From contig NZ_JAUSWW010000001.1 of NCBI RefSeq assembly GCF_030815415.1, positions 3,968,001 to 4,032,000 of the forward strand: a DNA stretch of 64,000 nt, read 5' to 3'. Each line of letters opens with the position of its first letter. Position 1 is the stretch's first letter. Origin of the DNA: Streptomyces canus. GTDB taxonomy: Bacteria; Actinomycetota; Actinomycetes; Streptomycetales; Streptomycetaceae. Positions 1 through 64,000 of the stretch are shown here, in pieces. The notes under the pieces were generated by a model. That model made no database searches, was not told the origin of the DNA, and saw only the letters and a program-made list of their open reading frames with translations. The position numbers and the translations under genes were made by a program.

Positions 1-561
1 CTGGTCGAGGCGGTGCTCAGGGAGACGGAGCCGAACGTCGCCGGAGCCCTTCGCTGGGCGCTGGCGCGATCCGGTGACGGCGCGACGGCACTGCTGGCCC
101 AGGGCCTCGGCTCACCGGTGGCCGCCGTGCGGGAACGTGCCGTCCGGTCCCTCGCCGAGCTGCCCGGTGACGAGGCCACCGCCCGGCTGCGGGACGCCCT
201 CACGGAGCCGGATGCCGTGGTCCGCGGCCATGCGGCTCTGGCCCTCGGGACGCGGGGAGTGGCCGAAGCGGTACCGGCCCTGGTCGACCTGATCGTGGAG
301 GGCCGGAACGACACGGAGGCGGCCGACGCGCTGAGCATGCTGGCGGGCGACACCGCGACGGCGGACCGGATCGCCACCAGGCTCGTCGACCACCTCGCCC
401 AGGACACCACCGAGGCGCCCGCACGCGTACGGCTGACGCAGGCGCTGGCGGACATCCCGGGGCGCACGGCTTCGGGCGCCCTCATGGAGCTGTCCGGCGA
501 CGGGGACCGTGCCGTCGCGCTGACCGCCGCGTACCTTGTTCGGCTGCGCGACGCGGGGTGA
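1..561 (+). CDS. HEAT-repeat (PBS-lyase-like) protein, 5' end outside window
   Basis: The frame is open from base 1 to the TGA at 559-561, so only the C-terminal 186 residues are visible; the GTG at 13 is internal to what looks like continuous coding sequence. The visible part is a run of about 30-residue helical repeats rich in Ala, Leu, Arg and Glu (for example around VRERAVRSLAELPG and VVRGHAALALGTRG), the pattern of HEAT/PBS-lyase repeats. Such repeats are protein-binding scaffolds and no catalytic domain is visible. No partner can be named because the N-terminus is missing. It converges on msrA with a 63-nt gap. Confidence 0.8.
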   Translation: MVEAVLRETEPNVAGALRWALARSGDGATALLAQGLGSPVAAVRERAVRSLAELPGDEATARLRDALTEPDAVVRGHAALALGTRGVAEAVPALVDLIVEGRNDTEAADALSMLAGDTATADRIATRLVDHLAQDTTEAPARVRLTQALADIPGRTASGALMELSGDGDRAVALTAAYLVRLRDAG

Positions 562-624
562 CGGCTCTTCTCGGGTACCGCGTACGCGGCCCGGCCGCGG
601 GTCCTGCGCCGGGCCGCCCCTCGG

Positions 625-1137
625 TCAGCCCTCGGCGCGGGCGGGCAGCCGCCATCCCGGGCGCGGGAAGTGGCAGGTGTAGCCGTCCGGGTAACGCTGC
701 AGGTAGTCCTGGTGCTCGGGCTCGGCCTCCCAGAACGGGCCCACAGGCTCCACCTCGGTGACGACCTTGCCCGGCCACAGGCCCGAGGCGTCCGCGTCCG
801 CGATCGTGTCTTCGGCGATCCGCTTCTGCTCGTCGTCCACGTAGTAGATCGCCGAGCGGTAGCTCAGACCGATGTCGTTGCCCTGCCGGTTCTTGGTGCT
901 CGGGTCGTGGATCTGGAAGAAGAACTCCAGGAGCGCCCGGAAATCGGTCTTCGCGGGGTCGAAGAGGATCTCGATGGCCTCCGCGTGCGTGCCGTGGTTG
1001 CGGTACGTCGCGTTCGGCACGTCACCCCCGGTGTATCCCACCCGGGTCGCCGTCACGCCCGGAAGTCGGCGGATCAGCTCCTCCATCCCCCAGAAGCATC
1101 CGCCCGCCAGCACGGCCCTCTGCGTCTGCGCAGCCAT
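625..1137 (-). CDS. msrA: Peptide-methionine (S)-S-oxide reductase MsrA
   Basis: Reduces methionine-S-sulfoxide in proteins back to methionine. The catalytic signature GCFWG lies near residue 14 and is followed by conserved [24 protein letters not shown] and the YRSAIY region, all typical of MsrA. At 170 aa it is normal length. I chose ATG 1137 over the longer frame at 1170 because a strong GGAGGAG ribosome-binding site sits about 6 nt upstream of 1137. No MsrB domain is fused. It appears monocistronic. The protein is cytosolic, as no signal peptide is present. Confidence 0.95.
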
Positions 1138-1340
1138 TCCCGCTCCTCCCATATCTGCCGTCTCGGTCACTCGGGCTGCTCGGCTCGCACGACGGGCATC
1201 CCGGACCCACCCCCCTCAACGCACGAGGGCTTCCGACGATTCCGTGCCGGGCGCACGGCACGCCGCGACTCGCCAGGACAGGTCCGGGCGGGTCGAAAAC
1301 CACTGGTCCCACCACCCGGAGCGACCCCACCCTGTACGTC

Positions 1341-1934
1341 ATGGAACAGCCCCGCCACCAGATCCGTGCGGCCCACACGGCATCCACGATCACCGTCTAC
1401 CAGGCGTACTCCCCTGCCCTCGGCCTGTCGGCCGCCCGCGAGGGCCGTTTCCCGGCGGCGTGGAAGCGCGACCGTATGTCGTGGATCAAGCCCAGCTTTC
1501 TCTGGATGATGTACCGCTGCGGCTGGGCCACGAAGGAGGGGCAGGAGACCGTGCTCGCCGTCGAGATCACCCGTGGCGGCTTCGAGTGGGCGCTGCGCCA
1601 CGCGTGCCTGTCCGGCTATGTCCGCGGCCTGCACCCCGACCGGGCCGCCTGGCAGCGCCAGTTGAAGCGGGCGCCCGCTCGGGTGCAGTGGGATCCCGAG
1701 CGGGACCTGCACCTGCGGCCCCTGCCCCACCGCGCCCTGCAACTCGGCCTCTCCGGTGAGGCGGTTCGGCGATACGCGGACGAGTGGACGGTCTCCATCC
1801 GTGACGTGACCCCGCTCGCCCGCGAGATACACGCACGGGTCCGCAGCGGCGATCTGGACTCCGCCGCCCGGCTGCTGCCCGAGGAACTCCCCTTCCCCGA
1901 GGGCGACGGTCTCCTCGCCCACCTGCGGGGATGA
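1341..1934 (+). CDS. DUF4291 domain-containing protein
   Basis: A 197-aa protein that matches the DUF4291 family along its whole length: an N-terminal IRAAHTASTITVYQAY block, then MSWIKPSFLWMMYRCGWATK near residues 46-65 and the GFEWAL segment. The family is widespread in bacteria and fungi and its biochemical function is not established to my knowledge. It has no signal peptide or membrane segment, so it should be cytosolic. The ATG at 1341 is the first residue of the conserved region's natural N-terminus. It converges on the lipoprotein gene that follows, with an 18-nt gap. Confidence 0.88.
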   Translation: MEQPRHQIRAAHTASTITVYQAYSPALGLSAAREGRFPAAWKRDRMSWIKPSFLWMMYRCGWATKEGQETVLAVEITRGGFEWALRHACLSGYVRGLHPDRAAWQRQLKRAPARVQWDPERDLHLRPLPHRALQLGLSGEAVRRYADEWTVSIRDVTPLAREIHARVRSGDLDSAARLLPEELPFPEGDGLLAHLRG

Positions 1935-1951
1935 AGCGAGGACGCCCCGCG

Positions 1952-2512
1952 CTACAGCTCAGGACAGCGCTCCACGCCCCCTTCGAAGGTCCTGCCCGCC
2001 GCGTCCGTCACCGTCACCGTCGTCGAGTCCAGATCCGGGCGGGTGAGCAGATACGCGCGGGCCGCGGTGCAGATGACCTGGTTCGCCGCGAGGGGGGTCA
2101 ACTTGCCTGCGTAGATAGGTAGTTCGAGGCGGATCCTGTCGGTCTCCGTCATCAGCCGTACCGACTCCTCCGGGGCCGGCTCGGCGGGCGAGGGGGTCGG
2201 GAGGGTGGTGGCGGGGAGTTGGCGGGCCAGTTCGGTGGTCAGGTGTTTGCGTCGTTCCTGTGGGGTCGGGCCCTTGAGGAGTGACTCGACGGCTGCCACG
2301 GGTTCGCCGGCGTCGGAGATCGTGCGGTCCACCGCGACCAGGGCGCCGTCCCGGATCAGGTAGATCGGTACGGTCGGGGGGATTCCGCTCGCGGGTCCGC
2401 CCGCCTCCACCACGCCGGTCGTGGGGATGTCGCAGCCGGAGAGCAGGAGGACCGACGCCGCGACGAGCAGCGCGGCGGCATGGGCCGGCTTCAGGAGTGA
2501 CCCCGGCTTCAT
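1952..2512 (-). CDS. GerMN-like lipoprotein, third gene of a two-component operon
   Basis: A 186-aa lipoprotein. The N-terminus has a positively charged start, a hydrophobic stretch and the lipobox LLSGC near residue 27, so it is expected to be anchored on the outer face of the membrane. The mature part resembles a single GerMN/sporulation-germination domain (PIYLIRDGALVAVDR..., PVAAVESLLKGPT...), also found in LpqB. Its ATG overlaps the stop of the upstream histidine kinase by 4 nt (ATGA), so it is translationally coupled. By analogy with MtrAB-LpqB, it may modulate the kinase; that role is inference from gene order. Confidence 0.88.
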   Translation of the reverse strand: MKPGSLLKPAHAAALLVAASVLLLSGCDIPTTGVVEAGGPASGIPPTVPIYLIRDGALVAVDRTISDAGEPVAAVESLLKGPTPQERRKHLTTELARQLPATTLPTPSPAEPAPEESVRLMTETDRIRLELPIYAGKLTPLAANQVICTAARAYLLTRPDLDSTTVTVTDAAGRTFEGGVERCPEL

Positions 2513-4035
2513 GAAGACCCTCCGCTCTCCGACTCGTCCCGCCGTAGCGGCAGTTCTACGGTGAAGACCGCGCCGCCCTCGGCACGGTTCGCCGCGCGGA
2601 TCGTCCCGCCGTGCATCCGTACGTTCTCCTCCGTGATCGAGAGGCCCAGCCCGCTGCCCTCCGTACGGGTGCGCGCACTGTCCGACTTGTAGAAGCGCTC
2701 GAAGACGTACGGGAGTACGTCGGCCGGGATGCCGGGGCCGCTGTCCGTCACCTCGACGATCACCGAGGCGGCCGCCGGTACGTCCGCCGGTACCTCCTTC
2801 GCCGGTACACCCGCCGACAATCGGATCCGCACCGGCCGCGCCCCGTGCCGCAGCGCGTTCCCGACCAGGTTGGCCACGACCACGTCCAGCCGCCGCGGGT
2901 CGACCCTTCCGCGCAGTGCGTCGGGGCCCGGCAGTGCCGTCTCCACCTCGTCCGACCAGCCGCGGGAGGCGAGGGTGCGGCGGATGGACTCGGCGAGGTC
3001 GATCTCGTCCAGGTGGAGGACCGCCGCGCCCGCGTCGAAACGGGAGACCTCCATCAAGTCCTCGACCAGACGGGCGAGTTTGACCGTCTCCTCGCTGATC
3101 AGCCGTACCGCGGTGGCCGTATCGGGATCGAGGTGCCCGGCCTCCTCGTCGAGGACGTCGGTGACCGCCGACATCGCGGCCAGCGGGGTGCGCAGTTCGT
3201 GGGAGACGTCCGCGACGAAACGGCGGGCCCGCGCCTCCATGGCGCGCAGTTCGGCGACGGACTGCTCCAGGGCCGCCGCGGTCTCGTTGAACGTGTGGGA
3301 CAGGTCGGCGAGTTCGTCGGAGCCGTTGACGTCGAGGCGGGTGTCGAGGTGACCCTCGGCGATGCTGCGGGTGGCGCGACGCAGGGCACGGACCGGACGC
3401 AGTACGCCGCGGGCAGCGAACAGGGCGAGGAGTACGGCGGCGCCGAGGGCCGGAACCATCGCCCGCTCCACGGCGGTGACCAGGGCGTCGACGGACGCCT
3501 GTTCGCCGGTCTGGGGCACGGTGAGGAAGACCTGGACGCCGGACAGCACCGGAACGCCCCGGGTGGGACCGGCGAAGACGACCGACATGCCGACGAGCAG
3601 AGAGGTACGTCCACCGTCGCGCACCCGCTGGAACACCGTGGCCTGGCTCGCGTCGACGGCCTCCCGCACGGCCGGCGTCAGCGCGTCGAAGGGGTCGCCC
3701 GGGGCCGAGGTCTCGGAGATCCCCTTGTAGCGGACCAACACCCGCCAGGTGGCCGCCGGTTCGGCGCGGGCCACGTCCACGGCGAACCGGCGCAGCGACT
3801 GCCGGGACGGGGGGTACGCCAAGTCCGGTGCCAGGCGACCGACTTGGGCGCGCAGTTGCGCGATCACCGTGTCCTGGCTCTGCTTGAGGACCCCGTTGCG
3901 GGCCTCCCGGAAGGCCAGGGCGCCGGTCGTCATGGTGGCCAGGGCGGCGACGAGCCCGAACGCCACGACCAGCCGCATCCGCAGACCGCCGCGCGCGATC
4001 CACGCCGGGAACCCCACCCTCGTACGCCCGCTCAC
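2509..4035 (-). CDS. Sensor histidine kinase (HAMP, HisKA, HATPase)
   Basis: 508 aa from GTG 4035, which lies 14 nt after the response regulator stop. Membrane segments are at about residues 20-42 and 192-212, with an extracytoplasmic sensor region of roughly 150 residues between them. A HAMP linker follows, then the H-box FVADVSHELRTPL with phospho-accepting His279, an N-box (NLVGNALRHG), and G-boxes DSGPGIP and GSGLGLSI. All kinase motifs are intact. It should phosphorylate the adjacent OmpR-type regulator. The stimulus cannot be read from the sequence. The pair is AfsQ1/AfsQ2-like in order and in the regulator's sequence, but sigQ is not beside it. Confidence 0.93.
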   Translation of the reverse strand: MSGRTRVGFPAWIARGGLRMRLVVAFGLVAALATMTTGALAFREARNGVLKQSQDTVIAQLRAQVGRLAPDLAYPPSRQSLRRFAVDVARAEPAATWRVLVRYKGISETSAPGDPFDALTPAVREAVDASQATVFQRVRDGGRTSLLVGMSVVFAGPTRGVPVLSGVQVFLTVPQTGEQASVDALVTAVERAMVPALGAAVLLALFAARGVLRPVRALRRATRSIAEGHLDTRLDVNGSDELADLSHTFNETAAALEQSVAELRAMEARARRFVADVSHELRTPLAAMSAVTDVLDEEAGHLDPDTATAVRLISEETVKLARLVEDLMEVSRFDAGAAVLHLDEIDLAESIRRTLASRGWSDEVETALPGPDALRGRVDPRRLDVVVANLVGNALRHGARPVRIRLSAGVPAKEVPADVPAAASVIVEVTDSGPGIPADVLPYVFERFYKSDSARTRTEGSGLGLSITEENVRMHGGTIRAANRAEGGAVFTVELPLRRDESESGGSS

Positions 4036-4049
4036 CGCCGTACGACGTC

Positions 4050-4745
4050 TCACTTGGCCGCGAACCGATAGCCGAAGCCACGCACCGTCTGTATGTAGCG
4101 CGGATCCCGCGGCGGTTCGCCCATCTTGGCGCGCAGCCGTTTCACGCAGGCGTCCACCAGGCGGGCGTCGCCGTGGTAGCTGTGCTCCCAGACCGCCTCC
4201 AGCAGTTGCTGTCTGCTGAAGACCTGTCCGGGCGAGGCGGAGAGGGTGAGGAGGAGGCGGAGTTCGGAGGGGGCGAGGGCGACCGGGGTCCCCGCGACGG
4301 TGACGGTGAGACCGGCCCGGTCGATGGCGAGCTCGCCGTGGGTGTCGATCCTCGGCAGGCCGGCGCCGTCGGCCGCGGCGCCGCCCGCCCGGCGAAGTAC
4401 CGCGCGGATACGGGCGTTCAGCACACCGGCCTGCACCGGCTTGACGACGTAGTCGTCGGCGCCCGCCTCCAGGCCCACGACGATGTCCACGTCGTCGCCC
4501 CGCGCGGTCGCCATGACGATCGGCAGGGTCTGGTCGACGGAGCGGATGCCCCGGCACACGTCCAGGCCGGTCATGCCGGGCAGCATCAGATCGAGGACCA
4601 CGACGTCGGGGCGGAAGGACGTGAGGTGCGCCATGCCGTCCTCGCCGGTCGCGGCGGCGGCGACGTCGTGTCCCTGGCGGCGCAGTGCCAGGGCGACCCC
4701 TTCGCGGACGGCGCGGTCGTCTTCGATCAGCAGAACTCGTGGCAT
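4050..4745 (-). CDS. OmpR/PhoB-family response regulator
   Basis: 231 aa. The receiver domain has the acidic pocket (EDD at 8-10), phospho-acceptor Asp52 (VVLDLMLPG) and Lys102 (DDYVVKPVQ). The C-terminal winged helix contains SRQQLLEAVWE and LVDACVKRLRAKMG, followed by the IQTVRGFGYR wing. It is first in the operon with the kinase and the GerMN-like lipoprotein. The start ATG lies 6 nt after a possible -10 element (GATACT, 4752-4757 on the minus strand), so the transcript may be leaderless. It resembles AfsQ1 but is not close enough to name with certainty. Confidence 0.94.
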   Translation of the reverse strand: MPRVLLIEDDRAVREGVALALRRQGHDVAAAATGEDGMAHLTSFRPDVVVLDLMLPGMTGLDVCRGIRSVDQTLPIVMATARGDDVDIVVGLEAGADDYVVKPVQAGVLNARIRAVLRRAGGAAADGAGLPRIDTHGELAIDRAGLTVTVAGTPVALAPSELRLLLTLSASPGQVFSRQQLLEAVWEHSYHGDARLVDACVKRLRAKMGEPPRDPRYIQTVRGFGYRFAAK

Positions 4746-4884
4746 GGGCTCAGTATCGGGACCGTCGGGCGCGCGCCCGGACTCTGTTACCGGATGATCA
4801 CACAGCTCGCGACGGATCGTTCGTTATCGTTTCGTGATCATTCGGGCCAGATCCGATCACATGGCGACCACAACCTAGCCAACC
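4746..4884. promoter_or_regulatory. Divergent promoter region with repeated GTGATC half-sites
   Basis: This 139-nt region separates the response regulator from the divergent DUF3152 gene. It holds an 8-bp inverted repeat, ATGATCAC at 4794-4801 and GTGATCAT at 4834-4841, plus a further GATCAC at 4855-4860, giving three copies of the same half-site in about 65 nt. This could be an operator for the adjacent response regulator or another factor; that is inference. Confidence 0.45.
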
Positions 4885-5760
4885 ATGACCGCCCACACCG
4901 CCACACCCGATCGTTCCCGACGCCGCCGACGCGGCGCCACACACGCCTCCGGAAGGCGGCGCGGAACGGGACGCGTGTGGGCGGGCCTGGTCGCCCTGAC
5001 CGTCCTCGGTGCCGCCGGTTTCGCGGCCGCCCAGTGGGCGCCGCCCGGAGACGGGGAGGCCGGGACGGACGCCGGGCGGAAGACGGCCCCCGACCGTAAG
5101 GCGACACCGACATCGACTCCGGCGCCGACGACCGACGCGCGCTCCACTCAGCGGGCCAAACCCGCCCCCGCCCCGTCCCGCAAGACCTCGACGATCCCCG
5201 CGACCGGCCCCGGAACCTTCGTCACCGCATCCGGCGGCAGCCCCAAGGCCGGCAACGGAAGGGCCCTGCGCTACCGGGTCCAGGTCGAGACAGGGCTCGA
5301 CCTGGATGCGGCGGACGTGGCCGAGCAGGTGGACCGCATCCTGGCCGACCCCCGGGGCTGGACGGCGGACGGCACCTCCGCGTTCCAGCGGATCTCCTCG
5401 GGGGGCGCCGACTTCGTGGTCAAGGTCGCGACTCCGGGCACCGTCGACAAGATCTGCGCGACGCAGGGCCTGGACACCGGGGGTGAGTACAACTGCAGCG
5501 TGAACGACGACGTCATGGTCAACCTCAAGCGCTGGGAACTGGCCACGCAGTACTACGCCGACGACGTACGGTCCTACCGGGCCCTGATCATCAACCACGA
5601 GGTCGGCCACTTCCTGCGCCACGGCCACGTCACCTGCCCCGGCCCCGGCAGACCCGCCCCGGCGATGATGCAGCAGATCAAGGGCCTGAAGGGCTGTGTC
5701 CCCAACGTCTGGCCCTACGACGCCCAGGGACAGCTCATCACCGGACCGGCCGTGCCCTGA
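4885..5760 (+). CDS. DUF3152 zinc-metalloprotease-like membrane-anchored protein
   Basis: 291 aa. A basic Arg-rich N-terminus is followed by one hydrophobic segment at about 33-50 and a long low-complexity Pro/Thr/Ala/Lys linker to about residue 120, so the C-terminal domain should lie outside the membrane. The C-terminal domain is DUF3152 and contains HEVGHFLRHGH, which fits the metzincin-type zinc signature HExxHxxxxxH with the catalytic Glu. Two Cys pairs in the mature part could form disulfides. The substrate is unknown. It converges on the lipoprotein gene with a 19-nt gap. Confidence 0.88.
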   Translation: MTAHTATPDRSRRRRRGATHASGRRRGTGRVWAGLVALTVLGAAGFAAAQWAPPGDGEAGTDAGRKTAPDRKATPTSTPAPTTDARSTQRAKPAPAPSRKTSTIPATGPGTFVTASGGSPKAGNGRALRYRVQVETGLDLDAADVAEQVDRILADPRGWTADGTSAFQRISSGGADFVVKVATPGTVDKICATQGLDTGGEYNCSVNDDVMVNLKRWELATQYYADDVRSYRALIINHEVGHFLRHGHVTCPGPGRPAPAMMQQIKGLKGCVPNVWPYDAQGQLITGPAVP

Positions 5761-5779
5761 CGCCGTGCCGGGGTCACAC

Positions 5780-6487
5780 TCACCCGGAAGCCGTCAACTT
5801 CTTCAGCTGCGCCTCGACGATCGCCTCCGGCACGGCGGCCGGGGGCGAGTCTCCCGACGCACGGGGCCGGTCGAAGTCGTAGAACATGGCGACCGTGGCT
5901 CCTTGCCGGACGGCCACCACCGCGAAGGGCACCCGGACAGGCTGCTCGTCCCCGGCGCCGGCCGCGACCTGAGTGAGCCGCAGGGACACGGACTCGTCGC
6001 CGTAACCCGAGTCGGGCCGCAGTTCGGTGTCCTCGTACGGGAAGTCCGCCGTGACGTCCTCGAAGGTCTCGCACTTCTCGGCGGCGGTACGGAGTTCGGC
6101 GATCACCCGCGCGGCGTCCTGACCGCTGTGCGACGACAGGATCACGGTCGCGCCGGTCGCGCTGTCCTTCTTCGAGAAGACCATCCGGCCGGCACGCGCG
6201 ACGGCGCCGAAGCCGCTGCTTCCCCCCAACGCCCGGGCAACGGGGGTGCATTCGTCGGGATCGGCCGTACGCCGCGACGCGGACGTGCCCGTCACCACCT
6301 TCTCGACGTCGTAACCCCCGAGGTCCGCCCCAGCGAGCACCGCCTCTTCGAGCTCCGCCGCGCTCAACGGTTCCGCCTCCACGACGGCCACGTCCGCCGA
6401 GGCGTCCGCGCCGGAACCGCATCCGGCGACCGTCACGCACAACGTGACCACCACCAGGCAAACACCCACCCGCGACTGCCGAACCAT
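5780..6487 (-). CDS. Putative lipoprotein, paralogue of the one at 19898-20698
   Basis: 235 aa from ATG 6487; the frame extends to 6529, but the residues from MVRQSR onward make a normal signal peptide. The lipobox VAGC puts the lipidated Cys near residue 23. The mature domain starts with LSAAELEEAVLAGADLGGYDV, which closely matches the corresponding block of the lipoprotein at 19898-20698 (AAELKKLILAQGDLGGYKV), and both continue with an acidic/Cys-Pro/Arg segment and end with a VEAQLKKL-type helix. Function is unknown; such domains are common among streptomycete surface lipoproteins. Confidence 0.85.
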   Translation of the reverse strand: MVRQSRVGVCLVVVTLCVTVAGCGSGADASADVAVVEAEPLSAAELEEAVLAGADLGGYDVEKVVTGTSASRRTADPDECTPVARALGGSSGFGAVARAGRMVFSKKDSATGATVILSSHSGQDAARVIAELRTAAEKCETFEDVTADFPYEDTELRPDSGYGDESVSLRLTQVAAGAGDEQPVRVPFAVVAVRQGATVAMFYDFDRPRASGDSPPAAVPEAIVEAQLKKLTASG

Positions 6488-6596
6488 CGTCGTCCCCACC
6501 CGTTCCCCACCCGCTCCCCACCGGAGCATCGACCAGCAGAGTAGAACGTCAGTCCCGCTCCCGAAGGCCCGAACCGAGATCCGGGATCATGGTGGG

Positions 6597-7223
6597 ATGA
6601 CAAACATGGAGCAGGCCGGTGGTCGTGGTGGACTGACCGTCTATCAGGCGGAGTTGCGGGACCGTATGCTCGCCGCCCCGGTCGTGCCCGCGCCCGAGCC
6701 CTGGCGGTCGGTCTTCGAGGGGTGTGTCCCCGTCGGAGGGTTGCTCGGCATCGGTTTCGCCACGCATCCGGGGAATGGGAGGGACCTGGTGATGGTCGTC
6801 TCCGGGGACGGGCACGGGCTGTTCGACGCTGTCACGGGAGAGAGGATCGCCCGGGACCGCGACCCCGATCCCGATGCCGAGGAGTGCGGTCGCGACATGC
6901 CTCCCGGGCTGTTGTGCAGGGGGCTCGGGCCGATCGCCGATCGCCGGGTGTACGTCGCCGGGCTTCTCGGCGGTGCTCTGCACACCGGCAGCGGGGACGG
7001 CTGGGTCCTGGAGGTCGTGAGTCCCGACTGGCCGCACGACCGGGTCCTGTTGTCCCGCGGCAGCAGCATGCCGCACCGCGCACCGCACGGAGAGGGGTGG
7101 TGGCACATCTTCCACTCGTCCCACTCCGAGTTGCGAGCCGTCGGCTTCTCCCCCTCCGGCCGCACTCTCGCCGTGGCGACCAGCAGCGACGTGACCCTGT
7201 GGACCCGCGCCCCCGCAGACTGA
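6597..7223 (+). CDS. Conserved hypothetical protein
   Basis: 208 aa from ATG 6597; an in-frame ATG at 6606 is an alternative, and upstream sequence overlaps the divergent lipoprotein start region. I do not recognise a catalytic family. The sequence ends with AVGFSPSGRTLAVATSSDVTLWTR, which reads like the last blade of a WD40 or quinoprotein-like beta propeller, and earlier segments (GIGFATHPGNGRDLVMVVSGDG, VYVAGLLGGALHTG) are consistent with beta-propeller strands. No signal peptide or membrane segment is seen. The two-base gap to the convergent downstream gene is notable. Confidence 0.75.
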   Translation: MTNMEQAGGRGGLTVYQAELRDRMLAAPVVPAPEPWRSVFEGCVPVGGLLGIGFATHPGNGRDLVMVVSGDGHGLFDAVTGERIARDRDPDPDAEECGRDMPPGLLCRGLGPIADRRVYVAGLLGGALHTGSGDGWVLEVVSPDWPHDRVLLSRGSSMPHRAPHGEGWWHIFHSSHSELRAVGFSPSGRTLAVATSSDVTLWTRAPAD

Positions 7224-7224
7224 G

Positions 7225-7995
7225 TCACCCCACGCGCCCCGCCAGGAACTCCTCCCACGCCCGCTTCCCCGTCTCCGCCCCCCCCGCAGCGTGGTTCGCC
7301 CCCGCCCGGTACGCCTTCCCCGCCTTGCCCGGTATCCGCACCGGCATCCTCAACCGGGTCCGCTTTCCCCGGAGTCCGAGGTAGGGACGGGCCGGCTCGG
7401 CGATGTCGTACGTCTTCGGACCCGCGATGTCGGGGACCAGCCCCTGGGGCTCCCCCAACGTCAACTCGACGAGCCGCGCCGCCCCTTCGGCCGAGTCCAC
7501 CGGCTGAAGACGCAGACCTCCCGGCACCGGGAGCACCGGCAGCTTCGTCATCTTCTCGATCATCGTGAGGGTCAGCTCGTGGAACTGGGCCGCCCGCAGG
7601 GTCGTCCAGGGGATGCCCGAGCCGGCGGCGGCCCGCTCCGCGTCGAGCTCGGTCCGCAGCCAGGTCAGCGGGACGCGGTCGGCGCCGATGACCGAGATCT
7701 GGACGAGGTGACGCGCCTCGGCGCCGACGCAGGCCCGCACCAGGTTCCGGGTCGCCTCGTCGTCCCCCTTCGGCCCGCCCGCCAGATGCAGGACCGTCCC
7801 GACACCGGCCACCGCCGCCGCCACGCCCTCCCCCGTCAGGAGATCGCCGGTGACGTACTCGACGCCGTCCCCGCCCTCGCGGGCACCGCGGCTCAGGACC
7901 CGCACCTCGTGACCGGCCGCCCGCAGCAGCGGAACCACATGACCGCCCAGGGTGCCCGTGCCGCCGGTGACCAGGAGGGGTGCCGTCTTCGTATC
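7225..7995 (-). CDS. NAD(P)-binding NmrA/SDR-type protein lacking a clear start codon
   Basis: Atypical short-chain (NmrA-like) reductase. Coding sequence clearly includes the Rossmann dinucleotide motif TGGTGTLGGHVVPLLRAAGH, read from about 7970 downward, but no ATG, GTG or TTG occurs in frame between that motif and the first upstream stop at 8128-8130. The first in-frame GTG (7938) would delete the motif; a CTG at 7974 is the only weak alternative. The rest (VLHLAGGPKGD, LVQISVIGADRVP, IPWTTLRAAQFHEL) is intact to the stop. The gene has probably lost its 5' end in a rearrangement, so it may be a pseudogene. Confidence 0.72.
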   Translation of the reverse strand, partial: DTKTAPLLVTGGTGTLGGHVVPLLRAAGHEVRVLSRGAREGGDGVEYVTGDLLTGEGVAAAVAGVGTVLHLAGGPKGDDEATRNLVRACVGAEARHLVQISVIGADRVPLTWLRTELDAERAAAGSGIPWTTLRAAQFHELTLTMIEKMTKLPVLPVPGGLRLQPVDSAEGAARLVELTLGEPQGLVPDIAGPKTYDIAEPARPYLGLRGKRTRLRMPVRIPGKAGKAYRAGANHAAGGAETGKRAWEEFLAGRVG

Positions 7996-8127
7996 GGGCC
8001 GGAGAGCGTCGACACCGCCGACGGGGACTGGATCTTCTACTCCGGGCCGGGCACGCGGTGAAGGTCGACGACGACCCCTGGTACCTCGACTCCGGTCCCA
8101 CCGCCGCGCGTCTGGTCGTACGACAGC
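7981..8127 (+). pseudogene. Possible frameshifted gene remnant
   Basis: On the plus strand two frames join into one protein-like segment: RIGPESVDTADGDWIFYSGPG in the frame starting at 7981, then HAVKVDDDPWYLDSGPTAARLV in the frame starting at 8052, consistent with a one-base deletion near 8049-8052. The text looks like real coding sequence rather than a shadow, but neither end is present. It abuts the start-less NAD(P)-binding gene, suggesting that one deletion truncated both. I cannot identify the parent family. Confidence 0.35.
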
Positions 8128-8155
8128 TCACTGCTGTGGCTGCTGGGGAAGCGGT

Positions 8156-8189
8156 GAGGGCCCCGGAGCAGTGCGGCTCCGGGGCCCTC
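8156..8189 (-). terminator. Terminator downstream of the alcohol dehydrogenase gene
   Basis: Perfect 14-bp arms (GAGGGCCCCGGAGC and its complement) with a 6-nt loop lie 35 nt after the stop of the minus-strand alcohol dehydrogenase gene. Confidence 0.7.
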
Positions 8190-8205
8190 GGTCATGCGGC
8201 AGGCG

Positions 8206-8241
8206 TCAGATCGTCGCCGTGTCTCAGATCGTCGCCGTGTC
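8206..8241. repeat. Exact 18-bp tandem duplication at the 3' end of the alcohol dehydrogenase gene
   Basis: The 18-mer at 8206-8223 is repeated without change at 8224-8241. The second unit encodes the last five residues and stop codon of the alcohol dehydrogenase; the first unit is the same six codons repeated beyond the stop, so the protein is unaffected. Confidence 0.9.
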
Positions 8242-9264
8242 GATGACGAAGCGGTACCGGACGTCGCTCGCCAGCACCCGCTCGTACGCCTCGTTGATCT
8301 CGTCGGCGCGGATCAGCTCGATCTCCGCGCCGAAGCCGTGCTCCGCGCAGAAGTCCAGCATCTCCTGGGTCTCGGCGATACCGCCGATCATGGAGCCGGC
8401 GAGCGTCTTGCGGCCGCCGATCACGGAGAAGAGGTTGAGGGAGATCGGCTCCTCGGGGGCGCCGACGTTCACCAGGGCGCCGTCCCGCTTGAGCAGGGAG
8501 AGGTACGCGCTGAAGTCGAGCGGGGCCGAGACCGTGGAGACGATCAGGTCGAAGGTGCCGGCCAGCTCCTCGAAGGTCTTCGGGTCGCTGGTGGCGTAGT
8601 AGTGGTCGGCGCCCAGCTTGAGGCCGTCCTCCTGCTTGCGCAGGGACTGAGAGAGGACGGTGACCTCGGCGCCGAGCGCGTGGGCGATCTTGACGCCCAT
8701 GTGGCCGAGGCCGCCCAGACCGACGATCGCGACCTTCTTGCCGGGGCCGGCGTTCCAGTGCTTGAGCGGGGAGTACAGAGTGATGCCGGCGCAGAGCAGC
8801 GGCGCGGCCTCGTCGAGGGCGATGCCCTCGGGGATACCGACGACGAAGTTCTCGTCGACGACGACCTTCTCGGAGTAGCCGCCGTAAGTGGGCTCGCCGT
8901 CCTTGCCGACCGCGTTGTAGGTGCCCACGTTCCCGCCGGTGCAGTACTGCTCCTCACCGGCCTTGCAGCTCTCGCACTCGCGGCAGGAGTCGACGAGACA
9001 GCCGACACCCACCCGGTCGCCGACCCGGAACTTGGTGACGCCGGGTCCCACCTCGGACACGACGCCGGCGATCTCATGGCCGGGGACCATCGGGAAGATG
9101 GCCTCGCCCCAGCCCTCACGGGCCTGGTGGATGTCGGAGTGGCAGATGCCGGCGAACTTGATGTCGATCAGGACGTCGAACTCGCGGACCGCGCGCCGTT
9201 CGATGGTGGTGCGCTCCAGCGGAGCCTTCGCGGCGGGGGCGGCGTACGCAGCAACGGTGGTCAT
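8224..9264 (-). CDS. Zinc-dependent NAD(P) alcohol dehydrogenase (CAD/YahK-like)
   Basis: 346 aa medium-chain dehydrogenase. Catalytic zinc ligands are in GICHSDIHQ and PGHEIAG; the four structural-zinc cysteines are in the [15 protein letters not shown] region; the cofactor motif is [13 protein letters not shown]. The [14 protein letters not shown] block and overall order match the cinnamyl-alcohol-dehydrogenase subgroup, which reduces aldehydes, usually with NADPH. It is divergent from an XRE-family regulator with which it shares a 169-nt promoter region containing a large inverted repeat, so that regulator probably controls it. It ends in the exact 18-bp duplication noted separately. Confidence 0.94.
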
Positions 9265-9282
9265 GCCGGGGTTCTCCTAGCA

Positions 9283-9325
9283 GTGGTGTCGCACCCGGCC
9301 GCCTTCTGACCGGGTACGACACCAC
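9283..9325. promoter_or_regulatory. Inverted repeat between adh and XRE regulator
   Basis: GTGGTGTCGCACCCGG (9283-9298) and its near-perfect complement (9310-9325, 15 of 16) are separated by 11 nt, just upstream of the alcohol dehydrogenase start. No T-tract follows, and the position between divergent genes favours an operator or a 5'-UTR hairpin. Confidence 0.55.
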
Positions 9326-9433
9326 CCTGCCCGACCGGAGGATGTTCACCCAGGTCACCGCTCTGCCTACGTTCACTGTTCCTACTACTGGCGGGGTCAG
9401 GATGATGAGCGTACGACCGTGAATACTTGAGGC

Positions 9434-10354
9434 ATGGACGAACGCCCCGAACCCGTACAGGAGCCCTCCGGCGGCGCGCTGGACCGGCGTGCCGAGCTGA
9501 GCGAGTTCCTGCGCACCCGGCGGGCCCGGCTGAAGCCGGAGGACGTGGGCCTGCCGGACTTCGGACGGCACCGGCGGGTGCCGGGGCTGCGGCGCGAGGA
9601 GCTGGCGCAGCTGGCCGGGGTGTCGGTGGCGTACTACACGCGCCTGGAGCAGGGCAACGGACGGAACGTGTCGGCGGAGGTCCTGGACGCGATCTCCCGT
9701 GCCCTGCAGCTGACCGACGCCGAGCACGCCCATCTCACGCATCTCGCGAAGCCGAAGCAGCACAAGAAGAAGCAGACCGGGCGGACCCAGCAGGTGCGCG
9801 GAGCGCTGCTCCAGCTGCTCGACTCGATCGAGGGGGTCCCGGCCTACATCTCGGGCCGGCGCTCCGACATCCTCGCCTGGAACCGGATGGCCGCGGCGGT
9901 CTTCGGCGACTGGTCCGAACTGCCGCCGCAGGACCGAAACTGGGCCCGGATGGTGTTCCTGCGGCCCGAGTACCGCGACCTGTTCATGGAATGGGAATCG
10001 AAGGCGACCGACATCGTCAGCTATCTGCGCATGGACGCGGGCTGCCACCCCGACGACCCGCGCCTGTCCGCCCTGGTCGGCGAACTCTCGGTCAAGAGCG
10101 AGGTGTTCAGACGTCTGTGGGCCACCCATGACGTCAAGGAGAAGGGCTACGGCGTCAAGCACTTCCGCCACCCCCTGGTGGGCGAACTCTCCCTCTCCTT
10201 CGAGTCGTTCCGGCTCTCCGACGACAGCGAACAGATGCTGATCACCTATCACGCCGAACCCGGCTCGCCCTCGGCGGAGGCCCTGCGCCTGCTGGCCAGT
10301 TGGGGCACGGACGCGACCCGGGCGGGCAAGGGCTCGACGGCCCCGCGGACCTGA
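9434..10354 (+). CDS. XRE-family transcriptional regulator with MmyB-like ligand-binding domain
   Basis: 306 aa. The N-terminal helix-turn-helix covers about residues 20-85 (FLRTRRARLKPEDVGLP, then VPGLRREELAQLAGVSVAYYTRLEQG), the arrangement of the MmyB/XRE group. The C-terminal part from about residue 105 is the MLTR ligand-binding domain (AWNRMAAAVFGDWSELP, FLRPEYRDLFMEWES), which is PAS-like and binds small molecules or fatty acids in the few studied members. Start ATG 9434 has an AATACT -10-like element 6 nt upstream, so the mRNA may be leaderless. It is divergent from the alcohol dehydrogenase, its likely target. Confidence 0.92.
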   Translation: MDERPEPVQEPSGGALDRRAELSEFLRTRRARLKPEDVGLPDFGRHRRVPGLRREELAQLAGVSVAYYTRLEQGNGRNVSAEVLDAISRALQLTDAEHAHLTHLAKPKQHKKKQTGRTQQVRGALLQLLDSIEGVPAYISGRRSDILAWNRMAAAVFGDWSELPPQDRNWARMVFLRPEYRDLFMEWESKATDIVSYLRMDAGCHPDDPRLSALVGELSVKSEVFRRLWATHDVKEKGYGVKHFRHPLVGELSLSFESFRLSDDSEQMLITYHAEPGSPSAEALRLLASWGTDATRAGKGSTAPRT

Positions 10355-10363
10355 CCGGGCGCC

Positions 10364-10822
10364 TCAGTCCGCGACGCCGAGGTCCTCGCGCATCAGCCGC
10401 CGCATCTCGGACAGCCGGGGCTCGGCCTCCTTCAGGTCGAGCAACGCCCGCACGGCGCTCTCCCCGTCCCGGGCCCGCCCCCGGTCGAGCCGCTTCACCA
10501 AGGCGTCGATGCCCGCGAGCACCTCGTTCACGGCCCGCGAGGCCTCAAGGATCCGCTCGGGCACGACCATCTGCGCCTCGGCGGACCGGTCCCGAGGAGG
10601 GTGTGGAACTGCCGCGAGGCCTGGGGGTCTGGGGGTGCCCCCCAGAAGGCACAGCATCGCCGTGCAGGCGGTCCGCCGGTCCTCGAACAGCCATCTGCGT
10701 TCGGCGACTTCGGCCTCCTCCGCCCGCTGTCGCGAGGTCAGCCGCTGGCTGAGGACAGGGGCGAAGGGAGTGCCGAGGACACCGACCACGGCGGTGATCA
10801 TGGCGGTCACGGCAGCGGTCAT
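10364..10822 (-). CDS. Hypothetical protein carrying an in-frame dispersed repeat
   Basis: 152 aa, not recognised. The N-terminus (MTAAVTAMITAVVGVLGTPF) is one hydrophobic helix and the rest is charged and helical with a coiled-coil-like Arg/Glu/Leu C-terminus, suggesting a small membrane-anchored protein. The middle contains LGGTPRPPGLAAVPHPPRD, translated from a G/C hairpin element at 10620-10645 that belongs to a repeat family also seen at 39117. This looks like an in-frame insertion into a once shorter protein. It converges on the XRE gene with a 9-nt gap. Confidence 0.68.
   Translation of the reverse strand: MTAAVTAMITAVVGVLGTPFAPVLSQRLTSRQRAEEAEVAERRWLFEDRRTACTAMLCLLGGTPRPPGLAAVPHPPRDRSAEAQMVVPERILEASRAVNEVLAGIDALVKRLDRGRARDGESAVRALLDLKEAEPRLSEMRRLMREDLGVAD
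10620..10645. repeat. Dispersed G/C hairpin repeat inside a coding sequence
   Basis: CTGGGGGTGCCCCCCAG (10629-10645) with the preceding CCTGGGGGT matches, in reverse complement, the CCCTGGGGGCTGCGCCCCCAG element at 39117-39136. It lies inside the 152-aa hypothetical gene. Confidence 0.6.
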
Positions 10823-10836
10823 GCGCGGACCCTACG

Positions 10837-11607
10837 TCACCCCTGGTACGGCGGCATCATCCCCCACCCCCACTTCGGCACCGGCTGCTCCGCCGGCGGC
10901 TTGGCGTCCGGGCCGGAGAAGTACACCGCGAGCCGGGTGCCCCACTCGACGTAGGCGAGGAAGGCCGAGCGGAACTCGGCGTCGGTCGGCAGGCCGGCCT
11001 CGTCGGCGGCGTCCTGGATGAGGCCGACCCAGCGGCGGCGCTGAGGCTCGGTGATGCCCCGGCCCAGGTGCTTGGCGACCATGTGGCCGTGGCCGCCCTG
11101 GGTCTCGGAGTACCCGGGCGGGCCGCCGAAGACCTCCGCCAGCCAGAGGGACACGTGCTCGGCGTGCTCGGGGGCCAGGCCGTCGAACACCGGGGCCAGC
11201 AGGTCGTCCTTGAGGACCTTGCCGTAGAAGACCGACGTGAGCCGGGCGAAGGCCTCCGCGCCGCCCGCCCACTCGTACAGCGTGGGCACGGCCGAGCCCG
11301 CGCCGCGTACCGTCGTCGGTTTGTAGTGCCGCATCTCCTCGATGTCGGCGATGTACGGACGGATCTCGGCGAGGAAGGCGGGGAAGAGGTCCGACTTCCG
11401 GAAGCCCTCGATGTGGTCCTCCGTCGAGGTCCATGTGATGCGCAGGACGAAGTGCGCGAAGTCCTCCTCGCAGCGCGCCAGTTCGTAGTCCACGCACTGC
11501 GGCGCCGCCGCCAGCTGGGCCGCGGCGCGGGTGTAGGCGGCCAGGAACTCCGCCGAACGGTCTTCCGGGATGTGGTACCGGACGTATTCCACGGTGTGGG
11601 CGGTCAT
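10837..11607 (-). CDS. ABM-domain/group II truncated hemoglobin fusion protein
   Basis: 256 aa from ATG 11607; the longer frame to 11646 runs through a terminator hairpin and is unlikely. Residues 1-95 form an antibiotic-biosynthesis-monooxygenase-type ferredoxin-like domain (VEYVRYHIPEDRSAEFLAAY, VLRITWTSTEDHIEGFR). Residues about 105-256 form a truncated globin of the HbO/GlbO group (FYGKVLKDDLLAPVF, FGGPPGYSETQGGHGHMVAKHLG, with the proximal His in that last block). Such fusions are known in actinomycetes and are thought to combine heme/O2 chemistry with a small oxidase-like domain; the substrate is unknown. No cofactor-binding claim beyond the His is made here. Confidence 0.9.
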   Translation of the reverse strand: MTAHTVEYVRYHIPEDRSAEFLAAYTRAAAQLAAAPQCVDYELARCEEDFAHFVLRITWTSTEDHIEGFRKSDLFPAFLAEIRPYIADIEEMRHYKPTTVRGAGSAVPTLYEWAGGAEAFARLTSVFYGKVLKDDLLAPVFDGLAPEHAEHVSLWLAEVFGGPPGYSETQGGHGHMVAKHLGRGITEPQRRRWVGLIQDAADEAGLPTDAEFRSAFLAYVEWGTRLAVYFSGPDAKPPAEQPVPKWGWGMMPPYQG

Positions 11608-11625
11608 GGGCCCACACAAACACGG

Positions 11626-11660
11626 AAGCCCCACCGGAGGCTGCACCTCCGGTGGGGCTT
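11626..11660 (-). terminator. Terminator downstream of the subtilase gene
   Basis: Perfect 15-bp arms (AAGCCCCACCGGAGG and complement) with a 5-nt loop lie 24 nt past the subtilase stop and before the globin-fusion start. Confidence 0.75.
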
Positions 11661-11684
11661 TCGCTCATGGCCTACTGCCGCGGA

Positions 11685-14600
11685 CTACTTTCCGTAGTAC
11701 GCGTTGTAGATCGAGATCGTCGACTTGTTGCCCTTCTTGTCGGCGATCTTGGCGTGGAAGGAGATGGCCTTCCCCTTCTCCGGGTTCTTCACGGTGATCT
11801 TGCCGCCCGTGACGGTGACCTTCTTCCAGGTCTTGCCGTAGTCGTAGGACACGTACACCGACAGCGACTTCAGGTTGGAACCCTTGGCCGCGCCCTCGAC
11901 GCTGACCGGGATCTTCACCGTCTCGCCGGCCTTGACGCGGCTGTCCAGCCCCGTCTTGGCGTTGAAGCGGACCGTGGAGGCGGGCAGCGTGACGGCGTCG
12001 TCGCCGGCGGCCTTCTTCGAGCGGAACGTGAAGCTCACGTCGATCCGCGTCGAGGCCGCCGCCAGCTTGACGCTCCGCTTCACGGAGGACGTCAGCTTGT
12101 ACTCGGCGTCGGCGGCGGGAACCGTGAACGTCTCCCCGAAGAGCGGGTCCTGGTTGGAACCGATCTTCGTGCCGTTGCGGTACAGCTCGGTCTTCACCGC
12201 GGTGAAGTCGGACGAGCCCGAGTGCTGGGCGCCGTCGGCGAACAGCGACAGAGCCCCGTAGAGGTAGTTGCCCTCGCGGAAGACGCCGTTCATCTTGTTG
12301 ATGTGCGGGCCGAAGACCGCGGTGTTGAAGGTCTTCGTGGACGTGGTGCCCGGCTTGAACGTCTGCGGCTCACCCAGCGTGTAGCCGGCCTCCGGGATGG
12401 GGAGACCGTCCGGGTCCTTGGCTCCCCCGTACTGCAGGAAGTCCAGGCCCCACTGGATCTGGTCACCCGTGGACAGGTGGACGGTGCGGGTGCCGGGCAG
12501 CGGCTGCTCGACGGGCGCACCGAAGACGAAGTCGTTCGGCAGCAGGCCCCACGGGCTGATCGCGCCGGTCTTGCCACTCGCCGCGGCACCCATGGCGGCC
12601 TTGACCGTGGCGAGCTCGCTCTGCTTGTAGTGCCGGACCTTGTCGCCGACCAGGTGCTTGACGTCGGCGCTGGTCGCCACGTCGTACTCGGCGGTCGCGC
12701 CCTTCGCCCACTGACCGAACCAGGTCTGGGTCAGACCGCTGGGGACATCGGCACCGAGCGCCGCGATCCGGATGTTCTCGAAGGAGTCCATGCCGACCCC
12801 GATGGGCAGCATCGCGGGCTCGTAGAAGTAACTGATCATCGCGGACACCGGCTTGGCCGAGGCGTCCGGGACCGTGATGTCGGACGTCTTGGTCTTGCGG
12901 GCGTCGATCGTCACCGAGCGGTTCTTGGTCATGCTCAGCTTCGGCTGGACCACCCAGTCGAGGCCGCCCTCGAAGGTGACCCAGTCCTTGGCGATCCACG
13001 CGTCCAGCAGGTAGTCGCCCTTGGGCAGCCGCATCTTCGTGGTGCCGGACTCGTCGACCGTCACCTGGTAGCCGCGGTCCTTGGCCAGACCGGTGTAGCC
13101 GACGACGACGGTGTTGTAGTCCTTGGTGGGCCGGCCGTCCTTGCCGATGTGCTTGATGGTGAGGTCGTACGACTGCACCTCACGCTCCACGGCCGCGCCC
13201 GTACGGACCGTCTGGCCGCCGCCCGTCGCGGTCACGTACGCGGAGTACGCGCCGTCGACCGTGCCGCCCAGCTTGGTGTTGACGGTGAAGTCGACGGAGG
13301 CCGTGCCGCCCGCCGGGACGGTCACCTTCGTCTTGGAGAGCTTGAAGAAGCCCGCCGGAGCCGCCGCGCCCTTGGGGTTGGTGGCCTTCGACGAGAGCGT
13401 CAGCGTGACGTCCTTGTCACCGAGGTTGCGGTACGTCAGCTTCTTGGTGACCGGCTTGTCGTCGGTGTGCGGCCACTGCTGCGTACCGAAGCTCACCGAC
13501 ACCGGTTCGGCGATCACGGTCTGCTTGATGGCCTTGTCGACCTGGATCCGGCCCGAACCCTGCTCGAACGGGGTGTACTTGCCGCCCTTGGTGGAGGCGG
13601 TCAGCGCGCCCTTCAGTTCGGCGTACGTCCACTCCGGGTGCTCCTGCTTGAGGATCGCCGCGGCACCCGCGACATGCGGGGTCGCCATCGACGTACCGGA
13701 GATGGTCAGGTAGCCGGCCGGCTTCTCGCCGACTTCCTGCTCGATGACGCTGCCCTTGGCCGAGGCGGCCGTGATGTCCACGCCCGGCGCGGTCACGTCC
13801 GGCTTGATGGCGCTGTCGCCGACCCGCGGGCCGGTGCTGGAGAAGGGGGCCAGGACGTCCTTGTCGTCGACGGCGCCGACGGTGAGCGCGGCGTCCGCGC
13901 TGCCCGGCGAACCGACCGACTGCGGACCGGAGTTGCCCGCCGCGATCGCGAAGAGCGTGCCCTTCTCGGCGGAGAACTTGTTGACCGCCGCCTCCAGCGG
14001 GTCGACCTCCGGGGTGTCCATGCCGCCGAGGCTGAGGTTGACGACGTCGGCGCCCTGCGCGACGGCCCACTCCATGCCGGCGAGGATGCCGGAGTCGTCG
14101 CCCGAGCCGAAGTCGTCGAGGACCTTGCCGTTGAGGATCTTGGCGCCGGGCGCCACGCCCTTGAACTTGCCGCCCGACTTGGCGCCGGTGCCCGCCGCGA
14201 TGGACGCGACGTGCGTGCCGTGGCCGAAGTGGTCGGTGGCGTCGGCGGCCGCGGAGAAGTTCTTGGCGTCGATCACCTGGTCCTTGAGGTCCGGGTGAGT
14301 GGCATCGACGCCGGTGTCCAGGACGGCGATCTTGACGCCCTTGCCGTCGTAACCGGCGGCCCACGCCTTGGGGGCGCCGATCTGCGGCACGGACTTGTCG
14401 AGGCTGGCCTTGCGGACGCCGTCGAGCCAGACGTGCGCGATGCCGGAGGCCGTCTTGTCGCCGTTGGTGACCGCGTCCCAGAGCTCGGGCGCGTCGGCGG
14501 TCGGGGTCTGCACCGCGTCCGCGTTCAGTGCCTTGAGGGTCTGGCGCAGGGTGCCGGCGTCGCGGACGTCGTCCTTGGCGGCGGTGGCGGCGCCCTTGTA

Positions 14601-15005
14601 GCCGACGATCACCTTCAGGCCCTTGGCCTGCGACTTGCGGGTCGCGGACTTGTTGAGCTCGGTGATGTCGAACAGCCGCTGGTCGAGCTTGCCGGCGGCG
14701 ACCAGACGGGCCGCGTCGCCGGGGATGACCAGGGTGTGCCCGTCGGCCTTGCGGACCTGGAAGGGTATGTGCTCGCGCCCCTCCGCCCGCTCGACGCTGA
14801 CGACCTGCCCCTTGGCGGTCACGGAGACCCGGTCACCCGTGATGAGGGTGATGCGGTGGTGTGCCTTGAGCGAAGAGGAGGCCGCCGGTGAGGGCGCCGC
14901 CTGCTCCGGCTGCGCCGCCGCGGGGCTGGTCATGCCCGCCGCGAGGGCGACCGCTGCTCCCGTGGCCACGGTGGCAGCACACACTCTTTTCACTTGTCTG
15001 CGCAA
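11685..15005 (-). CDS. Secreted S8 (subtilisin-like) serine peptidase
   Basis: About 1106 aa. I prefer TTG 15005, four nt after a GGGGG ribosome-binding site; GTG 14993 is the alternative. A signal peptide covers about residues 1-31, ending in AAAQ. A pro-region follows to about residue 205. The catalytic triad is Asp230 (AVLDTGVD), His262 (GHGTHVAS) and Ser439 (SGTSMATPHVAG), with oxyanion Asn358 (AAGNSGP). The 600-residue C-terminal part is a series of beta-rich domains for extracellular function. It should be a large exported protease. A terminator follows, and the ABC-transporter operon ends upstream of it. Confidence 0.94.
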   Translation of the reverse strand: MRRQVKRVCAATVATGAAVALAAGMTSPAAAQPEQAAPSPAASSSLKAHHRITLITGDRVSVTAKGQVVSVERAEGREHIPFQVRKADGHTLVIPGDAARLVAAGKLDQRLFDITELNKSATRKSQAKGLKVIVGYKGAATAAKDDVRDAGTLRQTLKALNADAVQTPTADAPELWDAVTNGDKTASGIAHVWLDGVRKASLDKSVPQIGAPKAWAAGYDGKGVKIAVLDTGVDATHPDLKDQVIDAKNFSAAADATDHFGHGTHVASIAAGTGAKSGGKFKGVAPGAKILNGKVLDDFGSGDDSGILAGMEWAVAQGADVVNLSLGGMDTPEVDPLEAAVNKFSAEKGTLFAIAAGNSGPQSVGSPGSADAALTVGAVDDKDVLAPFSSTGPRVGDSAIKPDVTAPGVDITAASAKGSVIEQEVGEKPAGYLTISGTSMATPHVAGAAAILKQEHPEWTYAELKGALTASTKGGKYTPFEQGSGRIQVDKAIKQTVIAEPVSVSFGTQQWPHTDDKPVTKKLTYRNLGDKDVTLTLSSKATNPKGAAAPAGFFKLSKTKVTVPAGGTASVDFTVNTKLGGTVDGAYSAYVTATGGGQTVRTGAAVEREVQSYDLTIKHIGKDGRPTKDYNTVVVGYTGLAKDRGYQVTVDESGTTKMRLPKGDYLLDAWIAKDWVTFEGGLDWVVQPKLSMTKNRSVTIDARKTKTSDITVPDASAKPVSAMISYFYEPAMLPIGVGMDSFENIRIAALGADVPSGLTQTWFGQWAKGATAEYDVATSADVKHLVGDKVRHYKQSELATVKAAMGAAASGKTGAISPWGLLPNDFVFGAPVEQPLPGTRTVHLSTGDQIQWGLDFLQYGGAKDPDGLPIPEAGYTLGEPQTFKPGTTSTKTFNTAVFGPHINKMNGVFREGNYLYGALSLFADGAQHSGSSDFTAVKTELYRNGTKIGSNQDPLFGETFTVPAADAEYKLTSSVKRSVKLAAASTRIDVSFTFRSKKAAGDDAVTLPASTVRFNAKTGLDSRVKAGETVKIPVSVEGAAKGSNLKSLSVYVSYDYGKTWKKVTVTGGKITVKNPEKGKAISFHAKIADKKGNKSTISIYNAYYGK

Positions 15006-15077
15006 GTTTCCCCCTTGCAGAAGAACCGGGTGAATTCCCCGTTCACCCAGCCGGGGGTGGTCCCGTACGCATGCGCG

Positions 15078-15112
15078 TCGCCCCCCGGAATACGCAGTAT
15101 GCCGGGGGGCGA
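15078..15112 (-). terminator. Terminator downstream of the ABC transporter genes
   Basis: Perfect 11-bp arms TCGCCCCCCGG and complement with a 13-nt loop, between the ABC ATPase stop (15170) and the subtilase start (15005). Confidence 0.65.
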
Positions 15113-15169
15113 TCAGGCACCTCAATAGACAGGAACCCCACAGGAGGCACTGTTACGTGTTGCTCATAT

Positions 15170-15853
15170 TCACGCGCCCGCGTTCTCCTTCACCGTGATC
15201 TTGCCCTTGCGGATGGTCGCGATCCGCGGGGCCTTCTTCGCGAGGGCCGAGTCATGCGTGACCATGATGAAAGTGAGCCCGAGCTCCTTCCACATGCGTT
15301 CGAGTACGTCCATGATCTCGTCGCGCATCGACTCGTCGAGGTTGCCGGTGGGTTCGTCGGCGAGCAGCACCTTGGGGTTCTTGACGAGGGCACGGGCGAT
15401 CGCGACGCGCTGCTGCTGTCCTCCGGACATCTCGCCGGGCAGGTGTCCGAGGCGTTCCCCGAGGCCTACGGACTTCAGTGCCTCGACGGCCCGTTCGCGG
15501 CGCTCCTTCACCTTGGTGCCGAGGGGGACGAGGGCGGTTTCCACGTTCTCCTGTGCGGTGAGCGTGGGGATCAGGTTGAAGGACTGGAAGACGAAGCCGA
15601 TGTTCTCGCTGCGGACCCTGGTGAGTTTGGCCTCGGAGAGCTTGGCCAGGTCGGTGCCGTCGAGGACGACCTCGCCCGCCGTGGGACGGTCCAGGCCGCC
15701 GAGCATCTGGAGGAGGGTGGACTTGCCGCCGCCGGTGGGGCCCTGGATGACGAGGCGGTCGCCGTCGGCGATGGTGAGGTCGATGCCGGCGAGGGCGTCC
15801 ACGGATTCCTTGCCGCGGGTGTAGCGCTTGGTGACGCTTCTGAGTTCGTACAT
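15170..15853 (-). CDS. ABC transporter ATP-binding protein (LolD/MacB type)
   Basis: 227 aa. Walker A GPTGGGKST is at 38-46, the Q-loop is in FVFQSFNLIPTLT, the signature is MSGGQQQRVAIARAL, and Walker B with the catalytic Glu is VLLADEPTGNLD, followed by the H-loop VTHD. The sequence belongs to the LolD/MacB/FtsE group that drives mechanotransmission rather than classical import. It pairs with the permease encoded upstream on the same strand (133-nt gap). A dispersed repeat lies in that gap. Substrate unknown; lipoprotein, peptide or antibiotic efflux are possible. Confidence 0.94.
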   Translation of the reverse strand: MYELRSVTKRYTRGKESVDALAGIDLTIADGDRLVIQGPTGGGKSTLLQMLGGLDRPTAGEVVLDGTDLAKLSEAKLTRVRSENIGFVFQSFNLIPTLTAQENVETALVPLGTKVKERRERAVEALKSVGLGERLGHLPGEMSGGQQQRVAIARALVKNPKVLLADEPTGNLDESMRDEIMDVLERMWKELGLTFIMVTHDSALAKKAPRIATIRKGKITVKENAGA

Positions 15854-15880
15854 TTTGGGTGGCTCCTGAGTGTTGTTCGA

Positions 15881-15953
15881 CTGCGGGTGCGTCGTGGCTG
15901 GTCGCGCCCACGCGGCGGAGCCGCATATCGATGCAGCCCCGCGCCCCTGGGTG
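15881..15953. repeat. Dispersed Streptomyces intergenic repeat, copy A
   Basis: Contains GCGGGTGCGTCGTGGCTGGTCGCGC and the closing CCGCGCCCCTGGGTGGGT. It shares its core with copies at 23613-23656, 34736-34803 (inverted) and 44780-44840. This copy has an extra central segment. Confidence 0.65.
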
Positions 15954-15986
15954 GGTCAAGTCCCGTCGGCCACGCAGAACCCCTCG

Positions 15987-17462
15987 CTACTCGACGCGCC
16001 TCAGCGCGTCCGCCGGGCGCAGCCTTGACGCGCGCCAGCCGCCGAACGCACCCGCGATCAGGCCGCCGGCCACCGCGAGGCCCACGGCTATGGCCACGGT
16101 CGTCACGCTCACGGGGGCCGTCAGGGCGACGTCCAGGGTCCGGGACGCGGTCTGCCGGCCGGGGCCACCGCCGAAACCGCCGCCTGCGCCGGGGCCGCCA
16201 CCGGCGTTTCCGCCCCCGCCCAACTGGGCTTCCAGCGTGGGGCTGATGGCCGTGACGACGTACGCGCCCGCCAGGCCCAGCGCGATCCCCAGCGCGCCGC
16301 CGAGCAGCCCGTTGACCATCGCCTCGCCGACGACCTGCCGGGTCACCCGGCCCGAGCGCCAGCCCAGGGCCTTGAGCGTGCCGAACTCGCGGACCCGGCG
16401 GGAGACCGCCGAGGAGGTCAGCAGACCGGCGACCAGGAACGCGGCGATGAGGACCGCGATGGAGAGCCACTTGCCGACGCTGGTGGCGAGGTCGGAGGCG
16501 GTGGAGAGGGAGCCGGAGACGGTGTCCGCGAGGTCGGCGGAGGTCGTCACGGTCGTACCCGAGATGTTCTTCTGGATGGTCGACTTGACGGCGTCGATCT
16601 GCTGGGAGTCCGTCGCCTTGACGTAGATCGTGGTGACCTTGTTCTTCTGGTCGCTGATCGTCTGCGCCTGCTTGAGCGGGATGTACAGGTTGGCCGCCGC
16701 GTCGCCGCTGTCCGCGGTCGCGACGCCGATCACCTTGAACTTGACCTTCTTGATGGTGACCGTGGAGCCGACTTCGAGTTCCTTCTCCTTGGCGTAGGCC
16801 GAGTCGACGACGGCGACCTTGGCGCCGGTCTCCGTCGTCTTGAAGGTACGGCCGCTGGTGATCTTGGAGGAGGTCAGCGGGCCGGCGCCGGACTGCGTGA
16901 CGTCGGTGCCGTAGACGGAGTAGTTGTTGACGTCGAAGTCGGCGCCGCCGCCGCGCACTTCGCCCTGCGGCTGGCCGGTGCCGCCGCCGTTCCCACCGGG
17001 GCGGCCCTGCTGCTGCCCGCCGTTGTCGTTCTGCTGGAACTGGCCGCGGGTGAACTGACCGTCGACCTTGATGACCTGGAGGCTCAGACCGCCGACCGCG
17101 TCCGCGACACCCTTCTGCGAGCCGACCTTGGTGACGGTGGTGGCGGCCAGCGTCTGGAAGCCCTGCGGCATGACGATGTCGCTGCTCTGCTCCGCGTCGG
17201 AGTCGCCGTCCTGCGCGTCGAACTGGAAACGCGGCCGCTGCTGGGCGTTGTCGCCCGACTGCGCCGGGGCGGCCTTGGTGACCGTCATGTCGGTGCCGAG
17301 ACCGTAGAGCGACTCCAGGACCTTGTCCTGGGCCTTGCCCATGCCGGAGGACACGGAGTTGACCACGATGACCAGCGCGATACCGAGCGCGAGCCCGGAG
17401 GCGACGACGAGCGCCGCCTTTCTGCGGCGGCGCAGTTCGCGCCTCAGGTAGGTGAAGAACAT
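15987..17462 (-). CDS. ABC transporter permease (MacB/FtsX type)
   Basis: 491 aa from ATG 17462 (MFFTYLRREL); the frame further upstream is not protein-like. One transmembrane helix at about 18-40 is followed by a large extracytoplasmic MacB-PCD domain and three C-terminal helices of the FtsX fold (AVLIAAFLVAGLLT, LGIALGLAGAYVV, VAIAVGLAVAGGLI). The conserved REFGTLKALGWRSGRVTRQ loop contacts the ATPase. A Gln/Asn/Gly-rich insert sits near residue 195 and a Gly-rich stretch lies between the last helices. The gene is first in the operon with the ATPase. Confidence 0.92.
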   Translation of the reverse strand: MFFTYLRRELRRRRKAALVVASGLALGIALVIVVNSVSSGMGKAQDKVLESLYGLGTDMTVTKAAPAQSGDNAQQRPRFQFDAQDGDSDAEQSSDIVMPQGFQTLAATTVTKVGSQKGVADAVGGLSLQVIKVDGQFTRGQFQQNDNGGQQQGRPGGNGGGTGQPQGEVRGGGADFDVNNYSVYGTDVTQSGAGPLTSSKITSGRTFKTTETGAKVAVVDSAYAKEKELEVGSTVTIKKVKFKVIGVATADSGDAAANLYIPLKQAQTISDQKNKVTTIYVKATDSQQIDAVKSTIQKNISGTTVTTSADLADTVSGSLSTASDLATSVGKWLSIAVLIAAFLVAGLLTSSAVSRRVREFGTLKALGWRSGRVTRQVVGEAMVNGLLGGALGIALGLAGAYVVTAISPTLEAQLGGGGNAGGGPGAGGGFGGGPGRQTASRTLDVALTAPVSVTTVAIAVGLAVAGGLIAGAFGGWRASRLRPADALRRVE

Positions 17463-17549
17463 GCGCCGCAAGCTAGGTACGGCGCGTGATGACTGGATAA
17501 GGCCCAAATAAGAGATGCATGAGAAGGCTGTGGTGAAGCCCGGAAACAC

Positions 17550-17575
17550 CGATGCCGCCCCTGGGGGCGGCATCG
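17550..17575 (-). terminator. Terminator downstream of the L,D-transpeptidase gene
   Basis: Perfect 11-bp arms CGATGCCGCCC and complement with a 4-nt loop, 24 nt after the L,D-transpeptidase stop. Confidence 0.7.
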
Positions 17576-17598
17576 GGAAACTGTGAGCTGACCCTGGA

Positions 17599-18861
17599 TC
17601 AGACGGCCGAGCCGGCCTTCCAGTCGGCCCAGCTGAGGTTCCAGCCGTTGAGGCCGTTGTCCGGGGAGACCGTCTTGTCGCCGGTGTTCTGGACGATCAC
17701 GACGTCGCCGACGATCGAGTTGTTGTAGAACCAGTAGCCCGCGGTGCCCTTGTCGTTGGCGCCCTTGGTGTCCGAGAGGCCGACGCAGCCGTGGCTGGTG
17801 TTCACGCTGCCGAAGATGGACTTCGCGCCCCAGTAGTTGCCGTGCACGAAGGTGCCGGAGTTGGTGAGGCGGATGGCGTGCGGCACGTCCTTGATGTCGT
17901 ACTCGCCCTTGCCGTCGTCGTCGGTGAAGCCCACGGTCGCGCCGTTCATGCGCGTCTCCTTGAACTTCTCGGACATCACCATGATGCCCTCGTACGTCTT
18001 GTTCTCCGGGGAGCCGGCCGAGATCGGGATCGTCTTGACCGTCTTGCCGTCCTGCGTGACCTTCATCTGCTTGGTCTTCGCGTCGACGTACGTGATCTGG
18101 TTACGGCCGATCTTGAAGGTGACCGTCTTCTGCTGGACGCCGTAGACACCGTCCGCGCCCTCGACACCGTCGAGCGCGAGCTTCAGCGTGACGGTGGAGT
18201 TCTCGGTCCAGTAGTCGTCCGGGCGGAAGTCGATGCGGTTGGCGTTGAACCAGTGCCCGACGACCTCCTGGCCGCTGGACGAGGAGACGGTGATGCCCTT
18301 CTGGACGGCGGACTTGTTGGTGATCGCCTTGTCGAAGTTGATCGACACCGGCATGCCCACGCCGACGGTGGAACCGTCCTCCGGCGTGAAGTTGCCTATG
18401 AAGCTGTTGGTCGGGGAGACCGTGGTGAACGAGGCGTTCTCGTGGGCCACGCGCCCGTTGGAGTCCTTGGCCTCGGCGGCCAGCTTGTAGGTGGTCGAGC
18501 GCTCCAGCTGGGCGCTCGGCTTCCAGCTGGTCTTGTCGGCGGACAGCGCGCCCGCGACCTCGGCGCCGTCGGCGGTCGTCATGGAGACGTCCGTGAGCGT
18601 GCCCTTGCTCACGGTGACGGCGGCCGAGTTGTTGATGGAGGCGTTGTCCGAGCCGTCCTTGGGCGTGATCTTGATGTCGGCCTCGGACGTCTTCTTGGCC
18701 GCCGCCTCGTCGGCCTTGGCCTGCGAGGTGTCGTTGCTGCTGCCAGAGGCATCGTCGTCGCCGCTGGAACAGGCCGACAGTACGAGTACACCGCCGAGCA
18801 GTGCGGACGCGACCGTCAGGCCCCTGCGCCGCTTACTGACCGTCATCACACGCTTCTCCAT
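17599..18861 (-). CDS. L,D-transpeptidase lipoprotein (Ig-like domains plus YkuD)
   Basis: 420 aa from ATG 18861; TTG 18870 and ATG 18846 are possible starts. The signal peptide ends in the lipobox VLSAC, so the enzyme is anchored outside the membrane. Two Ig-like beta domains span roughly residues 60-230 (NSFIGNFTPEDGSTVGVGMPVSINF marks the second). The YkuD domain has the HGNYWGAKSIFGSVNTSHGCVGL region, with the catalytic Cys near residue 359. It should form 3-3 peptidoglycan cross-links between meso- or LL-diaminopimelate residues. The layout matches mycobacterial Ldt enzymes. It appears monocistronic. Confidence 0.94.
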   Translation of the reverse strand: MEKRVMTVSKRRRGLTVASALLGGVLVLSACSSGDDDASGSSNDTSQAKADEAAAKKTSEADIKITPKDGSDNASINNSAAVTVSKGTLTDVSMTTADGAEVAGALSADKTSWKPSAQLERSTTYKLAAEAKDSNGRVAHENASFTTVSPTNSFIGNFTPEDGSTVGVGMPVSINFDKAITNKSAVQKGITVSSSSGQEVVGHWFNANRIDFRPDDYWTENSTVTLKLALDGVEGADGVYGVQQKTVTFKIGRNQITYVDAKTKQMKVTQDGKTVKTIPISAGSPENKTYEGIMVMSEKFKETRMNGATVGFTDDDGKGEYDIKDVPHAIRLTNSGTFVHGNYWGAKSIFGSVNTSHGCVGLSDTKGANDKGTAGYWFYNNSIVGDVVIVQNTGDKTVSPDNGLNGWNLSWADWKAGSAV

Positions 18862-19043
18862 CGTTGCCAAATCCCCAAAACCCCGAGAGTCCCCGTTAAT
18901 GAATCTTCAACGCTACGACCGGTTCGTCCCGTTCCACATTCTTCGAAGGTGTGGGGCACACCACGTCCGCCGTGGCGGGTGGTGTGGCTACAGCCATTAA
19001 CGGCTGCGCCGCGTGCGGTCCGTGCGCCCCCTGAGACGAGTAA

Positions 19044-19071
19044 ACCCCGGGCGGCGGTTGCCGTCCGGGGT
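19044..19071 (-). terminator. Terminator downstream of the 117-aa acidic protein gene
   Basis: Hairpin with 12-bp arms, one G-T pair and a 4-nt GGTT loop, then TTTA on the minus strand, 20 nt after the stop at 19092. Confidence 0.65.
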
Positions 19072-19091
19072 CACGATTTCCCCAAGACTGC

Positions 19092-19445
19092 TCAGCCGGC
19101 CGCCGCTGTCGCCTCTTCTTCCTCGTCCTCGGTCACATCATCCTCGTCGAGGTCCCACTCCGGCGAATCCGGGTCGTAGTCGGTCTGCTCGCTCGACCAG
19201 GAGGCCTGGACGAGTTCGACCCCTGGCACCTCGCTGACCAGGTCGAACGGATCGACGAGATACGCGAGGGCCTCCGCGGTGTCTTCCGTCACAGCGCTCT
19301 CGGCGTGGGCCTGCTCGTCGGCCGGGATCTCGGAATCGTCGGCGATCCGCTCCAGCGCGGCCCTCGTCACGGCCTCCTCGTCGCCGATCTCGACGACGAG
19401 TTCCACGCGAAGGCGGACAAAACGTGATGTCTCTGAAGTGCTCAT
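19092..19445 (-). CDS. Small acidic conserved hypothetical protein
   Basis: 117 aa from ATG 19445 (MSTSETSRFVRLRVELVVEIGDEE), preceded by a CCGGGA Shine-Dalgarno-like site; the longer frame to 19562 would overlap the divergent gene. The first 30 residues look like a beta strand-rich segment, and the C-terminus is extremely acidic (runs of Asp and Glu around DLDEDDVTEDEEEE). No catalytic motif or membrane segment is visible. I do not recognise the family. It is divergent from the LAxTG protein gene and followed by a terminator. Confidence 0.75.
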   Translation of the reverse strand: MSTSETSRFVRLRVELVVEIGDEEAVTRAALERIADDSEIPADEQAHAESAVTEDTAEALAYLVDPFDLVSEVPGVELVQASWSSEQTDYDPDSPEWDLDEDDVTEDEEEEATAAAG

Positions 19446-19555
19446 GTCCCGGAGAGTACGGCCCTTCGTCCCCGTGACTTTCCTGTGACCCGCCCCTTTC
19501 ATTAACATCGCCCCACACGGCCAATTCGCCAGCGCCACAAGGGGATCGATATTCC

Positions 19556-19855
19556 GTGTCACCTGCTCGCCGTTCGTTGCTGACCGCCACCGCCGCGGGC
19601 ACCCTCCTGGGCGCCCTGTGGTTCGTCCCTTCCGCCAACGCGTCCCAGGACGAACCGGCGAGAACGCAGGTCACGCAGCAGGCCAGGGCCACGACCGCCG
19701 AGGCGGCCCAGGACCAGGACACACAGGACGGCGCCCGGCTCGCCGACACCGGCAGCTTCGACACCACGCCGTACGTCGTCGGCGGCACGGCCTTCCTCGG
19801 GCTCGGTGCCGGATTCGTCGTCTATTCGGTACGCCGGGAACGTCTCGGATTTTGA
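19556..19855 (+). CDS. Small surface protein with LAxTG (class E) sorting signal
   Basis: 99 aa from GTG 19556. A signal peptide covers about residues 1-29 (RRSLLTATAAGTLLGALWF, then SANAS). The mature part is a short Gln/Thr/Ala/Asp-rich linker, then LADTG near residue 63, a hydrophobic helix (YVVGGTAFLGLGAGFVVYSV) and the basic tail RRERLGF. LAxTG followed by a helix and positive tail is the signal recognised by class E sortases in high-GC Gram-positives, so the protein is likely attached to the cell wall. Its mature domain is only about 30 residues. No sortase gene is in the window. Confidence 0.82.
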   Translation: MSPARRSLLTATAAGTLLGALWFVPSANASQDEPARTQVTQQARATTAEAAQDQDTQDGARLADTGSFDTTPYVVGGTAFLGLGAGFVVYSVRRERLGF

Positions 19856-19897
19856 ATCGACTTGACGCGCGTTTGACCAAAACCTCATAGTCCGCTC

Positions 19898-20698
19898 ATG
19901 AAGAGATCACCGGGGGCGCGCATAGGCGCCACGCTCGCCGTGAGCGCGCTGTCACTCGCCCTCATCACGGGCTGTTCGGACGAGGGTTCGGACGACGCCA
20001 AGGAGACGGGGTCGGATTCCTCCTCGTCGGCCCCGGCCGGGAAGACGTACACCGCGGCCGAACTGAAGAAGCTGATCCTCGCCCAGGGGGACCTGGGCGG
20101 CTACAAGGTCGCCAAGACCCTCGGGGCTCCGGAGACCAAGGACGAGGTCACGACCTCCGACGAGAAGTGCCGGCCGCTCGCCTTCGCCATGTCGGCCCAG
20201 GCGCCCGGCGACGCGGCCGCGGAGGCCAGCGTCCAGGCCACTCAGGAGAAGAACCCCACCGACACCGCCTCCAAGTCCGTGGAGGACCTGGCGGAGGGCG
20301 AGGTGGAGGACACCCTCACGGACGCGATGAGCGTCAACGTGACGATCGTCGGCCTCTCCTCCTACGAGGGCGACGGGGCGACGAAGACCTTCAAGTCCGT
20401 CTCGGACGCCGTCGAGAGCTGCTCCGGCGGCTTCACGGTCAACGCGGACGGTGAGAAGCAGAAGCTCACCAAGATCACCGCGGAGAAGGGCTCGGGCGCC
20501 GGCGACGAGTCGATCGCCTTCGCCTCCGAGGGCGAGATGGAGGGCTCGGCCGACACGGGTACCGTCCACGCCGAGGTCGTCCGGCACGGCAACACCATCG
20601 CCACGTACTACACGATCAACCTCGGCTCGCTGATGACCGGCAAGGCGTACACGATCGACGGCACCGTCGTCGACGCGCAGGCCAAGAAGCTCAAGTAA
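19898..20698 (+). CDS. Putative lipoprotein, paralogue of the one at 5780-6487
   Basis: 266 aa. The signal peptide ends in lipobox ITGC with Cys26, followed by an acidic Ser-rich tether (EGSDDAKETGSDSSSS). The folded domain begins with AAELKKLILAQGDLGGYKV and includes the Cys in SDEKCRPLAF and another in VESCSGGF, the same pattern as the lipoprotein at 5780-6487. The C-terminus VVDAQAKKLK also corresponds. It is probably surface-anchored; function unknown. It lies 42 nt after the LAxTG protein on the same strand, so both may be cotranscribed and belong to the cell envelope. Confidence 0.88.
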   Translation: MKRSPGARIGATLAVSALSLALITGCSDEGSDDAKETGSDSSSSAPAGKTYTAAELKKLILAQGDLGGYKVAKTLGAPETKDEVTTSDEKCRPLAFAMSAQAPGDAAAEASVQATQEKNPTDTASKSVEDLAEGEVEDTLTDAMSVNVTIVGLSSYEGDGATKTFKSVSDAVESCSGGFTVNADGEKQKLTKITAEKGSGAGDESIAFASEGEMEGSADTGTVHAEVVRHGNTIATYYTINLGSLMTGKAYTIDGTVVDAQAKKLK

Positions 20699-20708
20699 GC
20701 ACCGCCGC

Positions 20709-20738
20709 AAGGGGCCCTGTCGCACGACAGGGCCCCTT
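20709..20738. terminator. Bidirectional terminator between lipoprotein and hutH
   Basis: Perfect 14-bp arms AAGGGGCCCTGTCG and complement around a 2-nt centre, lying between convergent genes and flanked by CTT/AAG ends. Confidence 0.75.
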
Positions 20739-20746
20739 CATGCTGT

Positions 20747-22291
20747 CTAGCGAAGCGGTCCGGTGACCGTCTCGGCCGCCGCCACCAGCTGCCCGCTCCG
20801 CACGAACGCGTCCGCCGCGGCCAGGTCGGGCGCGAGGAACCGGTCCGGACCCGGACCCTGGACACCCGCCTTCCGTACGGCCTCGATGACCGCCTGCGAG
20901 GCCGGCGCCGGGGACAGCCCCTCGCGCAGCTCCACCGCGCGCGTGGCCGCGTACAGCTCGACGGCGACGACCCGGGTGAGGTTGTCGACGGCCGTCCGCA
21001 GCTTGCGCGCCGCCGACCAGCCCATGGAGACGTGGTCCTCCTGCATCGCGGAGGACGGGATCGAGTCCGCCGACGCCGGCACGGCCAGCCGCTTCATCTC
21101 GCTCACCAGCGCGGCCTGGGTGTACTGGGCGATCATCAGCCCCGAGTCGACGCCCGCGTCGTCCGCGAGGAACGGCGGCAGACCGTGACTGCGGTTCTTG
21201 TCGAGCAGCCGGTCGGTACGCCGCTCCGTGATGGACGCGAGGTCGGCGGCGGCGATGGCCAGGAAGTCCAGGACATAGGCGACGGGTGCGCCATGGAAGT
21301 TGCCGTTGGACTCGACCCGCCCGTCGGGCAGCACGACCGGGTTGTCGACGGCGGACGCCAGCTCACGTTCGGCGACCAGCCGCGCATGGGCCATGGTGTC
21401 CCGCCCGGCGCCCGCGACCTGCGGGGCGCAGCGCACCGAGTAGGCGTCCTGGACGCGCGGCGCGTCGTCCTGGTGGTGCCCGGTGAGCTGCGAACCCTTC
21501 AGCACGGCCAGCATGTTGGCGGCGCTGGCGCCCTGCCCCGGGTGGGGGCGGATGGCGTGCAGCTCGGGGGCGAGGACCTTGTCGGTGCCGAGGAGGCCCT
21601 CCATCGACAGGGCGGCCGTGATGTCGGCCGACTTGTAGAGCATGTCGAGGTCGGCGAGTGCCATGACCAGCATGCCGAGCATGCCGTCGGTGCCGTTGAG
21701 GAGGGCGAGGCCCTCCTTCTCCCGCAGCTCGACGGGGGCGATGCCGTGCGTGGCGAGCAGTTCACCGGCGGGCCGCAGGACCCCGTCGGGCCCCTCGGCG
21801 TCCCCCTCGCCCATGAGGGTGAGGGCGCAGTGGGACAGGGGCGCGAGGTCTCCGGAGCAGCCGAGGGAGCCGTACTCGTGGACGACCGGGGTGATCCCGG
21901 CGTTGAGCACGTCGGCCATGGTCTGCGCGACCTCGGGACGGACACCGGTGTGCCCCGAGCAGACGGTCTTCAGCCGCAGGAACATCAGGGCCCGTACGAC
22001 CTCCCGCTCGACGCGCGGGCCCATGCCGGCGGCGTGCGAGCGGACGATGTTGCGCTGCAGCTGGGCGCGGAGCTCGGTGCTGATGTGCCGGGTCGCCAGT
22101 GCGCCGAAGCCGGTGCTCACGCCGTAGACGGGGTCGGGCTTGGCGGCCAGCGCCTCCACGATCTCGCGGGCGGCGGCGAGTGCCGTGACCGCCTCGGCGG
22201 AGAGCTCGATCCGGGCGCCGTCGCGCGCCACGGCGAGAACGTCGGACGCGGTCACCCCGGACGTCCCCACCACCACAGTGTGCATATCCAT
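20747..22291 (-). CDS. hutH: Histidine ammonia-lyase HutH
   Basis: 514 aa from ATG 22291 (MDMHTVVVG); ATG 22285 is an alternative. Catalyses deamination of L-histidine to urocanate, the first step of histidine use. The family core YGVSTGFGAL contains catalytic Tyr56, and the MIO cofactor tripeptide lies in GSLGCSGDLAPLSH at residues 145-147. Here it is Cys-Ser-Gly rather than the usual Ala-Ser-Gly, a variation I recall from streptomycete histidases. Length is normal. A -10-like TACGCT lies 7 nt before the start, so it may be leaderless. No other hut gene is adjacent, as is usual in Streptomyces. Confidence 0.96.
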   Translation of the reverse strand: MDMHTVVVGTSGVTASDVLAVARDGARIELSAEAVTALAAAREIVEALAAKPDPVYGVSTGFGALATRHISTELRAQLQRNIVRSHAAGMGPRVEREVVRALMFLRLKTVCSGHTGVRPEVAQTMADVLNAGITPVVHEYGSLGCSGDLAPLSHCALTLMGEGDAEGPDGVLRPAGELLATHGIAPVELREKEGLALLNGTDGMLGMLVMALADLDMLYKSADITAALSMEGLLGTDKVLAPELHAIRPHPGQGASAANMLAVLKGSQLTGHHQDDAPRVQDAYSVRCAPQVAGAGRDTMAHARLVAERELASAVDNPVVLPDGRVESNGNFHGAPVAYVLDFLAIAAADLASITERRTDRLLDKNRSHGLPPFLADDAGVDSGLMIAQYTQAALVSEMKRLAVPASADSIPSSAMQEDHVSMGWSAARKLRTAVDNLTRVVAVELYAATRAVELREGLSPAPASQAVIEAVRKAGVQGPGPDRFLAPDLAAADAFVRSGQLVAAAETVTGPLR

Positions 22292-22364
22292 ATTCAGGAG
22301 CGTACGCACTGAAGACGAGGATGTCACGAGTGGGGTAGGGGTTTGCCCCTTACCCGTGCGTACG

Positions 22365-23513
22365 TCACAGACGCCGCCCCCGGAACCGCCGACGCTCCGC
22401 ACGCCCCTCCCCGGAGGGCTCGTCGGCCAGTCGTACGACGGGGTCGTCGGGTCCCTCCCGCCCCGCGACGACCGGCTTGACGGCGTGTTCGGCCTTCGCC
22501 CGGTACTGCGCGGCGTCGGCGAGCCGGAACAGCCGGCGGGCCGAACGGACGGGCCCGATGGGATCCTCGGTCGACGCGACACCGCAGGCCACACCGTCCC
22601 CCAGCTCCAGTTCGGCGGCACGGCGGCACAGTTCGTCGGCGGCCTTCACCACCTCGTCGGCATCGGGCCCGACGACGAGCAGACAGAACTCGTCCCCGCC
22701 GAGCCGCGCGGCGAGCGCCCCCGGCAGCATGGCGCCACAGAGCGAGAGCACGGACCCGAACCGCTCCAGAAGCCGGTCGCCCACGGCATGCCCCTGGGTG
22801 TCGTTGACGCGCTTGAGCCCGTTCAGATCGCAGACGACGAGGCTGACGACGACACCCTCCCGCTTGTGCCGCTCCACCGCCTCGTCAAGGCGTACGTCGA
22901 CGGCGCGACGGTTGGCGAGTCCGGTGAGCGCGTCGGTGAACGCCAGCCGTCTCGCCTCCTCCAGCCGCTCGGTCTGGGCGATCCCGGCGGCGACGACGGA
23001 GGCGAGGACTGTGGCGAAGTCGGCGTCGGCGCGGTCGAAGACGGGGTGTCCGGTGGGGCGGGCGACGTAGAGCTCGCCCCAGGCGCGGCCGTTGAGCACG
23101 ATGGGGGCGACGACGCAGCAGCCGCGGCCCCTTCTGCGCAGGGCGGCGACGCGCTGGTGGACGTATCCGGGCCGGCGCCCGGCGGCGGGCCCCTCGGCCG
23201 TCTCCACCCAGGCGTTGGGCTCGCCGCCCCCGGCCCACCGCTCGTGCAGGAACTCGGTGATCTCGGGGAACTGATGGACGGGGTACGCCTCGCCGTCGGG
23301 GAACTCCTCCTCGTCCGGCGCCCGCTCCCCGACGTTGACGAGGACCCTGAGCCGTCCGAGCTCCCGCTCCCATACGGACAGCGCGGCGAAGCTCCCGCCG
23401 AGGGCACGGCAGGCACCGGCCGCCGCGGCGCGCCACGCCTCGCGTGAACCATGGGCTGCCGCCATGCCCTGAGCCAACGCGACGACGGCCGCGAGCCGCT
23501 TGTCCTCACCCAT
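22365..23513 (-). CDS. GAF-GGDEF diguanylate cyclase (CdgE-like)
   Basis: 382 aa from ATG 23513, with an in-frame GTG at 23516. A GAF domain covers roughly residues 20-180 and a GGDEF domain runs from about 190 to 350, linked by a helix. The active site RLGGDEF at about 271-276 is intact, so it should make cyclic di-GMP from two GTP. The inhibitory I-site RxxD expected five residues before GGDEF is absent (the segment is LPGALAARL), so product inhibition by that route is unlikely. Cytosolic. Its domain order matches CdgE of Streptomyces; the symbol is left empty because identity was not checked. Cyclic di-GMP controls development in this genus. Confidence 0.92.
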   Translation of the reverse strand: MGEDKRLAAVVALAQGMAAAHGSREAWRAAAAGACRALGGSFAALSVWERELGRLRVLVNVGERAPDEEEFPDGEAYPVHQFPEITEFLHERWAGGGEPNAWVETAEGPAAGRRPGYVHQRVAALRRRGRGCCVVAPIVLNGRAWGELYVARPTGHPVFDRADADFATVLASVVAAGIAQTERLEEARRLAFTDALTGLANRRAVDVRLDEAVERHKREGVVVSLVVCDLNGLKRVNDTQGHAVGDRLLERFGSVLSLCGAMLPGALAARLGGDEFCLLVVGPDADEVVKAADELCRRAAELELGDGVACGVASTEDPIGPVRSARRLFRLADAAQYRAKAEHAVKPVVAGREGPDDPVVRLADEPSGEGRAERRRFRGRRL

Positions 23514-23612
23514 CACTCCAGGCTAGGGAGGTTTGGGACGAACAGGGACATTGATGCGCCGAACAGGTGTGGGGGCGCCGGAAAGGTGGGGGGCGGCTGA
23601 GCGGTTCGGCGG

Positions 23613-23656
23613 AGTGCGGGTGCGTGGGGGCTGGTCGCGCAGTTCCCCGCGCCCCT
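23613..23656. repeat. Dispersed Streptomyces intergenic repeat, copy B
   Basis: GTGCGGGTGCGTGGGGGCTGGTCGCGCAGTTCCCCGCGCCCCT in the gap between the GGDEF gene and the enoyl-CoA hydratase gene. Same family as copies A, C and D. Confidence 0.7.
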
Positions 23657-23710
23657 CATGTGCGTGCGGTCACCGGCAGTCACATGTCGCCGCACCCCGT
23701 CGCGCCGGGC

Positions 23711-24505
23711 TCACTCCCCCGGCCACTCAGGTGTCCGCTTCTCGTTGAACGCCCGTACCCCCTCCGCCCGGTCCCCCGAGAACGCCACCGACCTCCACGC
23801 CGCGTCCTCGACCTCGAGGCCCGCCCTCAGGTCCAGCCCGTGCCCGAGCCGCAACGCCTTCTTCGCGGCCCTCAACCCCACCGGGGAGTTCGCGGCCATC
23901 CGCGCCCCCAGCTCCAGCGCCTCCTCCCGGTCCCGCCCCTCCTCCACGAGCAGATCCACGAGCCCCAGCTCCCGGGCTTCCCCGGCCTCCACCCGTCGCG
24001 CCGTGAAGATCAGCTCCGCGGCCCGGGCAGCCCCCACCCGACGCGGCAGCAACTGCGTGCCCCCGCCGCCCGGAATCACCCCGACCGAGACCTCCGGCAG
24101 CCCCACCACGGCGGTACGGTCCGCCACGATCACGTCGCACGACAGGGCCAGCTCGAAGCCGCCGCCGAGTGCGAAGCCGTGCACCGCGGCGACGGTCGGC
24201 ACCGGCAGTTCCAGGACCCCGGTGTACGCACCGCGAGCCACCGGCCGCTGGCGCACCAGGTCGGCGTCGCTGAAGGAGTTCCGTTCCTTCAGGTCCGCCC
24301 CGACGCAGAACGCCCGCTCGTGCGTCGACGTCAGCACGACCGCCCGGACGTCCTTGTCGTCCCCCAGCGCCGCACAGGCCGCCGCCAGCGACCGGGCCAT
24401 CCCGGTCGACACGGCGTTCATGGCCTTCGGCCGGTCGAGGGCGAGTTCCGCGACGTGCCCGTGCCGCCGCACCAGCACGAACTCCCCGAACCGTTCCTCG
24501 CTCAT
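23711..24505 (-). CDS. Enoyl-CoA hydratase/isomerase family protein
   Basis: 264 aa crotonase-fold enzyme. The oxyanion-hole segments are AFCVGADLKE and HGFALGGGFELALSCD; both catalytic acids of true hydratases are present, Glu in GGFELAL and Glu in LPEVSVGVIPGGGGTQ. It therefore should hydrate 2-enoyl-CoA esters during beta-oxidation or related catabolism. The start ATG 24505 follows a GGAGGG ribosome-binding site. Directly upstream are two GTTAAC boxes that may bind a repressor. The nearest neighbours do not form an obvious pathway with it. Confidence 0.93.
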   Translation of the reverse strand: MSEERFGEFVLVRRHGHVAELALDRPKAMNAVSTGMARSLAAACAALGDDKDVRAVVLTSTHERAFCVGADLKERNSFSDADLVRQRPVARGAYTGVLELPVPTVAAVHGFALGGGFELALSCDVIVADRTAVVGLPEVSVGVIPGGGGTQLLPRRVGAARAAELIFTARRVEAGEARELGLVDLLVEEGRDREEALELGARMAANSPVGLRAAKKALRLGHGLDLRAGLEVEDAAWRSVAFSGDRAEGVRAFNEKRTPEWPGE

Positions 24506-24516
24506 GACACCCTCCG

Positions 24517-24532
24517 GTTAACGCGGGTTAAC
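24517..24532. promoter_or_regulatory. Paired GTTAAC boxes upstream of the enoyl-CoA hydratase gene
   Basis: GTTAAC occurs at 24517-24522 and again at 24527-24532, centres 10 bp apart (one helical turn), 12 nt before the start codon. Each box is itself palindromic. The position suggests an operator. Confidence 0.5.
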
Positions 24533-24724
24533 AACATCCGCCCCGATCATCGCAGCCCGGCCCCCGCCGCGAAAGGGCGGCAGGCACGGGCGGTGCCCGC
24601 ATCCCCGTCCGACTCCCCGTTCGAGTGACATCCCGCCCAACTCGGGTCCCACCGCCCACAGGAGCACATAGCGTGCGCTCCGCCGCGGCGCACCGGGGGC
24701 GCGAGCGCATGGGGAGGGATCGCG

Positions 24725-25363
24725 ATGACGACCATGACGGACACCGCACCGCGGCTGGACGCGGCCTTCGCCCAGGCTCCGGAGAGCGCACCGCCCCGCC
24801 TCTTCGCGGCTCCCCGTGGCCGGCACCGTCGTCCCCGCCCCCGCAAGATCCTCCTCGCCGCCGGCGGCCTCGCCCTGGCCGCCGGAGCGCTGGGCCTCCT
24901 ACGGCTGGCGTCCGAGCCGGGCCTCGGCGGCGGCCCGGGCACCGGCACCACGGAGGCCGAACCCCGCTTCGACGACCCGGGCACCGGCGCGGACCGGGCG
25001 ACCAACGCCGCCGCGACCCTCGGTTCGGTACCGAAGGTGAGCCCGTCGGCGACCGCCACGATGGGCGTGTCAGGCACGACACCGACACGCTCACCTTCGG
25101 TACCGCTCCCGTCCGCGACGACCGTCGTACCGGCGGGCTCCGCGGTCCCCGCGGTCCCCGCGGCCGTCGCCACGACCATCCCCGACGCCCCGAACACCCC
25201 GCCACCCGCGACCACACCCCCGGCGGCGGCCCCGAGCAGCGCGGCCCCGCAGCCCGCGCCCACTCCGGCACCGAGTCAGACCACACCGTCCCCCGGACCG
25301 CAGCAGCCCGGCGGAGTGTGCGTGCCCGTCATCGGGCTGTGCGTGCGCCCGCTGGGCCGCTGA
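24725..25363 (+). CDS. Membrane-anchored Pro/Ala/Thr-rich hypothetical protein
   Basis: 212 aa. A basic segment (RGRHRRPRPRKI) precedes one transmembrane helix at about 42-60 (LLAAGGLALAAGALGLL). The rest is a long low-complexity Pro/Ala/Thr/Ser region like a wall-spanning linker, ending in GGVCVPVIGLCVRPLG with two Cys that could form a disulfide. Topology should be N-in, C-out. No catalytic motif is seen and I do not recognise the family. It converges on the adenylate cyclase gene with a 7-nt gap. The start at 24725 (ATG) is followed by a second Met codon 3 residues later. Confidence 0.75.
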   Translation: MTTMTDTAPRLDAAFAQAPESAPPRLFAAPRGRHRRPRPRKILLAAGGLALAAGALGLLRLASEPGLGGGPGTGTTEAEPRFDDPGTGADRATNAAATLGSVPKVSPSATATMGVSGTTPTRSPSVPLPSATTVVPAGSAVPAVPAAVATTIPDAPNTPPPATTPPAAAPSSAAPQPAPTPAPSQTTPSPGPQQPGGVCVPVIGLCVRPLGR

Positions 25364-25370
25364 GCGGCGG

Positions 25371-26486
25371 TTACGCGGGCCCGCCCGCGCGCCGCGTCAG
25401 CAGCCAGGGCTCCACCACGCCCAGGCCACGCACCGGCCGCTGCCACATCGGCTGGAGCGCGAAGCGGTACGTCGGCGGCTCCTCGCCCTCCTTCTCGGCG
25501 GTGGCCGCGGCCTCAGCGGCCTCCGCCTCGGAGGCGGGGGCCTCGGTGGTGCGGATCAGCTCCTCGGCGAACGCGGCGTCGACGAGCACGGCGTCCCGGG
25601 GAGCTATCGAGGTCAGCCGGGAGGCGAGGTTCACCGTCGTACCGAAGACATCGCCCATACGGGTGGTCACCGTGCCGAAGGCGATGCCGACCCGCAGCTC
25701 CGGCATGGTCTCGTCGTTCGCCATCGTCTCGATGAGCCGCAGCGCGATCTCGGCGGCGACGCCCGCGTCGTCGGCGGCGTACAGCACCTCGTCGCCGAGG
25801 GTCTTGATGAGCCGGCCGCCGTGTGCGGCGACCAGGTCGGCGGCGGTGGTCTCGAAGGCCTCGACGAGCTCGCCGAGTTCCTCCTCCTCCATACGACGGG
25901 TCAGCCGCGTGAACCCGACGAGGTCGGCGAACCCGACCGCGAGCCGCCGGTCCACCATCTCCTCGTCGTCGGCGGCCTGCACGACCCGGCCCGCCGAGGC
26001 GGCGAGCTGGCGCCGCCAGACGTAGACGAGGAACTCCTCCAGCTCGGGCAGGAGCAGCTCGATGATCGGGTACGTCACCTCGGTACGGGTCATCCCGGGC
26101 TCGGGCGGCTCGGTCAGGCCCTCCAGGAAGGAGTCGATCTGCCACTCCGCGAGCCGGGCGGTGGTCTGCCCGGTCGACCTGGCCACCTGCACGGCCATCG
26201 CCTCGCTCAACAGCCCCGCCTCGACCAGACCGGCGAGCCGGCGCAGCGCGAGGACGTCGGCTTCCGTGAACGCCCTGGCCTGTCCGACGTCGGCGAAGCC
26301 CATCGCCCGCCAGAAACGGGTGGCCAACTCCATCGAGACACCGGCGGTACGGGCCGCCTGAAAGGGCGTGTAGCGCCGCTCGGCGCCGAGGATCAGTGCC
26401 TCCAGACGCACGGCGAGCGGGTGCGGGTCCCCTCCGGGGGTGGCGCCGTTCGTGTCCGCGCCGGACCCCGTGTCGTCGACGGTCAC
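25371..26486 (-). CDS. cya: Class III adenylate cyclase Cya
   Basis: 371 aa. Residues about 20-170 resemble the adenylate-cyclase regulatory domain seen in mycobacterial Rv1264 (RYTPFQAARTAGVSMELATRFWRAMGF). The catalytic domain begins near 190 with VGFADLVGFTRLT, whose Asp is a metal ligand; the second metal Asp is in LIKTLGDEVLY, and the transition-state Asn/Arg pair is in TVNLASRL. All essentials are present, so it should make cAMP as a homodimer in the cytosol. In S. coelicolor cAMP is required for germination and development. The C-terminal tail is Ala/Glu-rich before a short conserved end. Confidence 0.95.
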   Translation of the reverse strand: MTVDDTGSGADTNGATPGGDPHPLAVRLEALILGAERRYTPFQAARTAGVSMELATRFWRAMGFADVGQARAFTEADVLALRRLAGLVEAGLLSEAMAVQVARSTGQTTARLAEWQIDSFLEGLTEPPEPGMTRTEVTYPIIELLLPELEEFLVYVWRRQLAASAGRVVQAADDEEMVDRRLAVGFADLVGFTRLTRRMEEEELGELVEAFETTAADLVAAHGGRLIKTLGDEVLYAADDAGVAAEIALRLIETMANDETMPELRVGIAFGTVTTRMGDVFGTTVNLASRLTSIAPRDAVLVDAAFAEELIRTTEAPASEAEAAEAAATAEKEGEEPPTYRFALQPMWQRPVRGLGVVEPWLLTRRAGGPA

Positions 26487-26592
26487 GCCTGCTGCCCTTC
26501 CGATCTGCCGCGGTCAGGTATCGACCGGCCTTTACTTTACGTCAGGTGTGCCGTAGCTCACTCCCGTGGAGCCGAGAGAAGGGCCTTGCAGT

Positions 26593-27462
26593 TCACGCAG
26601 GTCGCAGGTGGACGATGTCTCCCGCTCCCACCGGTTCCTGTACGCCCTCCTCCGTCGCGATCACCAGGCGCCCGTCGCCGTCCACCGCCACGGCCTCCCC
26701 GGTGATCGAACGATCGCCCGGCAACTCCGCACGTACCGTCCGTCCCAGCGTCGCGCAGCCCGTCGCGTACGTCTCCTGCAAACCGCTCGCCGCCGGGTCT
26801 CCGCCCGCCTCGCGCCAGCGGCCGTACCACTCCTCCAGCGACCGCAGCACGGCCCGCAGCAGAGGGTCACGGTCCGTGGTGATCGCCCCGGCCAGCAGCA
26901 GCGAACCCGCCTGCGGCACCGGAAGCTCCTGCTCACTGAGCGTGACATTGATGCCGACGCCGACGACGACCCCGTCCTCCCCGGCCCGCTCCGCGAGGAT
27001 CCCGCCGACCTTGCGTTCCTCGCCGCCGATGGAAACCAGCAGGTCGTTGGGCCACTTGAGTGCCGTGTCGATGCCCGCCGCCCGGGAGAGCCCGGTCGCG
27101 ACGGCCACGCCGGTGAGCAGCGGCAGCCAGCCCCAGCGCGCCACCGGCACCTCGGCCGGCTTCAGCAGGACGGAGAAGAAGAGACCCGAGCGGGCCGGAG
27201 CCGTCCACTGCCGGTCCAGCCGCCCCCGCCCCGCCGTCTGCTCCTCGGCGACAAGAACGGCACCCTCCTCGGCGTCCCCCCTCGCGGCGAGGCCCACCAG
27301 GTCGTTGTTGGTGGACCCGGTGCTCTGCACGACCTCCACATCGCAGTACAGGCCGCCGTGCCCCCCGTCCCGCACCAGCCCGCGCCGCAGCGCGGCCCCA
27401 TTGAGGGGCGGACGATCGAGGTCGGACCAACGGCTGTCGTCTGAAGCATCTCGCGGCGTCAT
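26593..27462 (-). CDS. birA: Biotin--[acetyl-CoA-carboxylase] ligase BirA
   Basis: 289 aa from ATG 27462; the frame continues upstream but without protein-like sequence. It activates biotin with ATP and attaches it to the lysine of carboxylase carrier domains. The biotinyl-AMP site is GRGRLDRQW, and KWPNDLLV and GVGINV are conserved ligase blocks. There is no N-terminal DNA-binding domain, so this is a monofunctional (group I) ligase rather than a biotin repressor. It is divergent from pccB, and the likely protein substrate is the carboxylase alpha subunit at 32241-34013. Confidence 0.95.
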   Translation of the reverse strand: MTPRDASDDSRWSDLDRPPLNGAALRRGLVRDGGHGGLYCDVEVVQSTGSTNNDLVGLAARGDAEEGAVLVAEEQTAGRGRLDRQWTAPARSGLFFSVLLKPAEVPVARWGWLPLLTGVAVATGLSRAAGIDTALKWPNDLLVSIGGEERKVGGILAERAGEDGVVVGVGINVTLSEQELPVPQAGSLLLAGAITTDRDPLLRAVLRSLEEWYGRWREAGGDPAASGLQETYATGCATLGRTVRAELPGDRSITGEAVAVDGDGRLVIATEEGVQEPVGAGDIVHLRPA

Positions 27463-27503
27463 GCAAGCCACCCTAGGTGTGTGAAACGCCGCACTGCTGA
27501 TTG

Positions 27504-27519
27504 GTAGTGCCACCACTAC
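27504..27519. promoter_or_regulatory. Inverted repeat in the birA-pccB promoter region
   Basis: GTAGTG (27504-27509) and CACTAC (27514-27519) separated by CCAC, about 55 nt before pccB and 42 nt from birA. A possible shared operator; no known consensus is matched. Confidence 0.4.
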
Positions 27520-27572
27520 TCTACGGATGAGTAACCGTCCCCCCTTTTGAGCAGGCAGGGAGCCGACCCCCG

Positions 27573-29168
27573 ATGTCCGAGCCGGAAGAGATCGACATCC
27601 ACACCACCGCGGGCAAGCTCGCGGATCTCCAGCGCCGTATCGATGAGGCGACGCACGCCGGCTCCGCACGCGCCGTCGAGAAGCAGCACGCCAAGGGCAA
27701 GTTGACGGCCCGTGAGCGTATCGAGCTGCTGCTCGACGAGGACTCCTTCGTGGAGTTGGACGAGTTCGCGCGGCACCGCTCCACCAACTTCGGTCTGGAG
27801 AACAACCGCCCGTACGGCGACGGAGTCGTCACCGGGTACGGGACCGTCGACGGGCGTCCCGTCGCCGTGTTCTCGCAGGACTTCACCGTCTTCGGCGGCG
27901 CCCTGGGCGAGGTCTACGGCCAGAAGATCGTCAAGGTCATGGACTTCGCGCTGAAGACCGGCTGTCCGGTCATCGGCATCAACGACTCGGGTGGGGCGCG
28001 AATCCAGGAGGGTGTCGCCTCGCTCGGTGCGTACGGCGAGATCTTCCGCCGCAACACCCATGCGTCAGGGGTCATCCCGCAGATCAGCCTGGTCGTCGGG
28101 CCGTGCGCGGGTGGCGCCGTGTACTCCCCCGCCATCACGGACTTCACGGTGATGGTCGACCAGACCTCGCACATGTTCATCACCGGCCCGGACGTCATCA
28201 AGACGGTCACCGGTGAGGACGTCGGTTTCGAGGAGCTGGGCGGCGCCCGCACCCACAACTCGGTGTCCGGCGTGGCGCATCACATGGCCGGGGACGAGAA
28301 GGACGCCATCGAGTACGTCAAGCAGCTGCTGTCGTACCTGCCCTCCAACAACCTCTCCGAGGCGCCGGTCTTCCCGGAGGAGGCGGACCTCGCCCTCACC
28401 GACGAGGACCGCGAGCTGGACACGATCGTGCCGGACAGCGCGAACCAGCCGTACGACATGCACGCGGTGATCGAGCACGTCCTGGACGACGCCGAGTTCT
28501 TCGAGACGCAGGCCCTGTTCGCACCGAACATCCTCACCGGCTTCGGCCGGGTCGAGGGCGCCCCGGTCGGCATCGTCGCCAACCAGCCGATGCAGTTCGC
28601 CGGTTGCCTCGACATCACGGCGAGCGAGAAGGCGGCGCGCTTCGTGCGTACCTGCGACGCCTTCAACATCCCGGTCATCACCTTCGTGGACGTGCCCGGC
28701 TTCCTCCCGGGCGTCGACCAGGAGCACGACGGCATCATCCGCCGCGGCGCCAAGCTGATCTACGCGTACGCGGAGGCCACGGTCCCGCTGATCACGGTGA
28801 TCACCCGCAAGGCCTTCGGCGGCGCCTACGACGTCATGGGCTCCAAGCACCTGGGTGCCGACCTCAACCTCGCCTGGCCGACCGCCCAGATCGCCGTCAT
28901 GGGCGCCCAGGGCGCGGTCAACATCCTGCACCGGCGCACGATCGCCGAGGCGGAGACGAACGGGGAGGATCTGGAGGTGGTCCGCGCCCGGCTGATCCGG
29001 GAGTACGAGGACGCTCTCCTGAACCCCTACGTCGCGGCCGAGCGCGGCTACGTCGACTCGGTCATCATGCCGTCCGAGACCCGCCGCCACATCGTCCGCG
29101 GCCTGCGCCAGCTGCGCAGCAAGCGGGAGTCCCTGCCCCCGAAGAAGCACGGCAACATCCCTCTCTAA
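27573..29168 (+). CDS. pccB: Propionyl-/acyl-CoA carboxylase beta subunit PccB
   Basis: 531 aa carboxyltransferase. It transfers CO2 from carboxybiotin to propionyl-CoA (or acetyl-CoA) to give methylmalonyl-CoA (or malonyl-CoA), precursors for fatty acids and polyketides. The two crotonase-like halves carry the acyl-CoA and carboxybiotin sites: [13 protein letters not shown] near residue 130, [16 protein letters not shown] near 165 and [29 protein letters not shown] near 410 (written here as separate landmarks). Length is as in S. coelicolor PccB. The epsilon-subunit gene follows after 9 nt, and the alpha subunit is encoded 3 kb downstream. Confidence 0.97.
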
Positions 29169-29177
29169 GGAGCCGCT

Positions 29178-29387
29178 GTGACGATCAGAGTCGTACGGGG
29201 CAACCCCACCCCCGAGGAGCTGGCCGCCGCTCTGGCGGTGGTCCGAGCCCGCGCCGCGGCGGCAGCGGCCGCTCCGTCCGGCGCACCCGAGCAGCGGGAC
29301 GGGTGGTCGGACCCGTCCCGCATCGCGGCCCACCGTCTGCCCCAGCCGGGGCCGACGACCTGGGCACGTACCTACTGGCCCGGTTAG
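29178..29387 (+). CDS. pccE: Acyl-CoA carboxylase epsilon subunit
   Basis: 69 aa. Starts TIRVVRGNPTPEELAAALAVV, the conserved N-terminal helix of actinobacterial epsilon subunits, and ends with a Trp-rich tail (TWARTYWPG). These small proteins bridge alpha and beta subunits and raise activity of the complex. It is 9 nt after pccB, so the two are cotranscribed. Its stop overlaps the stop of the convergent GDSL hydrolase gene by 4 nt. Confidence 0.93.
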   Translation: MTIRVVRGNPTPEELAAALAVVRARAAAAAAAPSGAPEQRDGWSDPSRIAAHRLPQPGPTTWARTYWPG

Positions 29388-30490
29388 AGGACCGCCGACA
29401 CGGCTTCGGCCATCACCTCGTATCCCTCGTCGTTGGGGTGCAGGTGATCGCCGAAGTCGTAGGCGGGGTGGAGCCGGTCCGGGTCCTGCGGATCGGCCAT
29501 CAGCCGTTGCAGGTCCACTACGGCGTCGTACTCCCCTGAGCAACGGATCCACTCGTTGACCTCGTGACTCACCTTCGCCGCGTGCTCGCCCCAGTGGTCC
29601 GAGCCCGCGAAGGGGAGCAGGGTGCAGCCGACGATGCGCAGCCCGCCCTGACGGGCCTGCCGTATCAACTGCCGGTACCCGGCGACGATCTCGTCCGCCT
29701 CCACCACGGGCGCCGGCTTGTACGTCGGCTGCTCGTCCGTCTCGCTGAACCCGATGTCGTTGAGCCCGAGCAGCACGACCAGCGTGTCCGTGCCGGGCCG
29801 GTCCAGGACGTCCCGCCGCAGCCGGTGCACCCCCTTCTCCCCGTACCACGAGGAGTCGTTGAGCAGCAGGTTGCCGCCGATCCCCGCGTTCAGGACGGGC
29901 CGCCCGGTGAGCCGGGCCAGCGTGTCCGACCAGCGTCGGTCCGCACCCGGGGTGGATCCGAACCCGTCCGTCAGGGAGTCCCCGAACAGCGCGACCCCGT
30001 CCGTGCGGCCGGCGTCCGCCTCCACCGCGCTCAGGAAGTACCAGGACTCGCTCGCCGCGTCGAACCCCTCCCCGTCCACGTCGTCCAGCAGGTCCCCCTC
30101 TCCCCGACGGCTGGTCGTGAAGGCCTGGGCGTGGAAGGTCGCGGGCCCGGTCGCCGTGTCGAAGTACAGCGTGACCGTCATCGACTCCCCCGCGGCGACG
30201 GCGAGCGGGACGGCGTCGCTGACGACCTCTCCGCGTGCGGGGATCTCGGTGTCCGGCCCGCCTGCGAAGGTGAGCCGCGTCGACGTTCCCGCGGACCCGG
30301 CGCTCGCGCCCGCGATCCGTACCGGCGAGGTGCCGTACGCGTGGGACAGCCGCACCCGCACCCGGTCCCCGCCCGCGCTCAGCCGGACGACCTGACGCAG
30401 CGACTGCCGCCAGAAGCCCTCCCGGGACCAGTTGGGCGTGAAGCCCTCGCTCGGCGGTTGAGGTGACGCGGTCCAGACGGTGGTGAACAT
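29384..30490 (-). CDS. SGNH/GDSL-family esterase
   Basis: 368 aa from ATG 30490 (MFTTVWTASPQ); the frame upstream is not coding-like. An N-terminal beta-sandwich of about 180 residues precedes the SGNH hydrolase domain, whose blocks are FGDSLTDGFG (nucleophile Ser), a Gly in block II, GLNDIGF (Asn) and DHLHPNDEGY (Asp-x-x-His). It lacks a recognisable signal peptide, so it is probably intracellular or exported by another route. Substrate unknown; carbohydrate acetyl esterases have this layout. An imperfect inverted repeat lies just upstream. Confidence 0.88.
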   Translation of the reverse strand: MFTTVWTASPQPPSEGFTPNWSREGFWRQSLRQVVRLSAGGDRVRVRLSHAYGTSPVRIAGASAGSAGTSTRLTFAGGPDTEIPARGEVVSDAVPLAVAAGESMTVTLYFDTATGPATFHAQAFTTSRRGEGDLLDDVDGEGFDAASESWYFLSAVEADAGRTDGVALFGDSLTDGFGSTPGADRRWSDTLARLTGRPVLNAGIGGNLLLNDSSWYGEKGVHRLRRDVLDRPGTDTLVVLLGLNDIGFSETDEQPTYKPAPVVEADEIVAGYRQLIRQARQGGLRIVGCTLLPFAGSDHWGEHAAKVSHEVNEWIRCSGEYDAVVDLQRLMADPQDPDRLHPAYDFGDHLHPNDEGYEVMAEAVSAVL

Positions 30491-30516
30491 GGCACGCCCT
30501 TTCAAACGGGACCAGG

Positions 30517-30547
30517 GTTCCTTTAACGGTAGACAGATTAACGGAAC
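30517..30547. promoter_or_regulatory. Inverted repeat upstream of the GDSL esterase gene
   Basis: GTTCCTTTAA (30517-30526) and TTAACGGAAC (30538-30547) are complementary at 9 of 10 positions with an 11-nt spacer, 27 nt before the esterase start. Candidate operator. Confidence 0.45.
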
Positions 30548-30568
30548 TCCAGACCCTTTTGGTGAATT

Positions 30569-30584
30569 TGAGTACGCGTACTCA
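30569..30584. promoter_or_regulatory. Perfect 16-bp palindrome TGAGTACGCGTACTCA
   Basis: Lies 35 nt before the 42-aa membrane protein gene and 79 nt from the divergent esterase gene. A perfect palindrome of this length between divergent genes suggests a dimeric repressor site. Confidence 0.5.
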
Positions 30585-30618
30585 GGCGCCGCCCCCTGCC
30601 TCCCCGCACCCTGGAGGC

Positions 30619-30747
30619 ATGTTGTGGTCCGACCCCGAGAACGAGCCGCCCGAGGAACTGCGCGACATGCAGGACATGTTGCGGAGACTGGGACTCTTCC
30701 TGGCGTTGGCCATGGTGCTCGCGATGATCGTGCTCGGCATCGGCTGA
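30619..30747 (+). CDS. 42-aa single-pass membrane protein
   Basis: Begins at ATG 30619 ([21 protein letters not shown]) right after a GGAGG ribosome-binding site. The first 25 residues are acidic and helical and the last 17 ([18 protein letters not shown]) are one hydrophobic helix ending at the C-terminus, so it is probably tail-anchored. It is 22 nt upstream of maf and likely cotranscribed. It sits between the carboxylase genes and maf, a conserved position in Streptomyces as far as I recall. Function unknown. Confidence 0.75.
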
Positions 30748-30769
30748 CGGACGCCGATACCCTGACCGC

Positions 30770-31390
30770 ATGACTGATCAGCCGCGCCGCCGACTCGTTC
30801 TCGCCTCGCAGTCCCCCGCCCGGCTCAACCTGCTGAGGCAGGCCGGACTGACCCCCGAGGTGCTGGTGAGCGGGGTCGACGAGGATGCCGTCACCGCCCC
30901 CACCCCCGCCGATCTGGCACTCGCCCTGGCCGAGGCGAAGGCCTCCGTCGTCTCGGCGAAGCCCGAGGTCAAGGGCGCGCTGGTGATCGGCTGCGATTCG
31001 GTGCTCGACCTGGACGGCGAGGCGCTCGGCAAGCCCGCCGACCAGGAGGAGGCCACCGCCCGCTGGAAGGCCATGCGCGGCCGCGCGGGGACGCTGCAGA
31101 CCGGGCACTGCATCTACGACACCGTCACCGGACGGTATGTCTCCGGCGTCGCCTCGACCGTCGTCCGCTTCGGCGAGCCGACCGACGAGGAGATCGCCGC
31201 GTACGTCGCCTCCGGCGAACCCCTCTACGTCGCCGGGGCGTTCACCCTGGACGGCCGCTCGGCGCCGTTCATCGAGGGCATCGAGGGCGACCACGGCAAC
31301 GTGATCGGCATCAGCCTGCCCCTCGTACGCAAGCTGCTGGCCCGACTGGGCGTCGGCATCACGGAGTTGTGGGCGCCGGCGCAGGCCTGA
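30770..31390 (+). CDS. maf: Maf-family nucleoside triphosphate pyrophosphatase
   Basis: 206 aa. Hydrolyses non-canonical or canonical NTPs/dNTPs (dTTP, UTP or modified nucleotides depending on subgroup) to the monophosphate. The N-terminal [16 protein letters not shown] is the Maf phosphate-binding signature, and [17 protein letters not shown] and GHCIYD are conserved active-site blocks; the C-terminus contains [19 protein letters not shown]. Length is normal. Its last 32 nt overlap tail-to-tail with the convergent membrane-protein gene. Confidence 0.93.
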
Positions 31391-31877
31391 CCGGGCTCAC
31401 GTCGTCCCCCTCGGGGGCCTCCGGGCCCGCCCTGGGCCCCTCCGGGTCCCCCTGGGGGACGTCCGGCTTCGCGTCGGCGGGCTCCTGGGGACGGTCGTAC
31501 GTCATCAGGAGCAGCACTATGAGGCCGAGCACGGCCACCATGAACACGAACTCGGGCCAGCCCAGCAGCCCCCACGCGAACGCGCCCAGCAGTGCGTGCA
31601 CCACCGCCGCGCTGATCAGCAGGACACGCCCGAGGCCGGCCGGCGGACGGTTCCGCAACGCCACGAGCAGCGCGACCACGCCGCACAGCGCGAAGTAGAG
31701 ACCGAAGACAATGCCGCCGATCTTCGACGACAGCGACATCACGTCCGGGTCCAGTCCCGCCAGGGACATGTCCTGCCGGTCCACGACCACACCCATGAAC
31801 CACTGCACCGCCGCGATACCGAGCGCCTCGACGAAGAGCACGACCGCCACGATCCACGCCACCGGTCTACGCACCAC
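31359..31877 (-). CDS. Four-helix integral membrane protein
   Basis: 172 aa. Hydrophobic helices at about 8-30, 52-72, 83-104 and 107-125, followed by a hydrophilic Pro/Asp/Glu/Ala-rich cytosolic tail. It has no recognisable enzyme motif. The tail is encoded in the 32 nt overlapping the 3' end of maf, and its repetitive Pro-Glu-Gly composition may simply reflect that shared sequence. Family members sit between maf and the carboxylase alpha-subunit gene in Streptomyces. Function unknown. Confidence 0.82.
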
Positions 31878-32240
31878 CGGCCCCCACCCACTCTCAAGCC
31901 GAGCTCTTGTTACCTCAAGTACGTTCGATACACGCGAACGCTACTAACGGGTAAACCGTGGGACAAGGGTTCTACGGAGGGCAAAGAATCATTGGGCCAT
32001 TCGTAGGGACTCCACAAAGAAAGCGAGTGGTCCGCAGCACGCTCTCACAGAGACCTTGGCCACAGAGGAGGGCTAGGGTTTCCCGGAGGAGTCCTGCGTA
32101 CCGAGGTGCGACAAGGGATTTCGCGGGTCGAGCGAGCCTCGAATCACGCTCCGTGTGGGCAAGCTCACCATTGGGGACGGGTCGAAGTGCCGTGTCGGCA
32201 GTCCCTAAACTCGGCTTGTTTCAAGGAGGGAGCCTCAATC
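31878..32240. promoter_or_regulatory. 363-nt intergenic region upstream of accA2
   Basis: No gene is visible here. The left part has an inverted repeat CGTTCG-N7-CGAACG at 31922-31940 close to the divergent membrane-protein gene. The right part holds a possible -10 (TAAACT, 32206-32211) without a clear -35 and the strong ribosome-binding site AAGGAGGGA at 32223-32231 for accA2. The middle 200 nt is less GC-rich than the surroundings and may be a long untranslated leader. Confidence 0.5.
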
Positions 32241-34013
32241 GTGCGCAAGGTGCTCATCGCCAACCGTGGCGAAATCGCTGTCCGCGTTGCCCGGGCCTGC
32301 CGGGATGCCGGCATCGCGAGCGTGGCCGTGTACGCCGACCCGGATCGGGACGCTCTGCATGTCCGCGCCGCGGATGAGGCGTTCGCCCTGGGTGGTGACA
32401 CCCCGGCAACGAGCTACCTGGACATCGAGAAGGTCCTGAACGCGGCGCGCGAGTCGGGTGCTGACGCCATCCATCCGGGCTACGGATTCCTGTCCGAGAA
32501 CGCCGAGTTCGCTCAGGCGGTTCTGGACGCGGACCTGATCTGGATCGGGCCGCCCCCGCAGGCCATCCGCGACCTGGGCGACAAGGTGGCCGCCCGGCAC
32601 ATCGCGCAGCGCGCGGGCGCCCCGCTGGTCGCCGGTACGCCGGACCCGGTCTCCGGTGCGGAGGAGGTCGTCGCCTTCGCCGAGGAGCACGGTCTGCCGA
32701 TCGCCATCAAGGCCGCCTTCGGTGGTGGCGGTCGCGGTCTGAAGGTCGCCCGCACCCTCGAAGAGGTGCCGGAGCTCTACGACTCGGCGGTCCGTGAGGC
32801 CGTCGCCGCGTTCGGCCGCGGCGAGTGCTTCGTCGAGCGCTACCTGGACAAGCCGCGGCACGTGGAGACGCAGTGCCTGGCCGACCAGCACGGCAACGTG
32901 GTCGTCGTCTCCACCCGTGACTGCTCGCTGCAGCGCCGCCACCAGAAGCTGGTCGAGGAGGCCCCCGCGCCCTTCCTCTCCGACGCCCAGGTCGCCGAGC
33001 TGTACGCCTCCTCGAAGGCCATCCTCAAGGAGGCCGGCTACGTCGGCGCCGGCACCGTTGAGTTCCTGGTCGGCGTCGACGGCACGATCTCCTTCCTGGA
33101 GGTCAACACCCGTCTCCAGGTGGAGCACCCGGTCACCGAGGAGGTCGCCGGCATCGACCTGGTCCGCGAGATGTTCCGCATCGCCGACGGCGAGGTGCTC
33201 GGCTACGGCGACCCGGAGCTGCGCGGTCACTCCTTCGAGTTCCGTATCAACGGCGAGGACCCGGGCCGCAACTTCCTCCCGGCCCCCGGCACGGTCACCG
33301 TGTTCAACGGTCCGTCCGGCCCGGGCGTCCGGCTGGACGCCGGCGTCGAGTCCGGCTCGGTCATCGGCCCGGCCTGGGACTCCCTGCTGGCCAAGCTGAT
33401 CGTCACCGGTGCCACCCGTGAGCAGGCCCTGCAGCGTGCCGCGCGTGCCCTGGAGGAGTTCCAGGTGGAGGGCATGGCGACGGCCATCCCGTTCCACCGC
33501 GCGGTCGTCAAGGACCCGGCGTTCGCTCCGGAGCTGACCGGCAGCGAGGACCCCTTCACGGTCCACACCCGCTGGATCGAGACCGAGTTCGTCAACGAGA
33601 TCAAGCCCTTCGCCGCCCCCGCCGACGCGGAGACGGACGAGGAGCCGGATCGCGAGACGGTCGTCGTCGAGGTCGGCGGCAAGCGCCTCGAGGTCTCCCT
33701 GCCGTCCTCGCTCGGCATGTCCCTGGCCCGCACCGGCCTCGCGGCGGGCGCCAAGCCCAAGCGCCGCGCGGCCAAGAAGTCCGGTCCCGTCGCCTCCGGC
33801 GACACCCTCGCCTCCCCGATGCAGGGCACGATCGTCAAGATCGCCGTCGAGGAGGGCCAGGAGGTCAAGGAGGGCGACCTGGTCGTCGTCCTGGAGGCCA
33901 TGAAGATGGAGCAGCCGCTCAACGCGCACAAGTCCGGCACCATCAAGGGCCTGTCCGCGGAGGTCGGTGCCTCGCTCACCTCGGGTGCGGCGATCTGCGA
34001 GATCAAGGACTGA
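32241..34013 (+). CDS. accA2: Acetyl/propionyl-CoA carboxylase alpha subunit (biotin carboxylase plus carrier)
   Basis: 590 aa from GTG 32241, 10 nt after AAGGAGGGA. Residues 1-450 are biotin carboxylase ([21 protein letters not shown]-grasp loop [29 protein letters not shown]). A linker leads to the C-terminal biotinyl domain with [10 protein letters not shown], whose Lys is biotinylated by BirA. It carboxylates biotin with ATP and bicarbonate and feeds PccB or other beta subunits. Size equals that of S. coelicolor AccA2. The gene is followed by a very strong terminator hairpin. Confidence 0.96.
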
Positions 34014-34048
34014 CACACCTTGCCGGGAAGGTCGTAGGACACCCCGGA

Positions 34049-34090
34049 GCGCCCGGCGGACTGACGGTCAGTCCGCCGGGCGCTTCTTTT
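34049..34090 (+). terminator. Strong terminator of accA2 with a TetR-operator-like centre
   Basis: Perfect 17-bp arms (34049-34065 and 34067-34083) around a single central G, followed by CTTCTTTTTT: an ideal intrinsic terminator. The centre reads ACTGACGGTCAGT, which resembles operators of TetR regulators, and a TetR gene starts 57 nt downstream. Confidence 0.88.
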
Positions 34091-34140
34091 TTCCGGCATC
34101 CTGGAGGCACACGCGAGCCGGAGAGAGGGCAGGTGGGGCC

Positions 34141-34752
34141 ATGGGGAGCCAGGAGGCCACGGCGACGCGTGCCATGCGCGCGGACGCCCGCCGCAACTAC
34201 GAGCGTCTCCTCGCCGAGGCCCGCACCGCCTTCGCCACCCACGGCTCCGAAGCGTCCCTGGAGGACGTGGCCCGCCGCGCGGGCGTGGGCATCGGCACCC
34301 TCTACCGCCACTTCCCCAACCGCAACGCCCTGTTGAGCGCGGTCTTCGAGGACGCGGTGAACGACCTGCTGGCTCGTGCGAGCGAACTGCGCCGGTCACC
34401 GGAACCCTGCGTGGCCCTGGTGACCTGGCTCCGCGAGATGATCACCCAGGCGAGCGAGTACCGGGGCCTGGCAAGGGCGTTGATGTCCGTCTCCCACGAC
34501 GACACCTCGGCCCTGGCGCGGTGCAGCGACCCCATCCGGGAAGCGGGCGGCGCCCTCCTGGCCCGCGCGCAGCAGGCGGGCGCGGTACGCGAGGACGTGG
34601 CGATCGGCGACCTGCTCCAACTCACCCACGCGATCGCGCTGGCGGCGGAGGAGACATCGAGCGACCCGGACCTGGCGGACAGATTGCTGATGCTGACGCT
34701 ACGGGGCTTGAAACCCGCCCAGGGACAACGCCCCCAGGGCGCGGGGCTGTGA
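34141..34752 (+). CDS. TetR-family transcriptional regulator
   Basis: 203 aa from ATG 34141, preceded by GAGAGGGCAGG. The helix-turn-helix is at about 40-62 (SLEDVARRAGVGIGTLYRHFPNRNALL). The C-terminal domain (SHDDTSALARCSDPIREAGGALLARAQQAG) belongs to the common SbtR-like subgroup. Its ligand and targets are unknown. The palindrome in the terminator just upstream is a candidate autoregulatory site. The last residues (RPQGAGL) are encoded by the edge of a dispersed repeat, so the C-terminus may have been extended by that element. Confidence 0.9.
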   Translation: MGSQEATATRAMRADARRNYERLLAEARTAFATHGSEASLEDVARRAGVGIGTLYRHFPNRNALLSAVFEDAVNDLLARASELRRSPEPCVALVTWLREMITQASEYRGLARALMSVSHDDTSALARCSDPIREAGGALLARAQQAGAVREDVAIGDLLQLTHAIALAAEETSSDPDLADRLLMLTLRGLKPAQGQRPQGAGL

Positions 34753-34803
34753 CATCAGCGGCTCCGCCGCGGGGCGACCAGCCACACCCAGCCGGCACCC
34801 GCG
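34736..34803. repeat. Dispersed Streptomyces intergenic repeat, copy C (inverted)
   Basis: Reads GCGCGGGGCTGTGACATCAGCG, then CCGCGGGGCGACCAGCCACACCCAGCCGGCACCCGC, the reverse complement of the repeat core at copies A, B and D. It overlaps the last codons and stop of the TetR gene. Confidence 0.65.
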
Positions 34804-34844
34804 CAGCAGACACGAACCCCTACGGCGAAGAGGCGAACCCGAAC

Positions 34845-35798
34845 CTACCGCCGCCGCATATCCGCGACCCGAGCCGCCCGCTGCTCCGCCCCCGCCGACT
34901 CACTGAGAACCGACGTCGCCCGGAGCCCCGCCCCGGCGGAGCCGGCCGGCACTCGGCGCGGCCCCGGGAGGGACACGTCCCGGCGAGGCTGGCGCGGGGG
35001 GACCGCATCACTCCCCGAGCCCCCGGCGACAGCGATCTGAACACCCTGGTCGGCCAGCGCCTGCAACTCCGTGGCCGCACGATCGTCGTGCGCCGGGGGC
35101 TCGTCGGTCACCAGCCGGGTGATCACATCCGTGGGCACGGTCTGGAACATCGTGTCCGAACCGAGCTTGGTGTGATCGGCGAGGACGACGACCTCCGCGG
35201 CTGCCTGCACCAGCGCCCGGTCGACGGATGCCGACAGCATGTTGGACGTGGACAGCCCGCGCTCGGCGGTGAGTCCGCTCCCGGACAGGAAGGCCCGCGA
35301 GACCCGCAGCCCCTGGAGGGACTGCTCGGCACCGGAGCCCACCAGGGCGTAGTTGGAACCGCGCAGAGTGCCGCCGGTCATCACGACTTCCACCCGGTTG
35401 GCATGGGCCAACGCCTGAGCCACCAGCAGGGAGTTGGTGACGACGGTCAGCCCGGGTACGCGAGCGAGCCGGCGGGCCAGCTCCTGTGTCGTCGTACCCG
35501 CCCCGACCACGATCGCTTCGCCCTCTTCGACGAAGTTCGCGGCGAGGTCGGCGATGGCCGTCTTCTCGGCGGTCGCGAGATGTGATTTCTGCGGAAAGCC
35601 GGACTCTCGCGTGAACCCGCCCGGCAATACCGCACCGCCATGTCGGCGGTCGAGGAGTCCTTCTGCCTCCAGTGCGCGCACGTCCCGCCGTACGGTCACT
35701 TCGGAGGTCTGGACGACGCGGGCGAGCTCACGGAGCGATACGGCCCCGTTCGCTCGCACCATTTCGAGGATCAATTGGCGACGTTCTGCAGCGAACAC
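34845..35798 (-). CDS. DeoR/GlpR-family transcriptional regulator
   Basis: 317 aa from GTG 35798. The N-terminal winged helix (RRQLILEMVRANGAVSLRELARVVQTSEVTVRRDVRALEAEGLLDRRHGGA, quoted only in part as VSLRELARVVQTSEVTVRRD) is the DeoR signature, followed by a phosphosugar-sensing domain with the GAGTTTQELAR phosphate loop. A -10-like TACTGT lies 7 nt before the GTG, so the transcript may be leaderless. It is 2.4 kb from the purine nucleoside phosphorylase gene; regulators of this class sense sugar phosphates, so control of the nucleoside salvage genes is plausible. A C-terminal Arg/Ala/Ser-rich tail of about 60 residues is unusual. Confidence 0.92.
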   Translation of the reverse strand: MFAAERRQLILEMVRANGAVSLRELARVVQTSEVTVRRDVRALEAEGLLDRRHGGAVLPGGFTRESGFPQKSHLATAEKTAIADLAANFVEEGEAIVVGAGTTTQELARRLARVPGLTVVTNSLLVAQALAHANRVEVVMTGGTLRGSNYALVGSGAEQSLQGLRVSRAFLSGSGLTAERGLSTSNMLSASVDRALVQAAAEVVVLADHTKLGSDTMFQTVPTDVITRLVTDEPPAHDDRAATELQALADQGVQIAVAGGSGSDAVPPRQPRRDVSLPGPRRVPAGSAGAGLRATSVLSESAGAEQRAARVADMRRR

Positions 35799-35825
35799 GA
35801 AACTGACAGTAACCCCAACGACCGT

Positions 35826-35838
35826 CTGCTTTCAGCAG
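35826..35838. promoter_or_regulatory. Short palindrome upstream of the DeoR gene
   Basis: CTGCTTTCAGCAG, 5-bp arms with a 3-nt centre, 27 nt before the DeoR start. Possible autoregulatory site. Confidence 0.35.
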
Positions 35839-35995
35839 TATGCGCCGAATAACAGAAGTTGTTCGCACAGGAGGGTCGGGAGTGGTATAGGGCCTACGCC
35901 CCCCGACTATGCCGTACGAATGGGCGACAACTCCCTGTGACCAGCGGGGAGTCGGTTTCGGCCGCCAGGCCGTGCCCTAGCTCTCGCCCGTCTCC

Positions 35996-37426
35996 TTACG
36001 GGGTGTGGAGCTGGCGTGCGACCTCGGCGATCGAGCCCGAAAGAGACGGGTACACGGTGAAGGCATTCGCGATCTGCTCGACGGTCAGGTTGTTGTCGAC
36101 GGCGATCGAGATCGGATGGATCAGTTCCGAGGCGCGCGGCGCCACGACCACACCGCCGACGACGATGCCCGTGCCGGGGCGGCAGAAGATCTTGACGAAG
36201 CCGTCGCGGATGCCCTGCATCTTGGCGCGCGGGTTGCGCAGCAGCGGGAGCTTCACGCTCCGGGCGTCGATCTTGCCCCCGTCCACGTCCGCCTGCGTGT
36301 AACCGACGGTGGCGATCTCGGGGTCGGTGAAGACGTTGGAGGAGACGGTCTTGAGGTTGAGCGGGGCCACCGCGTCGCCGAGGAAGTGGTACATGGCGAT
36401 ACGGCCCTGCATGGCGGCCACCGACGCGAGGGCGAAGACACCGGTCACGTCGCCGGCGGCGTACACACCGGGGGCCGTCGTCCTGGAGACCTTGTCGGTC
36501 CAGATGTGCCCGGACTCGCGCACCTTGACGCCGGCCTCCTCCAGACCGAGGCCCGCGCTGTTGGGGATGGCGCCGACCGCCATGAGGCAGTGGCTGCCGG
36601 TGATGACGCGGCCGTCGGAGAGGGTGACCTCGACCCGGTCGCCGACCCGTTTGGCGGCGGCGGCGCGGGAGCGGGCCATGACGTTCATGCCGCGGCGCCG
36701 GAAGACGTCCTCCAGCACGGCGGCGGCGTCCGGGTCCTCGCCGGGCAGGACCCGGTCACGGGACGAGACGAGGGTGACCTTCGAGCCGAGCGCCTGGTAG
36801 GCACCGGCGAACTCGGCACCGGTCACACCGGAACCGACCACGATGAGCTCTTCCGGCAGCTCGGTGAGGTCGTAGACCTGTGTCCAGTTGAGGATGCGCT
36901 CGCCGTCGGGCTGGGCGTCGGGCAGCTCGCGGGGGTGGCCGCCGGTCGCGATGAGGACGGCGTCGGCGACGAGGGTCTCCTCGCTGCCGTCGGCGGCCCG
37001 CACGATGACCTTGCGGGAGCCGTCGAGGGCCTGCATGCCCTCGAGCCGGCCACGGCCGCGCAGCACCCGGGCGCCGGCGCGGGTGACGGAGGCGGTGATG
37101 TCGTGGGACTGCGCGAGCGCGAGCCGCTTCACACGACGGTTGACCTTCCCGAGGTCCACGCCGACCACCCGGGCGGCCTGCTCCAGGGGTGGGGTGTCGT
37201 CGGCGACGATGATGCCGAGCTCTTCGTACGACGAGTCGAAGGTGGTCATCACCTCGGCCGTAGCGATAAGAGTCTTCGACGGCACGCAGTCGGTCAGCAC
37301 CGACGCTCCGCCCAGACCGTCGCAGTCGACGACGGTCACCTCCGCGCCGAGCTGCGCTGCTACCAGCGCCGCTTCGTATCCGCCGGGTCCGCCACCGATG
37401 ATCACGATCCGAGTCACGTACTCCAT
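35996..37426 (-). CDS. LpdA-like NAD(P)H quinone dehydrogenase (flavoprotein disulfide reductase fold)
   Basis: 476 aa. FAD-binding motif IIGGGPGGYEAA at 9-20, NAD(P)-binding motif VVGSGVTGAEFAGAY near 190-205, and the dimerisation domain are present. The redox site of lipoamide dehydrogenases (GTCxxxxCIPSK) is replaced by GGASVLTDCVPSK, so the first Cys is Ser42 and only Cys47 remains; the C-terminal His-Glu pair is also replaced (VYPSLSGS). It therefore cannot be a dithiol reductase. The same pattern is known for M. tuberculosis LpdA (Rv3303c), an NAD(P)H:quinone reductase, which I take as the best functional guess. Confidence 0.9.
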   Translation of the reverse strand: MEYVTRIVIIGGGPGGYEAALVAAQLGAEVTVVDCDGLGGASVLTDCVPSKTLIATAEVMTTFDSSYEELGIIVADDTPPLEQAARVVGVDLGKVNRRVKRLALAQSHDITASVTRAGARVLRGRGRLEGMQALDGSRKVIVRAADGSEETLVADAVLIATGGHPRELPDAQPDGERILNWTQVYDLTELPEELIVVGSGVTGAEFAGAYQALGSKVTLVSSRDRVLPGEDPDAAAVLEDVFRRRGMNVMARSRAAAAKRVGDRVEVTLSDGRVITGSHCLMAVGAIPNSAGLGLEEAGVKVRESGHIWTDKVSRTTAPGVYAAGDVTGVFALASVAAMQGRIAMYHFLGDAVAPLNLKTVSSNVFTDPEIATVGYTQADVDGGKIDARSVKLPLLRNPRAKMQGIRDGFVKIFCRPGTGIVVGGVVVAPRASELIHPISIAVDNNLTVEQIANAFTVYPSLSGSIAEVARQLHTP

Positions 37427-37532
37427 TGTCCCGCACGCTTCAAGGTGCTACTGCCCGGGGGCGGCGGGACGGTCCATGTTGTTACCTACGGGACGGGCGG
37501 GTCGGCCGTTTCGACTGCCGTACCCTCTCCCC

Positions 37533-37970
37533 ATGTCGCTCTACGCCGCGTACGCCGGCAACCTCGACGCGCGGCTGATGACGCGCCGCGCACCCCACTC
37601 GCCGATGCGCGCGACCGGCTGGCTGAACGGATGGCGGCTGACCTTCGGCGGCGAGCAGATGGGCTGGGAGGGCGCGCTCGCGACACTCGTCGAGGACCCC
37701 GAGTCCCAGGTCTTCGTCGCGCTGTACGACATCGCGCCGCCGGACGAGGATTCCCTGGACCGCTGGGAGGGTGTCGGCCTCGGCATCTACCGCCGGATGC
37801 GGGTGCGGGTGCACACCATGGAGACCGAGGAGCCGGCGTGGCTGTACGTCCTCGACGCGTACGAGGGGGGCCTGCCGTCGGCGCGCTACCTCGGCGAGAT
37901 CGCGGACGCGGCGGAATCGGCGGGGGCGCCCCACGACTATGTGATGGAACTCCGCAAGCGCCCCTGCTAG
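37533..37970 (+). CDS. Gamma-glutamylcyclotransferase family protein
   Basis: 145 aa from ATG 37533. The N-terminus MSLYAAYAGNLDARLM is the substrate-binding loop of the GGCT fold, which usually reads YGSNL; here it is AGNL. A conserved acidic residue follows in DRWEGVGLGIYRR and the VYVLDAYEGGLPS-like region closes the fold (sequence WLYVLDAYEGGLPS). The family includes gamma-glutamylcyclotransferases and related amine cyclotransferases; the substrate is uncertain. The stop codon TAG coincides with the left end of a 169-bp inverted-repeat element, so the native C-terminus may have been altered. Confidence 0.85.
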   Translation: MSLYAAYAGNLDARLMTRRAPHSPMRATGWLNGWRLTFGGEQMGWEGALATLVEDPESQVFVALYDIAPPDEDSLDRWEGVGLGIYRRMRVRVHTMETEEPAWLYVLDAYEGGLPSARYLGEIADAAESAGAPHDYVMELRKRPC

Positions 37971-38135
37971 TGCCGCGGCAGGCAACGTTTGCCCGTCAAG
38001 GAGCGGCGTCCGGTGCGTGCTCTCGGCGTGCCGGCCGGAAGCCCTCGTACTGGACGTACTTGGGCTTTCGGCCGGTGCGGCGAGAGTGCGTGCCGGGCGT
38101 CGCGACGGGGCAAACGTTGCCTGCCGCGGCACTAG
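37967..38135. mobile_element. MITE-like element with 28-bp perfect terminal inverted repeats
   Basis: The ends are perfect 28-bp inverted repeats (37967-37994 and 38108-38135; outer bases CTAGTGCCGCGGCAGG). The interior is also an imperfect inverted repeat, so the whole 169-nt element can fold into one long hairpin. Both ends begin with CTAG, so TA or CTAG may be the target duplication. It has no coding capacity and would need a transposase in trans. It supplies the stop codon of the upstream gene. I recall similar sequences as dispersed repeats in Streptomyces. Confidence 0.75.
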
Positions 38136-38209
38136 CCCCCGCGCCCCACCATTCGCCGGATTCGTTGGAAACGACAAGACAACGATCGGCAACCCGTGAG
38201 CTCTGTCAT

Positions 38210-38221
38210 CTACGCGCGTAG
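38210..38221. promoter_or_regulatory. CTACGCGCGTAG palindrome upstream of the nucleoside phosphorylase gene
   Basis: A perfect 12-bp palindrome 25 nt before the GTG start, identical to the one at 44888-44899 in the deoC promoter. A likely -10 (TACGCT, 38234-38239) lies between it and the start codon. Confidence 0.6.
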
Positions 38222-38246
38222 GCCGGAAGAGGCTACGCTCATCCGC

Positions 38247-39071
38247 GTGAACGCATCTCTTCTTCCGGACGACATCCAGGGCGACCCGCATGGCGCCGCC
38301 GACGCCGCCGCCGCGCGCCTGCGCGAACTGACCGGCGCCGAGACCCACGACGTCGCCCTCGTGATGGGCTCCGGCTGGGCTCCGGCCGTGGACGCGCTCG
38401 GGGTTCCCGACGCCGAGTTCCAGGTCACCGAGCTGCCCGGGTTCCCGCCGCCGGCGGTCGAGGGTCACGGCGGCAAGATCCGCTCGTACAAGATCGGCGA
38501 GAAGCGGGCCCTGGTCTTCCTGGGCCGCACGCACTACTACGAGGGCCGTGGTGTGGCCGCCGTCGCGCACGGTGTCCGTACGGCCGTGGCGGCCGGCTGC
38601 AAGACGATCGTGCTGACCAACGGCTGCGGGGGGCTGCGCGAGGGCATGCGTCCCGGGCAGCCGGTGCTGATCAGCGACCACATCAACCTCACGGCGACGT
38701 CTCCCATCGTCGGCGCGAACTTCGTGGATCTGACGGATCTGTACTCGCCCCGGCTGCGGGCCCTGTGCAAGGAGATCGACCCCACGCTGGAGGAGGGTGT
38801 CTACGCCCAGTTCCCCGGCCCGCACTACGAGACGCCGGCCGAGATCCGTATGGCCCGTGTCATCGGTGCGGACCTGGTGGGTATGTCGACGGTCCTCGAG
38901 GCGATCGCCGCGCGCGAGGCGGGTGCGGAGGTTCTGGGTATCTCCCTAGTGACCAACCTCGCCGCGGGCATGACGGGCGAGCCGCTGAACCACGAGGAGG
39001 TCCTCCAGGCGGGCCGTGACTCGGCGACGCAGATGGGCGCGCTGCTCGGGCAGGTGCTGAGCCGGCTGTAG
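38247..39071 (+). CDS. Purine nucleoside phosphorylase
   Basis: 274 aa from GTG 38247; the -10 element ends 7 nt upstream, so the mRNA is probably leaderless and the frame further upstream is not used. It splits purine (deoxy)ribonucleosides with phosphate into base and (deoxy)ribose-1-phosphate. Family blocks are [51 protein letters not shown] and the substrate-binding Asn in LVTNLAAG, the pattern of trimeric PNPs. The product fits the downstream phosphosugar mutase and deoC. Confidence 0.94.
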
Positions 39072-39116
39072 CCGACGGGACTTTTCCTCGCCCCCGCCGC
39101 CCCTACCCGTCCCGTC

Positions 39117-39246
39117 CCTGGGGGCTGCGCCCCCAGACCCCCACGACCGGCGTCAGTGAATCCAGCCCCTCCGGCGTTTGAGGAGCGGGGGTCCAGGGGG
39201 CGGCGCCCCCTGGGAGCGGGGTCGAAGGGGCGGCATGCCCCTGGAG
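39117..39246. repeat. G/C-rich dispersed repeat cluster
   Basis: Three stem-loops in a row in the 264-nt gap before the mutase gene: CTGGGGGCTGCGCCCCCAG, CCAGGGGGCGGCGCCCCCTGG and GGGGCGGCATGCCCC. Between them is CCAGCCCCTCCGGCGTTTGAGG, a motif I recall as widespread in Streptomyces intergenic regions. A related element is inserted in the gene at 10364-10822. Confidence 0.6.
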
Positions 39247-39335
39247 GGAGGGGAACGGGTAAGGGCGGCGGGGGCGAAACCCACTCCACGCCCACCCCCA
39301 CTCACCCGCACACCAACACGAGAGGTTGACCCGAC

Positions 39336-40967
39336 GTGCACGACGATCTCATCGCACGAGCCACCGCATGGCTGGCCGAGGACCCCGACACGGAGACCCG
39401 TGACGAGCTCGCCAAGCTCATCGAGGCCGGAGACGTCACCGAACTCGCCGCGCGCTTCAGCGGCACGCTCCAGTTCGGCACCGCGGGTCTCAGGGGCGAG
39501 CTCGGCGCCGGGCCGATGCGTATGAACCGCAGCGTGGTCATCCGCGCCGCCGCCGGTCTCGCCGCGTACCTCAAGGGGAAGGGCCAGACGGACGGCCTCG
39601 TCGTCATCGGCTACGACGCCCGCCACAAGTCCGCCGACTTCGCCCGCGACACCGCGGCCGTGATGACCGGCGCCGGACTCAGGGCCGCGGTCCTCCCCCA
39701 CCCCCTCCCGACCCCCGTCCTGGCGTACGCCATAAGGCACCTCGGCGCGGTCGCCGGCGTGGAGGTCACCGCCAGCCACAACCCGCCCCGCGACAACGGC
39801 TACAAGGTCTACCTCGGCGACGGATCGCAGATCGTGCCCCCCGCCGACGCGGAGATCGCCGCCGAGATCGACGCCGTACCGTCCCTGGACGACGTCCCCC
39901 GCCCGGACGCCGGCTGGGAGACCCTCGACGGCGCCGTCCTGGACGCCTACCTGGCCCGCACGGACGCCGTCCTGTCGGACGGGTCCCCCCGCACCGCCCG
40001 CACCGTCTACACGGCGATGCACGGCGTCGGAAAGGATGTCCTCCTCGCCGCCTTCGCCCGCGCCGGCTTCCCGGAGCCGGTGCTCGTCGCCGAGCAGGCC
40101 GAGCCCGACCCCGACTTCCCGACCGTGGCCTTCCCCAACCCGGAAGAGCCCGGCGCGATGGACCTCGCCTTCGCCAGGGCCCGCGAGACGGACCCCGACC
40201 TGATCATCGCCAACGACCCGGACGCCGACCGCTGCGCCGTGGCCGTCAAGGAGAGCGGCGAGTGGCGGATGCTGCGCGGTGACGAGGTCGGCGCGCTCCT
40301 CGCCGCGCACCTGGTGAGGCGGGGTGCGCAGGGGACCTTCGCCGAGTCCATCGTCTCCTCCTCCCTCCTCGGCCGGATCGCCGAGAAGGCGGGTCTGCCC
40401 TACGAGGAGACCCTCACCGGCTTCAAGTGGATCGCCCGTGTCGAGGGCCTGCGCTACGGCTACGAGGAGGCCCTCGGCTACTGCGTCGACCCCGACGGCG
40501 TACGGGACAAGGACGGCATCACCGCCGCCCTCCTGATCACCGAGCTGGCGTCCGAGCTCAAGGAGCAGGGGCGCACGCTGCTCGACCTTCTCGACGACCT
40601 CGCCGTGGAGCACGGTCTGCACGCCACCGACCAGCTGTCGGTCCGTGTCGAGGACCTGTCGGTCATCGCGGACGCCATGGGGCGTCTGCGGGAGCGGCCG
40701 CCGACCGAGCTGGCCGGCCTGGCGATCACCAAGGCCGAGGACCTCACGCGGGGCACCGACAGGCTGCCGCCCACCGACGGCCTGCGGTACACCCTCGACG
40801 GCGCCCGCGTCATCGTCCGGCCCAGCGGCACCGAGCCCAAGCTCAAGTGCTACCTGGAGGTCGTCGTCCCGGTCGCCGCCCACGCCGATCTGCCCGCGGC
40901 CCACGCGAAGGCGACGGACCTGCTGGCGACGATCAAGCGGGACCTGTCGGCGGCGGCCGGCATCTGA
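39336..40967 (+). CDS. Phosphosugar mutase (phosphomannomutase/phosphopentomutase-like)
   Basis: 543 aa from GTG 39336. An alpha-D-phosphohexomutase superfamily enzyme: phosphoserine loop VTASHNPPRDNGYK, metal-binding loop NDPDADR, sugar-binding GFKWIARVEG and phosphate-binding VRPSGTEPKLK. The size (about 540 aa) fits the PMM/PGM-like branch that includes phosphopentomutases acting on (deoxy)ribose-1-phosphate. Located between the purine nucleoside phosphorylase gene and deoC, it most likely converts deoxyribose-1-phosphate to the 5-phosphate; that assignment is inference from context. A hairpin follows the stop. Confidence 0.92.
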   Translation: MHDDLIARATAWLAEDPDTETRDELAKLIEAGDVTELAARFSGTLQFGTAGLRGELGAGPMRMNRSVVIRAAAGLAAYLKGKGQTDGLVVIGYDARHKSADFARDTAAVMTGAGLRAAVLPHPLPTPVLAYAIRHLGAVAGVEVTASHNPPRDNGYKVYLGDGSQIVPPADAEIAAEIDAVPSLDDVPRPDAGWETLDGAVLDAYLARTDAVLSDGSPRTARTVYTAMHGVGKDVLLAAFARAGFPEPVLVAEQAEPDPDFPTVAFPNPEEPGAMDLAFARARETDPDLIIANDPDADRCAVAVKESGEWRMLRGDEVGALLAAHLVRRGAQGTFAESIVSSSLLGRIAEKAGLPYEETLTGFKWIARVEGLRYGYEEALGYCVDPDGVRDKDGITAALLITELASELKEQGRTLLDLLDDLAVEHGLHATDQLSVRVEDLSVIADAMGRLRERPPTELAGLAITKAEDLTRGTDRLPPTDGLRYTLDGARVIVRPSGTEPKLKCYLEVVVPVAAHADLPAAHAKATDLLATIKRDLSAAAGI

Positions 40968-40971
40968 CCCA

Positions 40972-41011
40972 CCCGTTGGGGTGCCCTGACCGACCGGGGC
41001 ACCCCAACGGG
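40972..41011 (+). terminator. Hairpin terminator after the phosphosugar mutase gene
   Basis: Perfect 15-bp arms CCCGTTGGGGTGCCC and complement with a 10-nt loop, 5 nt after the stop. The T-tract is poor. Confidence 0.72.
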
Positions 41012-41069
41012 TGATTTCACCGCGCCGGTCGAAGCGCGCTCCACGCCTTGGCGCCCACCCCGGGAAACG

Positions 41070-42290
41070 GTGACGGGTATCCCGTCCGCCGAGCCCCGGA
41101 GCCGCCCCGTGTCCTCGACCGCCCCCGAAACCGCCCCCGGCGGCAGCATCCCGGGCAGCCGGCGACCCGAGACCACGCCCCGCCCGCACCCCGCCGTCCG
41201 CGCCCTGCGCCGCGCGGCCCCGGCGCTGGGCGCCTTCGTCGCCGTACGGCTCGCGGGTCTGCTGTTCCTCGCGCTGTGGGCCCATCACCAGGACCACGGC
41301 GTCTGGCCGATCCTGGCGCGGCAGTGGGACGCGAAGTGGTATCTCGGCATCGCCGACCACGGCTACGCCCGGGAGGTCGGGACCGAGGGAAGCAATCTGG
41401 CGTTCTTCCCGCTCTACCCGGTCCTGGTCAAGGCGGTCGCGGCCGTCACCCCCGGCACCAGGGCCACCACCGGTCTGTGTCTCGCCGTCGCCGCGTCCTT
41501 CGTCGCGGCGTGGGGGGTGTTCGCGGTGGGCGACCGGCTGTACGGCCGCCGGGTCGGGGTTCTGGCCACGGTTCTGTGGGCGGCGTTCCCGGTCGGCCTG
41601 GTGCAGTGGATGGGCTACACCGAGTCCCTGTTCACCGCGTGCGCGGCCTGGTCGCTGTACGCGCTGCTCTCCCGCCGCTGGCTGTGGGCGGGCACGCTGG
41701 CCGTGCTCGCGGGTCTGACCCGCCCGACCGGTGTCGCGCTGGCGGCCGCGGTCACCGTGACGGCGCTGCTGTCCCTGCGCCGCGGCTTCTCCGTGCGCGC
41801 GCTCACGGCCGCTCTGCTGGCCCCGCTCGGCTGGTGCGGGTACATCGCCTGGGTGGGCCTGCGGGTGGGCCGCTGGGACGGCTACTTCGCCGAACAGCGG
41901 GTGTGGAGCAACGAGATGGACGGCGGCCGGCGGACCCTGCGGGAGATCCGTCAGCTGCTGGTGCGGGACTCGACGCCGCATCTGTTCCTGGTGCTGGTGA
42001 CGCTGGTGCTGGTCGTCTCGGTGGCGCTGTTCGCGCTGTCGGTGCGCGACCGTCAGCCCCTGTCCCTGCTGGTCTTCACGGGCGTGACCCTGCTCATCGT
42101 CCTGACCAGCGGGGGCGTCTACTTCCCGCGCGCCCGCTACCTCCTGCCGGCCTTCCCGCTCCTGTTTCCCCTGGCCCTGCGGCTCTCCTGCGCCGCCCGT
42201 CGCCACCGCGTCCTCGTCCTGACGGCGGCGGTGGCGGGCTCGGTGTACTGGGGCGCGCACATGGCGCTGGTGTGGCCGGGGGCGCCGTGA
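41070..42290 (+). CDS. Polyprenol-phosphate-dependent mannosyltransferase-like membrane protein (PIG-V fold)
   Basis: 406 aa from GTG 41070. A disordered N-terminus of about 45 residues precedes eight to ten hydrophobic helices. The first extracytoplasmic loop has WDAKWYLGIADHGY and is followed by FFPLYPVLV, which are the two signatures of the PIG-V/GT-C mannosyltransferase family (Asp in the first loop is the likely catalytic or metal-binding acid). Such enzymes transfer mannose from a lipid carrier outside the membrane. Acceptor unknown. It converges on the membrane protein downstream. Confidence 0.88.
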   Translation: MTGIPSAEPRSRPVSSTAPETAPGGSIPGSRRPETTPRPHPAVRALRRAAPALGAFVAVRLAGLLFLALWAHHQDHGVWPILARQWDAKWYLGIADHGYAREVGTEGSNLAFFPLYPVLVKAVAAVTPGTRATTGLCLAVAASFVAAWGVFAVGDRLYGRRVGVLATVLWAAFPVGLVQWMGYTESLFTACAAWSLYALLSRRWLWAGTLAVLAGLTRPTGVALAAAVTVTALLSLRRGFSVRALTAALLAPLGWCGYIAWVGLRVGRWDGYFAEQRVWSNEMDGGRRTLREIRQLLVRDSTPHLFLVLVTLVLVVSVALFALSVRDRQPLSLLVFTGVTLLIVLTSGGVYFPRARYLLPAFPLLFPLALRLSCAARRHRVLVLTAAVAGSVYWGAHMALVWPGAP

Positions 42291-42317
42291 CCCCCGCTGC
42301 GGCGGCCGGCCCGCCCG

Positions 42318-43982
42318 TTACGGCAGCAGCACCAGGAACGCCGTGAAGACCGCCGCCTGGGCGAGGGCGAGCGGCCACAGCGGGCGGCCCCGCTCCCGCT
42401 CGGTCGCCGAGACGGTCGGCCGCAGCGCGGGGTCCTCCCACATCGCGGTGATCTCGGCGGCGGTGCGCTCGTAGGGGTGGATCCAGCCCCGCCGCAGCTC
42501 CAGCTTCGGCCAGCGGACGCTCTGCATCGTCCAGGTGGGGAAGCCGGCGCCGCGGCTGTCGATCTTCAGCTCGGCGCCCTTGCAGCGGACGACGCGGATG
42601 TCGTCCCAGGCGATGTGGCGGACGCGGCGGAGCCCGTTGAACCAGAGACCCTCGCGGTCGGCGGTGACGGTCCAGCCGAGCCGCTCGGACAGCAGCAGGG
42701 CGCCGCCCAAGGCCACGCTGCCGACGAGGACGTAGCGCCAGAACCAGCCGGACTCGTCCAGGGCGATCGGGACGAACCACAGGATCACCACCACGGCGAT
42801 GATCCGGTCCGTCCACCCCGCGCGCCACCGTCGCACGGCCCCCGAGCCGAGCGGGGCGACGGCCGCCCCGGCGGCCAGCCGGCCCAGCTCCTGGTACGCC
42901 GCCTTACGGGTCCCCGCCCGCTTGTCGCCCACGACGCGGCCGCGTCCGAACCGGCCCGACAGGGGTCGTACGGGCCCTTGCGAGCGCTCGACCAGCGGCG
43001 GCTCGCCGGGCTCCTCGTCGGCGCTGACGAGGAGGATCTCGGCGCCGTCGTACGGCGTGCCGTACAGGACGGCCTCGCGCAGGGGGCCGGGCTCCTCGTC
43101 GTCGATCCGGTCGAGGGCGTCCCGCATCTCCGCCTCGGCCGCCTCCTCGTCGAAGTCGTCGTCGTCCGCATCCTCGAAGAAGGGTTCGTCCTCGTCGTCG
43201 GGCTCCGACACCGAGACGGTGAACAGGGGGCGCAGCGCGCCCAGGTCGTCGGCCGCGTAGACCTCGGTGTCCACGTCGGCGTTCTCCCGCACGAGCACGC
43301 GGAGGACGGGGACGGGTGCGCCGCGCAGGGCGGCGGCGCGGCGGCGGCCGAGGAGGCCGGAGAGGACGGCGGTGAGGCCGAGCCCGGTCACGTAGAGGCC
43401 CGTCGCCGCGAGCACGTGGTCGTCTCCGGGCCCGAAGGTCGCGACCCCCGCGGCGCCGGCCGCCGTCACGGCCAGCCCGAACCAGACCAGGAGCCTGCCC
43501 CGCCGGAACGTCCTGCCCTCGTCCGGCGGTACGGCCGTCGCCCCGCCGGCCGCCGCCAGGGCCGCCGCCCGCTGCCGTCCGCGCGCGACCAGCCGGAGCA
43601 TGGCGAGCGCCCAGGCCAGCAGCAGGAACGCGAGCACGGGCAGGGTCACCGGCCACGGCAGCGGTTGCTGGGCGGGGACCAGGAAGAGCAGAACCGGCAC
43701 CGAGACCCGTACGACCTCGGGCCGTACCGCGAGCCAGATCGCGTGGAGCGCGACGACGGCCGCGGCCCACGGGCTCAGGTCGGTGGACAGCGCCAGGGCG
43801 CCGGAGCCGAGCAGACCGGCCAGCGCCACCCCGACGAGCACGCCCGTGCCGAGCCGCACCGGCACCCACCAGGCCGGCAGGGCCTGTGTCCACCGCCGGG
43901 TCTGCTCCGCGTCCCAGGGGAGGCAGTCGTCGGGTATCGCGGAGGCGGGCAGCGGCAGCGGCTGCTGGAGGTTCGTGCTCAT
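42318..43982 (-). CDS. Large membrane protein with PH-like domain
   Basis: 554 aa. N-terminal helices lie at about 45-65, 70-85, 98-115 and 120-135, with another pair near 170-210. A hydrophilic, very acidic region (DEDEPFFEDADDDDFDEE) follows. Near 390-430 are two more helices, then a C-terminal domain with LGWTVTADREGLWFNGLRRVRHIAWDDIRVVRCKG, which is like bacterial PH domains, and a final hydrophobic helix. The gene is on the same strand as another PH-domain gene 116 nt upstream, and the pair probably form an operon. Function unknown. Confidence 0.82.
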   Translation of the reverse strand: MSTNLQQPLPLPASAIPDDCLPWDAEQTRRWTQALPAWWVPVRLGTGVLVGVALAGLLGSGALALSTDLSPWAAAVVALHAIWLAVRPEVVRVSVPVLLFLVPAQQPLPWPVTLPVLAFLLLAWALAMLRLVARGRQRAAALAAAGGATAVPPDEGRTFRRGRLLVWFGLAVTAAGAAGVATFGPGDDHVLAATGLYVTGLGLTAVLSGLLGRRRAAALRGAPVPVLRVLVRENADVDTEVYAADDLGALRPLFTVSVSEPDDEDEPFFEDADDDDFDEEAAEAEMRDALDRIDDEEPGPLREAVLYGTPYDGAEILLVSADEEPGEPPLVERSQGPVRPLSGRFGRGRVVGDKRAGTRKAAYQELGRLAAGAAVAPLGSGAVRRWRAGWTDRIIAVVVILWFVPIALDESGWFWRYVLVGSVALGGALLLSERLGWTVTADREGLWFNGLRRVRHIAWDDIRVVRCKGAELKIDSRGAGFPTWTMQSVRWPKLELRRGWIHPYERTAAEITAMWEDPALRPTVSATERERGRPLWPLALAQAAVFTAFLVLLP

Positions 43983-44098
43983 TGTCTTCCAGACACTCGG
44001 ACCACAGGTGTGGTTGCGGTCCTCGGGTCCTTGTTCGGGGCGGCACGCCGAGGTGGGGCCGCATCATCGCCCCCGGAAGCCGTGAAAGGACAGGCGTC

Positions 44099-44728
44099 TC
44101 AGCCCGTTGCGATCAAGATCACCAGCAGTACCGCTCCCGCGATGACCGGCGCGAAGATCTCGTACGCCCAGCGCACGGTCACCTCGCCCTGGGCGCTCTC
44201 CGCCGTCCCGCGTGTCTCCATGAGCTCGCGCAGGTCGTCCATGATCTTGTCGGTCTCGGCCCGGGCCGGCCCGGCGGCGGGGACGGGGACCGGGGCGGCG
44301 CCACCGCCGCCGAAGCCGAGCCGCAGGCCGGCGCCGCCGCCGCGCTCGGCGCGCGCGTCCTTGCGTGCCGCCCTCTTGCGGGCGCGCAGCGACACCGGGA
44401 CGGCCCACAGCTGGAACGTGTCGCCGGACTCGGCGACGACCTCATTGGAGTAACCGGACCGCAGCGCGGCGGCCTGCCCCCAGGGGAGCACGATCACCCG
44501 GAACGGGTTGCGGATGCGCAGGCGGTCCTCGTTGGCGTAGACGGCCGGGCGGACGGTGAAGGCGACGATCAGCGGGAGCGCGAGGATCATCGAGGCGAGC
44601 GCCAGCCAGGGGGTGCGGTCCTCGCCCTGGACCAGGGCGTCGATGCCGAGCCAGAGGACGATGGCGAGCAGCAGGGCGCCTCCGGCGATGCCTGCGGGTG
44701 AGCGGTAGATGCGGTCCTTGGTCGTCAT
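44099..44728 (-). CDS. PH-domain membrane protein
   Basis: 209 aa. Two adjacent helices at about 14-32 and 43-62 precede a bPH-type domain (AVYANEDRLRIRNPFRVIVLPWGQAAALRSGYSNEVV), a Gly/Ala/Arg-rich cytosolic linker, and a C-terminal helix (EIFAPVIAGAVLLVILIATG). Such proteins are common in actinomycetes, and their PH-like domain may bind lipid or protein partners. It lies directly upstream of the 554-aa PH-domain protein and is divergent from deoC. Confidence 0.85.
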   Translation of the reverse strand: MTTKDRIYRSPAGIAGGALLLAIVLWLGIDALVQGEDRTPWLALASMILALPLIVAFTVRPAVYANEDRLRIRNPFRVIVLPWGQAAALRSGYSNEVVAESGDTFQLWAVPVSLRARKRAARKDARAERGGGAGLRLGFGGGGAAPVPVPAAGPARAETDKIMDDLRELMETRGTAESAQGEVTVRWAYEIFAPVIAGAVLLVILIATG

Positions 44729-44779
44729 GCGGGCGATTGTGCCTCAGTTGTTCGCCTTCTCGCCGTGGGGGGCCGCCGA

Positions 44780-44840
44780 GTGCGCGGGTGCAGGTCCGTC
44801 GGTGGTTGCTCGCGCAGTTCCCCGCGCCCCTGGGTGGGTG
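44780..44840. repeat. Dispersed Streptomyces intergenic repeat, copy D
   Basis: GTGCGCGGGTGCAGGTCCGTCGGTGG, then TTGCTCGCGCAGTTCCCCGCGCCCCTGGGTGGGTG, in the gap between the PH-domain gene and deoC. Same family as copies A-C. Confidence 0.65.
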
Positions 44841-44877
44841 CGCTCCCCTGCGTCCAGAGCAAACCGTTCTTTCGGGG

Positions 44878-44912
44878 TGTACAGCCGCTACGCGCGTAGA
44901 TATGCTCGGCTG
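44878..44912 (+). promoter_or_regulatory. deoC promoter with operator in the spacer
   Basis: -35-like TGTACA (44878-44883), 17-nt spacer, -10 TATGCT (44901-44906), then 6 nt to the GTG start. The spacer contains the palindrome CTACGCGCGTAG at 44888-44899, so a bound repressor would block RNA polymerase. The same palindrome is at 38210-38221. Confidence 0.68.
44888..44899. promoter_or_regulatory. CTACGCGCGTAG palindrome in the deoC promoter
   Basis: Perfect 12-bp palindrome inside the -35/-10 spacer of deoC, identical to the site at 38210-38221 upstream of the purine nucleoside phosphorylase gene. Confidence 0.62.
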
Positions 44913-45878
44913 GTGACCATGCCCACCACTGCATCTCCCGCACACCCGCTTACGGATGTCGCCGCGTCCGACAGCACGCTGCGTCGCTTCCTCCACGGGC
45001 TGCCCGGCGTCGACGCGGTCGGCCTGGAGGCGCGCGCCGCCTCTCTCGGCACCCGTTCCATCAAGACGACCGCCAAGGCGTACGCCATCGACCTCGCCAT
45101 CTCGATGGTCGACCTGACGACGCTGGAAGGCGCGGACACCCCGGGCAAGGTCCGGGCGCTCGGCGCCAAGGCGGTCCGCCCCGACCCGACCGACCGTTCG
45201 ACCCCCGCGACCGCGGCCGTCTGTGTCTATCCCGACATGGTGGCCCCCGCGAAGGAGGCCGTCGCCGGCTCCTCCGTGAAGGTCGCCTCGGTCGCCACCG
45301 CCTTCCCGGCGGGCCGCGCCGCCCTCGCGGTGAAGCTCGCCGACGTGCGCGACGCCGTCGCCGCGGGCGCGGACGAGATCGACATGGTCATCGACCGCGG
45401 GGCGTTCCTCGCGGGTCATTACCTGAAGGTGTACGACGAGATCACCGCCGTGAAGGAGGCCTGCGGGACCAGCGCCCGTCTGAAGGTCATCTTCGAGACC
45501 GGCGAGCTCTCGACGTACGACAACATCCGCCGCGCGAGCTGGCTCGGCATGCTGGCCGGGGCCGACTTCATCAAGACGTCGACCGGCAAGGTGGCGGTGA
45601 ACGCGACCCCCGCGAACACCCTCCTCATGCTGGAGGCCGTCCGCGACTTCCGCGCCCAGACCGGCGTCCAGATCGGCGTGAAGCCGGCCGGCGGCATCCG
45701 CACCACCAAGGACGCCATCAAGTTCCTGGTGCTGGTCAACGAGACCGTCGGCGAGGACTGGCTGGACAACCACTGGTTCCGCTTCGGCGCCTCCTCGCTC
45801 CTGAACGACCTGCTGATGCAGCGTCAGAAGCTGGCCACCGGCCGTTACTCCGGCCCCGACTACGTGACGGTGGACTGA
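44913..45878 (+). CDS. deoC: Deoxyribose-phosphate aldolase DeoC
   Basis: 321 aa from GTG 44913, probably leaderless; ATG 44919 is the alternative. Cleaves 2-deoxyribose-5-phosphate into acetaldehyde and glyceraldehyde-3-phosphate. The Schiff-base Lys lies in FIKTSTGKVAVNATPAN, the second Lys in VKPAGGIRTTKDA and the proton-relay Asp in ADEIDMVIDRG. It is longer than E. coli DeoC, with an N-terminal extension of about 50 residues as in other actinomycetes. It is 5 nt upstream of an aldehyde dehydrogenase gene that could oxidise the acetaldehyde. Confidence 0.95.
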   Translation: MTMPTTASPAHPLTDVAASDSTLRRFLHGLPGVDAVGLEARAASLGTRSIKTTAKAYAIDLAISMVDLTTLEGADTPGKVRALGAKAVRPDPTDRSTPATAAVCVYPDMVAPAKEAVAGSSVKVASVATAFPAGRAALAVKLADVRDAVAAGADEIDMVIDRGAFLAGHYLKVYDEITAVKEACGTSARLKVIFETGELSTYDNIRRASWLGMLAGADFIKTSTGKVAVNATPANTLLMLEAVRDFRAQTGVQIGVKPAGGIRTTKDAIKFLVLVNETVGEDWLDNHWFRFGASSLLNDLLMQRQKLATGRYSGPDYVTVD

Positions 45879-45883
45879 TCCAC

Positions 45884-47320
45884 ATGGCATCTGCATTCGA
45901 GTACGCACCGGCACCCGAGTCCCGCTCGGTCGTCGACATCGCGCCCTCCTACGGGCTGTTCATCGACGGCGAGTTCGTGGAGGCGGCGGACGGCAAGGTC
46001 TTCAAGACCGTCTCCCCCGCCACCGAGGAGGTCCTCTCCGAGATCGCCCAGGCGGGCGAGGCGGACGTCGACCGTGCGGTGAGGGCCGCCCGCAAGGCCT
46101 TCGAGAAGTGGTCGGCGCTGCCCGGCGCCGAGCGCGCCAAGTACCTGTTCCGCATCGCCCGGATCATCCAGGAGCGCAGCCGCGAGCTGGCCGTCCTGGA
46201 GACCCTGGACAACGGCAAGCCCATCAAGGAGACCCGCGACGCCGACCTCCCCCTGGTCGCCGCGCACTTCTTCTACTACGCGGGCTGGGCCGACAAGCTC
46301 GACCACGCGGGCTTCGGCGCGAACCCGCGTCCTCTGGGTGTCGCCGGTCAGGTCATCCCGTGGAACTTCCCGCTGCTGATGCTGGCGTGGAAGATCGCCC
46401 CGGCGCTGGCGACCGGCAACACGGTCGTGCTGAAGCCGGCGGAGACCACGCCGTTGAGTGCCCTGTTCTTCGCGGACATCTGCCGCCAGGCCGGTCTGCC
46501 CAAGGGCGTCGTCAACATCCTTCCCGGGTACGGCGACACGGGCGCCGCCCTCGTCGAGCACCCCGATGTGAACAAGGTGGCCTTCACCGGTTCGACCGCG
46601 GTCGGCAAGGCGATCGCGCGCCAGGTGGCGGGCACAGACAAGAAGGTCACCCTCGAACTGGGCGGCAAGGGTGCCAACATCGTCTTCGACGACGCCCCGA
46701 TCGACCAGGCCGTCGAGGGCATCGTCACCGGCATCTTCTTCAACCAGGGCCAGGTCTGCTGCGCGGGCTCCCGGCTGCTGGTCCAGGAGTCGATCCAGGA
46801 CGAGCTGCTGGACTCGCTGAAGCGCAGGCTCTCCACCCTCCGGCTCGGCGACCCGCTGGACAAGAACACCGACATCGGCGCGATCAACTCCGCGGAGCAG
46901 CTCTCCCGGATCACCTCGCTCGTCGAGGCGGGCGAGGCGGAGGGCGCCGAGCGCTGGTCCCCGGCCTGTGAACTCCCGTCCTCCGGCTACTGGTTCGCCC
47001 CGACGCTCTTCACGAACGTCACCCAGGCGCACACCATCGCCCGCCACGAGATCTTCGGCCCGGTCCTCTCGGTCCTGAGCTTCCGTACACCGGACGAGGC
47101 CGTCGCCAAGGCCAACAACAGCCAGTACGGCCTGTCGGCGGGCATCTGGACGGAGAAGGGTTCGCGGATCCTCGCCGTCGCGGGCAAGCTGCGCGCGGGC
47201 GTGATCTGGTCCAACACGTTCAACAAGTTCGACCCGACCTCGCCGTTCGGCGGTTACAAGGAGTCGGGCTTCGGCCGCGAGGGCGGTCGCCACGGCCTGG
47301 AGGCGTACCTCGATGTCTGA
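45884..47320 (+). CDS. Aldehyde dehydrogenase (catalytic half of an ALDH16-like pair)
   Basis: 478 aa. Complete NAD-dependent aldehyde dehydrogenase: PWNFPLLMLAWKIAPAL, cofactor motif FTGSTAVGKAI, catalytic Glu in LELGGKGAN and catalytic Cys in FFNQGQVCCAGSR, plus EIFGPVLSV. It follows deoC by 5 nt and overlaps the next ALDH-like gene by 8 nt. The likely substrate is acetaldehyde from DeoC, giving acetate; this is inference. The tandem arrangement with a second, catalytically dead ALDH protein matches the two-domain ALDH16 family split into two genes. Confidence 0.94.
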   Translation: MASAFEYAPAPESRSVVDIAPSYGLFIDGEFVEAADGKVFKTVSPATEEVLSEIAQAGEADVDRAVRAARKAFEKWSALPGAERAKYLFRIARIIQERSRELAVLETLDNGKPIKETRDADLPLVAAHFFYYAGWADKLDHAGFGANPRPLGVAGQVIPWNFPLLMLAWKIAPALATGNTVVLKPAETTPLSALFFADICRQAGLPKGVVNILPGYGDTGAALVEHPDVNKVAFTGSTAVGKAIARQVAGTDKKVTLELGGKGANIVFDDAPIDQAVEGIVTGIFFNQGQVCCAGSRLLVQESIQDELLDSLKRRLSTLRLGDPLDKNTDIGAINSAEQLSRITSLVEAGEAEGAERWSPACELPSSGYWFAPTLFTNVTQAHTIARHEIFGPVLSVLSFRTPDEAVAKANNSQYGLSAGIWTEKGSRILAVAGKLRAGVIWSNTFNKFDPTSPFGGYKESGFGREGGRHGLEAYLDV

Positions 47321-48224
47321 GAAGAACGAGAAGACGGACCGTTTTGATCGGTTGTCGGTCTTCAAGACCTACAAGCTGTACGTCGGCGGGAAGTTCCCGC
47401 GTTCCGAGAGCGGCCGGGTGTACGAGGTGAGCGACGCGAAGGGCAACTGGCTGGCGAACGCGCCGCTTTCGTCCCGTAAGGACGCCCGTGACGCGGTGGT
47501 CGCCGCGCGCAAGGCGTTCGGCGGCTGGTCGGGCGCGACGGCGTACAACCGGGGACAGATCCTCTACCGCGTCGCGGAGATGCTGGAGGGCCGCCGCGAG
47601 CAGTTCGTGCGCGAAGTGGCCGACGCCGAGGGGCTGTCGAAGTCGAAGGCGGCCGCTGTCGTCGACGCGACGATCGACCGCTGGGTCTGGTACGCGGGCT
47701 GGACCGACAAGATCGCCCAGGTGGTCGGTGGCGGCAACCCGGTGGCGGGTCCGTTCTTCAACCTCTCCACCCCGGAGCCGACCGGCGTGGTCGCGGTCCT
47801 GGCCCCGCAGGAGTCGTCCTTCCTGGGCCTGGTCTCGGTCGTCGCCCCGGTGATCGCGACCGGCAACACGGCGATCGTGATCGCGTCCGAGAAGTCCCCG
47901 CTGCCCGCCCTGTCCCTGGGCGAGGTGCTGGCCACCTCCGACCTGCCCGGCGGTGTCGTCAACGTCCTGTCCGGCCGTACGGCGGAGATCGCGGCGCCGC
48001 TGGCCGCGCACCAGGACGTCAACGCGATCGATCTGGCGGGCGCCGATGACGTACTGGCGAAGGAGCTGGAGATCGCGGCGGCGGACAACCTGAAGCGGGT
48101 TCTCCGTCCACAGGCTGTGGACTATTCGGCGGCTCCGGGTATCGACCGGATGACGGCGTTCCTGGAGACGAAGACGGTCTGGCACCCGACGGGCTCGCTG
48201 GGCGCGTCCGGCTCGTCCTACTGA
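47313..48224 (+). CDS. Truncated, non-catalytic aldehyde dehydrogenase-like protein
   Basis: 303 aa, about 170 short of a full ALDH. It retains the N-terminal Rossmann part (LYVGGKFPRSESGR, VAVLAPQESSFLGLVSVVAPVIATGNT, PGGVVNVLSG), but the sequence ends before the catalytic domain: no LELGGK Glu motif and no QxCC Cys motif. The normal stop and good codon use argue that this is a genuine short protein rather than a broken gene. In ALDH16 enzymes a second, inactive ALDH domain packs on the active one, and this gene overlaps the active one by 8 nt, so a structural partner role is likely. Confidence 0.88.
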   Translation: MSEKNEKTDRFDRLSVFKTYKLYVGGKFPRSESGRVYEVSDAKGNWLANAPLSSRKDARDAVVAARKAFGGWSGATAYNRGQILYRVAEMLEGRREQFVREVADAEGLSKSKAAAVVDATIDRWVWYAGWTDKIAQVVGGGNPVAGPFFNLSTPEPTGVVAVLAPQESSFLGLVSVVAPVIATGNTAIVIASEKSPLPALSLGEVLATSDLPGGVVNVLSGRTAEIAAPLAAHQDVNAIDLAGADDVLAKELEIAAADNLKRVLRPQAVDYSAAPGIDRMTAFLETKTVWHPTGSLGASGSSY

Positions 48225-48238
48225 CGGCCACACAGACC

Positions 48239-48283
48239 GGAGAGCCGCGCCTTCCCACCGTCCTGGGAAGACGCGGCTCTCTG
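48239..48283 (+). terminator. Terminator after the deoC-aldehyde dehydrogenase operon
   Basis: GGAGAGCCGCG / CGCGGCTCTC stem with an internal CTTCCCA-N5-TGGGAAG stem, 15 nt after the stop of the second ALDH-like gene. It also lies beside the stop of the convergent broken gene. Confidence 0.7.
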
Positions 48284-48290
48284 CGTACCG

Positions 48291-48720
48291 TCAGCCGTTG
48301 TTGAGCAGTCCCGCCGCCTGGCCGACCACCGGGATGCCGCCGATGGACTGGGCCTGCGCCACCGGGCCGGTCAGCGCCTGGGTGGCCAGGGGCTGGAAGT
48401 CGGCGAGCTGGGTGCCCAGGCCGTTGCCGAGGGGGTCGACGCCGGTGCCGACGAGGGGGTTGGGCTTGAGGCCGCTGACCGGGCCGGTGACATAGCCGAC
48501 CGTGCTGGTCAGGCCCTGGAGGCCGGCCTGCGGGTCGATGTTGCCCAGCGAGGCGGGTGCGCATCACGTCGATGACCGGGTCGGTGTCCGCGGCGGCCGT
48601 CGCCGCGCCTGCGCCCAGGGCCACGCCCGCGGTCGCGAGGGCGGCCAGCGCACGCTGGGCGGTGGGGGTGGAGGAGGACGCGTGTCGGGCGACGACGGGT
48701 AGTTGAGGTTCGGCGCACAC
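48291..48720 (-). pseudogene. Frameshifted small secreted-protein gene
   Basis: On the minus strand an N-terminal segment with a signal-peptide-like stretch (AQRALAALATAGVALGAGAATAAADTDPVIDV) runs to about 48553, after which protein-like sequence continues only in another frame: SLGNIDPQAGLQGLTSTVGYVTGPVSG through GGIPVVGQAAGLLNNG and a stop at 48291. The join lies near 48545-48555. Both halves are of typical streptomycete exported-protein composition, so this looks like one gene broken by a frameshift (or a sequencing error). It marks the border between conserved genes and the biosynthetic cluster. The start codon is uncertain. Confidence 0.6.
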
Positions 48721-48781
48721 TCCACCGCCGACCCGCAGACTTCAAAGGCATCCCCATAGGCGTGACAAGTAATAGTCATTT

Positions 48782-48807
48782 AATGCCGGAATCCGATATG
48801 CGGCATT
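48782..48807. promoter_or_regulatory. Inverted repeat in an AT-rich region upstream of the LuxR gene
   Basis: AATGCCG and CGGCATT, perfect 7-bp arms with a 12-nt spacer, in a stretch (48760-48870) clearly richer in A and T than the surroundings. Candidate regulator site between the broken secreted-protein gene and the LuxR gene. Confidence 0.45.
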
Positions 48808-48942
48808 CGAACTATCGACTGAATAACGCCGCTTGACGTACCCTCACGATCACTTCAAAGCGGGGGCAACACCCCTGCCGCGGTGCGTGAGTCAGATGAC
48901 CAGCCTTTCGATCAAGGATGGAATTTGAGACCCGGGGGGGCC

Positions 48943-49677
48943 ATGTCCATACACATAGCCGATGTCCAGCAGCACACGCGCGCCACCGAAACCTATTCGG
49001 CTCTCGATGATTTCGAACTGGTGCACCCGGTACACGCCGACGCCGTCTGCGGAGTTCTTCGCAGCGCGTTCACCGAGGCACCGCAAACCCGGGGCTTCAC
49101 CCAGTTGACCGGACGCTTCGCCGTCGAGACGATGCATCACCCGCTCTCCGATTTCTCGCGCCTGATCCGCACCGAGATCCTCACCCGCGGGCACAGTCTG
49201 CGGCTGCTGGCGGACCGCGGCGTCATGACCGACCCCCGCTCCCGCGCGCTGCCGGGCGGCGCCCGGACCCGCCAGGTGCAACTGCGCGTCACCGACGCCC
49301 CGTTGCCCGACCTGGCCCTGCTGGGGACCGAGCTCGGCCTGGTGCGCACCGTGGCGCCGGACGGCCGGCTGCAGATCCTGCTCGCCCGCCGGGAGGCCAC
49401 CGCCGCCCTGCTCCAGTTCCAGCAGGTGCTGTGGGGCCACGCCGAGGGCCTGACCGCACCGCGCGACGTCCGTGAGCTGCACCTGGACGAGATCCAGCGA
49501 CAGGTGTTGCAGATGCTCGGCTCCGGCATGAAGGACGACACGGCGGCCCGGCAGATGAACGTGTCCGTGCGCACCTACCGCCGTCATGTGGCCGCCATCC
49601 TCAAGTCCCTTGACGTCAGCACCCGTTTCGAGGCGGGGATCAGGGCCGCGGAGTACGGCCTGGTGTCCGCGACCTGA
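48943..49677 (+). CDS. LuxR-type regulator of the biosynthetic cluster
   Basis: 244 aa from ATG 48943, which follows a G-rich ribosome-binding site; GTG 48883 is an upstream alternative. The C-terminal helix-turn-helix (VLQMLGSGMKDDTAARQMNVSVRTYRRHVAAILKSLDV, residues about 190-230) is of LuxR/NarL type. The N-terminal 170 residues contain no receiver, ATPase or autoinducer domain that I recognise, and resemble the N-terminal domain of other small cluster-associated LuxR regulators. It is the first gene of the cluster and transcribed toward it, so it is the likely pathway-specific activator. Confidence 0.88.
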   Translation: MSIHIADVQQHTRATETYSALDDFELVHPVHADAVCGVLRSAFTEAPQTRGFTQLTGRFAVETMHHPLSDFSRLIRTEILTRGHSLRLLADRGVMTDPRSRALPGGARTRQVQLRVTDAPLPDLALLGTELGLVRTVAPDGRLQILLARREATAALLQFQQVLWGHAEGLTAPRDVRELHLDEIQRQVLQMLGSGMKDDTAARQMNVSVRTYRRHVAAILKSLDVSTRFEAGIRAAEYGLVSAT

Positions 49678-49711
49678 CAGCCGCACCCGGGTCCGCGCCA
49701 GGGCCCGGGGT

Positions 49712-49755
49712 GGCAGGTTGCTGCCGACTTTGGCGCCCGGAACCTGTTGCTGCCG
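49712..49755. promoter_or_regulatory. Repeats upstream of the carrier-protein gene
   Basis: GGCAGGTTGCTGCC at 49712-49725 is an inverted repeat, and its GTTGCTGCCG half recurs at 49746-49755, 29 bp (about three helical turns) further. The site lies 109 nt before the first biosynthetic gene and is a candidate target of the LuxR-type regulator. Confidence 0.45.
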
Positions 49756-49863
49756 CGGCGCGCGGACTTCTAGGTTGATCAGGAAACCAGCACCCCCACC
49801 AGGTAATTGACCCCCGTTCTTCCGTGCCCACGCACGGCACCACGGGCAGAAACGGATGACGGA

Positions 49864-50127
49864 ATGTCCATTGCTTCGGTCACCCTTGCCGATGTCGAGG
49901 CTGTCGTACTCGCCGTGACGGCAGAGGCCCTGAATGTCCCCGAAGTGCACCTCGACGACAATCTTCTGGAACTGGGCGTCGACTCCCTGGTCGCCACCCG
50001 GATAGTGGCGGCACTGCGCACCCGCTTCGGCGCGGACATCCCGTTGCTCAACATCTTCGAATACCCGGAATTGCGCGAATTCGCCATATCGGTCCTGGAC
50101 ACGATCCAGGACGCACCCCAGGAATGA
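49864..50127 (+). CDS. Stand-alone acyl/peptidyl carrier protein
   Basis: 87 aa from ATG 49864; the frame extends upstream without coding-like sequence. The phosphopantetheine attachment site is LLELGVDSLVATR with Ser41, and the rest is a four-helix carrier fold. The sequence around the Ser is closer to PCPs and discrete carriers than to FAS ACP. It is 3 nt upstream of the mutase-like gene and cotranscribed with it and the carboxylase/reductase, so it may carry the unusual acyl unit they make. Confidence 0.9.
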   Translation: MSIASVTLADVEAVVLAVTAEALNVPEVHLDDNLLELGVDSLVATRIVAALRTRFGADIPLLNIFEYPELREFAISVLDTIQDAPQE

Positions 50128-50130
50128 CGC

Positions 50131-51579
50131 ATGGGCATACCGGGCGAGTTCCCCTACGACGCCGGACTGCACCCGGGCGGATACACGACCCGGCTGTGGA
50201 CCATGCGACAGCTCGCGGGCCTCTACAGCGCCGAGAGCACCAATAGTCGTTTCCGCTACCTGCTGGAGATGGGTGAGACGGGCCTGTCGCTCGCCTTCGA
50301 CCTGCCGACCCAGCTCGGTCTGGACCCCGACGCCCCCGCCGCCGACGGCGAGGTGGGACGCACCGGTGTCTCCGTCGCCACGGTGGACGACCTGAAGACC
50401 GTGTTCAAGGAGATCCCGCTCGACCGGGTCTCGGTCTCGTTCACCATCAACGCCACCGCCCCGATGCTGCTCGCGATGTGGATCGTGGCCGCCGAGGAGT
50501 CGGACGTGGACCCCGCCGCCCTGCGCGGCACCCTCCAGAACGAGATGCTCAAGGAGTTCCTCGCCCGCAAGGCGTATGTGTACGACCTCGACACCAGCGT
50601 GCGCTACGCCCTCGACGTCGTCGAGTACTGCATGGAGCACCTGCCCGGCGTCAACCCCATCTCGGTCTCCGGCGGGCATGCCCGGGAGGCCGGGGCGGAC
50701 GCCGCGCTGGAGGTCGCCTGTGCGCTGGCGAGCGTGGACGCCTATCTCGCCGGGATGGTCGAGCGCGGACACTCCGCGGAGCAGGTCGCCTCCCGGTTCA
50801 GCTTCATCTTCGGCACCGACATGGAGGTGCTGAAGGAGGCCGCCAAGCTGCGGGTCGCCCGCCGCCGGTACGCGGAGCGGATGCGGGACCGCTGGGGCGT
50901 GACCGCGCCCCGGGCGATGCGGCTGCGCGCACAGGTCAACACCTTCGGCTCGGCCCTCGCCTACCAGGAACCCCTCAACAACATCGTCCGGGCGACCCTG
51001 CAGGCGGTCGCGGCCGTCCTCGGCGGCACCCAGTCGCTGCATGTGTGCAGCTTCGACGAGGCCGTGCAGACGCCCGGCCCGCTCGGCGCCCGGATCGCGC
51101 TGCGCACCCAGCAGATCATCGCCCACGAGACGGACCTGGCCCGCTACGCCGACCCGCTCGGCGGCTCCCATGTGATCGAGGGCCTCGTCGAGGAGCTGGG
51201 CAAGGAGGTCGACGACTGGCTGGAGCGCATCGAGGCGCGCGGCGGTGTGGCGGCCTGTATCCGCAGCGGCTGGCTGGAGGGCCAGATCGAGGAACTCGCC
51301 TACCGCGACCCCGGGCCCACCGTGGGGGTGCTGGAGACCTCGCCCTCGGAGTCCGAGCGCCGGCTGCTCCAGAGCGAGGCCCACACCACGACCGGTGGCC
51401 GCCGTGACATCGAACGCCCGGACTGCGAACCGGAGTTGACCCGGCTACGGGACGACGCCCGGGCCGGCCGCAACATCCTGCCGGCCCTGATCGAAGCGGT
51501 CCGGCGGCGGGCCACCATCGGGCAGCTCTGTACCGCCATGCGACCGGCCGACGACCTCTCGGCACCGTCCCTTTCCTGA
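50131..51579 (+). CDS. Acyl-CoA mutase (methylmalonyl-CoA mutase family), catalytic subunit only
   Basis: 482 aa TIM-barrel domain of the adenosylcobalamin-dependent acyl-CoA mutases: YTTRLWTMRQLAGLYSAEST, GLSLAFDLPTQLGLD, GTLQNEMLKEF, SVSGGHAREAGA, PLNNIVRATLQA and GGTQSLHVCSFDEA are all family blocks. The C-terminal cobalamin-binding domain with DxHxxG is absent, so it must work with a separate small subunit, as IcmA/IcmB and HcmA/HcmB do; none is in the window. The protein is even shorter than IcmA (about 566 aa), lacking some of the C-terminal linker. Next to a ccr gene it recalls the ccr-meaA (ethylmalonyl-CoA) pair. Substrate unknown. Confidence 0.88.
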   Translation: MGIPGEFPYDAGLHPGGYTTRLWTMRQLAGLYSAESTNSRFRYLLEMGETGLSLAFDLPTQLGLDPDAPAADGEVGRTGVSVATVDDLKTVFKEIPLDRVSVSFTINATAPMLLAMWIVAAEESDVDPAALRGTLQNEMLKEFLARKAYVYDLDTSVRYALDVVEYCMEHLPGVNPISVSGGHAREAGADAALEVACALASVDAYLAGMVERGHSAEQVASRFSFIFGTDMEVLKEAAKLRVARRRYAERMRDRWGVTAPRAMRLRAQVNTFGSALAYQEPLNNIVRATLQAVAAVLGGTQSLHVCSFDEAVQTPGPLGARIALRTQQIIAHETDLARYADPLGGSHVIEGLVEELGKEVDDWLERIEARGGVAACIRSGWLEGQIEELAYRDPGPTVGVLETSPSESERRLLQSEAHTTTGGRRDIERPDCEPELTRLRDDARAGRNILPALIEAVRRRATIGQLCTAMRPADDLSAPSLS

Positions 51580-51608
51580 CACTCCCCCACCCCAGCGGAG
51601 TCGCACTG

Positions 51609-52952
51609 ATGTCTCAACTGATCGAGGCGGTCCGGCACGGCGCGGACCCGGACGAACTACTGGCCTGTCCCGTACCGGAGTCCTATCGCGCGGTCTTCCT
51701 GCGCCGCGAGGACGAGGACCTGTTCAAGGGGCTCGACAGCCGCGACAAGGACGTACGGCGCACCCTGCACCTCGGCGAGGTGCCCATGCCGGAGCTGGCG
51801 CCGGACGAGGTGCTGGTCGCGGTGATGGCGTCCGCCGTCAACTACAACACCGTCTGGTCCGCGCTGTACGAGCCGATGTCGACCTTCGGGTTCCTGGGCC
51901 GGTTCGCCCGCGAGGGCCACTGGGAGGCACGGCACGACCGCGACTACCAGGTCGTCGGGTCCGACGCGGCCGGCGTGGTGGTCCGGGTGGGCGGCGCCGT
52001 ACGGCACTGGTCCCCGGGTGACCGGGTGGTGGTGAACCCGCCGTACATCGACGAACAGGATCCCGTCGCCCAGCGGGACGGGATGCTGACCACGGGCATG
52101 CTCGCCTGGGGGTTCGAGACCAACTTCGGCGCGTTCGGCGACTTCGCCGTGGCCCGCGCCTCGCAGCTCGTGCCGATGCCACCGCATCTGTCGTGGGAGG
52201 AGGCCGCCTGCAACACGCTGTGTCTCGGCACCTCCTACCGCATGCTGATCGGTGACCACGGCGCCCGGATCAGGGCCGGGGACATCGTGCTGGTCTGGGG
52301 CGCGGCGGGCGGGCTCGGCAGCTACGCCGTGCAGCTGGTGCGGCAGGCCGGCGGGATCGCCGTCGGGGTGGTCGGCTCGCGGGACAAGGCCGACCTGGTG
52401 GAACGGCTGGGCTGCCAGGTCGTCGTCGACCGCAACGACGTGGGGCTCGGCGACGACGAGGACGACGCCTCCGCGTGGCGGGCGCTGGGCTCGGTCATCC
52501 GCAAGGAGCTCGGCGAGGATCCGCACGTCGCCTTCGAGCACGTCGGCAGGTCCACCTTCGAGACCTCGGTGAACGTGGTGCGGCGCGGCGGTGTGGTCGT
52601 GACTTGCGGGTCCAGCAGCGGATACCGGCACGTCTACGACAACCGCTATCTGTGGATGAAGCTCAAGCGGGTCATCGGCAGCCACGGCGCCAACATCGAC
52701 GAGGCGTGGGAGGCGAACCGGCTGCTGCGCCTCGGCATGGTCGTGCCCGCCCTCTCCCGGGTCTTCCCCCTGGCCCAGGCCGCGGAGGCCACCCGCTCGG
52801 TACAGCTCAACGCCCACGAGGGCAAGGTGGGCCTGCTGAACCTGGCGACCGCGGAGGGCCAGGGCGTACAGGACCCGGGGCTGCGGGAGCGGATCGGCGA
52901 GCCCCGACTGCGACTCTTCCGCGACCACGCCGGACAGGTGGCCCGACCGTGA
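51609..52952 (+). CDS. ccr: Crotonyl-CoA carboxylase/reductase
   Basis: 447 aa medium-chain reductase that uses NADPH and CO2 to turn 2-enoyl-CoA into 2-alkylmalonyl-CoA, extender units for polyketides. Family hallmarks: SAVNYNTVWSALYEP (Asn of the CO2 pocket), AWGFETNFGAFGDFA (Phe/Glu of the pocket), cofactor motif WGAAGGLGSYAVQL and NRYLWMKLKRVIGSHGAN (His of the pocket). No PKS is in the window, so the product may be loaded on the stand-alone carrier or processed by the neighbouring mutase. Its stop overlaps the first mini-ORF start (GTGA). Confidence 0.93.
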   Translation: MSQLIEAVRHGADPDELLACPVPESYRAVFLRREDEDLFKGLDSRDKDVRRTLHLGEVPMPELAPDEVLVAVMASAVNYNTVWSALYEPMSTFGFLGRFAREGHWEARHDRDYQVVGSDAAGVVVRVGGAVRHWSPGDRVVVNPPYIDEQDPVAQRDGMLTTGMLAWGFETNFGAFGDFAVARASQLVPMPPHLSWEEAACNTLCLGTSYRMLIGDHGARIRAGDIVLVWGAAGGLGSYAVQLVRQAGGIAVGVVGSRDKADLVERLGCQVVVDRNDVGLGDDEDDASAWRALGSVIRKELGEDPHVAFEHVGRSTFETSVNVVRRGGVVVTCGSSSGYRHVYDNRYLWMKLKRVIGSHGANIDEAWEANRLLRLGMVVPALSRVFPLAQAAEATRSVQLNAHEGKVGLLNLATAEGQGVQDPGLRERIGEPRLRLFRDHAGQVARP

Positions 52953-53089
52953 CCACCCCGTACGACAGCGCCCCCGAGACCTTCCGCCACCGCCCGGCCA
53001 GGACGCCGGGAGCGATCACCGACACCACCGCGGACAAGGCCCGGCCGCAACCTCTCCACGACCACACCGAGCAGGCGGGACGCACATGA
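52949..53089 (+). CDS. Mini-ORF 1 of a coupled tandem array
   Basis: 46 aa, GTG start overlapping the ccr stop (GTGA) and stop overlapping the next ATG (ATGA). MTTPYDSAPETFRHRPARTPGAITD... resembles the first residues of the valine adenylation protein downstream (MTTPYLSIPEAFRRQVVRGPEAV). It is the most A-domain-like of the four at its N-terminus. Whether it is translated into a functional peptide is unknown. Confidence 0.6.
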   Translation: MTTPYDSAPETFRHRPARTPGAITDTTADKARPQPLHDHTEQAGRT

Positions 53090-53226
53090 CCACCCGTCAC
53101 GACCGCGCCCCCGAGACCTCCCGCCACCGCCCGGCCAGGACGCCGGGAGCGATCACCGACACCACCGCGGACAAGGCCCGGCCGCAACCTCTCCACGACC
53201 ACACCGAGCAGGCGGGACGCACATGA
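53086..53226 (+). CDS. Mini-ORF 2 of a coupled tandem array
   Basis: 46 aa (MTTRHDRAPETSRHRPARTPG...), identical in sequence to mini-ORF 3. It starts and ends with 4-nt ATGA overlaps, so it could be translated by termination-reinitiation from mini-ORF 1. Confidence 0.6.
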   Translation: MTTRHDRAPETSRHRPARTPGAITDTTADKARPQPLHDHTEQAGRT

Positions 53227-53363
53227 CCACCCGTCACGACCGCGCCCCCGAGACCTCCCGCCACCGCCCGGCCAGGACGCCGGGAGCGATCACCGACACC
53301 ACCGCGGACAAGGCCCGGCCGCAACCTCTCCACGACCACACCGAGCAGGCGGGACGCACATGA
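53223..53363 (+). CDS. Mini-ORF 3 of a coupled tandem array
   Basis: 46 aa, an exact copy of mini-ORF 2 at nucleotide level, again bounded by ATGA overlaps. The lack of any difference between the two copies indicates a very recent duplication or gene conversion. Confidence 0.6.
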   Translation: MTTRHDRAPETSRHRPARTPGAITDTTADKARPQPLHDHTEQAGRT

Positions 53364-53503
53364 CCACCCGTCACGACCGCGCCCCCGAGACCTCCCGCCA
53401 CCGCCCGGTCGGGGCGCCGGGAGCGATCACCGTCACCACCGCGGACGAGGAGGACCGGTCGCGGCCTTTCCGCGGCCGTGTCCGGTGGGTGGGGCGCGCA
53501 TGA
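53360..53503 (+). CDS. Mini-ORF 4 of a coupled tandem array
   Basis: 47 aa. Its first 16 residues equal mini-ORFs 2 and 3, then it diverges (VGAPGAITVTTADEEDRSRPFRGRV...). Its stop overlaps the ATG of the valine adenylation gene by 4 nt, so translation of that gene may depend on reading through the whole array. Confidence 0.6.
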   Translation: MTTRHDRAPETSRHRPVGAPGAITVTTADEEDRSRPFRGRVRWVGRA

Positions 53504-55077
53504 CCACCCCGTACCTCAGCATTCCCGAGGCCTTTCGTCGTCAGGTCGTCCGGGGGCCGGAGGCGGTTGCCGTCGCCGGGGCGGGGGAGGAGCTGACCTA
53601 CGGTGAGCTGGACCGTCGCTCGGACGCGTGGGCGGATGCGCTCGTCGCGGGCGGGGTGCTGCCCGGTGACCGGGTGCTGATGTGCCTGGAGCGGTCGGTG
53701 TCGCTGGTCGTCGGCCTGCTCGCGATCCTCAAGGCGTCGGCGGCGTATCTTCCGGTGGACCTCGGCGAGGCGCCCGCGCGGCTGGCGGGCATCGTCGCGG
53801 ACGCGGAGGTACGGCTGGCGTTGTGCGATGCGGTGGGGGCCGGGGTGCTGGCGGCGCATGGGGTGCCGATGCTGTTGGTCGGACGGTCCGGCGAGGCGCC
53901 GACGGATACGGCGGCAAGGGTCCCCCTCGACGTACCCGTGCCCCTGGCGCCCGCGGTCCCCGGCATCCCCGTACCCCTTGCCGGGCACCCCGCGACCGGG
54001 CCCGAGGATGTCGCCTGCGTCATGTACACCTCCGGCTCCACCGGCCGTCCGAAGGGCGTGCTCGTGCCGCACCGGGCCGTGCTGAACCTCGTTCACGAGC
54101 CGAACTACGTCACCCTGGACGGCCACGACCGGCTCCTCCAGCTCGCCCCGGTCGCCTTCGACGCGGCGACCTTCGAGATCTGGGGCGCCCTGCTGAACGG
54201 CGCCCGGCTGGAGGTGGCGCCGACCGGTCCGCTCGGTGCGGAGGGGCTGGGCGGGCTGCTGCGGGAGCGGGGCATCACGGTCCTGTGGCTGACCGCGGCA
54301 CTGTTCCACCGTCAGATCGACTTCGACGCCGGTTCGTTGAGCTCGCTGCGCGTGCTCCTGGCGGGCGGTGACGTGCTGTCCGTCGAACACGTCCGGCGAC
54401 TCCGCGCGGCCGCCCCCGACGTGCGGATCGTCAATGGTTACGGCCCGACCGAGGCCACCACCTTCTCGCTGTGCCACCGGATCGCGCCGGACGAGGAGTT
54501 CCCCCGCTCGGTCCCGATCGGCGTCCCCGTCCAGGGCACCGAGGCCCAACTGCGGGACGACTCCGGGGCCGTCGTGCCCGAGGGCGTCGAGGGCGAGCTG
54601 TGGATCGCCGGAGCGGGCGTGGGCCTCGGCTACTGGCGCCGCCCCGACCTGACCGCCGAGCGGTTCGTCACCGACGCCGACGGCCGCACCTGGTACCGCA
54701 CCGGCGACCTGGCCCGCCGACGGGCCGACGGCGTCCACGAGTTCCTCGGCCGGATCGACGGCCAGGTCAAGCTGCTCGGCCACCGCGTGGAACCCGGCGA
54801 GATCGAGAACCTGCTCGCGGAGTGCCCGCCCATCGGCCAGGCCGCCGTGGGCGTACGCACCAACCTCGTGGGCGATCCCAAACTCGTCGCCTGGGTCACC
54901 CTCACCGCCCCGCTGGACCGCCGCGCACTGCGCGCCCGACTCCGCCGCGAACTGCCCGAGTACATGGTGCCGACGCTCTTCGCAGCCGTCGACGCGCTGC
55001 CCGTGACCGCCAACGGCAAGGTCGACCGGAACGCCCTGCCGACCCCCGACTGGCGACGTAAGGAGAACTATGTCTGA
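53500..55077 (+). CDS. Stand-alone NRPS adenylation domain, predicted valine-specific
   Basis: 525 aa from ATG 53500, coupled to mini-ORF 4. Adenylation motifs are complete: YTSGSTGRPKG (A3, residues 176-186), FDAATFE (A4), NGYGPTEATT (A5), YRTGDL (A7), GQVKLLGHRVEPGEIE (A8) and NGKVDR (A10, Lys507). Aligning to GrsA by eye, the ten specificity residues read D-A-F-W-L-G-G-T-F-K, the established bacterial valine code. It should activate L-valine as the adenylate and load it on a PCP in trans, most simply the 82-aa PCP whose gene overlaps by 8 nt. No MbtH-like gene was seen nearby. Confidence 0.93.
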   Translation: MTTPYLSIPEAFRRQVVRGPEAVAVAGAGEELTYGELDRRSDAWADALVAGGVLPGDRVLMCLERSVSLVVGLLAILKASAAYLPVDLGEAPARLAGIVADAEVRLALCDAVGAGVLAAHGVPMLLVGRSGEAPTDTAARVPLDVPVPLAPAVPGIPVPLAGHPATGPEDVACVMYTSGSTGRPKGVLVPHRAVLNLVHEPNYVTLDGHDRLLQLAPVAFDAATFEIWGALLNGARLEVAPTGPLGAEGLGGLLRERGITVLWLTAALFHRQIDFDAGSLSSLRVLLAGGDVLSVEHVRRLRAAAPDVRIVNGYGPTEATTFSLCHRIAPDEEFPRSVPIGVPVQGTEAQLRDDSGAVVPEGVEGELWIAGAGVGLGYWRRPDLTAERFVTDADGRTWYRTGDLARRRADGVHEFLGRIDGQVKLLGHRVEPGEIENLLAECPPIGQAAVGVRTNLVGDPKLVAWVTLTAPLDRRALRARLRRELPEYMVPTLFAAVDALPVTANGKVDRNALPTPDWRRKENYV

Positions 55078-55318
55078 GGTGCGCGACCGGCTCGCGGACA
55101 CCGTCACCGCGGTCTGGACCGAGGTGCTCGGCATCGACGGGATCGGCCCCGACGACGACTTCTTCGACCTGGGCGGCGACTCCCTGGTGGCCACCCGGCT
55201 CACCGCCCGGCTGGAACAGCGGCTCGGCACCGCGATCGACGTACTGACGGTGTTCGACCACCCCACGATCGGGGAGCTCGTCACGGAACTGGAGAAGGCA
55301 CATGGCGACCGGCTCTGA
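55070..55318 (+). CDS. Stand-alone peptidyl carrier protein
   Basis: 82 aa. The phosphopantetheine site is FFDLGGDSLVATRL with Ser38, a typical PCP signature. It overlaps the valine adenylation gene by 8 nt upstream and the MFS gene by 17 nt downstream, so all three are translationally linked. It is the probable acceptor of the activated valine and the donor for a trans-acting condensation domain. Confidence 0.92.
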   Translation: MSEVRDRLADTVTAVWTEVLGIDGIGPDDDFFDLGGDSLVATRLTARLEQRLGTAIDVLTVFDHPTIGELVTELEKAHGDRL

Positions 55319-56579
55319 GACCGCCGGGAGCGGAGCGCCTGCGCCCGCTCCGAACAGGCGGAACGTACGGCTGTGGCTGGCCGGGACGTCCGTCTCGCTG
55401 TTCGGCGATGCCGCGCTGTGGATCGCGCTCGGCATCTGGATGAAGGACCTGACGGATTCCGACGGCGCGGCCGGACTGGCCTTCGCCGCCTATGTGCTGC
55501 CCCGCCTCGGCGCCCCGTTCCTCGGTCTGGTCGTGGACCGCTACCGGCGCCGGCCACTGATCGCGCTGATCAACTTCGCGCTGGCCGGCTGGGTGTGCCT
55601 GGCCTTCCTGGTCCACGACAAGGACCAGGCGTGGCTGCTGTACCTGGTGCTGTTCGGCATCGGCCTGGGCGTCGGCATGCACAACGCGGCGGGCAGCGCG
55701 CTGCTCACCCGCCTAGTGCCGGCCGAGGAACTGGGCCCCACCAACGCGCTGATGCGCACGCTCCAGGAGGGCGGCATGCTCGTCGCGCCCGCCGTCGGCG
55801 CTGCGCTGTACACGTGGGTCGGGCCGCGTGCCGTGGCCGGCCTTGAAGTGGTGACGTTCCTGGCGTGCGCCCTGTGCGTGCTGGCGGTGAAGGTCGACGA
55901 GCCCGAGCCGAAGCGGCCGGACGGCAAGCTCGTCCAGGAACTCCTGGCCGGCGTACGGCATCTGGGACGCACCCCGCAGCTGCGCGCGGTCTCCGTGGCC
56001 ATGGGGCTCGGCCTGCTCGGCTTCGGCTTCATCGAGACGCTGATCTACGCCGTCGCCGACGAGGGTCTGCATCGCAGCGCGTCGTTCGTCGGGGTGCTCA
56101 CCGTCGTCAAGGGCGTCGGCTCGGTGCTGGGCGGTCTCGCCGGGGTGCGGGTGCTCAAGCGGATGGGGCCGGGCCGGGAGGCGATGCTGACCGTGTTCGG
56201 GCTCGGCACGATGGGCCTGGGCTGCGCCCTGCTCGTCCTGCCCGGCGTGGTGGCGGCGCTGGCGGGTGTCTTCGTGATCGGCCTGGGCATCCCCGGCGCG
56301 GTCGTCGGCCTGTACACCTCCGTGCAGCGCAACTCCCCCGACCGGCTCCAGGGCCGGGTCGCCTCGGCGGCGAGCATGCTCGCGACCGCGCCCCAGGTGC
56401 TGGCCGTGTTCACCAGCGCCGCGCTGGTGGCGAGCGTCGACTTCCGGGTTTTGCTGGGCGTGATGACCGTCCTGGTCCTGGGCGGCTCCGGCTACCTCGC
56501 CCTGCGGATGCGCGACTTCCCCGCCGTGCCCCGGCCCACCACAGCGCAGCCGCACTCCGCGCCCGCCGCGGCGGAGTGA
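55302..56579 (+). CDS. MFS transporter, probable product exporter
   Basis: 425 aa with about 12 hydrophobic helices. The first loop (YVLPRLGAPFLGLVVDRYRRRPLI) is the MFS motif-A region, and a second copy (VLKRMGPGREAML) follows the central loop, so both halves are present. It belongs to the MFS_3/enterobactin exporter-like group that often accompanies NRPS genes. Its gene overlaps the PCP gene by 17 nt. It likely exports the cluster's product and may confer self-resistance. Confidence 0.9.
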   Translation: MATGSETAGSGAPAPAPNRRNVRLWLAGTSVSLFGDAALWIALGIWMKDLTDSDGAAGLAFAAYVLPRLGAPFLGLVVDRYRRRPLIALINFALAGWVCLAFLVHDKDQAWLLYLVLFGIGLGVGMHNAAGSALLTRLVPAEELGPTNALMRTLQEGGMLVAPAVGAALYTWVGPRAVAGLEVVTFLACALCVLAVKVDEPEPKRPDGKLVQELLAGVRHLGRTPQLRAVSVAMGLGLLGFGFIETLIYAVADEGLHRSASFVGVLTVVKGVGSVLGGLAGVRVLKRMGPGREAMLTVFGLGTMGLGCALLVLPGVVAALAGVFVIGLGIPGAVVGLYTSVQRNSPDRLQGRVASAASMLATAPQVLAVFTSAALVASVDFRVLLGVMTVLVLGGSGYLALRMRDFPAVPRPTTAQPHSAPAAAE

Positions 56580-56744
56580 CGTACCGCCGCGCCAGGCACT
56601 GTCCGGTGGACGCCAGGGTCTGTCCGGCGGATCGGCGCGGCGGCCGACCCGAGCGAAGCCGAGTGACGACGCAGCAGACCGCGACGCCCGCGTGGCCCCG
56701 GCCGGACCCAGGAGCCGGCCCCGCACCTTCCGAAGGAGATTCCC

Positions 56745-59576
56745 ATGACCGGCGCCCCCGTGGTGCTGCCTCTGACACCCCAGCAGCGAGGCGTGTACTT
56801 CCTGCACTGTCTGGCCCCGGACAGCGCGGTGTACAACGTGCCGATCGTGCTGCGGGTGCGCGGCGGTCTGGACCGCGGGCGGCTCCAGCGCGCGGTGGAC
56901 GTGCTGGTGACCCGGCATCAGGCGCTGCGGCTGACGGTGCGGGAGAGCGACGGGCAGGTGCTCCAGCTGATCCACCCCGCGGACGCGGCGCCCCGGGTCG
57001 AGGTCAACTGGATCGCGCTGCCGGGCGCGGACCTGACCCGGGCGGCCGCGGAGGTCGTGCGGTACGCGGGCCGGCCCTTCGACGTGGTGCGCGGTCCCCT
57101 GATGCGGGTGGACGTCGTGGACCTCGGTGGCGAGGAGCACGCGGTGTCGCTGTGCTTCCACCACCTGGTCATCGACGAGATCGCGGCGACCGCGCTGGCC
57201 GGCGAACTGCACCGGCTCTACGAGGATCCCGCCGCCCTGCCCGCGTCCGGCCCCGAGCACCAGTACGCCGAGTTCTGCGCCGGACTGCTGGCCGAGCCCG
57301 ATCCGAAGGGCCTCGCCTTCTGGCGGGAGCGGCTGGCGGGGATGCCGGTGCTGCCGCTGCCCGAGGAGCATGTCCCCGGGGAGCACGGGCTGTTCACCGG
57401 GGACCGGGTCGGCTTCACCGTGCCCGAGGCCGTGTCGGCGCGCGTCGCCGAGGTGAGCCGCGCCCACCGGGTCTCGGAGTTCATGGTGTTCCACGCCGCG
57501 CTGCTGGTGCTGCTGCACCGGTGGACCGGCGCCGAGGACATCGCCGTGGGCACGCCGATGAGCGGCCGGGTCGACGAGCGGTTCGCCGAGACCGTGGGCT
57601 TCTTCCAGAACACGGTCGTGCTGCGCGGCACGGTCGACCCCGGGCAGAGCTTCGCGGCGCTGCTCAAGGCGTCCCGGCGGACCGTGCTGGAGGGCCTGCA
57701 ACGCCAGCACGTGCCCTTCGAGACGGTCGTGGACGCGGTCCGGCCGTCCCGGGAGTCCACCCGCAACCCGCTGTTCCAGGTGGCGCTGGTCTTCAACCGG
57801 CGCAAGGTCGAGCAGGACTGGAGCCTGCCGGGCCTGACGGTGGAGCCGCTGCCGTTCCCGTGGCCGACCTCGCACTTCGATCTGGCGCTGACCCTGCTGC
57901 ACGAGTACGGGGTGCTCAAGGGCGACTTCGCCTACAGCGCGCAGCGGTTCTCCCGGGCCACGGCCGAACGGCTGACCGTGGTGTTCCTGCGGCTGCTCGG
58001 CGGACTGCTGGCGGACCCGGACGCGCCGGTCGGCGACATCGACCTGATGGACGCCGAGGAGCGGGCGCGGGTGCGGGAGCTGAGCACCGCGAGCGGCCGG
58101 CAGGTGCTGGACGGACGGGGCCGGGTGCTGCCGCTCGGCTTCCACGGCGCCGTGCACACCGCGGACCCGGCCGGCGGGCGGCCGGTGCCGACCGGGGAGC
58201 GCGGCCGGTTCACCGCGGACGGACGGTTCGAGCTGTGGCGCGATCCCGTCGAGTCGGCCCTGGAGGCGCATCCGGGTGTGCTGGCCGCCGCCGTGGTGCG
58301 GCTGCCCGCCGCCGAGGACGGCGGCGGCGAGCGGCTCGTCGCCTGTGCCGTGCCGCGCCCGGGCACCGAACCGCCCGCGCCGCGCGAGCTGTCGGCCCAT
58401 CTGCAGGCCCGGGTGCCGACGCATCTGCTGCCGCAGCGGATCGTCGTACGGGACGAGATCCCCACCGGGGCGGACGGCCGCCCCGACCCGGCCGCGCTGG
58501 CCGCCGTGCCCGGACCGGCCGAAGGGGCGCCGGAGGAGGCCGCCGACGACGCTCCGCGCGATGCCGTCGAGCGGCGGCTGGTGGAGTTGTTCGAGGAGCT
58601 CCTCGGCGTGCCGGGACTCGGCCGCCACGACAACTTCTTCGACTACGGCGGCCAGTCGCTGCTGGCGGTCCGGCTGGTCGCACGGGTCGCCGAGGAACTG
58701 GGCCGCCCGCTCGGCGTCGGCGTCTTCATGAACAACCCGACCGTGGCCGCCCTGGCCCGGGCCCTCGCCGGGGACGGCTCTGGCGACCCCGCCGGTCTGG
58801 TGCGTCTGCGCACTCCTGCGGGCGCCCCCTCGGACGTGGCGGTGGCCCTGATCCACCCGGTCGGCGGCACCCTCATGTGCTACGCGCCCCTGGTCGGCCT
58901 CCTGCCCGAGGACACCGAGGTGGTCGGCCTGGAGCGGGTCGCGGGCGCCCACCCCGACGACAACGCCTACGCGGACCTCGTCGACCGGTACGCCACCACC
59001 CTGGCCGACGCCCTGCCCGGCCGCCGGATCGCCCTGCTGGGCTGGTCGCTCGGCGGTGTCCTGGCCCACTCGGTCGCCGACCGGCTCACCGAACTCGGCC
59101 ACGACGTCGCCCTGGTGGCCCTGCTGGACTCCCTCGCCCAGCGCACCGCCGAGGACGCCGAGCGGATGTCCGCCACGTCCGCGGAGCTGTTCGCGCTCGC
59201 CGGTTCGGTGCTCCGGGACGGCACCGGTGTCCTCGGGGCCACCGCCGGGCAACGACTGCTCATGCGGCGCTTCGGCGTCGACCTGGACCTCCTGCGCGAC
59301 ACACCCGCGGACCAGGCCGCCCGCATGCTGGAGGACTGGGCGCGGCTGCTCGGCCTGGTGGCCGGGTGCGCCCCGGCGAAGACCACCGCGCCCCTCCAGC
59401 TGTTCCTGTGCGCGGACAACCCGGCCGGCTACCCGGAAGCGCTGGCCGCGAGCTGGGAGGGCCTCGGCGGGGCGCTGGAGCTGCGCCGGGTGCCCGGGAC
59501 GCACATCGAGGTGCTCGCGTCCCCCGCGGTGGAGCAGGTCGCGGCGGCGTTCACCGAGCGAACAGGACGGTCATGA
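56745..59576 (+). CDS. NRPS: C - relic A subdomain - PCP - thioesterase
   Basis: 943 aa, after a GAAGGAGA ribosome-binding site. A condensation domain spans about 5-440 with HHLVIDE at 139-145 (second His intact, final Gly of HHxxxDG replaced by Glu). Residues about 455-590 match only the C-terminal subdomain of an adenylation domain, with the A10 Lys motif lost (GADGRPD), so the domain cannot activate an amino acid. A PCP follows (FFDYGGQSLLAVRL, Ser638), then a type I thioesterase with GWSLGG (Ser768), Asp795 and His920. The PCP must be loaded in trans and the TE should release the finished product. The stop overlaps the oxygenase start (ATGA). Confidence 0.92.
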   Translation: MTGAPVVLPLTPQQRGVYFLHCLAPDSAVYNVPIVLRVRGGLDRGRLQRAVDVLVTRHQALRLTVRESDGQVLQLIHPADAAPRVEVNWIALPGADLTRAAAEVVRYAGRPFDVVRGPLMRVDVVDLGGEEHAVSLCFHHLVIDEIAATALAGELHRLYEDPAALPASGPEHQYAEFCAGLLAEPDPKGLAFWRERLAGMPVLPLPEEHVPGEHGLFTGDRVGFTVPEAVSARVAEVSRAHRVSEFMVFHAALLVLLHRWTGAEDIAVGTPMSGRVDERFAETVGFFQNTVVLRGTVDPGQSFAALLKASRRTVLEGLQRQHVPFETVVDAVRPSRESTRNPLFQVALVFNRRKVEQDWSLPGLTVEPLPFPWPTSHFDLALTLLHEYGVLKGDFAYSAQRFSRATAERLTVVFLRLLGGLLADPDAPVGDIDLMDAEERARVRELSTASGRQVLDGRGRVLPLGFHGAVHTADPAGGRPVPTGERGRFTADGRFELWRDPVESALEAHPGVLAAAVVRLPAAEDGGGERLVACAVPRPGTEPPAPRELSAHLQARVPTHLLPQRIVVRDEIPTGADGRPDPAALAAVPGPAEGAPEEAADDAPRDAVERRLVELFEELLGVPGLGRHDNFFDYGGQSLLAVRLVARVAEELGRPLGVGVFMNNPTVAALARALAGDGSGDPAGLVRLRTPAGAPSDVAVALIHPVGGTLMCYAPLVGLLPEDTEVVGLERVAGAHPDDNAYADLVDRYATTLADALPGRRIALLGWSLGGVLAHSVADRLTELGHDVALVALLDSLAQRTAEDAERMSATSAELFALAGSVLRDGTGVLGATAGQRLLMRRFGVDLDLLRDTPADQAARMLEDWARLLGLVAGCAPAKTTAPLQLFLCADNPAGYPEALAASWEGLGGALELRRVPGTHIEVLASPAVEQVAAAFTERTGRS

Positions 59577-60499
59577 CGGAGCCCCGCGTCGCCGCCGACT
59601 GGTACGAGAGCGCAGGGGTGCGCGGCGGTCCGCGGCGGATGCTCCAGGAGGATCGCGAGGCCGGACTGAAGGTGTTCCCCGAGCATCTGGTCCCGCATCT
59701 GCACCACGAGGGACTGGCCGGCCTGGGCGCGGACACCCGGCAGGCGTTGCTCACCCAGCACTTCTACCAGTACATGCTGTTCACCTCGCAGCTGGAGACC
59801 AAGGTGGTCAACCGGGGGGCGGCGATGGTGGCCCACGGCGAGACCGACGTCGACCTCGGGCCCGGCGCCCGGCTGGACGCGTTCAAGATCTACAGCGACG
59901 AGGCCTACCACGCCCTGTTCAGCCTGGACGTGGTGCAGCAGGTGGAGAAGACCACGGCGGTGCCGGTGCTGCCGTACGACTTCGCGCCGCGCATGGCCCG
60001 CCTGGAACGCACCGGTCACGCGTTCCTGCCGGACCACGGCTCGCTGGCCCACATCCTCCAGGTCGTCGCCTTCGAGACCGTGGTGACACGGATGCTGGCG
60101 CGGATCCCCCGGGACGAGACGGTGTTCCGGGTGGTGCGCGAGGTCGTGGGCGACCACGTCCGTGACGAGGTGCACCACCACGCCTACTTCACCCGCTACT
60201 TCAAGGAACTGTGGGCGAGCCTGTCCCCGGCGACGCGCGTCAAGGTGGCGTGCGCCATGCCGCACTTCGTCGACGACTGTCTGCGCCCCGACCTCGACCC
60301 GGTGCGATCCGCCCTGCGCACGGCGGGCGTGAGCGCCGAGCTGGCCGAGGAGGTGGTGCGCGACTGCTATCGCGAGGAGGTCCTCGCGGCCGGCGTACGG
60401 GACGCGGGCCGGCACACGCTGGGGCTGTGCGAATCGGTGGGCGCGTTCGACATACCCGAGGCCCGCGAGCAGCTGCATCTGCTGGGGCTGACGGACTGA
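59573..60499 (+). CDS. AurF-type diiron N-oxygenase
   Basis: 308 aa. All seven iron ligands of AurF are placed at matching spacing: Glu75, Glu110, His113, Glu168, His195, Glu199 and His202 (in LETKVV, SDEAYHAL, AFETVVTRM and DHVRDEVHHH). AurF and CmlI oxidise aryl amines to nitro groups, and relatives in diazeniumdiolate clusters oxidise amino-acid-derived amines. In this cluster the likely substrate is the valine nitrogen, free or PCP-bound; that is inference. It is coupled by ATGA to the NRPS gene upstream, so it acts on the same pathway. Confidence 0.9.
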   Translation: MTEPRVAADWYESAGVRGGPRRMLQEDREAGLKVFPEHLVPHLHHEGLAGLGADTRQALLTQHFYQYMLFTSQLETKVVNRGAAMVAHGETDVDLGPGARLDAFKIYSDEAYHALFSLDVVQQVEKTTAVPVLPYDFAPRMARLERTGHAFLPDHGSLAHILQVVAFETVVTRMLARIPRDETVFRVVREVVGDHVRDEVHHHAYFTRYFKELWASLSPATRVKVACAMPHFVDDCLRPDLDPVRSALRTAGVSAELAEEVVRDCYREEVLAAGVRDAGRHTLGLCESVGAFDIPEAREQLHLLGLTD

Positions 60500-60503
60500 C
60501 GGG

Positions 60504-60530
60504 TCCCGGGCGGCGGCGCGGGCCGCCCGG
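60504..60530. terminator. Bidirectional terminator between convergent cluster genes
   Basis: Perfect 10-bp arms CCCGGGCGGC and complement with a 7-nt loop, 5 nt after the oxygenase stop and 35 nt after the stop of the convergent C-domain gene. Confidence 0.68.
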
Positions 60531-60564
60531 GGCTCACTTCCTCTCGTACGTCATGGCCGGTACG

Positions 60565-62643
60565 TCACTTCTCCAGCGCCGCCGCGAGCGCGACGCCGTC
60601 GACCCGCCCGGACGCCAGCCGGGGCAGCCGGTCCAGGACGTGCACGGTGGGCGGGGGCCAGCCCGCGGGCCAGGCGCGGCGCACGGCACGGCGCCACACC
60701 CGGGGGTCGGGGTCCGTGCCCGCGGTCGGCACCACGGCGGCCCGGACCCGCAGTGCCCCGCTGTCGCCGGTCACGACCGCGGCCTCCTGGACCCCGGGCA
60801 GCGCGGCGAGCACCGTCTCGGCCTCGGCACGGTCCAGGGTGCGCCCGACCCAGTGCCGCACCTGGTCCGCGGTGCCCAGCAGCCGGACCCGGCCGTCCGC
60901 GTCGATCCAGGCACGGAACCCGCCAGGACGCGGGTCGTCGCCGACGCCCAGCAGCCCCGCGATCCCCCGGGGCAGGGTGCGCCCCTCGGGGTCGGTCACC
61001 CGCAGCGGGCGGCCGGGCGCCGGGTCGGTGAGCCAGATGCCGTACGGATCCCGCGCCCGCCAGTCGCACACGCCGAGCCGCCCGAGGGCGGGGTCGACGA
61101 CGTCCAGCAGGACACGGCCGCCCGCACGCCGGTACGCGGCGACCGCGGGCGTCGGCAGGAACTGCTCGACGGGACAGTGCGCGACCGGGACGGCCGCCGG
61201 GCCGGTCGCCGCCGCGGCGGCGAGTTCGGGGAACGACCCGCGCGCGGTGGGCGGCAGGGTGTCGGTGTCGCCGTCCGGTGCGGGGCCCCCGGCGGGACGT
61301 ACGTGGGGTTCGGCGAAGGTGTGCAGCGGGGCGTCGGGGCGCTCGGTGAGGGCGCCGAGCAGCCGGGTGAAGTCGGCCGTGAGGCGCCGCGCGCCGGCCT
61401 GGTCGAGGGCGGCCGGGGTGAAGTCGAGCCGTCCGTAGGCGGCGTCGCCCTCGCGGCGCAGTTGCAGGATGAGGTCGAAGGACCGCGTCGAGTTGGGCGC
61501 GAAGAAGTCCCAGTCGAACTCCAGCCCCGCCACCTCGCCCAGGTCCCGCGCGACCGACGGACAGGACACGCCGATCCGGTCGAAGGCGCCCTGGCTGACG
61601 TCCACGCCGTGACGTCGGCGCAGTTCGCGCAGGACCCAGCTGAAGGGGACCCGGCGATGGCGGTGAACGAGGCCGAGCGCCTCCCCCGCGGCCGCCAGCA
61701 GGTCCCGGAACGTCGTCTCGGGTGTCGCCTCCATCAGACACGGCACGACGTTGACCTGGAGGCCGATGTGGTCCCGGGTCTCGGGCACGCTGGTGTCCAC
61801 CGGGATGCCCAGGACGAAACGGCGGTTGCCGTACCCGTGCAGGACCGCCGCGGCACAGGCCACCAGGCCGGTGAAGAAGCTGACACCGGTCTGCCGGGTG
61901 AGCTCGCGCAGCCGGGCGCAGTGCTCGGCGGGCAGGTCGAAACGGGGCGTGGGGCGCACCGCGGCGTCCTCGTCGGTGCCGGCGGAGCGGGGCAGGACCA
62001 GACCGGGCAGGTCGAGCAGGCCGGCGCTCAGCCAGTACCGGACGACGTCGTCCAGCTCCTCGTCGATCGCCGGGTGTTCGGGCAGGGCGTGGTTCTCGCG
62101 CGGGGGCCGGGGGCCGGTGGCGAGGGCGCGCAGGAACTGGCGGGCGAAGACGAACTTGGAGCGCCCGTCGAAGGCGATGTGGTGGACGCCGACGACCAGG
62201 GTGTGCCGGTCGGGTCCGTGCGTCAGCAGGGAGAAGGTGATGGGCGAGCGGGTGGTCAGGTCCCAGGGTCCGACCCGGTGCGCCCGGTACCAGTCGCGGG
62301 CCGCGGCGAGCTCCTGCCCGGGTGCGGCCTCCATCCCCAACTCCTCGAACTGGAGCACGTCCGACGCCGGACGGATCGCCATCCGCGCCTCGGCCCCGTC
62401 CGTGACCAGCCCTCTGAGCTGCGGATGATCCTCACACACGGCCAGGCACGCCGCCCGCACCCGCTCGGCGGTCACCCCACCGCTGATGAGCACCGACAGG
62501 AACCCGCCGTTGATGGACCGCGGATGCAACTGCTGCTCCAGCCACATCGCCTCCTGCGCGGGAGACAACCGCACGAGCACCGGTCCCGCGCCGGACGCCC
62601 GAGGGTCCGCCGCCCCCGTGACCTCCCGCACCGCCTCAGCCAC
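60565..62643 (-). CDS. NRPS: condensation domain - relic A subdomain
   Basis: 692 aa. An intact condensation domain covers about 20-450 with HHIAFDG at 154-160. From about 520 to the end the sequence follows the C-terminal subdomain of an adenylation domain (GRVRLLGTADQVRHWVGRT as the A8 region, LPGVQEAAVV, LPRLASGRVDG as an altered A10) without the N-terminal core, so it cannot activate a substrate. There is no PCP or TE. It overlaps the proline-like adenylation gene upstream by 8 nt. This is the second C-plus-relic-A protein in the cluster. Confidence 0.9.
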   Translation of the reverse strand: MAEAVREVTGAADPRASGAGPVLVRLSPAQEAMWLEQQLHPRSINGGFLSVLISGGVTAERVRAACLAVCEDHPQLRGLVTDGAEARMAIRPASDVLQFEELGMEAAPGQELAAARDWYRAHRVGPWDLTTRSPITFSLLTHGPDRHTLVVGVHHIAFDGRSKFVFARQFLRALATGPRPPRENHALPEHPAIDEELDDVVRYWLSAGLLDLPGLVLPRSAGTDEDAAVRPTPRFDLPAEHCARLRELTRQTGVSFFTGLVACAAAVLHGYGNRRFVLGIPVDTSVPETRDHIGLQVNVVPCLMEATPETTFRDLLAAAGEALGLVHRHRRVPFSWVLRELRRRHGVDVSQGAFDRIGVSCPSVARDLGEVAGLEFDWDFFAPNSTRSFDLILQLRREGDAAYGRLDFTPAALDQAGARRLTADFTRLLGALTERPDAPLHTFAEPHVRPAGGPAPDGDTDTLPPTARGSFPELAAAAATGPAAVPVAHCPVEQFLPTPAVAAYRRAGGRVLLDVVDPALGRLGVCDWRARDPYGIWLTDPAPGRPLRVTDPEGRTLPRGIAGLLGVGDDPRPGGFRAWIDADGRVRLLGTADQVRHWVGRTLDRAEAETVLAALPGVQEAAVVTGDSGALRVRAAVVPTAGTDPDPRVWRRAVRRAWPAGWPPPTVHVLDRLPRLASGRVDGVALAAALEK

Positions 62644-64000
62644 CCGATCCCCCCGCCCCCACCGCGTCCGGCAGTTCGCGGCGGGCGAGCTTGCCGTTGG
62701 CCGTCAGGGGGAGCTCGGGGACGAGGACGAAGCGGGCCGGGACCATGTAGTCGGGCAGGGCGGCCGCACAGGCCGTGCGCAACGCGCCGACGTCGGGGGC
62801 CCCATCCTCGCCCGCCGGGACGACGTAGGCCTGCAGCGCGGTCGTGCGGTCCCTGCCGAGGCCGACGACGGCGACCCGGCGCACCCCGGGGACCCGGCTC
62901 AGCACGGCCTCGACCTCGCCCGGCTCCACGCGGTACCCGCGGACCTTGAGCTGGTCGTCGATACGGCCGACGAAGTGCAGCAGGCCGTCCTCCAGGCGCA
63001 CGAGATCGCCGGTGAGGTAGCCGCGCCGGGTGCCGCCGTCGACGTACGGCAGCTCTGGGAACCGTTCCCCGGTCAGCCGCTCGTCGCCGAGGTAGCCCGT
63101 GGCCAGGCAGCGGCCGGTGACGACGAGTTCGGCCTCCTCGCCCTCGGCGAAGGGTCCGAGGACGCCGTCCCGCAGCCGCAGCAGCCCGGCGCCGGCCACG
63201 GAGCCGCCGAGCGGCGGATGCGCGGGCCACCGGGCCGGGTCCCGGGGCAGCCGGTACTCGGTGACGACATGCGTCTCGCTGGGCCCGTACTGATTGACCA
63301 GCGTCGCGTCCAGGCCCGTGAACAGCGCGCGCACCTCGTCGTTGACGACGAGCCGCTCGCCCGCGACGACGACCTCCCGCAGCGCGGGCAGCCGATGACC
63401 GGTCACCGGCACCGCGACGGCCAGCGCGTGCAGGGACGTCACCGGCAGGAAGGCGCGGGCGATGGCGTACCGCTCCAGCACGGCGGCGAGCAGGAACGGG
63501 TCGCGGCGGGTGATGTCGTCGACCACGACCAGCGGCGCGCCCGCGGCCCAGGCCGCCGCCAGCTCCTGGAACCCGACGTCGAACCCGACGGACGCGGCAT
63601 GCAGCGTGCGCGGCACCTCGCCCCGCTCCCACCCGTCCAGATGCCAGCCGGCCAGCCCCTCGAGAACCACCGGCGCGACCGCCACGCACTTGGGCGTCCC
63701 CGTGGAACCGGAGGTGGCGACGACGTAGGCGACAGGGCCGCTCCGGTCGGCCGCCCTTTCCTTGGTCACGCCCGGCGTCTCGACCCCGAGTGTTATCACC
63801 TCCGGAGCGAGGTCGACGGATGGCGGGGCGTCGGTCAGGGTCAGCCGGACGTCCGCCGCGTCGATGATCCGGTCCAGGCGGTCGGCCGGCAGCCCCGGGT
63901 CCAGGGCGACGACCGCCGCTCCCGTACGCCAGACACCGAGCACGGCCGCGCACCGCCACCAGCCGCGCCCCGCCAGCACCCCGACGGACGCGCCGGGCGC
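62636..64000 (-). CDS. NRPS adenylation domain, predicted proline-like, 5' end outside window
   Basis: Open to the right edge, about 454 residues visible; the in-frame GTG at 63979 is not the true start because coding sequence (GASVGVLAGRGWW) continues across it. Motifs A3 (TSGSTGTPK), A4 (FDVGFQE), A5 (NQYGPSETH), A7 (YLTGDL), A8 (DDQLKVRGYRVEPGEVE) and A10 (NGKLARREL) are present. The by-eye specificity residues read D-V-Q-F-V-A-Q-V-V-K, closest to known proline codes (DVQxxAHVVK) with one His to Gln change; pipecolate or a proline analogue is possible. It is coupled to the C-domain gene downstream by an 8-nt overlap. No carrier domain follows it. Confidence 0.9.
   Translation of the reverse strand, partial: APGASVGVLAGRGWWRCAAVLGVWRTGAAVVALDPGLPADRLDRIIDAADVRLTLTDAPPSVDLAPEVITLGVETPGVTKERAADRSGPVAYVVATSGSTGTPKCVAVAPVVLEGLAGWHLDGWERGEVPRTLHAASVGFDVGFQELAAAWAAGAPLVVVDDITRRDPFLLAAVLERYAIARAFLPVTSLHALAVAVPVTGHRLPALREVVVAGERLVVNDEVRALFTGLDATLVNQYGPSETHVVTEYRLPRDPARWPAHPPLGGSVAGAGLLRLRDGVLGPFAEGEEAELVVTGRCLATGYLGDERLTGERFPELPYVDGGTRRGYLTGDLVRLEDGLLHFVGRIDDQLKVRGYRVEPGEVEAVLSRVPGVRRVAVVGLGRDRTTALQAYVVPAGEDGAPDVGALRTACAAALPDYMVPARFVLVPELPLTANGKLARRELPDAVGAGGSGG

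Follow-up and report, generated by a model that had tools for sequence, protein, structure and literature searches.

A tandem array of chimeric mini-ORFs at the ccr/adenylation gene overlap of Streptomyces canus, probably born by microhomology duplication

Between ccr, which encodes a crotonyl-CoA carboxylase/reductase, and the stand-alone NRPS adenylation gene that follows it (here, the A gene), the window (i.e., the whole stretch of 64,000 nt of Streptomyces canus DNA that was analysed) carries an array of three 137-bp units and one 140-bp unit (52949-53499). To judge by sequence comparison, all the units are chimeras, in which the leading 84 nt derive from the start of the A gene and the closing 53 nt from the 3' end of ccr. 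The reading that accounts best for this arrangement, to which a probability of about 0.75 is given, is that the array arose from a microhomology tandem duplication across the overlap of the two genes, and that the mini-peptides it encodes are at present by-products, with ribosomes passing through. The chimeric anatomy can be read in the DNA itself, while the duplication event is what we infer from it.

Architecture of the array

The array appears as a single TRF row (52950-53450, period 137, 3.7 copies, 97% matches), whose score of 937 is the top of 11 rows, and a second repeat search also gives a 137-nt spacing. The register of the latter starts at 52900, inside ccr, which is already a hint that the repeat contains ccr sequence. 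The ORF coordinates are given in Table 1, and the tandem array of four linked mini-ORFs (46-47 aa) described in the initial annotation is real, although the length of 137 bp assigned there to all four units holds for units 1-3 and fails for unit 4, of 140 nt. Units 2 and 3 encode identical peptides of 46 aa. Four-nt NTGA overlaps, also anticipated, are seen at the five junctions out of five (GTGA between the ccr stop and the start of unit 1, ATGA in the later links), each copy being open in its own frame. The open frames are in themselves weak evidence, since a simulation based on the composition of the array (6% T) left 79-87% of the mutated units open, and 38% and 83% of the 46-codon windows taken from nine genes of the window are free of stops in one and the other shifted frame, respectively.

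Table 1. Features at the ccr/A junction, with coordinates in the window.
Feature	Position	Strand	Remarks
ccr, crotonyl-CoA carboxylase/reductase	51609..52952	+	NCBIfam TIGR01751, 490 bits (cut-off 378.55)
ccr tail, 53 nt	52896..52948	+	source of the 3' part of the units; starts at a microhomology site (GGCGAGCC in the window, GGCGAGGA in S3)
Unit 1, 137 nt	52949..53085	+	mini-ORF 52949-53089, GTG start, 46 aa, GTGA overlap with ccr stop
Unit 2, 137 nt	53086..53222	+	mini-ORF 53086-53226, ATG start, 46 aa
Unit 3, 137 nt, same sequence as unit 2	53223..53359	+	mini-ORF 53223-53363, ATG start, 46 aa
Unit 4, 140 nt	53360..53499	+	mini-ORF 53360-53503, ATG start, 47 aa, ATGA overlap with A gene
A gene (stand-alone NRPS adenylation), ATG at 53500	53500..55077	+	TIGR01733, PF00501, PF13193
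A-gene head, 84 nt	53500..53583	+	source of the 5' part of the units

Chimeric units and microhomology

Both parents of the units can be recognized within the window. The 3' end of ccr is the donor of the second part of every unit: the unit tails (45 nt before the next start) match the ccr tail at 30/45 positions in units 1-3 and at 27/45 in unit 4, the best of 4223 other positions reaching 26 in the ccr codon phase and 27 across the three phases. The unit heads (75 nt), in turn, match the start of the A gene at 49/75 (unit 1), 45/75 (unit 2) and 48/75 (unit 4) positions, against 42/75 for the best of 4160 other positions (these null positions, like those of the comparisons based on the orthologous cluster below, overlap one another and all come from one window). 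The likeness of the mini-ORFs to the first ~45 residues of the A domain, put forward in the initial annotation, is consequently confined to about the first 28 of them, the last ~17 resembling the C-terminus of Ccr. In the same way, the proposed duplication of the A-gene 5' end along with the coupling site is borne out but incomplete, since the duplicated piece also holds the 53-nt end of ccr. It is this ccr-derived part that supplies the stop codon, the SD-like element and the 4-nt overlap of each unit.

The joining point was located with the help of the sole orthologous cluster found, on contig L032 of Streptomyces sp. S3(2020) (S3 in what follows), which aligns to the window between 45066 and 62582 in three stretches with 91-94% identity. 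This contig lacks the 137-bp array, and no separate mini-ORF is present at its ccr/A junction. The 8-mer GGCGAGGA occurs in both its ccr (L032:7891) and its A gene (L032:8085), in codon phase 0 in each case, and is the longest word common to the last 150 nt of the former and the first 150 nt of the latter. Joining the two S3 genes at this word predicts a unit of 53 + 84 = 137 nt that is in frame and ends in the overlap. The predicted unit matches unit 1 at 95/137 ungapped positions, the best value elsewhere in the window being 71/137 (52700-53700 left out). Unit 4 fits more poorly, with 75/137 ungapped matches, or 91/137 if a 3-nt gap is allowed, whose position differs between comparisons (MAFFT alignments misplaced the ccr tails and were kept out of the counts). 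Nucleotides 1-84 of unit 1 match the S3 A gene at 59/84 positions and S3 ccr at 18/84, and nucleotides 85-137 match S3 ccr at 36/53 and the S3 A gene at 21/53; the best single breakpoint falls at 83-94, the microhomology lying at 85-92. In the window itself, the second microhomology site, at 53584 and directly after the A-gene head, reads GGGGAGGA instead of GGCGAGGA. The window ccr and A genes no longer share the 8-mer, and their longest common word, of 7 nt, would predict a unit of 150 nt. The two parental sites joined at a short shared word that characterize a microhomology duplication are, hence, found via S3, the word having decayed in the window.

Based on this, a tandem duplication would have straddled the 4-nt overlap of ccr and the A gene, and recombination at the 8-bp GGCGAGGA would have fused the first 28 A codons to the ccr end, in frame because both words stand in one codon phase. 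Each copy would thereby begin with the A start, continue as an open frame, include the SD-like element from the end of ccr and close with a stop that overlaps the start after it, and, given that the ccr tail carries its own stop, successive copies would form a chain of 4-nt overlaps. In this way, a duplication across the overlap would provide one common cause for the period (2 mod 3), the open frames, the overlaps and the A-like start. Moreover, since every unit ends in a stop/start overlap of its own, gain or loss of whole units would leave the frame of the A gene unchanged.

Growth of the array and its possible counterpart in S3

There are 29 variable sites among the units. Unit 2 equals unit 4 at 6/6 of those located from 1 to 35, and equals unit 1 at 23/23 of those from 50 to 136; units 2 and 3 look, in terms of sequence, like clean single-crossover hybrids of units 4 and 1. 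The array probably grew by unequal crossing-over, in which two diverged units would have given rise to a hybrid that was then duplicated again. One unequal crossover between two older units, plus one later duplication, would yield the pattern of units 2 and 3, in an order that we infer from their sequences, and gene conversion could be an alternative source of it.

An unduplicated ancestor of the ccr/A junction is presupposed by this scheme, and the only orthologous cluster, that of S3, seems to have a remnant of its own. In S3, the open A frame reaches back to the ccr overlap, which gives the A gene a 57-nt in-frame N-terminal extension (19 codons, L032:7944-8000). Of its first 30 nt, 22 agree with unit 1 (null maximum of 20 in 23,171), and of its final 27 nt, 20 agree with S3 ccr (null maximum of 18 in 23,174), both lengths having been picked after looking. 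Between the S3 segment that precedes the A start and the ccr tail of the window, only 22/45 positions agree, a value reached by 56 of 4223 in-phase null positions. The extension looks like a shortened junction copy of like kind, and the junction copy would probably predate the split between the window and S3, although the S3 leftover might also come from an independent event. The neighbouring ends of ccr and the A gene are fast-evolving as well: the last 60 nt of ccr have 83% identity to S3, versus 93-98% in 12 of the 14 ccr blocks, and the A gene opens with three 25-nt blocks that show 15, 17 and 20 matches per 25.

Composition and present role of the units

Units 1-3 (52949-53359) are extremely C/A-rich and T-poor (4-5% T), the composition of unit 4 being near normal. 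Over their 411 nt, the GC skew is -0.27 and the AT skew +0.64; of 31,360 windows (both strands, 1.6 Mb of the own genome), none reaches both skews and 18 have as little T. The RNAs of units 1 and 2 are weakly folded (-40.6 and -39.3 kcal/mol), with a mean of -64.2 (sd 9.0) for coding windows, only 1 of 194 of which is as weak; unit 4 has -72.7 kcal/mol. The encoded peptides are hydrophilic (GRAVY of -1.24 and -1.56, with 17 and 1 of 767 coding windows, respectively, as low).

These features raise the tentative possibility that strand-biased mutation, and not selection, shaped units 1-3 after the duplication and that the array has no effect at all, something that is compatible with the duplication origin. 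Where the S3 and window parents agree, the transitions of unit 1 are one-directional (13 G>A, 5 T>C, no A>G and no C>T, plus 8 transversions), the bias being weaker when only the window parents are considered (14 G>A, 12 T>C, 6 A>G, 1 C>T). A simulation with this same spectrum reproduces the weak folding in 139/400 runs and the hydrophilic peptide in 175/400, versus 1/400 each with a strand-symmetric spectrum. Unit 4 leans likewise (8 G>A, 5 T>C, 3 A>G and 3 C>T where the parents agree), but six of its transitions go in the opposite direction, so that the bias would not be uniform across adjacent units. In addition, G>A changes in unit 1 occupy 12 of 30 opportunities at codon positions 1 and 2 and 1 of 11 at position 3 (small numbers), which also counts against mutation alone. 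The present data do not separate selection acting on the RNA from selection favouring harmless peptides or from biased mutation.

Regarding translation, an SD-like element lies ahead of every start, with duplex energies of -8.9, -8.5, -8.5, -8.5 and -9.6 kcal/mol before units 1, 2, 3, 4 and the A gene, respectively (-4.7 to -9.6 kcal/mol for the other genes of the cluster), and the combination of 4-nt stop/start overlap and SD-like element typical of coupled overlaps is seen at 5/5 junctions. By analogy with documented translational coupling, ribosomes most likely pass through the units en route to the A gene: those ending ccr would most likely traverse the mini-ORFs by termination-reinitiation, or initiate anew at the repeated SD-like sites, the mini-peptides being presumably by-products with no selected sequence. 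A reinitiation cascade that tunes the A gene, as the initial annotation suggested, is possible. A more demanding version of it, a selected translational relay in which the number of units sets the ribosome supply to the A gene and copy-number changes act as a graded tuner of A versus Ccr, shares the duplication origin, differs on the present function and seems rather unlikely. It would agree with the fact that all five links are NTGA, since only 4-19% of the simulations of random substitution leave a unit with its two NTGA links intact, a rarity that hints at constraint (units 1-3 are not independent of one another), and also with the SD-like elements, with the identity of units 2 and 3, suggestive of recent copying or conversion, and with the weak folding of units 1 and 2. 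However, unit 4, which adjoins the A gene, is not weakly folded, and weak folding is expected from composition, as indicated by the shuffles (z of 0.69, -0.06, 0.92 and 1.63 for the four stretches) and by the same-spectrum simulation. Likewise, the start-site opening costs of the array and of the A gene are ordinary: among 102 4-nt overlaps of the same genome, the cost does not exceed that of units 1, 2, 3, 4 and the A gene in 64, 79, 79, 30 and 62 cases, respectively.

A related idea, somewhat more doubtful, is that of a frame-safe rheostat, in which copy number would give graded and heritable control of A versus ccr translation, the units having been shaped towards weak RNA folding and harmless hydrophilic peptides. 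It builds on the fact that an SD-like element, a start, an open frame and an overlap come with every unit, so that recombination could change the number of copies without a downstream frameshift. The confidences given to these explanations are not mutually exclusive, as two of them share the duplication origin. For its part, a pure by-product reading leaves the composition of units 1-3 and the 4-19% link survival unaccounted for. Even so, the units are most likely a mutational by-product traversed by ribosomes, with a copy-number tuner as a possibility.

Other candidates were considered for the region. Accessible start sites as a selected trait are unsupported, given the ordinary opening costs, and an RNA element was rejected, as the four stretches fold no better than their shuffles. 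No internal promoter and no terminator of the scanned types were detected in 52800-53700.

A role of the mini-ORFs as genes for functional small proteins, such as partners of the A domain, is very unlikely, and the source of small peptides contemplated by the initial annotation found no backing as regards functional ones. Their likeness to the A N-terminus, their position directly upstream of the A gene and their GC content at the third codon position (0.89-0.91, similar to the 0.93 and 0.91 of the neighbouring genes) could point in that direction, but a high GC3 can come from the parent genes, and the S3 junction has no separate mini-ORF. Apart from the array itself, the own genome gave no match to the peptides with E below 0.3, a set of 72,556 plasmid records gave none at E<=1, and Pfam gave none for the ORF2 peptide at E<=0.001. 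As for selection, NG86 dN/dS values are 0.289/0.120 (units 1 and 4), 0.232/0.087 (units 2 and 4), 0.042/0.030 (units 1 and 2) and 0.361/0.466 (predicted unit to unit 1), in comparison with 0.012/0.143 for the ccr body and 0.269/0.628 for the first A-gene codons. YN00, which gave values for 4/9 pairs, yields 0.249/0.268 for units 1 and 4 and 0.036/0.057 for units 1 and 2. No clear purifying selection on the peptides is thus apparent between units, in spite of which a weak constraint may exist, and neither conservation beyond the array, within the searches above, nor clear purifying selection, the hallmarks of a conserved small protein, was found. Least probable of all is an assembly artefact in which copies of identical units were miscounted, since, even though units 2 and 3 are identical over 137 bp, units 1 and 4 differ from them, so at least three distinct units exist, and the genome was assembled in 3 contigs.

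Distribution and relation to known systems

Arrays of this kind are scarce in the DNA surveyed. A survey of 80 stretches of the own genome (1.6 Mb, ~15% of 10.83 Mb) yielded 18 tandem arrays with a period of at least 60, none of them with two or more NTGA links; two have one such link, its length differing from the period. Another 1.38 Mb from other loci contained 5 tandem arrays, none with an NTGA link. In Lentzea pudingi, a 107-bp tandem array of 2.7 copies without NTGA links is located upstream of a relative of the A gene (L035:6700-6984).

The search for further orthologs covered several sets. Among 392 genomes of the genus, 255 of which gave matches at E<=1e-50, only the own genome spans both genes among the matches listed. 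At E<=1e-200, 395 relatives provided 2 matches, the own genome and a second one (G399) that matched ccr only and that was also the only match in a set of 60 genomes. A 393-genome search gave no matches (19 of the 20 genomes listed for it overlap the 392-genome set). A protein scan of genome contigs returned 587 stretches, 570 of them confirmed, and in the best 80 only L032 (86%) exceeds 54% identity; further orthologs may lie beyond those best 80 of 587. The closest place in plasmids, in Streptomyces sp. NBC_00239, has the A gene upstream of ccr and, hence, a different junction. In the openly licensed PMC literature, no title or abstract opening among the matches listed deals with a tandem array straddling a gene overlap; a search there on the product of the cluster listed one paper, on lydiamycin.

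Every link of the array, at -4 nt and with an SD-like element upstream, resembles the coupled 4-nt overlaps (ATGA/GTGA) described in PMC12548453 and PMC6728339, the former of which places the most efficient coupling at spacings of -4 to +3 nt. Unlike the gene pairs of those accounts, the array carries the overlap inside its repeat, and the frames that it links are chimeric fragments. The passages of PMC3887535 on the origin of gene overlaps make no mention of duplication. The short direct repeats at the endpoints of the array are, in turn, reminiscent of microhomology-bounded tandem duplications: direct repeats are reported in PMC3411829 for the deletions and duplications that it confirmed, with junctions of more than 10 bp, and PMC11111574 works with 9-bp borders. 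Nevertheless, the array straddles a gene overlap, a situation absent from the abstracts of those two papers. Its 8-bp word stands in one codon phase of two genes, and the product is therefore an in-frame fusion.

With variable-number tandem repeats and contingency loci, the array has in common its tandem units, the signs of recent copying and a presumed change in copy number. No second strain of the species turned up for a comparison of copy number, and the S3 ortholog, a record of another species, lacks the array. In these classes of loci, coding repeats are commonly confined to a single gene, where they preserve the frame or toggle the gene on and off. In contrast to them, the 137-nt unit (2 mod 3) leaves the downstream frame unshifted. 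The array would illustrate the birth and expansion of a short repeat at an operon gene overlap with the downstream gene kept in frame, and offers a natural test bed for the number of successive termination-reinitiation events that a bacterial ribosome can manage. It also calls for caution, because small ORFs in tandem can show good coding statistics and still be the debris of a duplication.

Genomic context

Within the A gene, nt 300-500 (about 53800-53999) are unusually diverged from S3: the two 100-nt blocks differ at 26 and 37 positions, compared with 25 in the first block of the gene and 1-10 in the remaining 13. The downstream NRPS gene (56745-59576) matches Condensation, AMP-binding_C, PP-binding and Thioesterase models, with the main AMP-binding model unmatched at E<=0.001, and the stand-alone A gene may supply it with adenylation activity, as judged by these domain matches. 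Upstream (44709-52952), a methylmalonyl-CoA mutase-type gene adjoins ccr, and there are also genes for a DeoC-type aldolase and a carrier protein and two aldehyde dehydrogenase-like genes, a set that may point to an unusual precursor unit.
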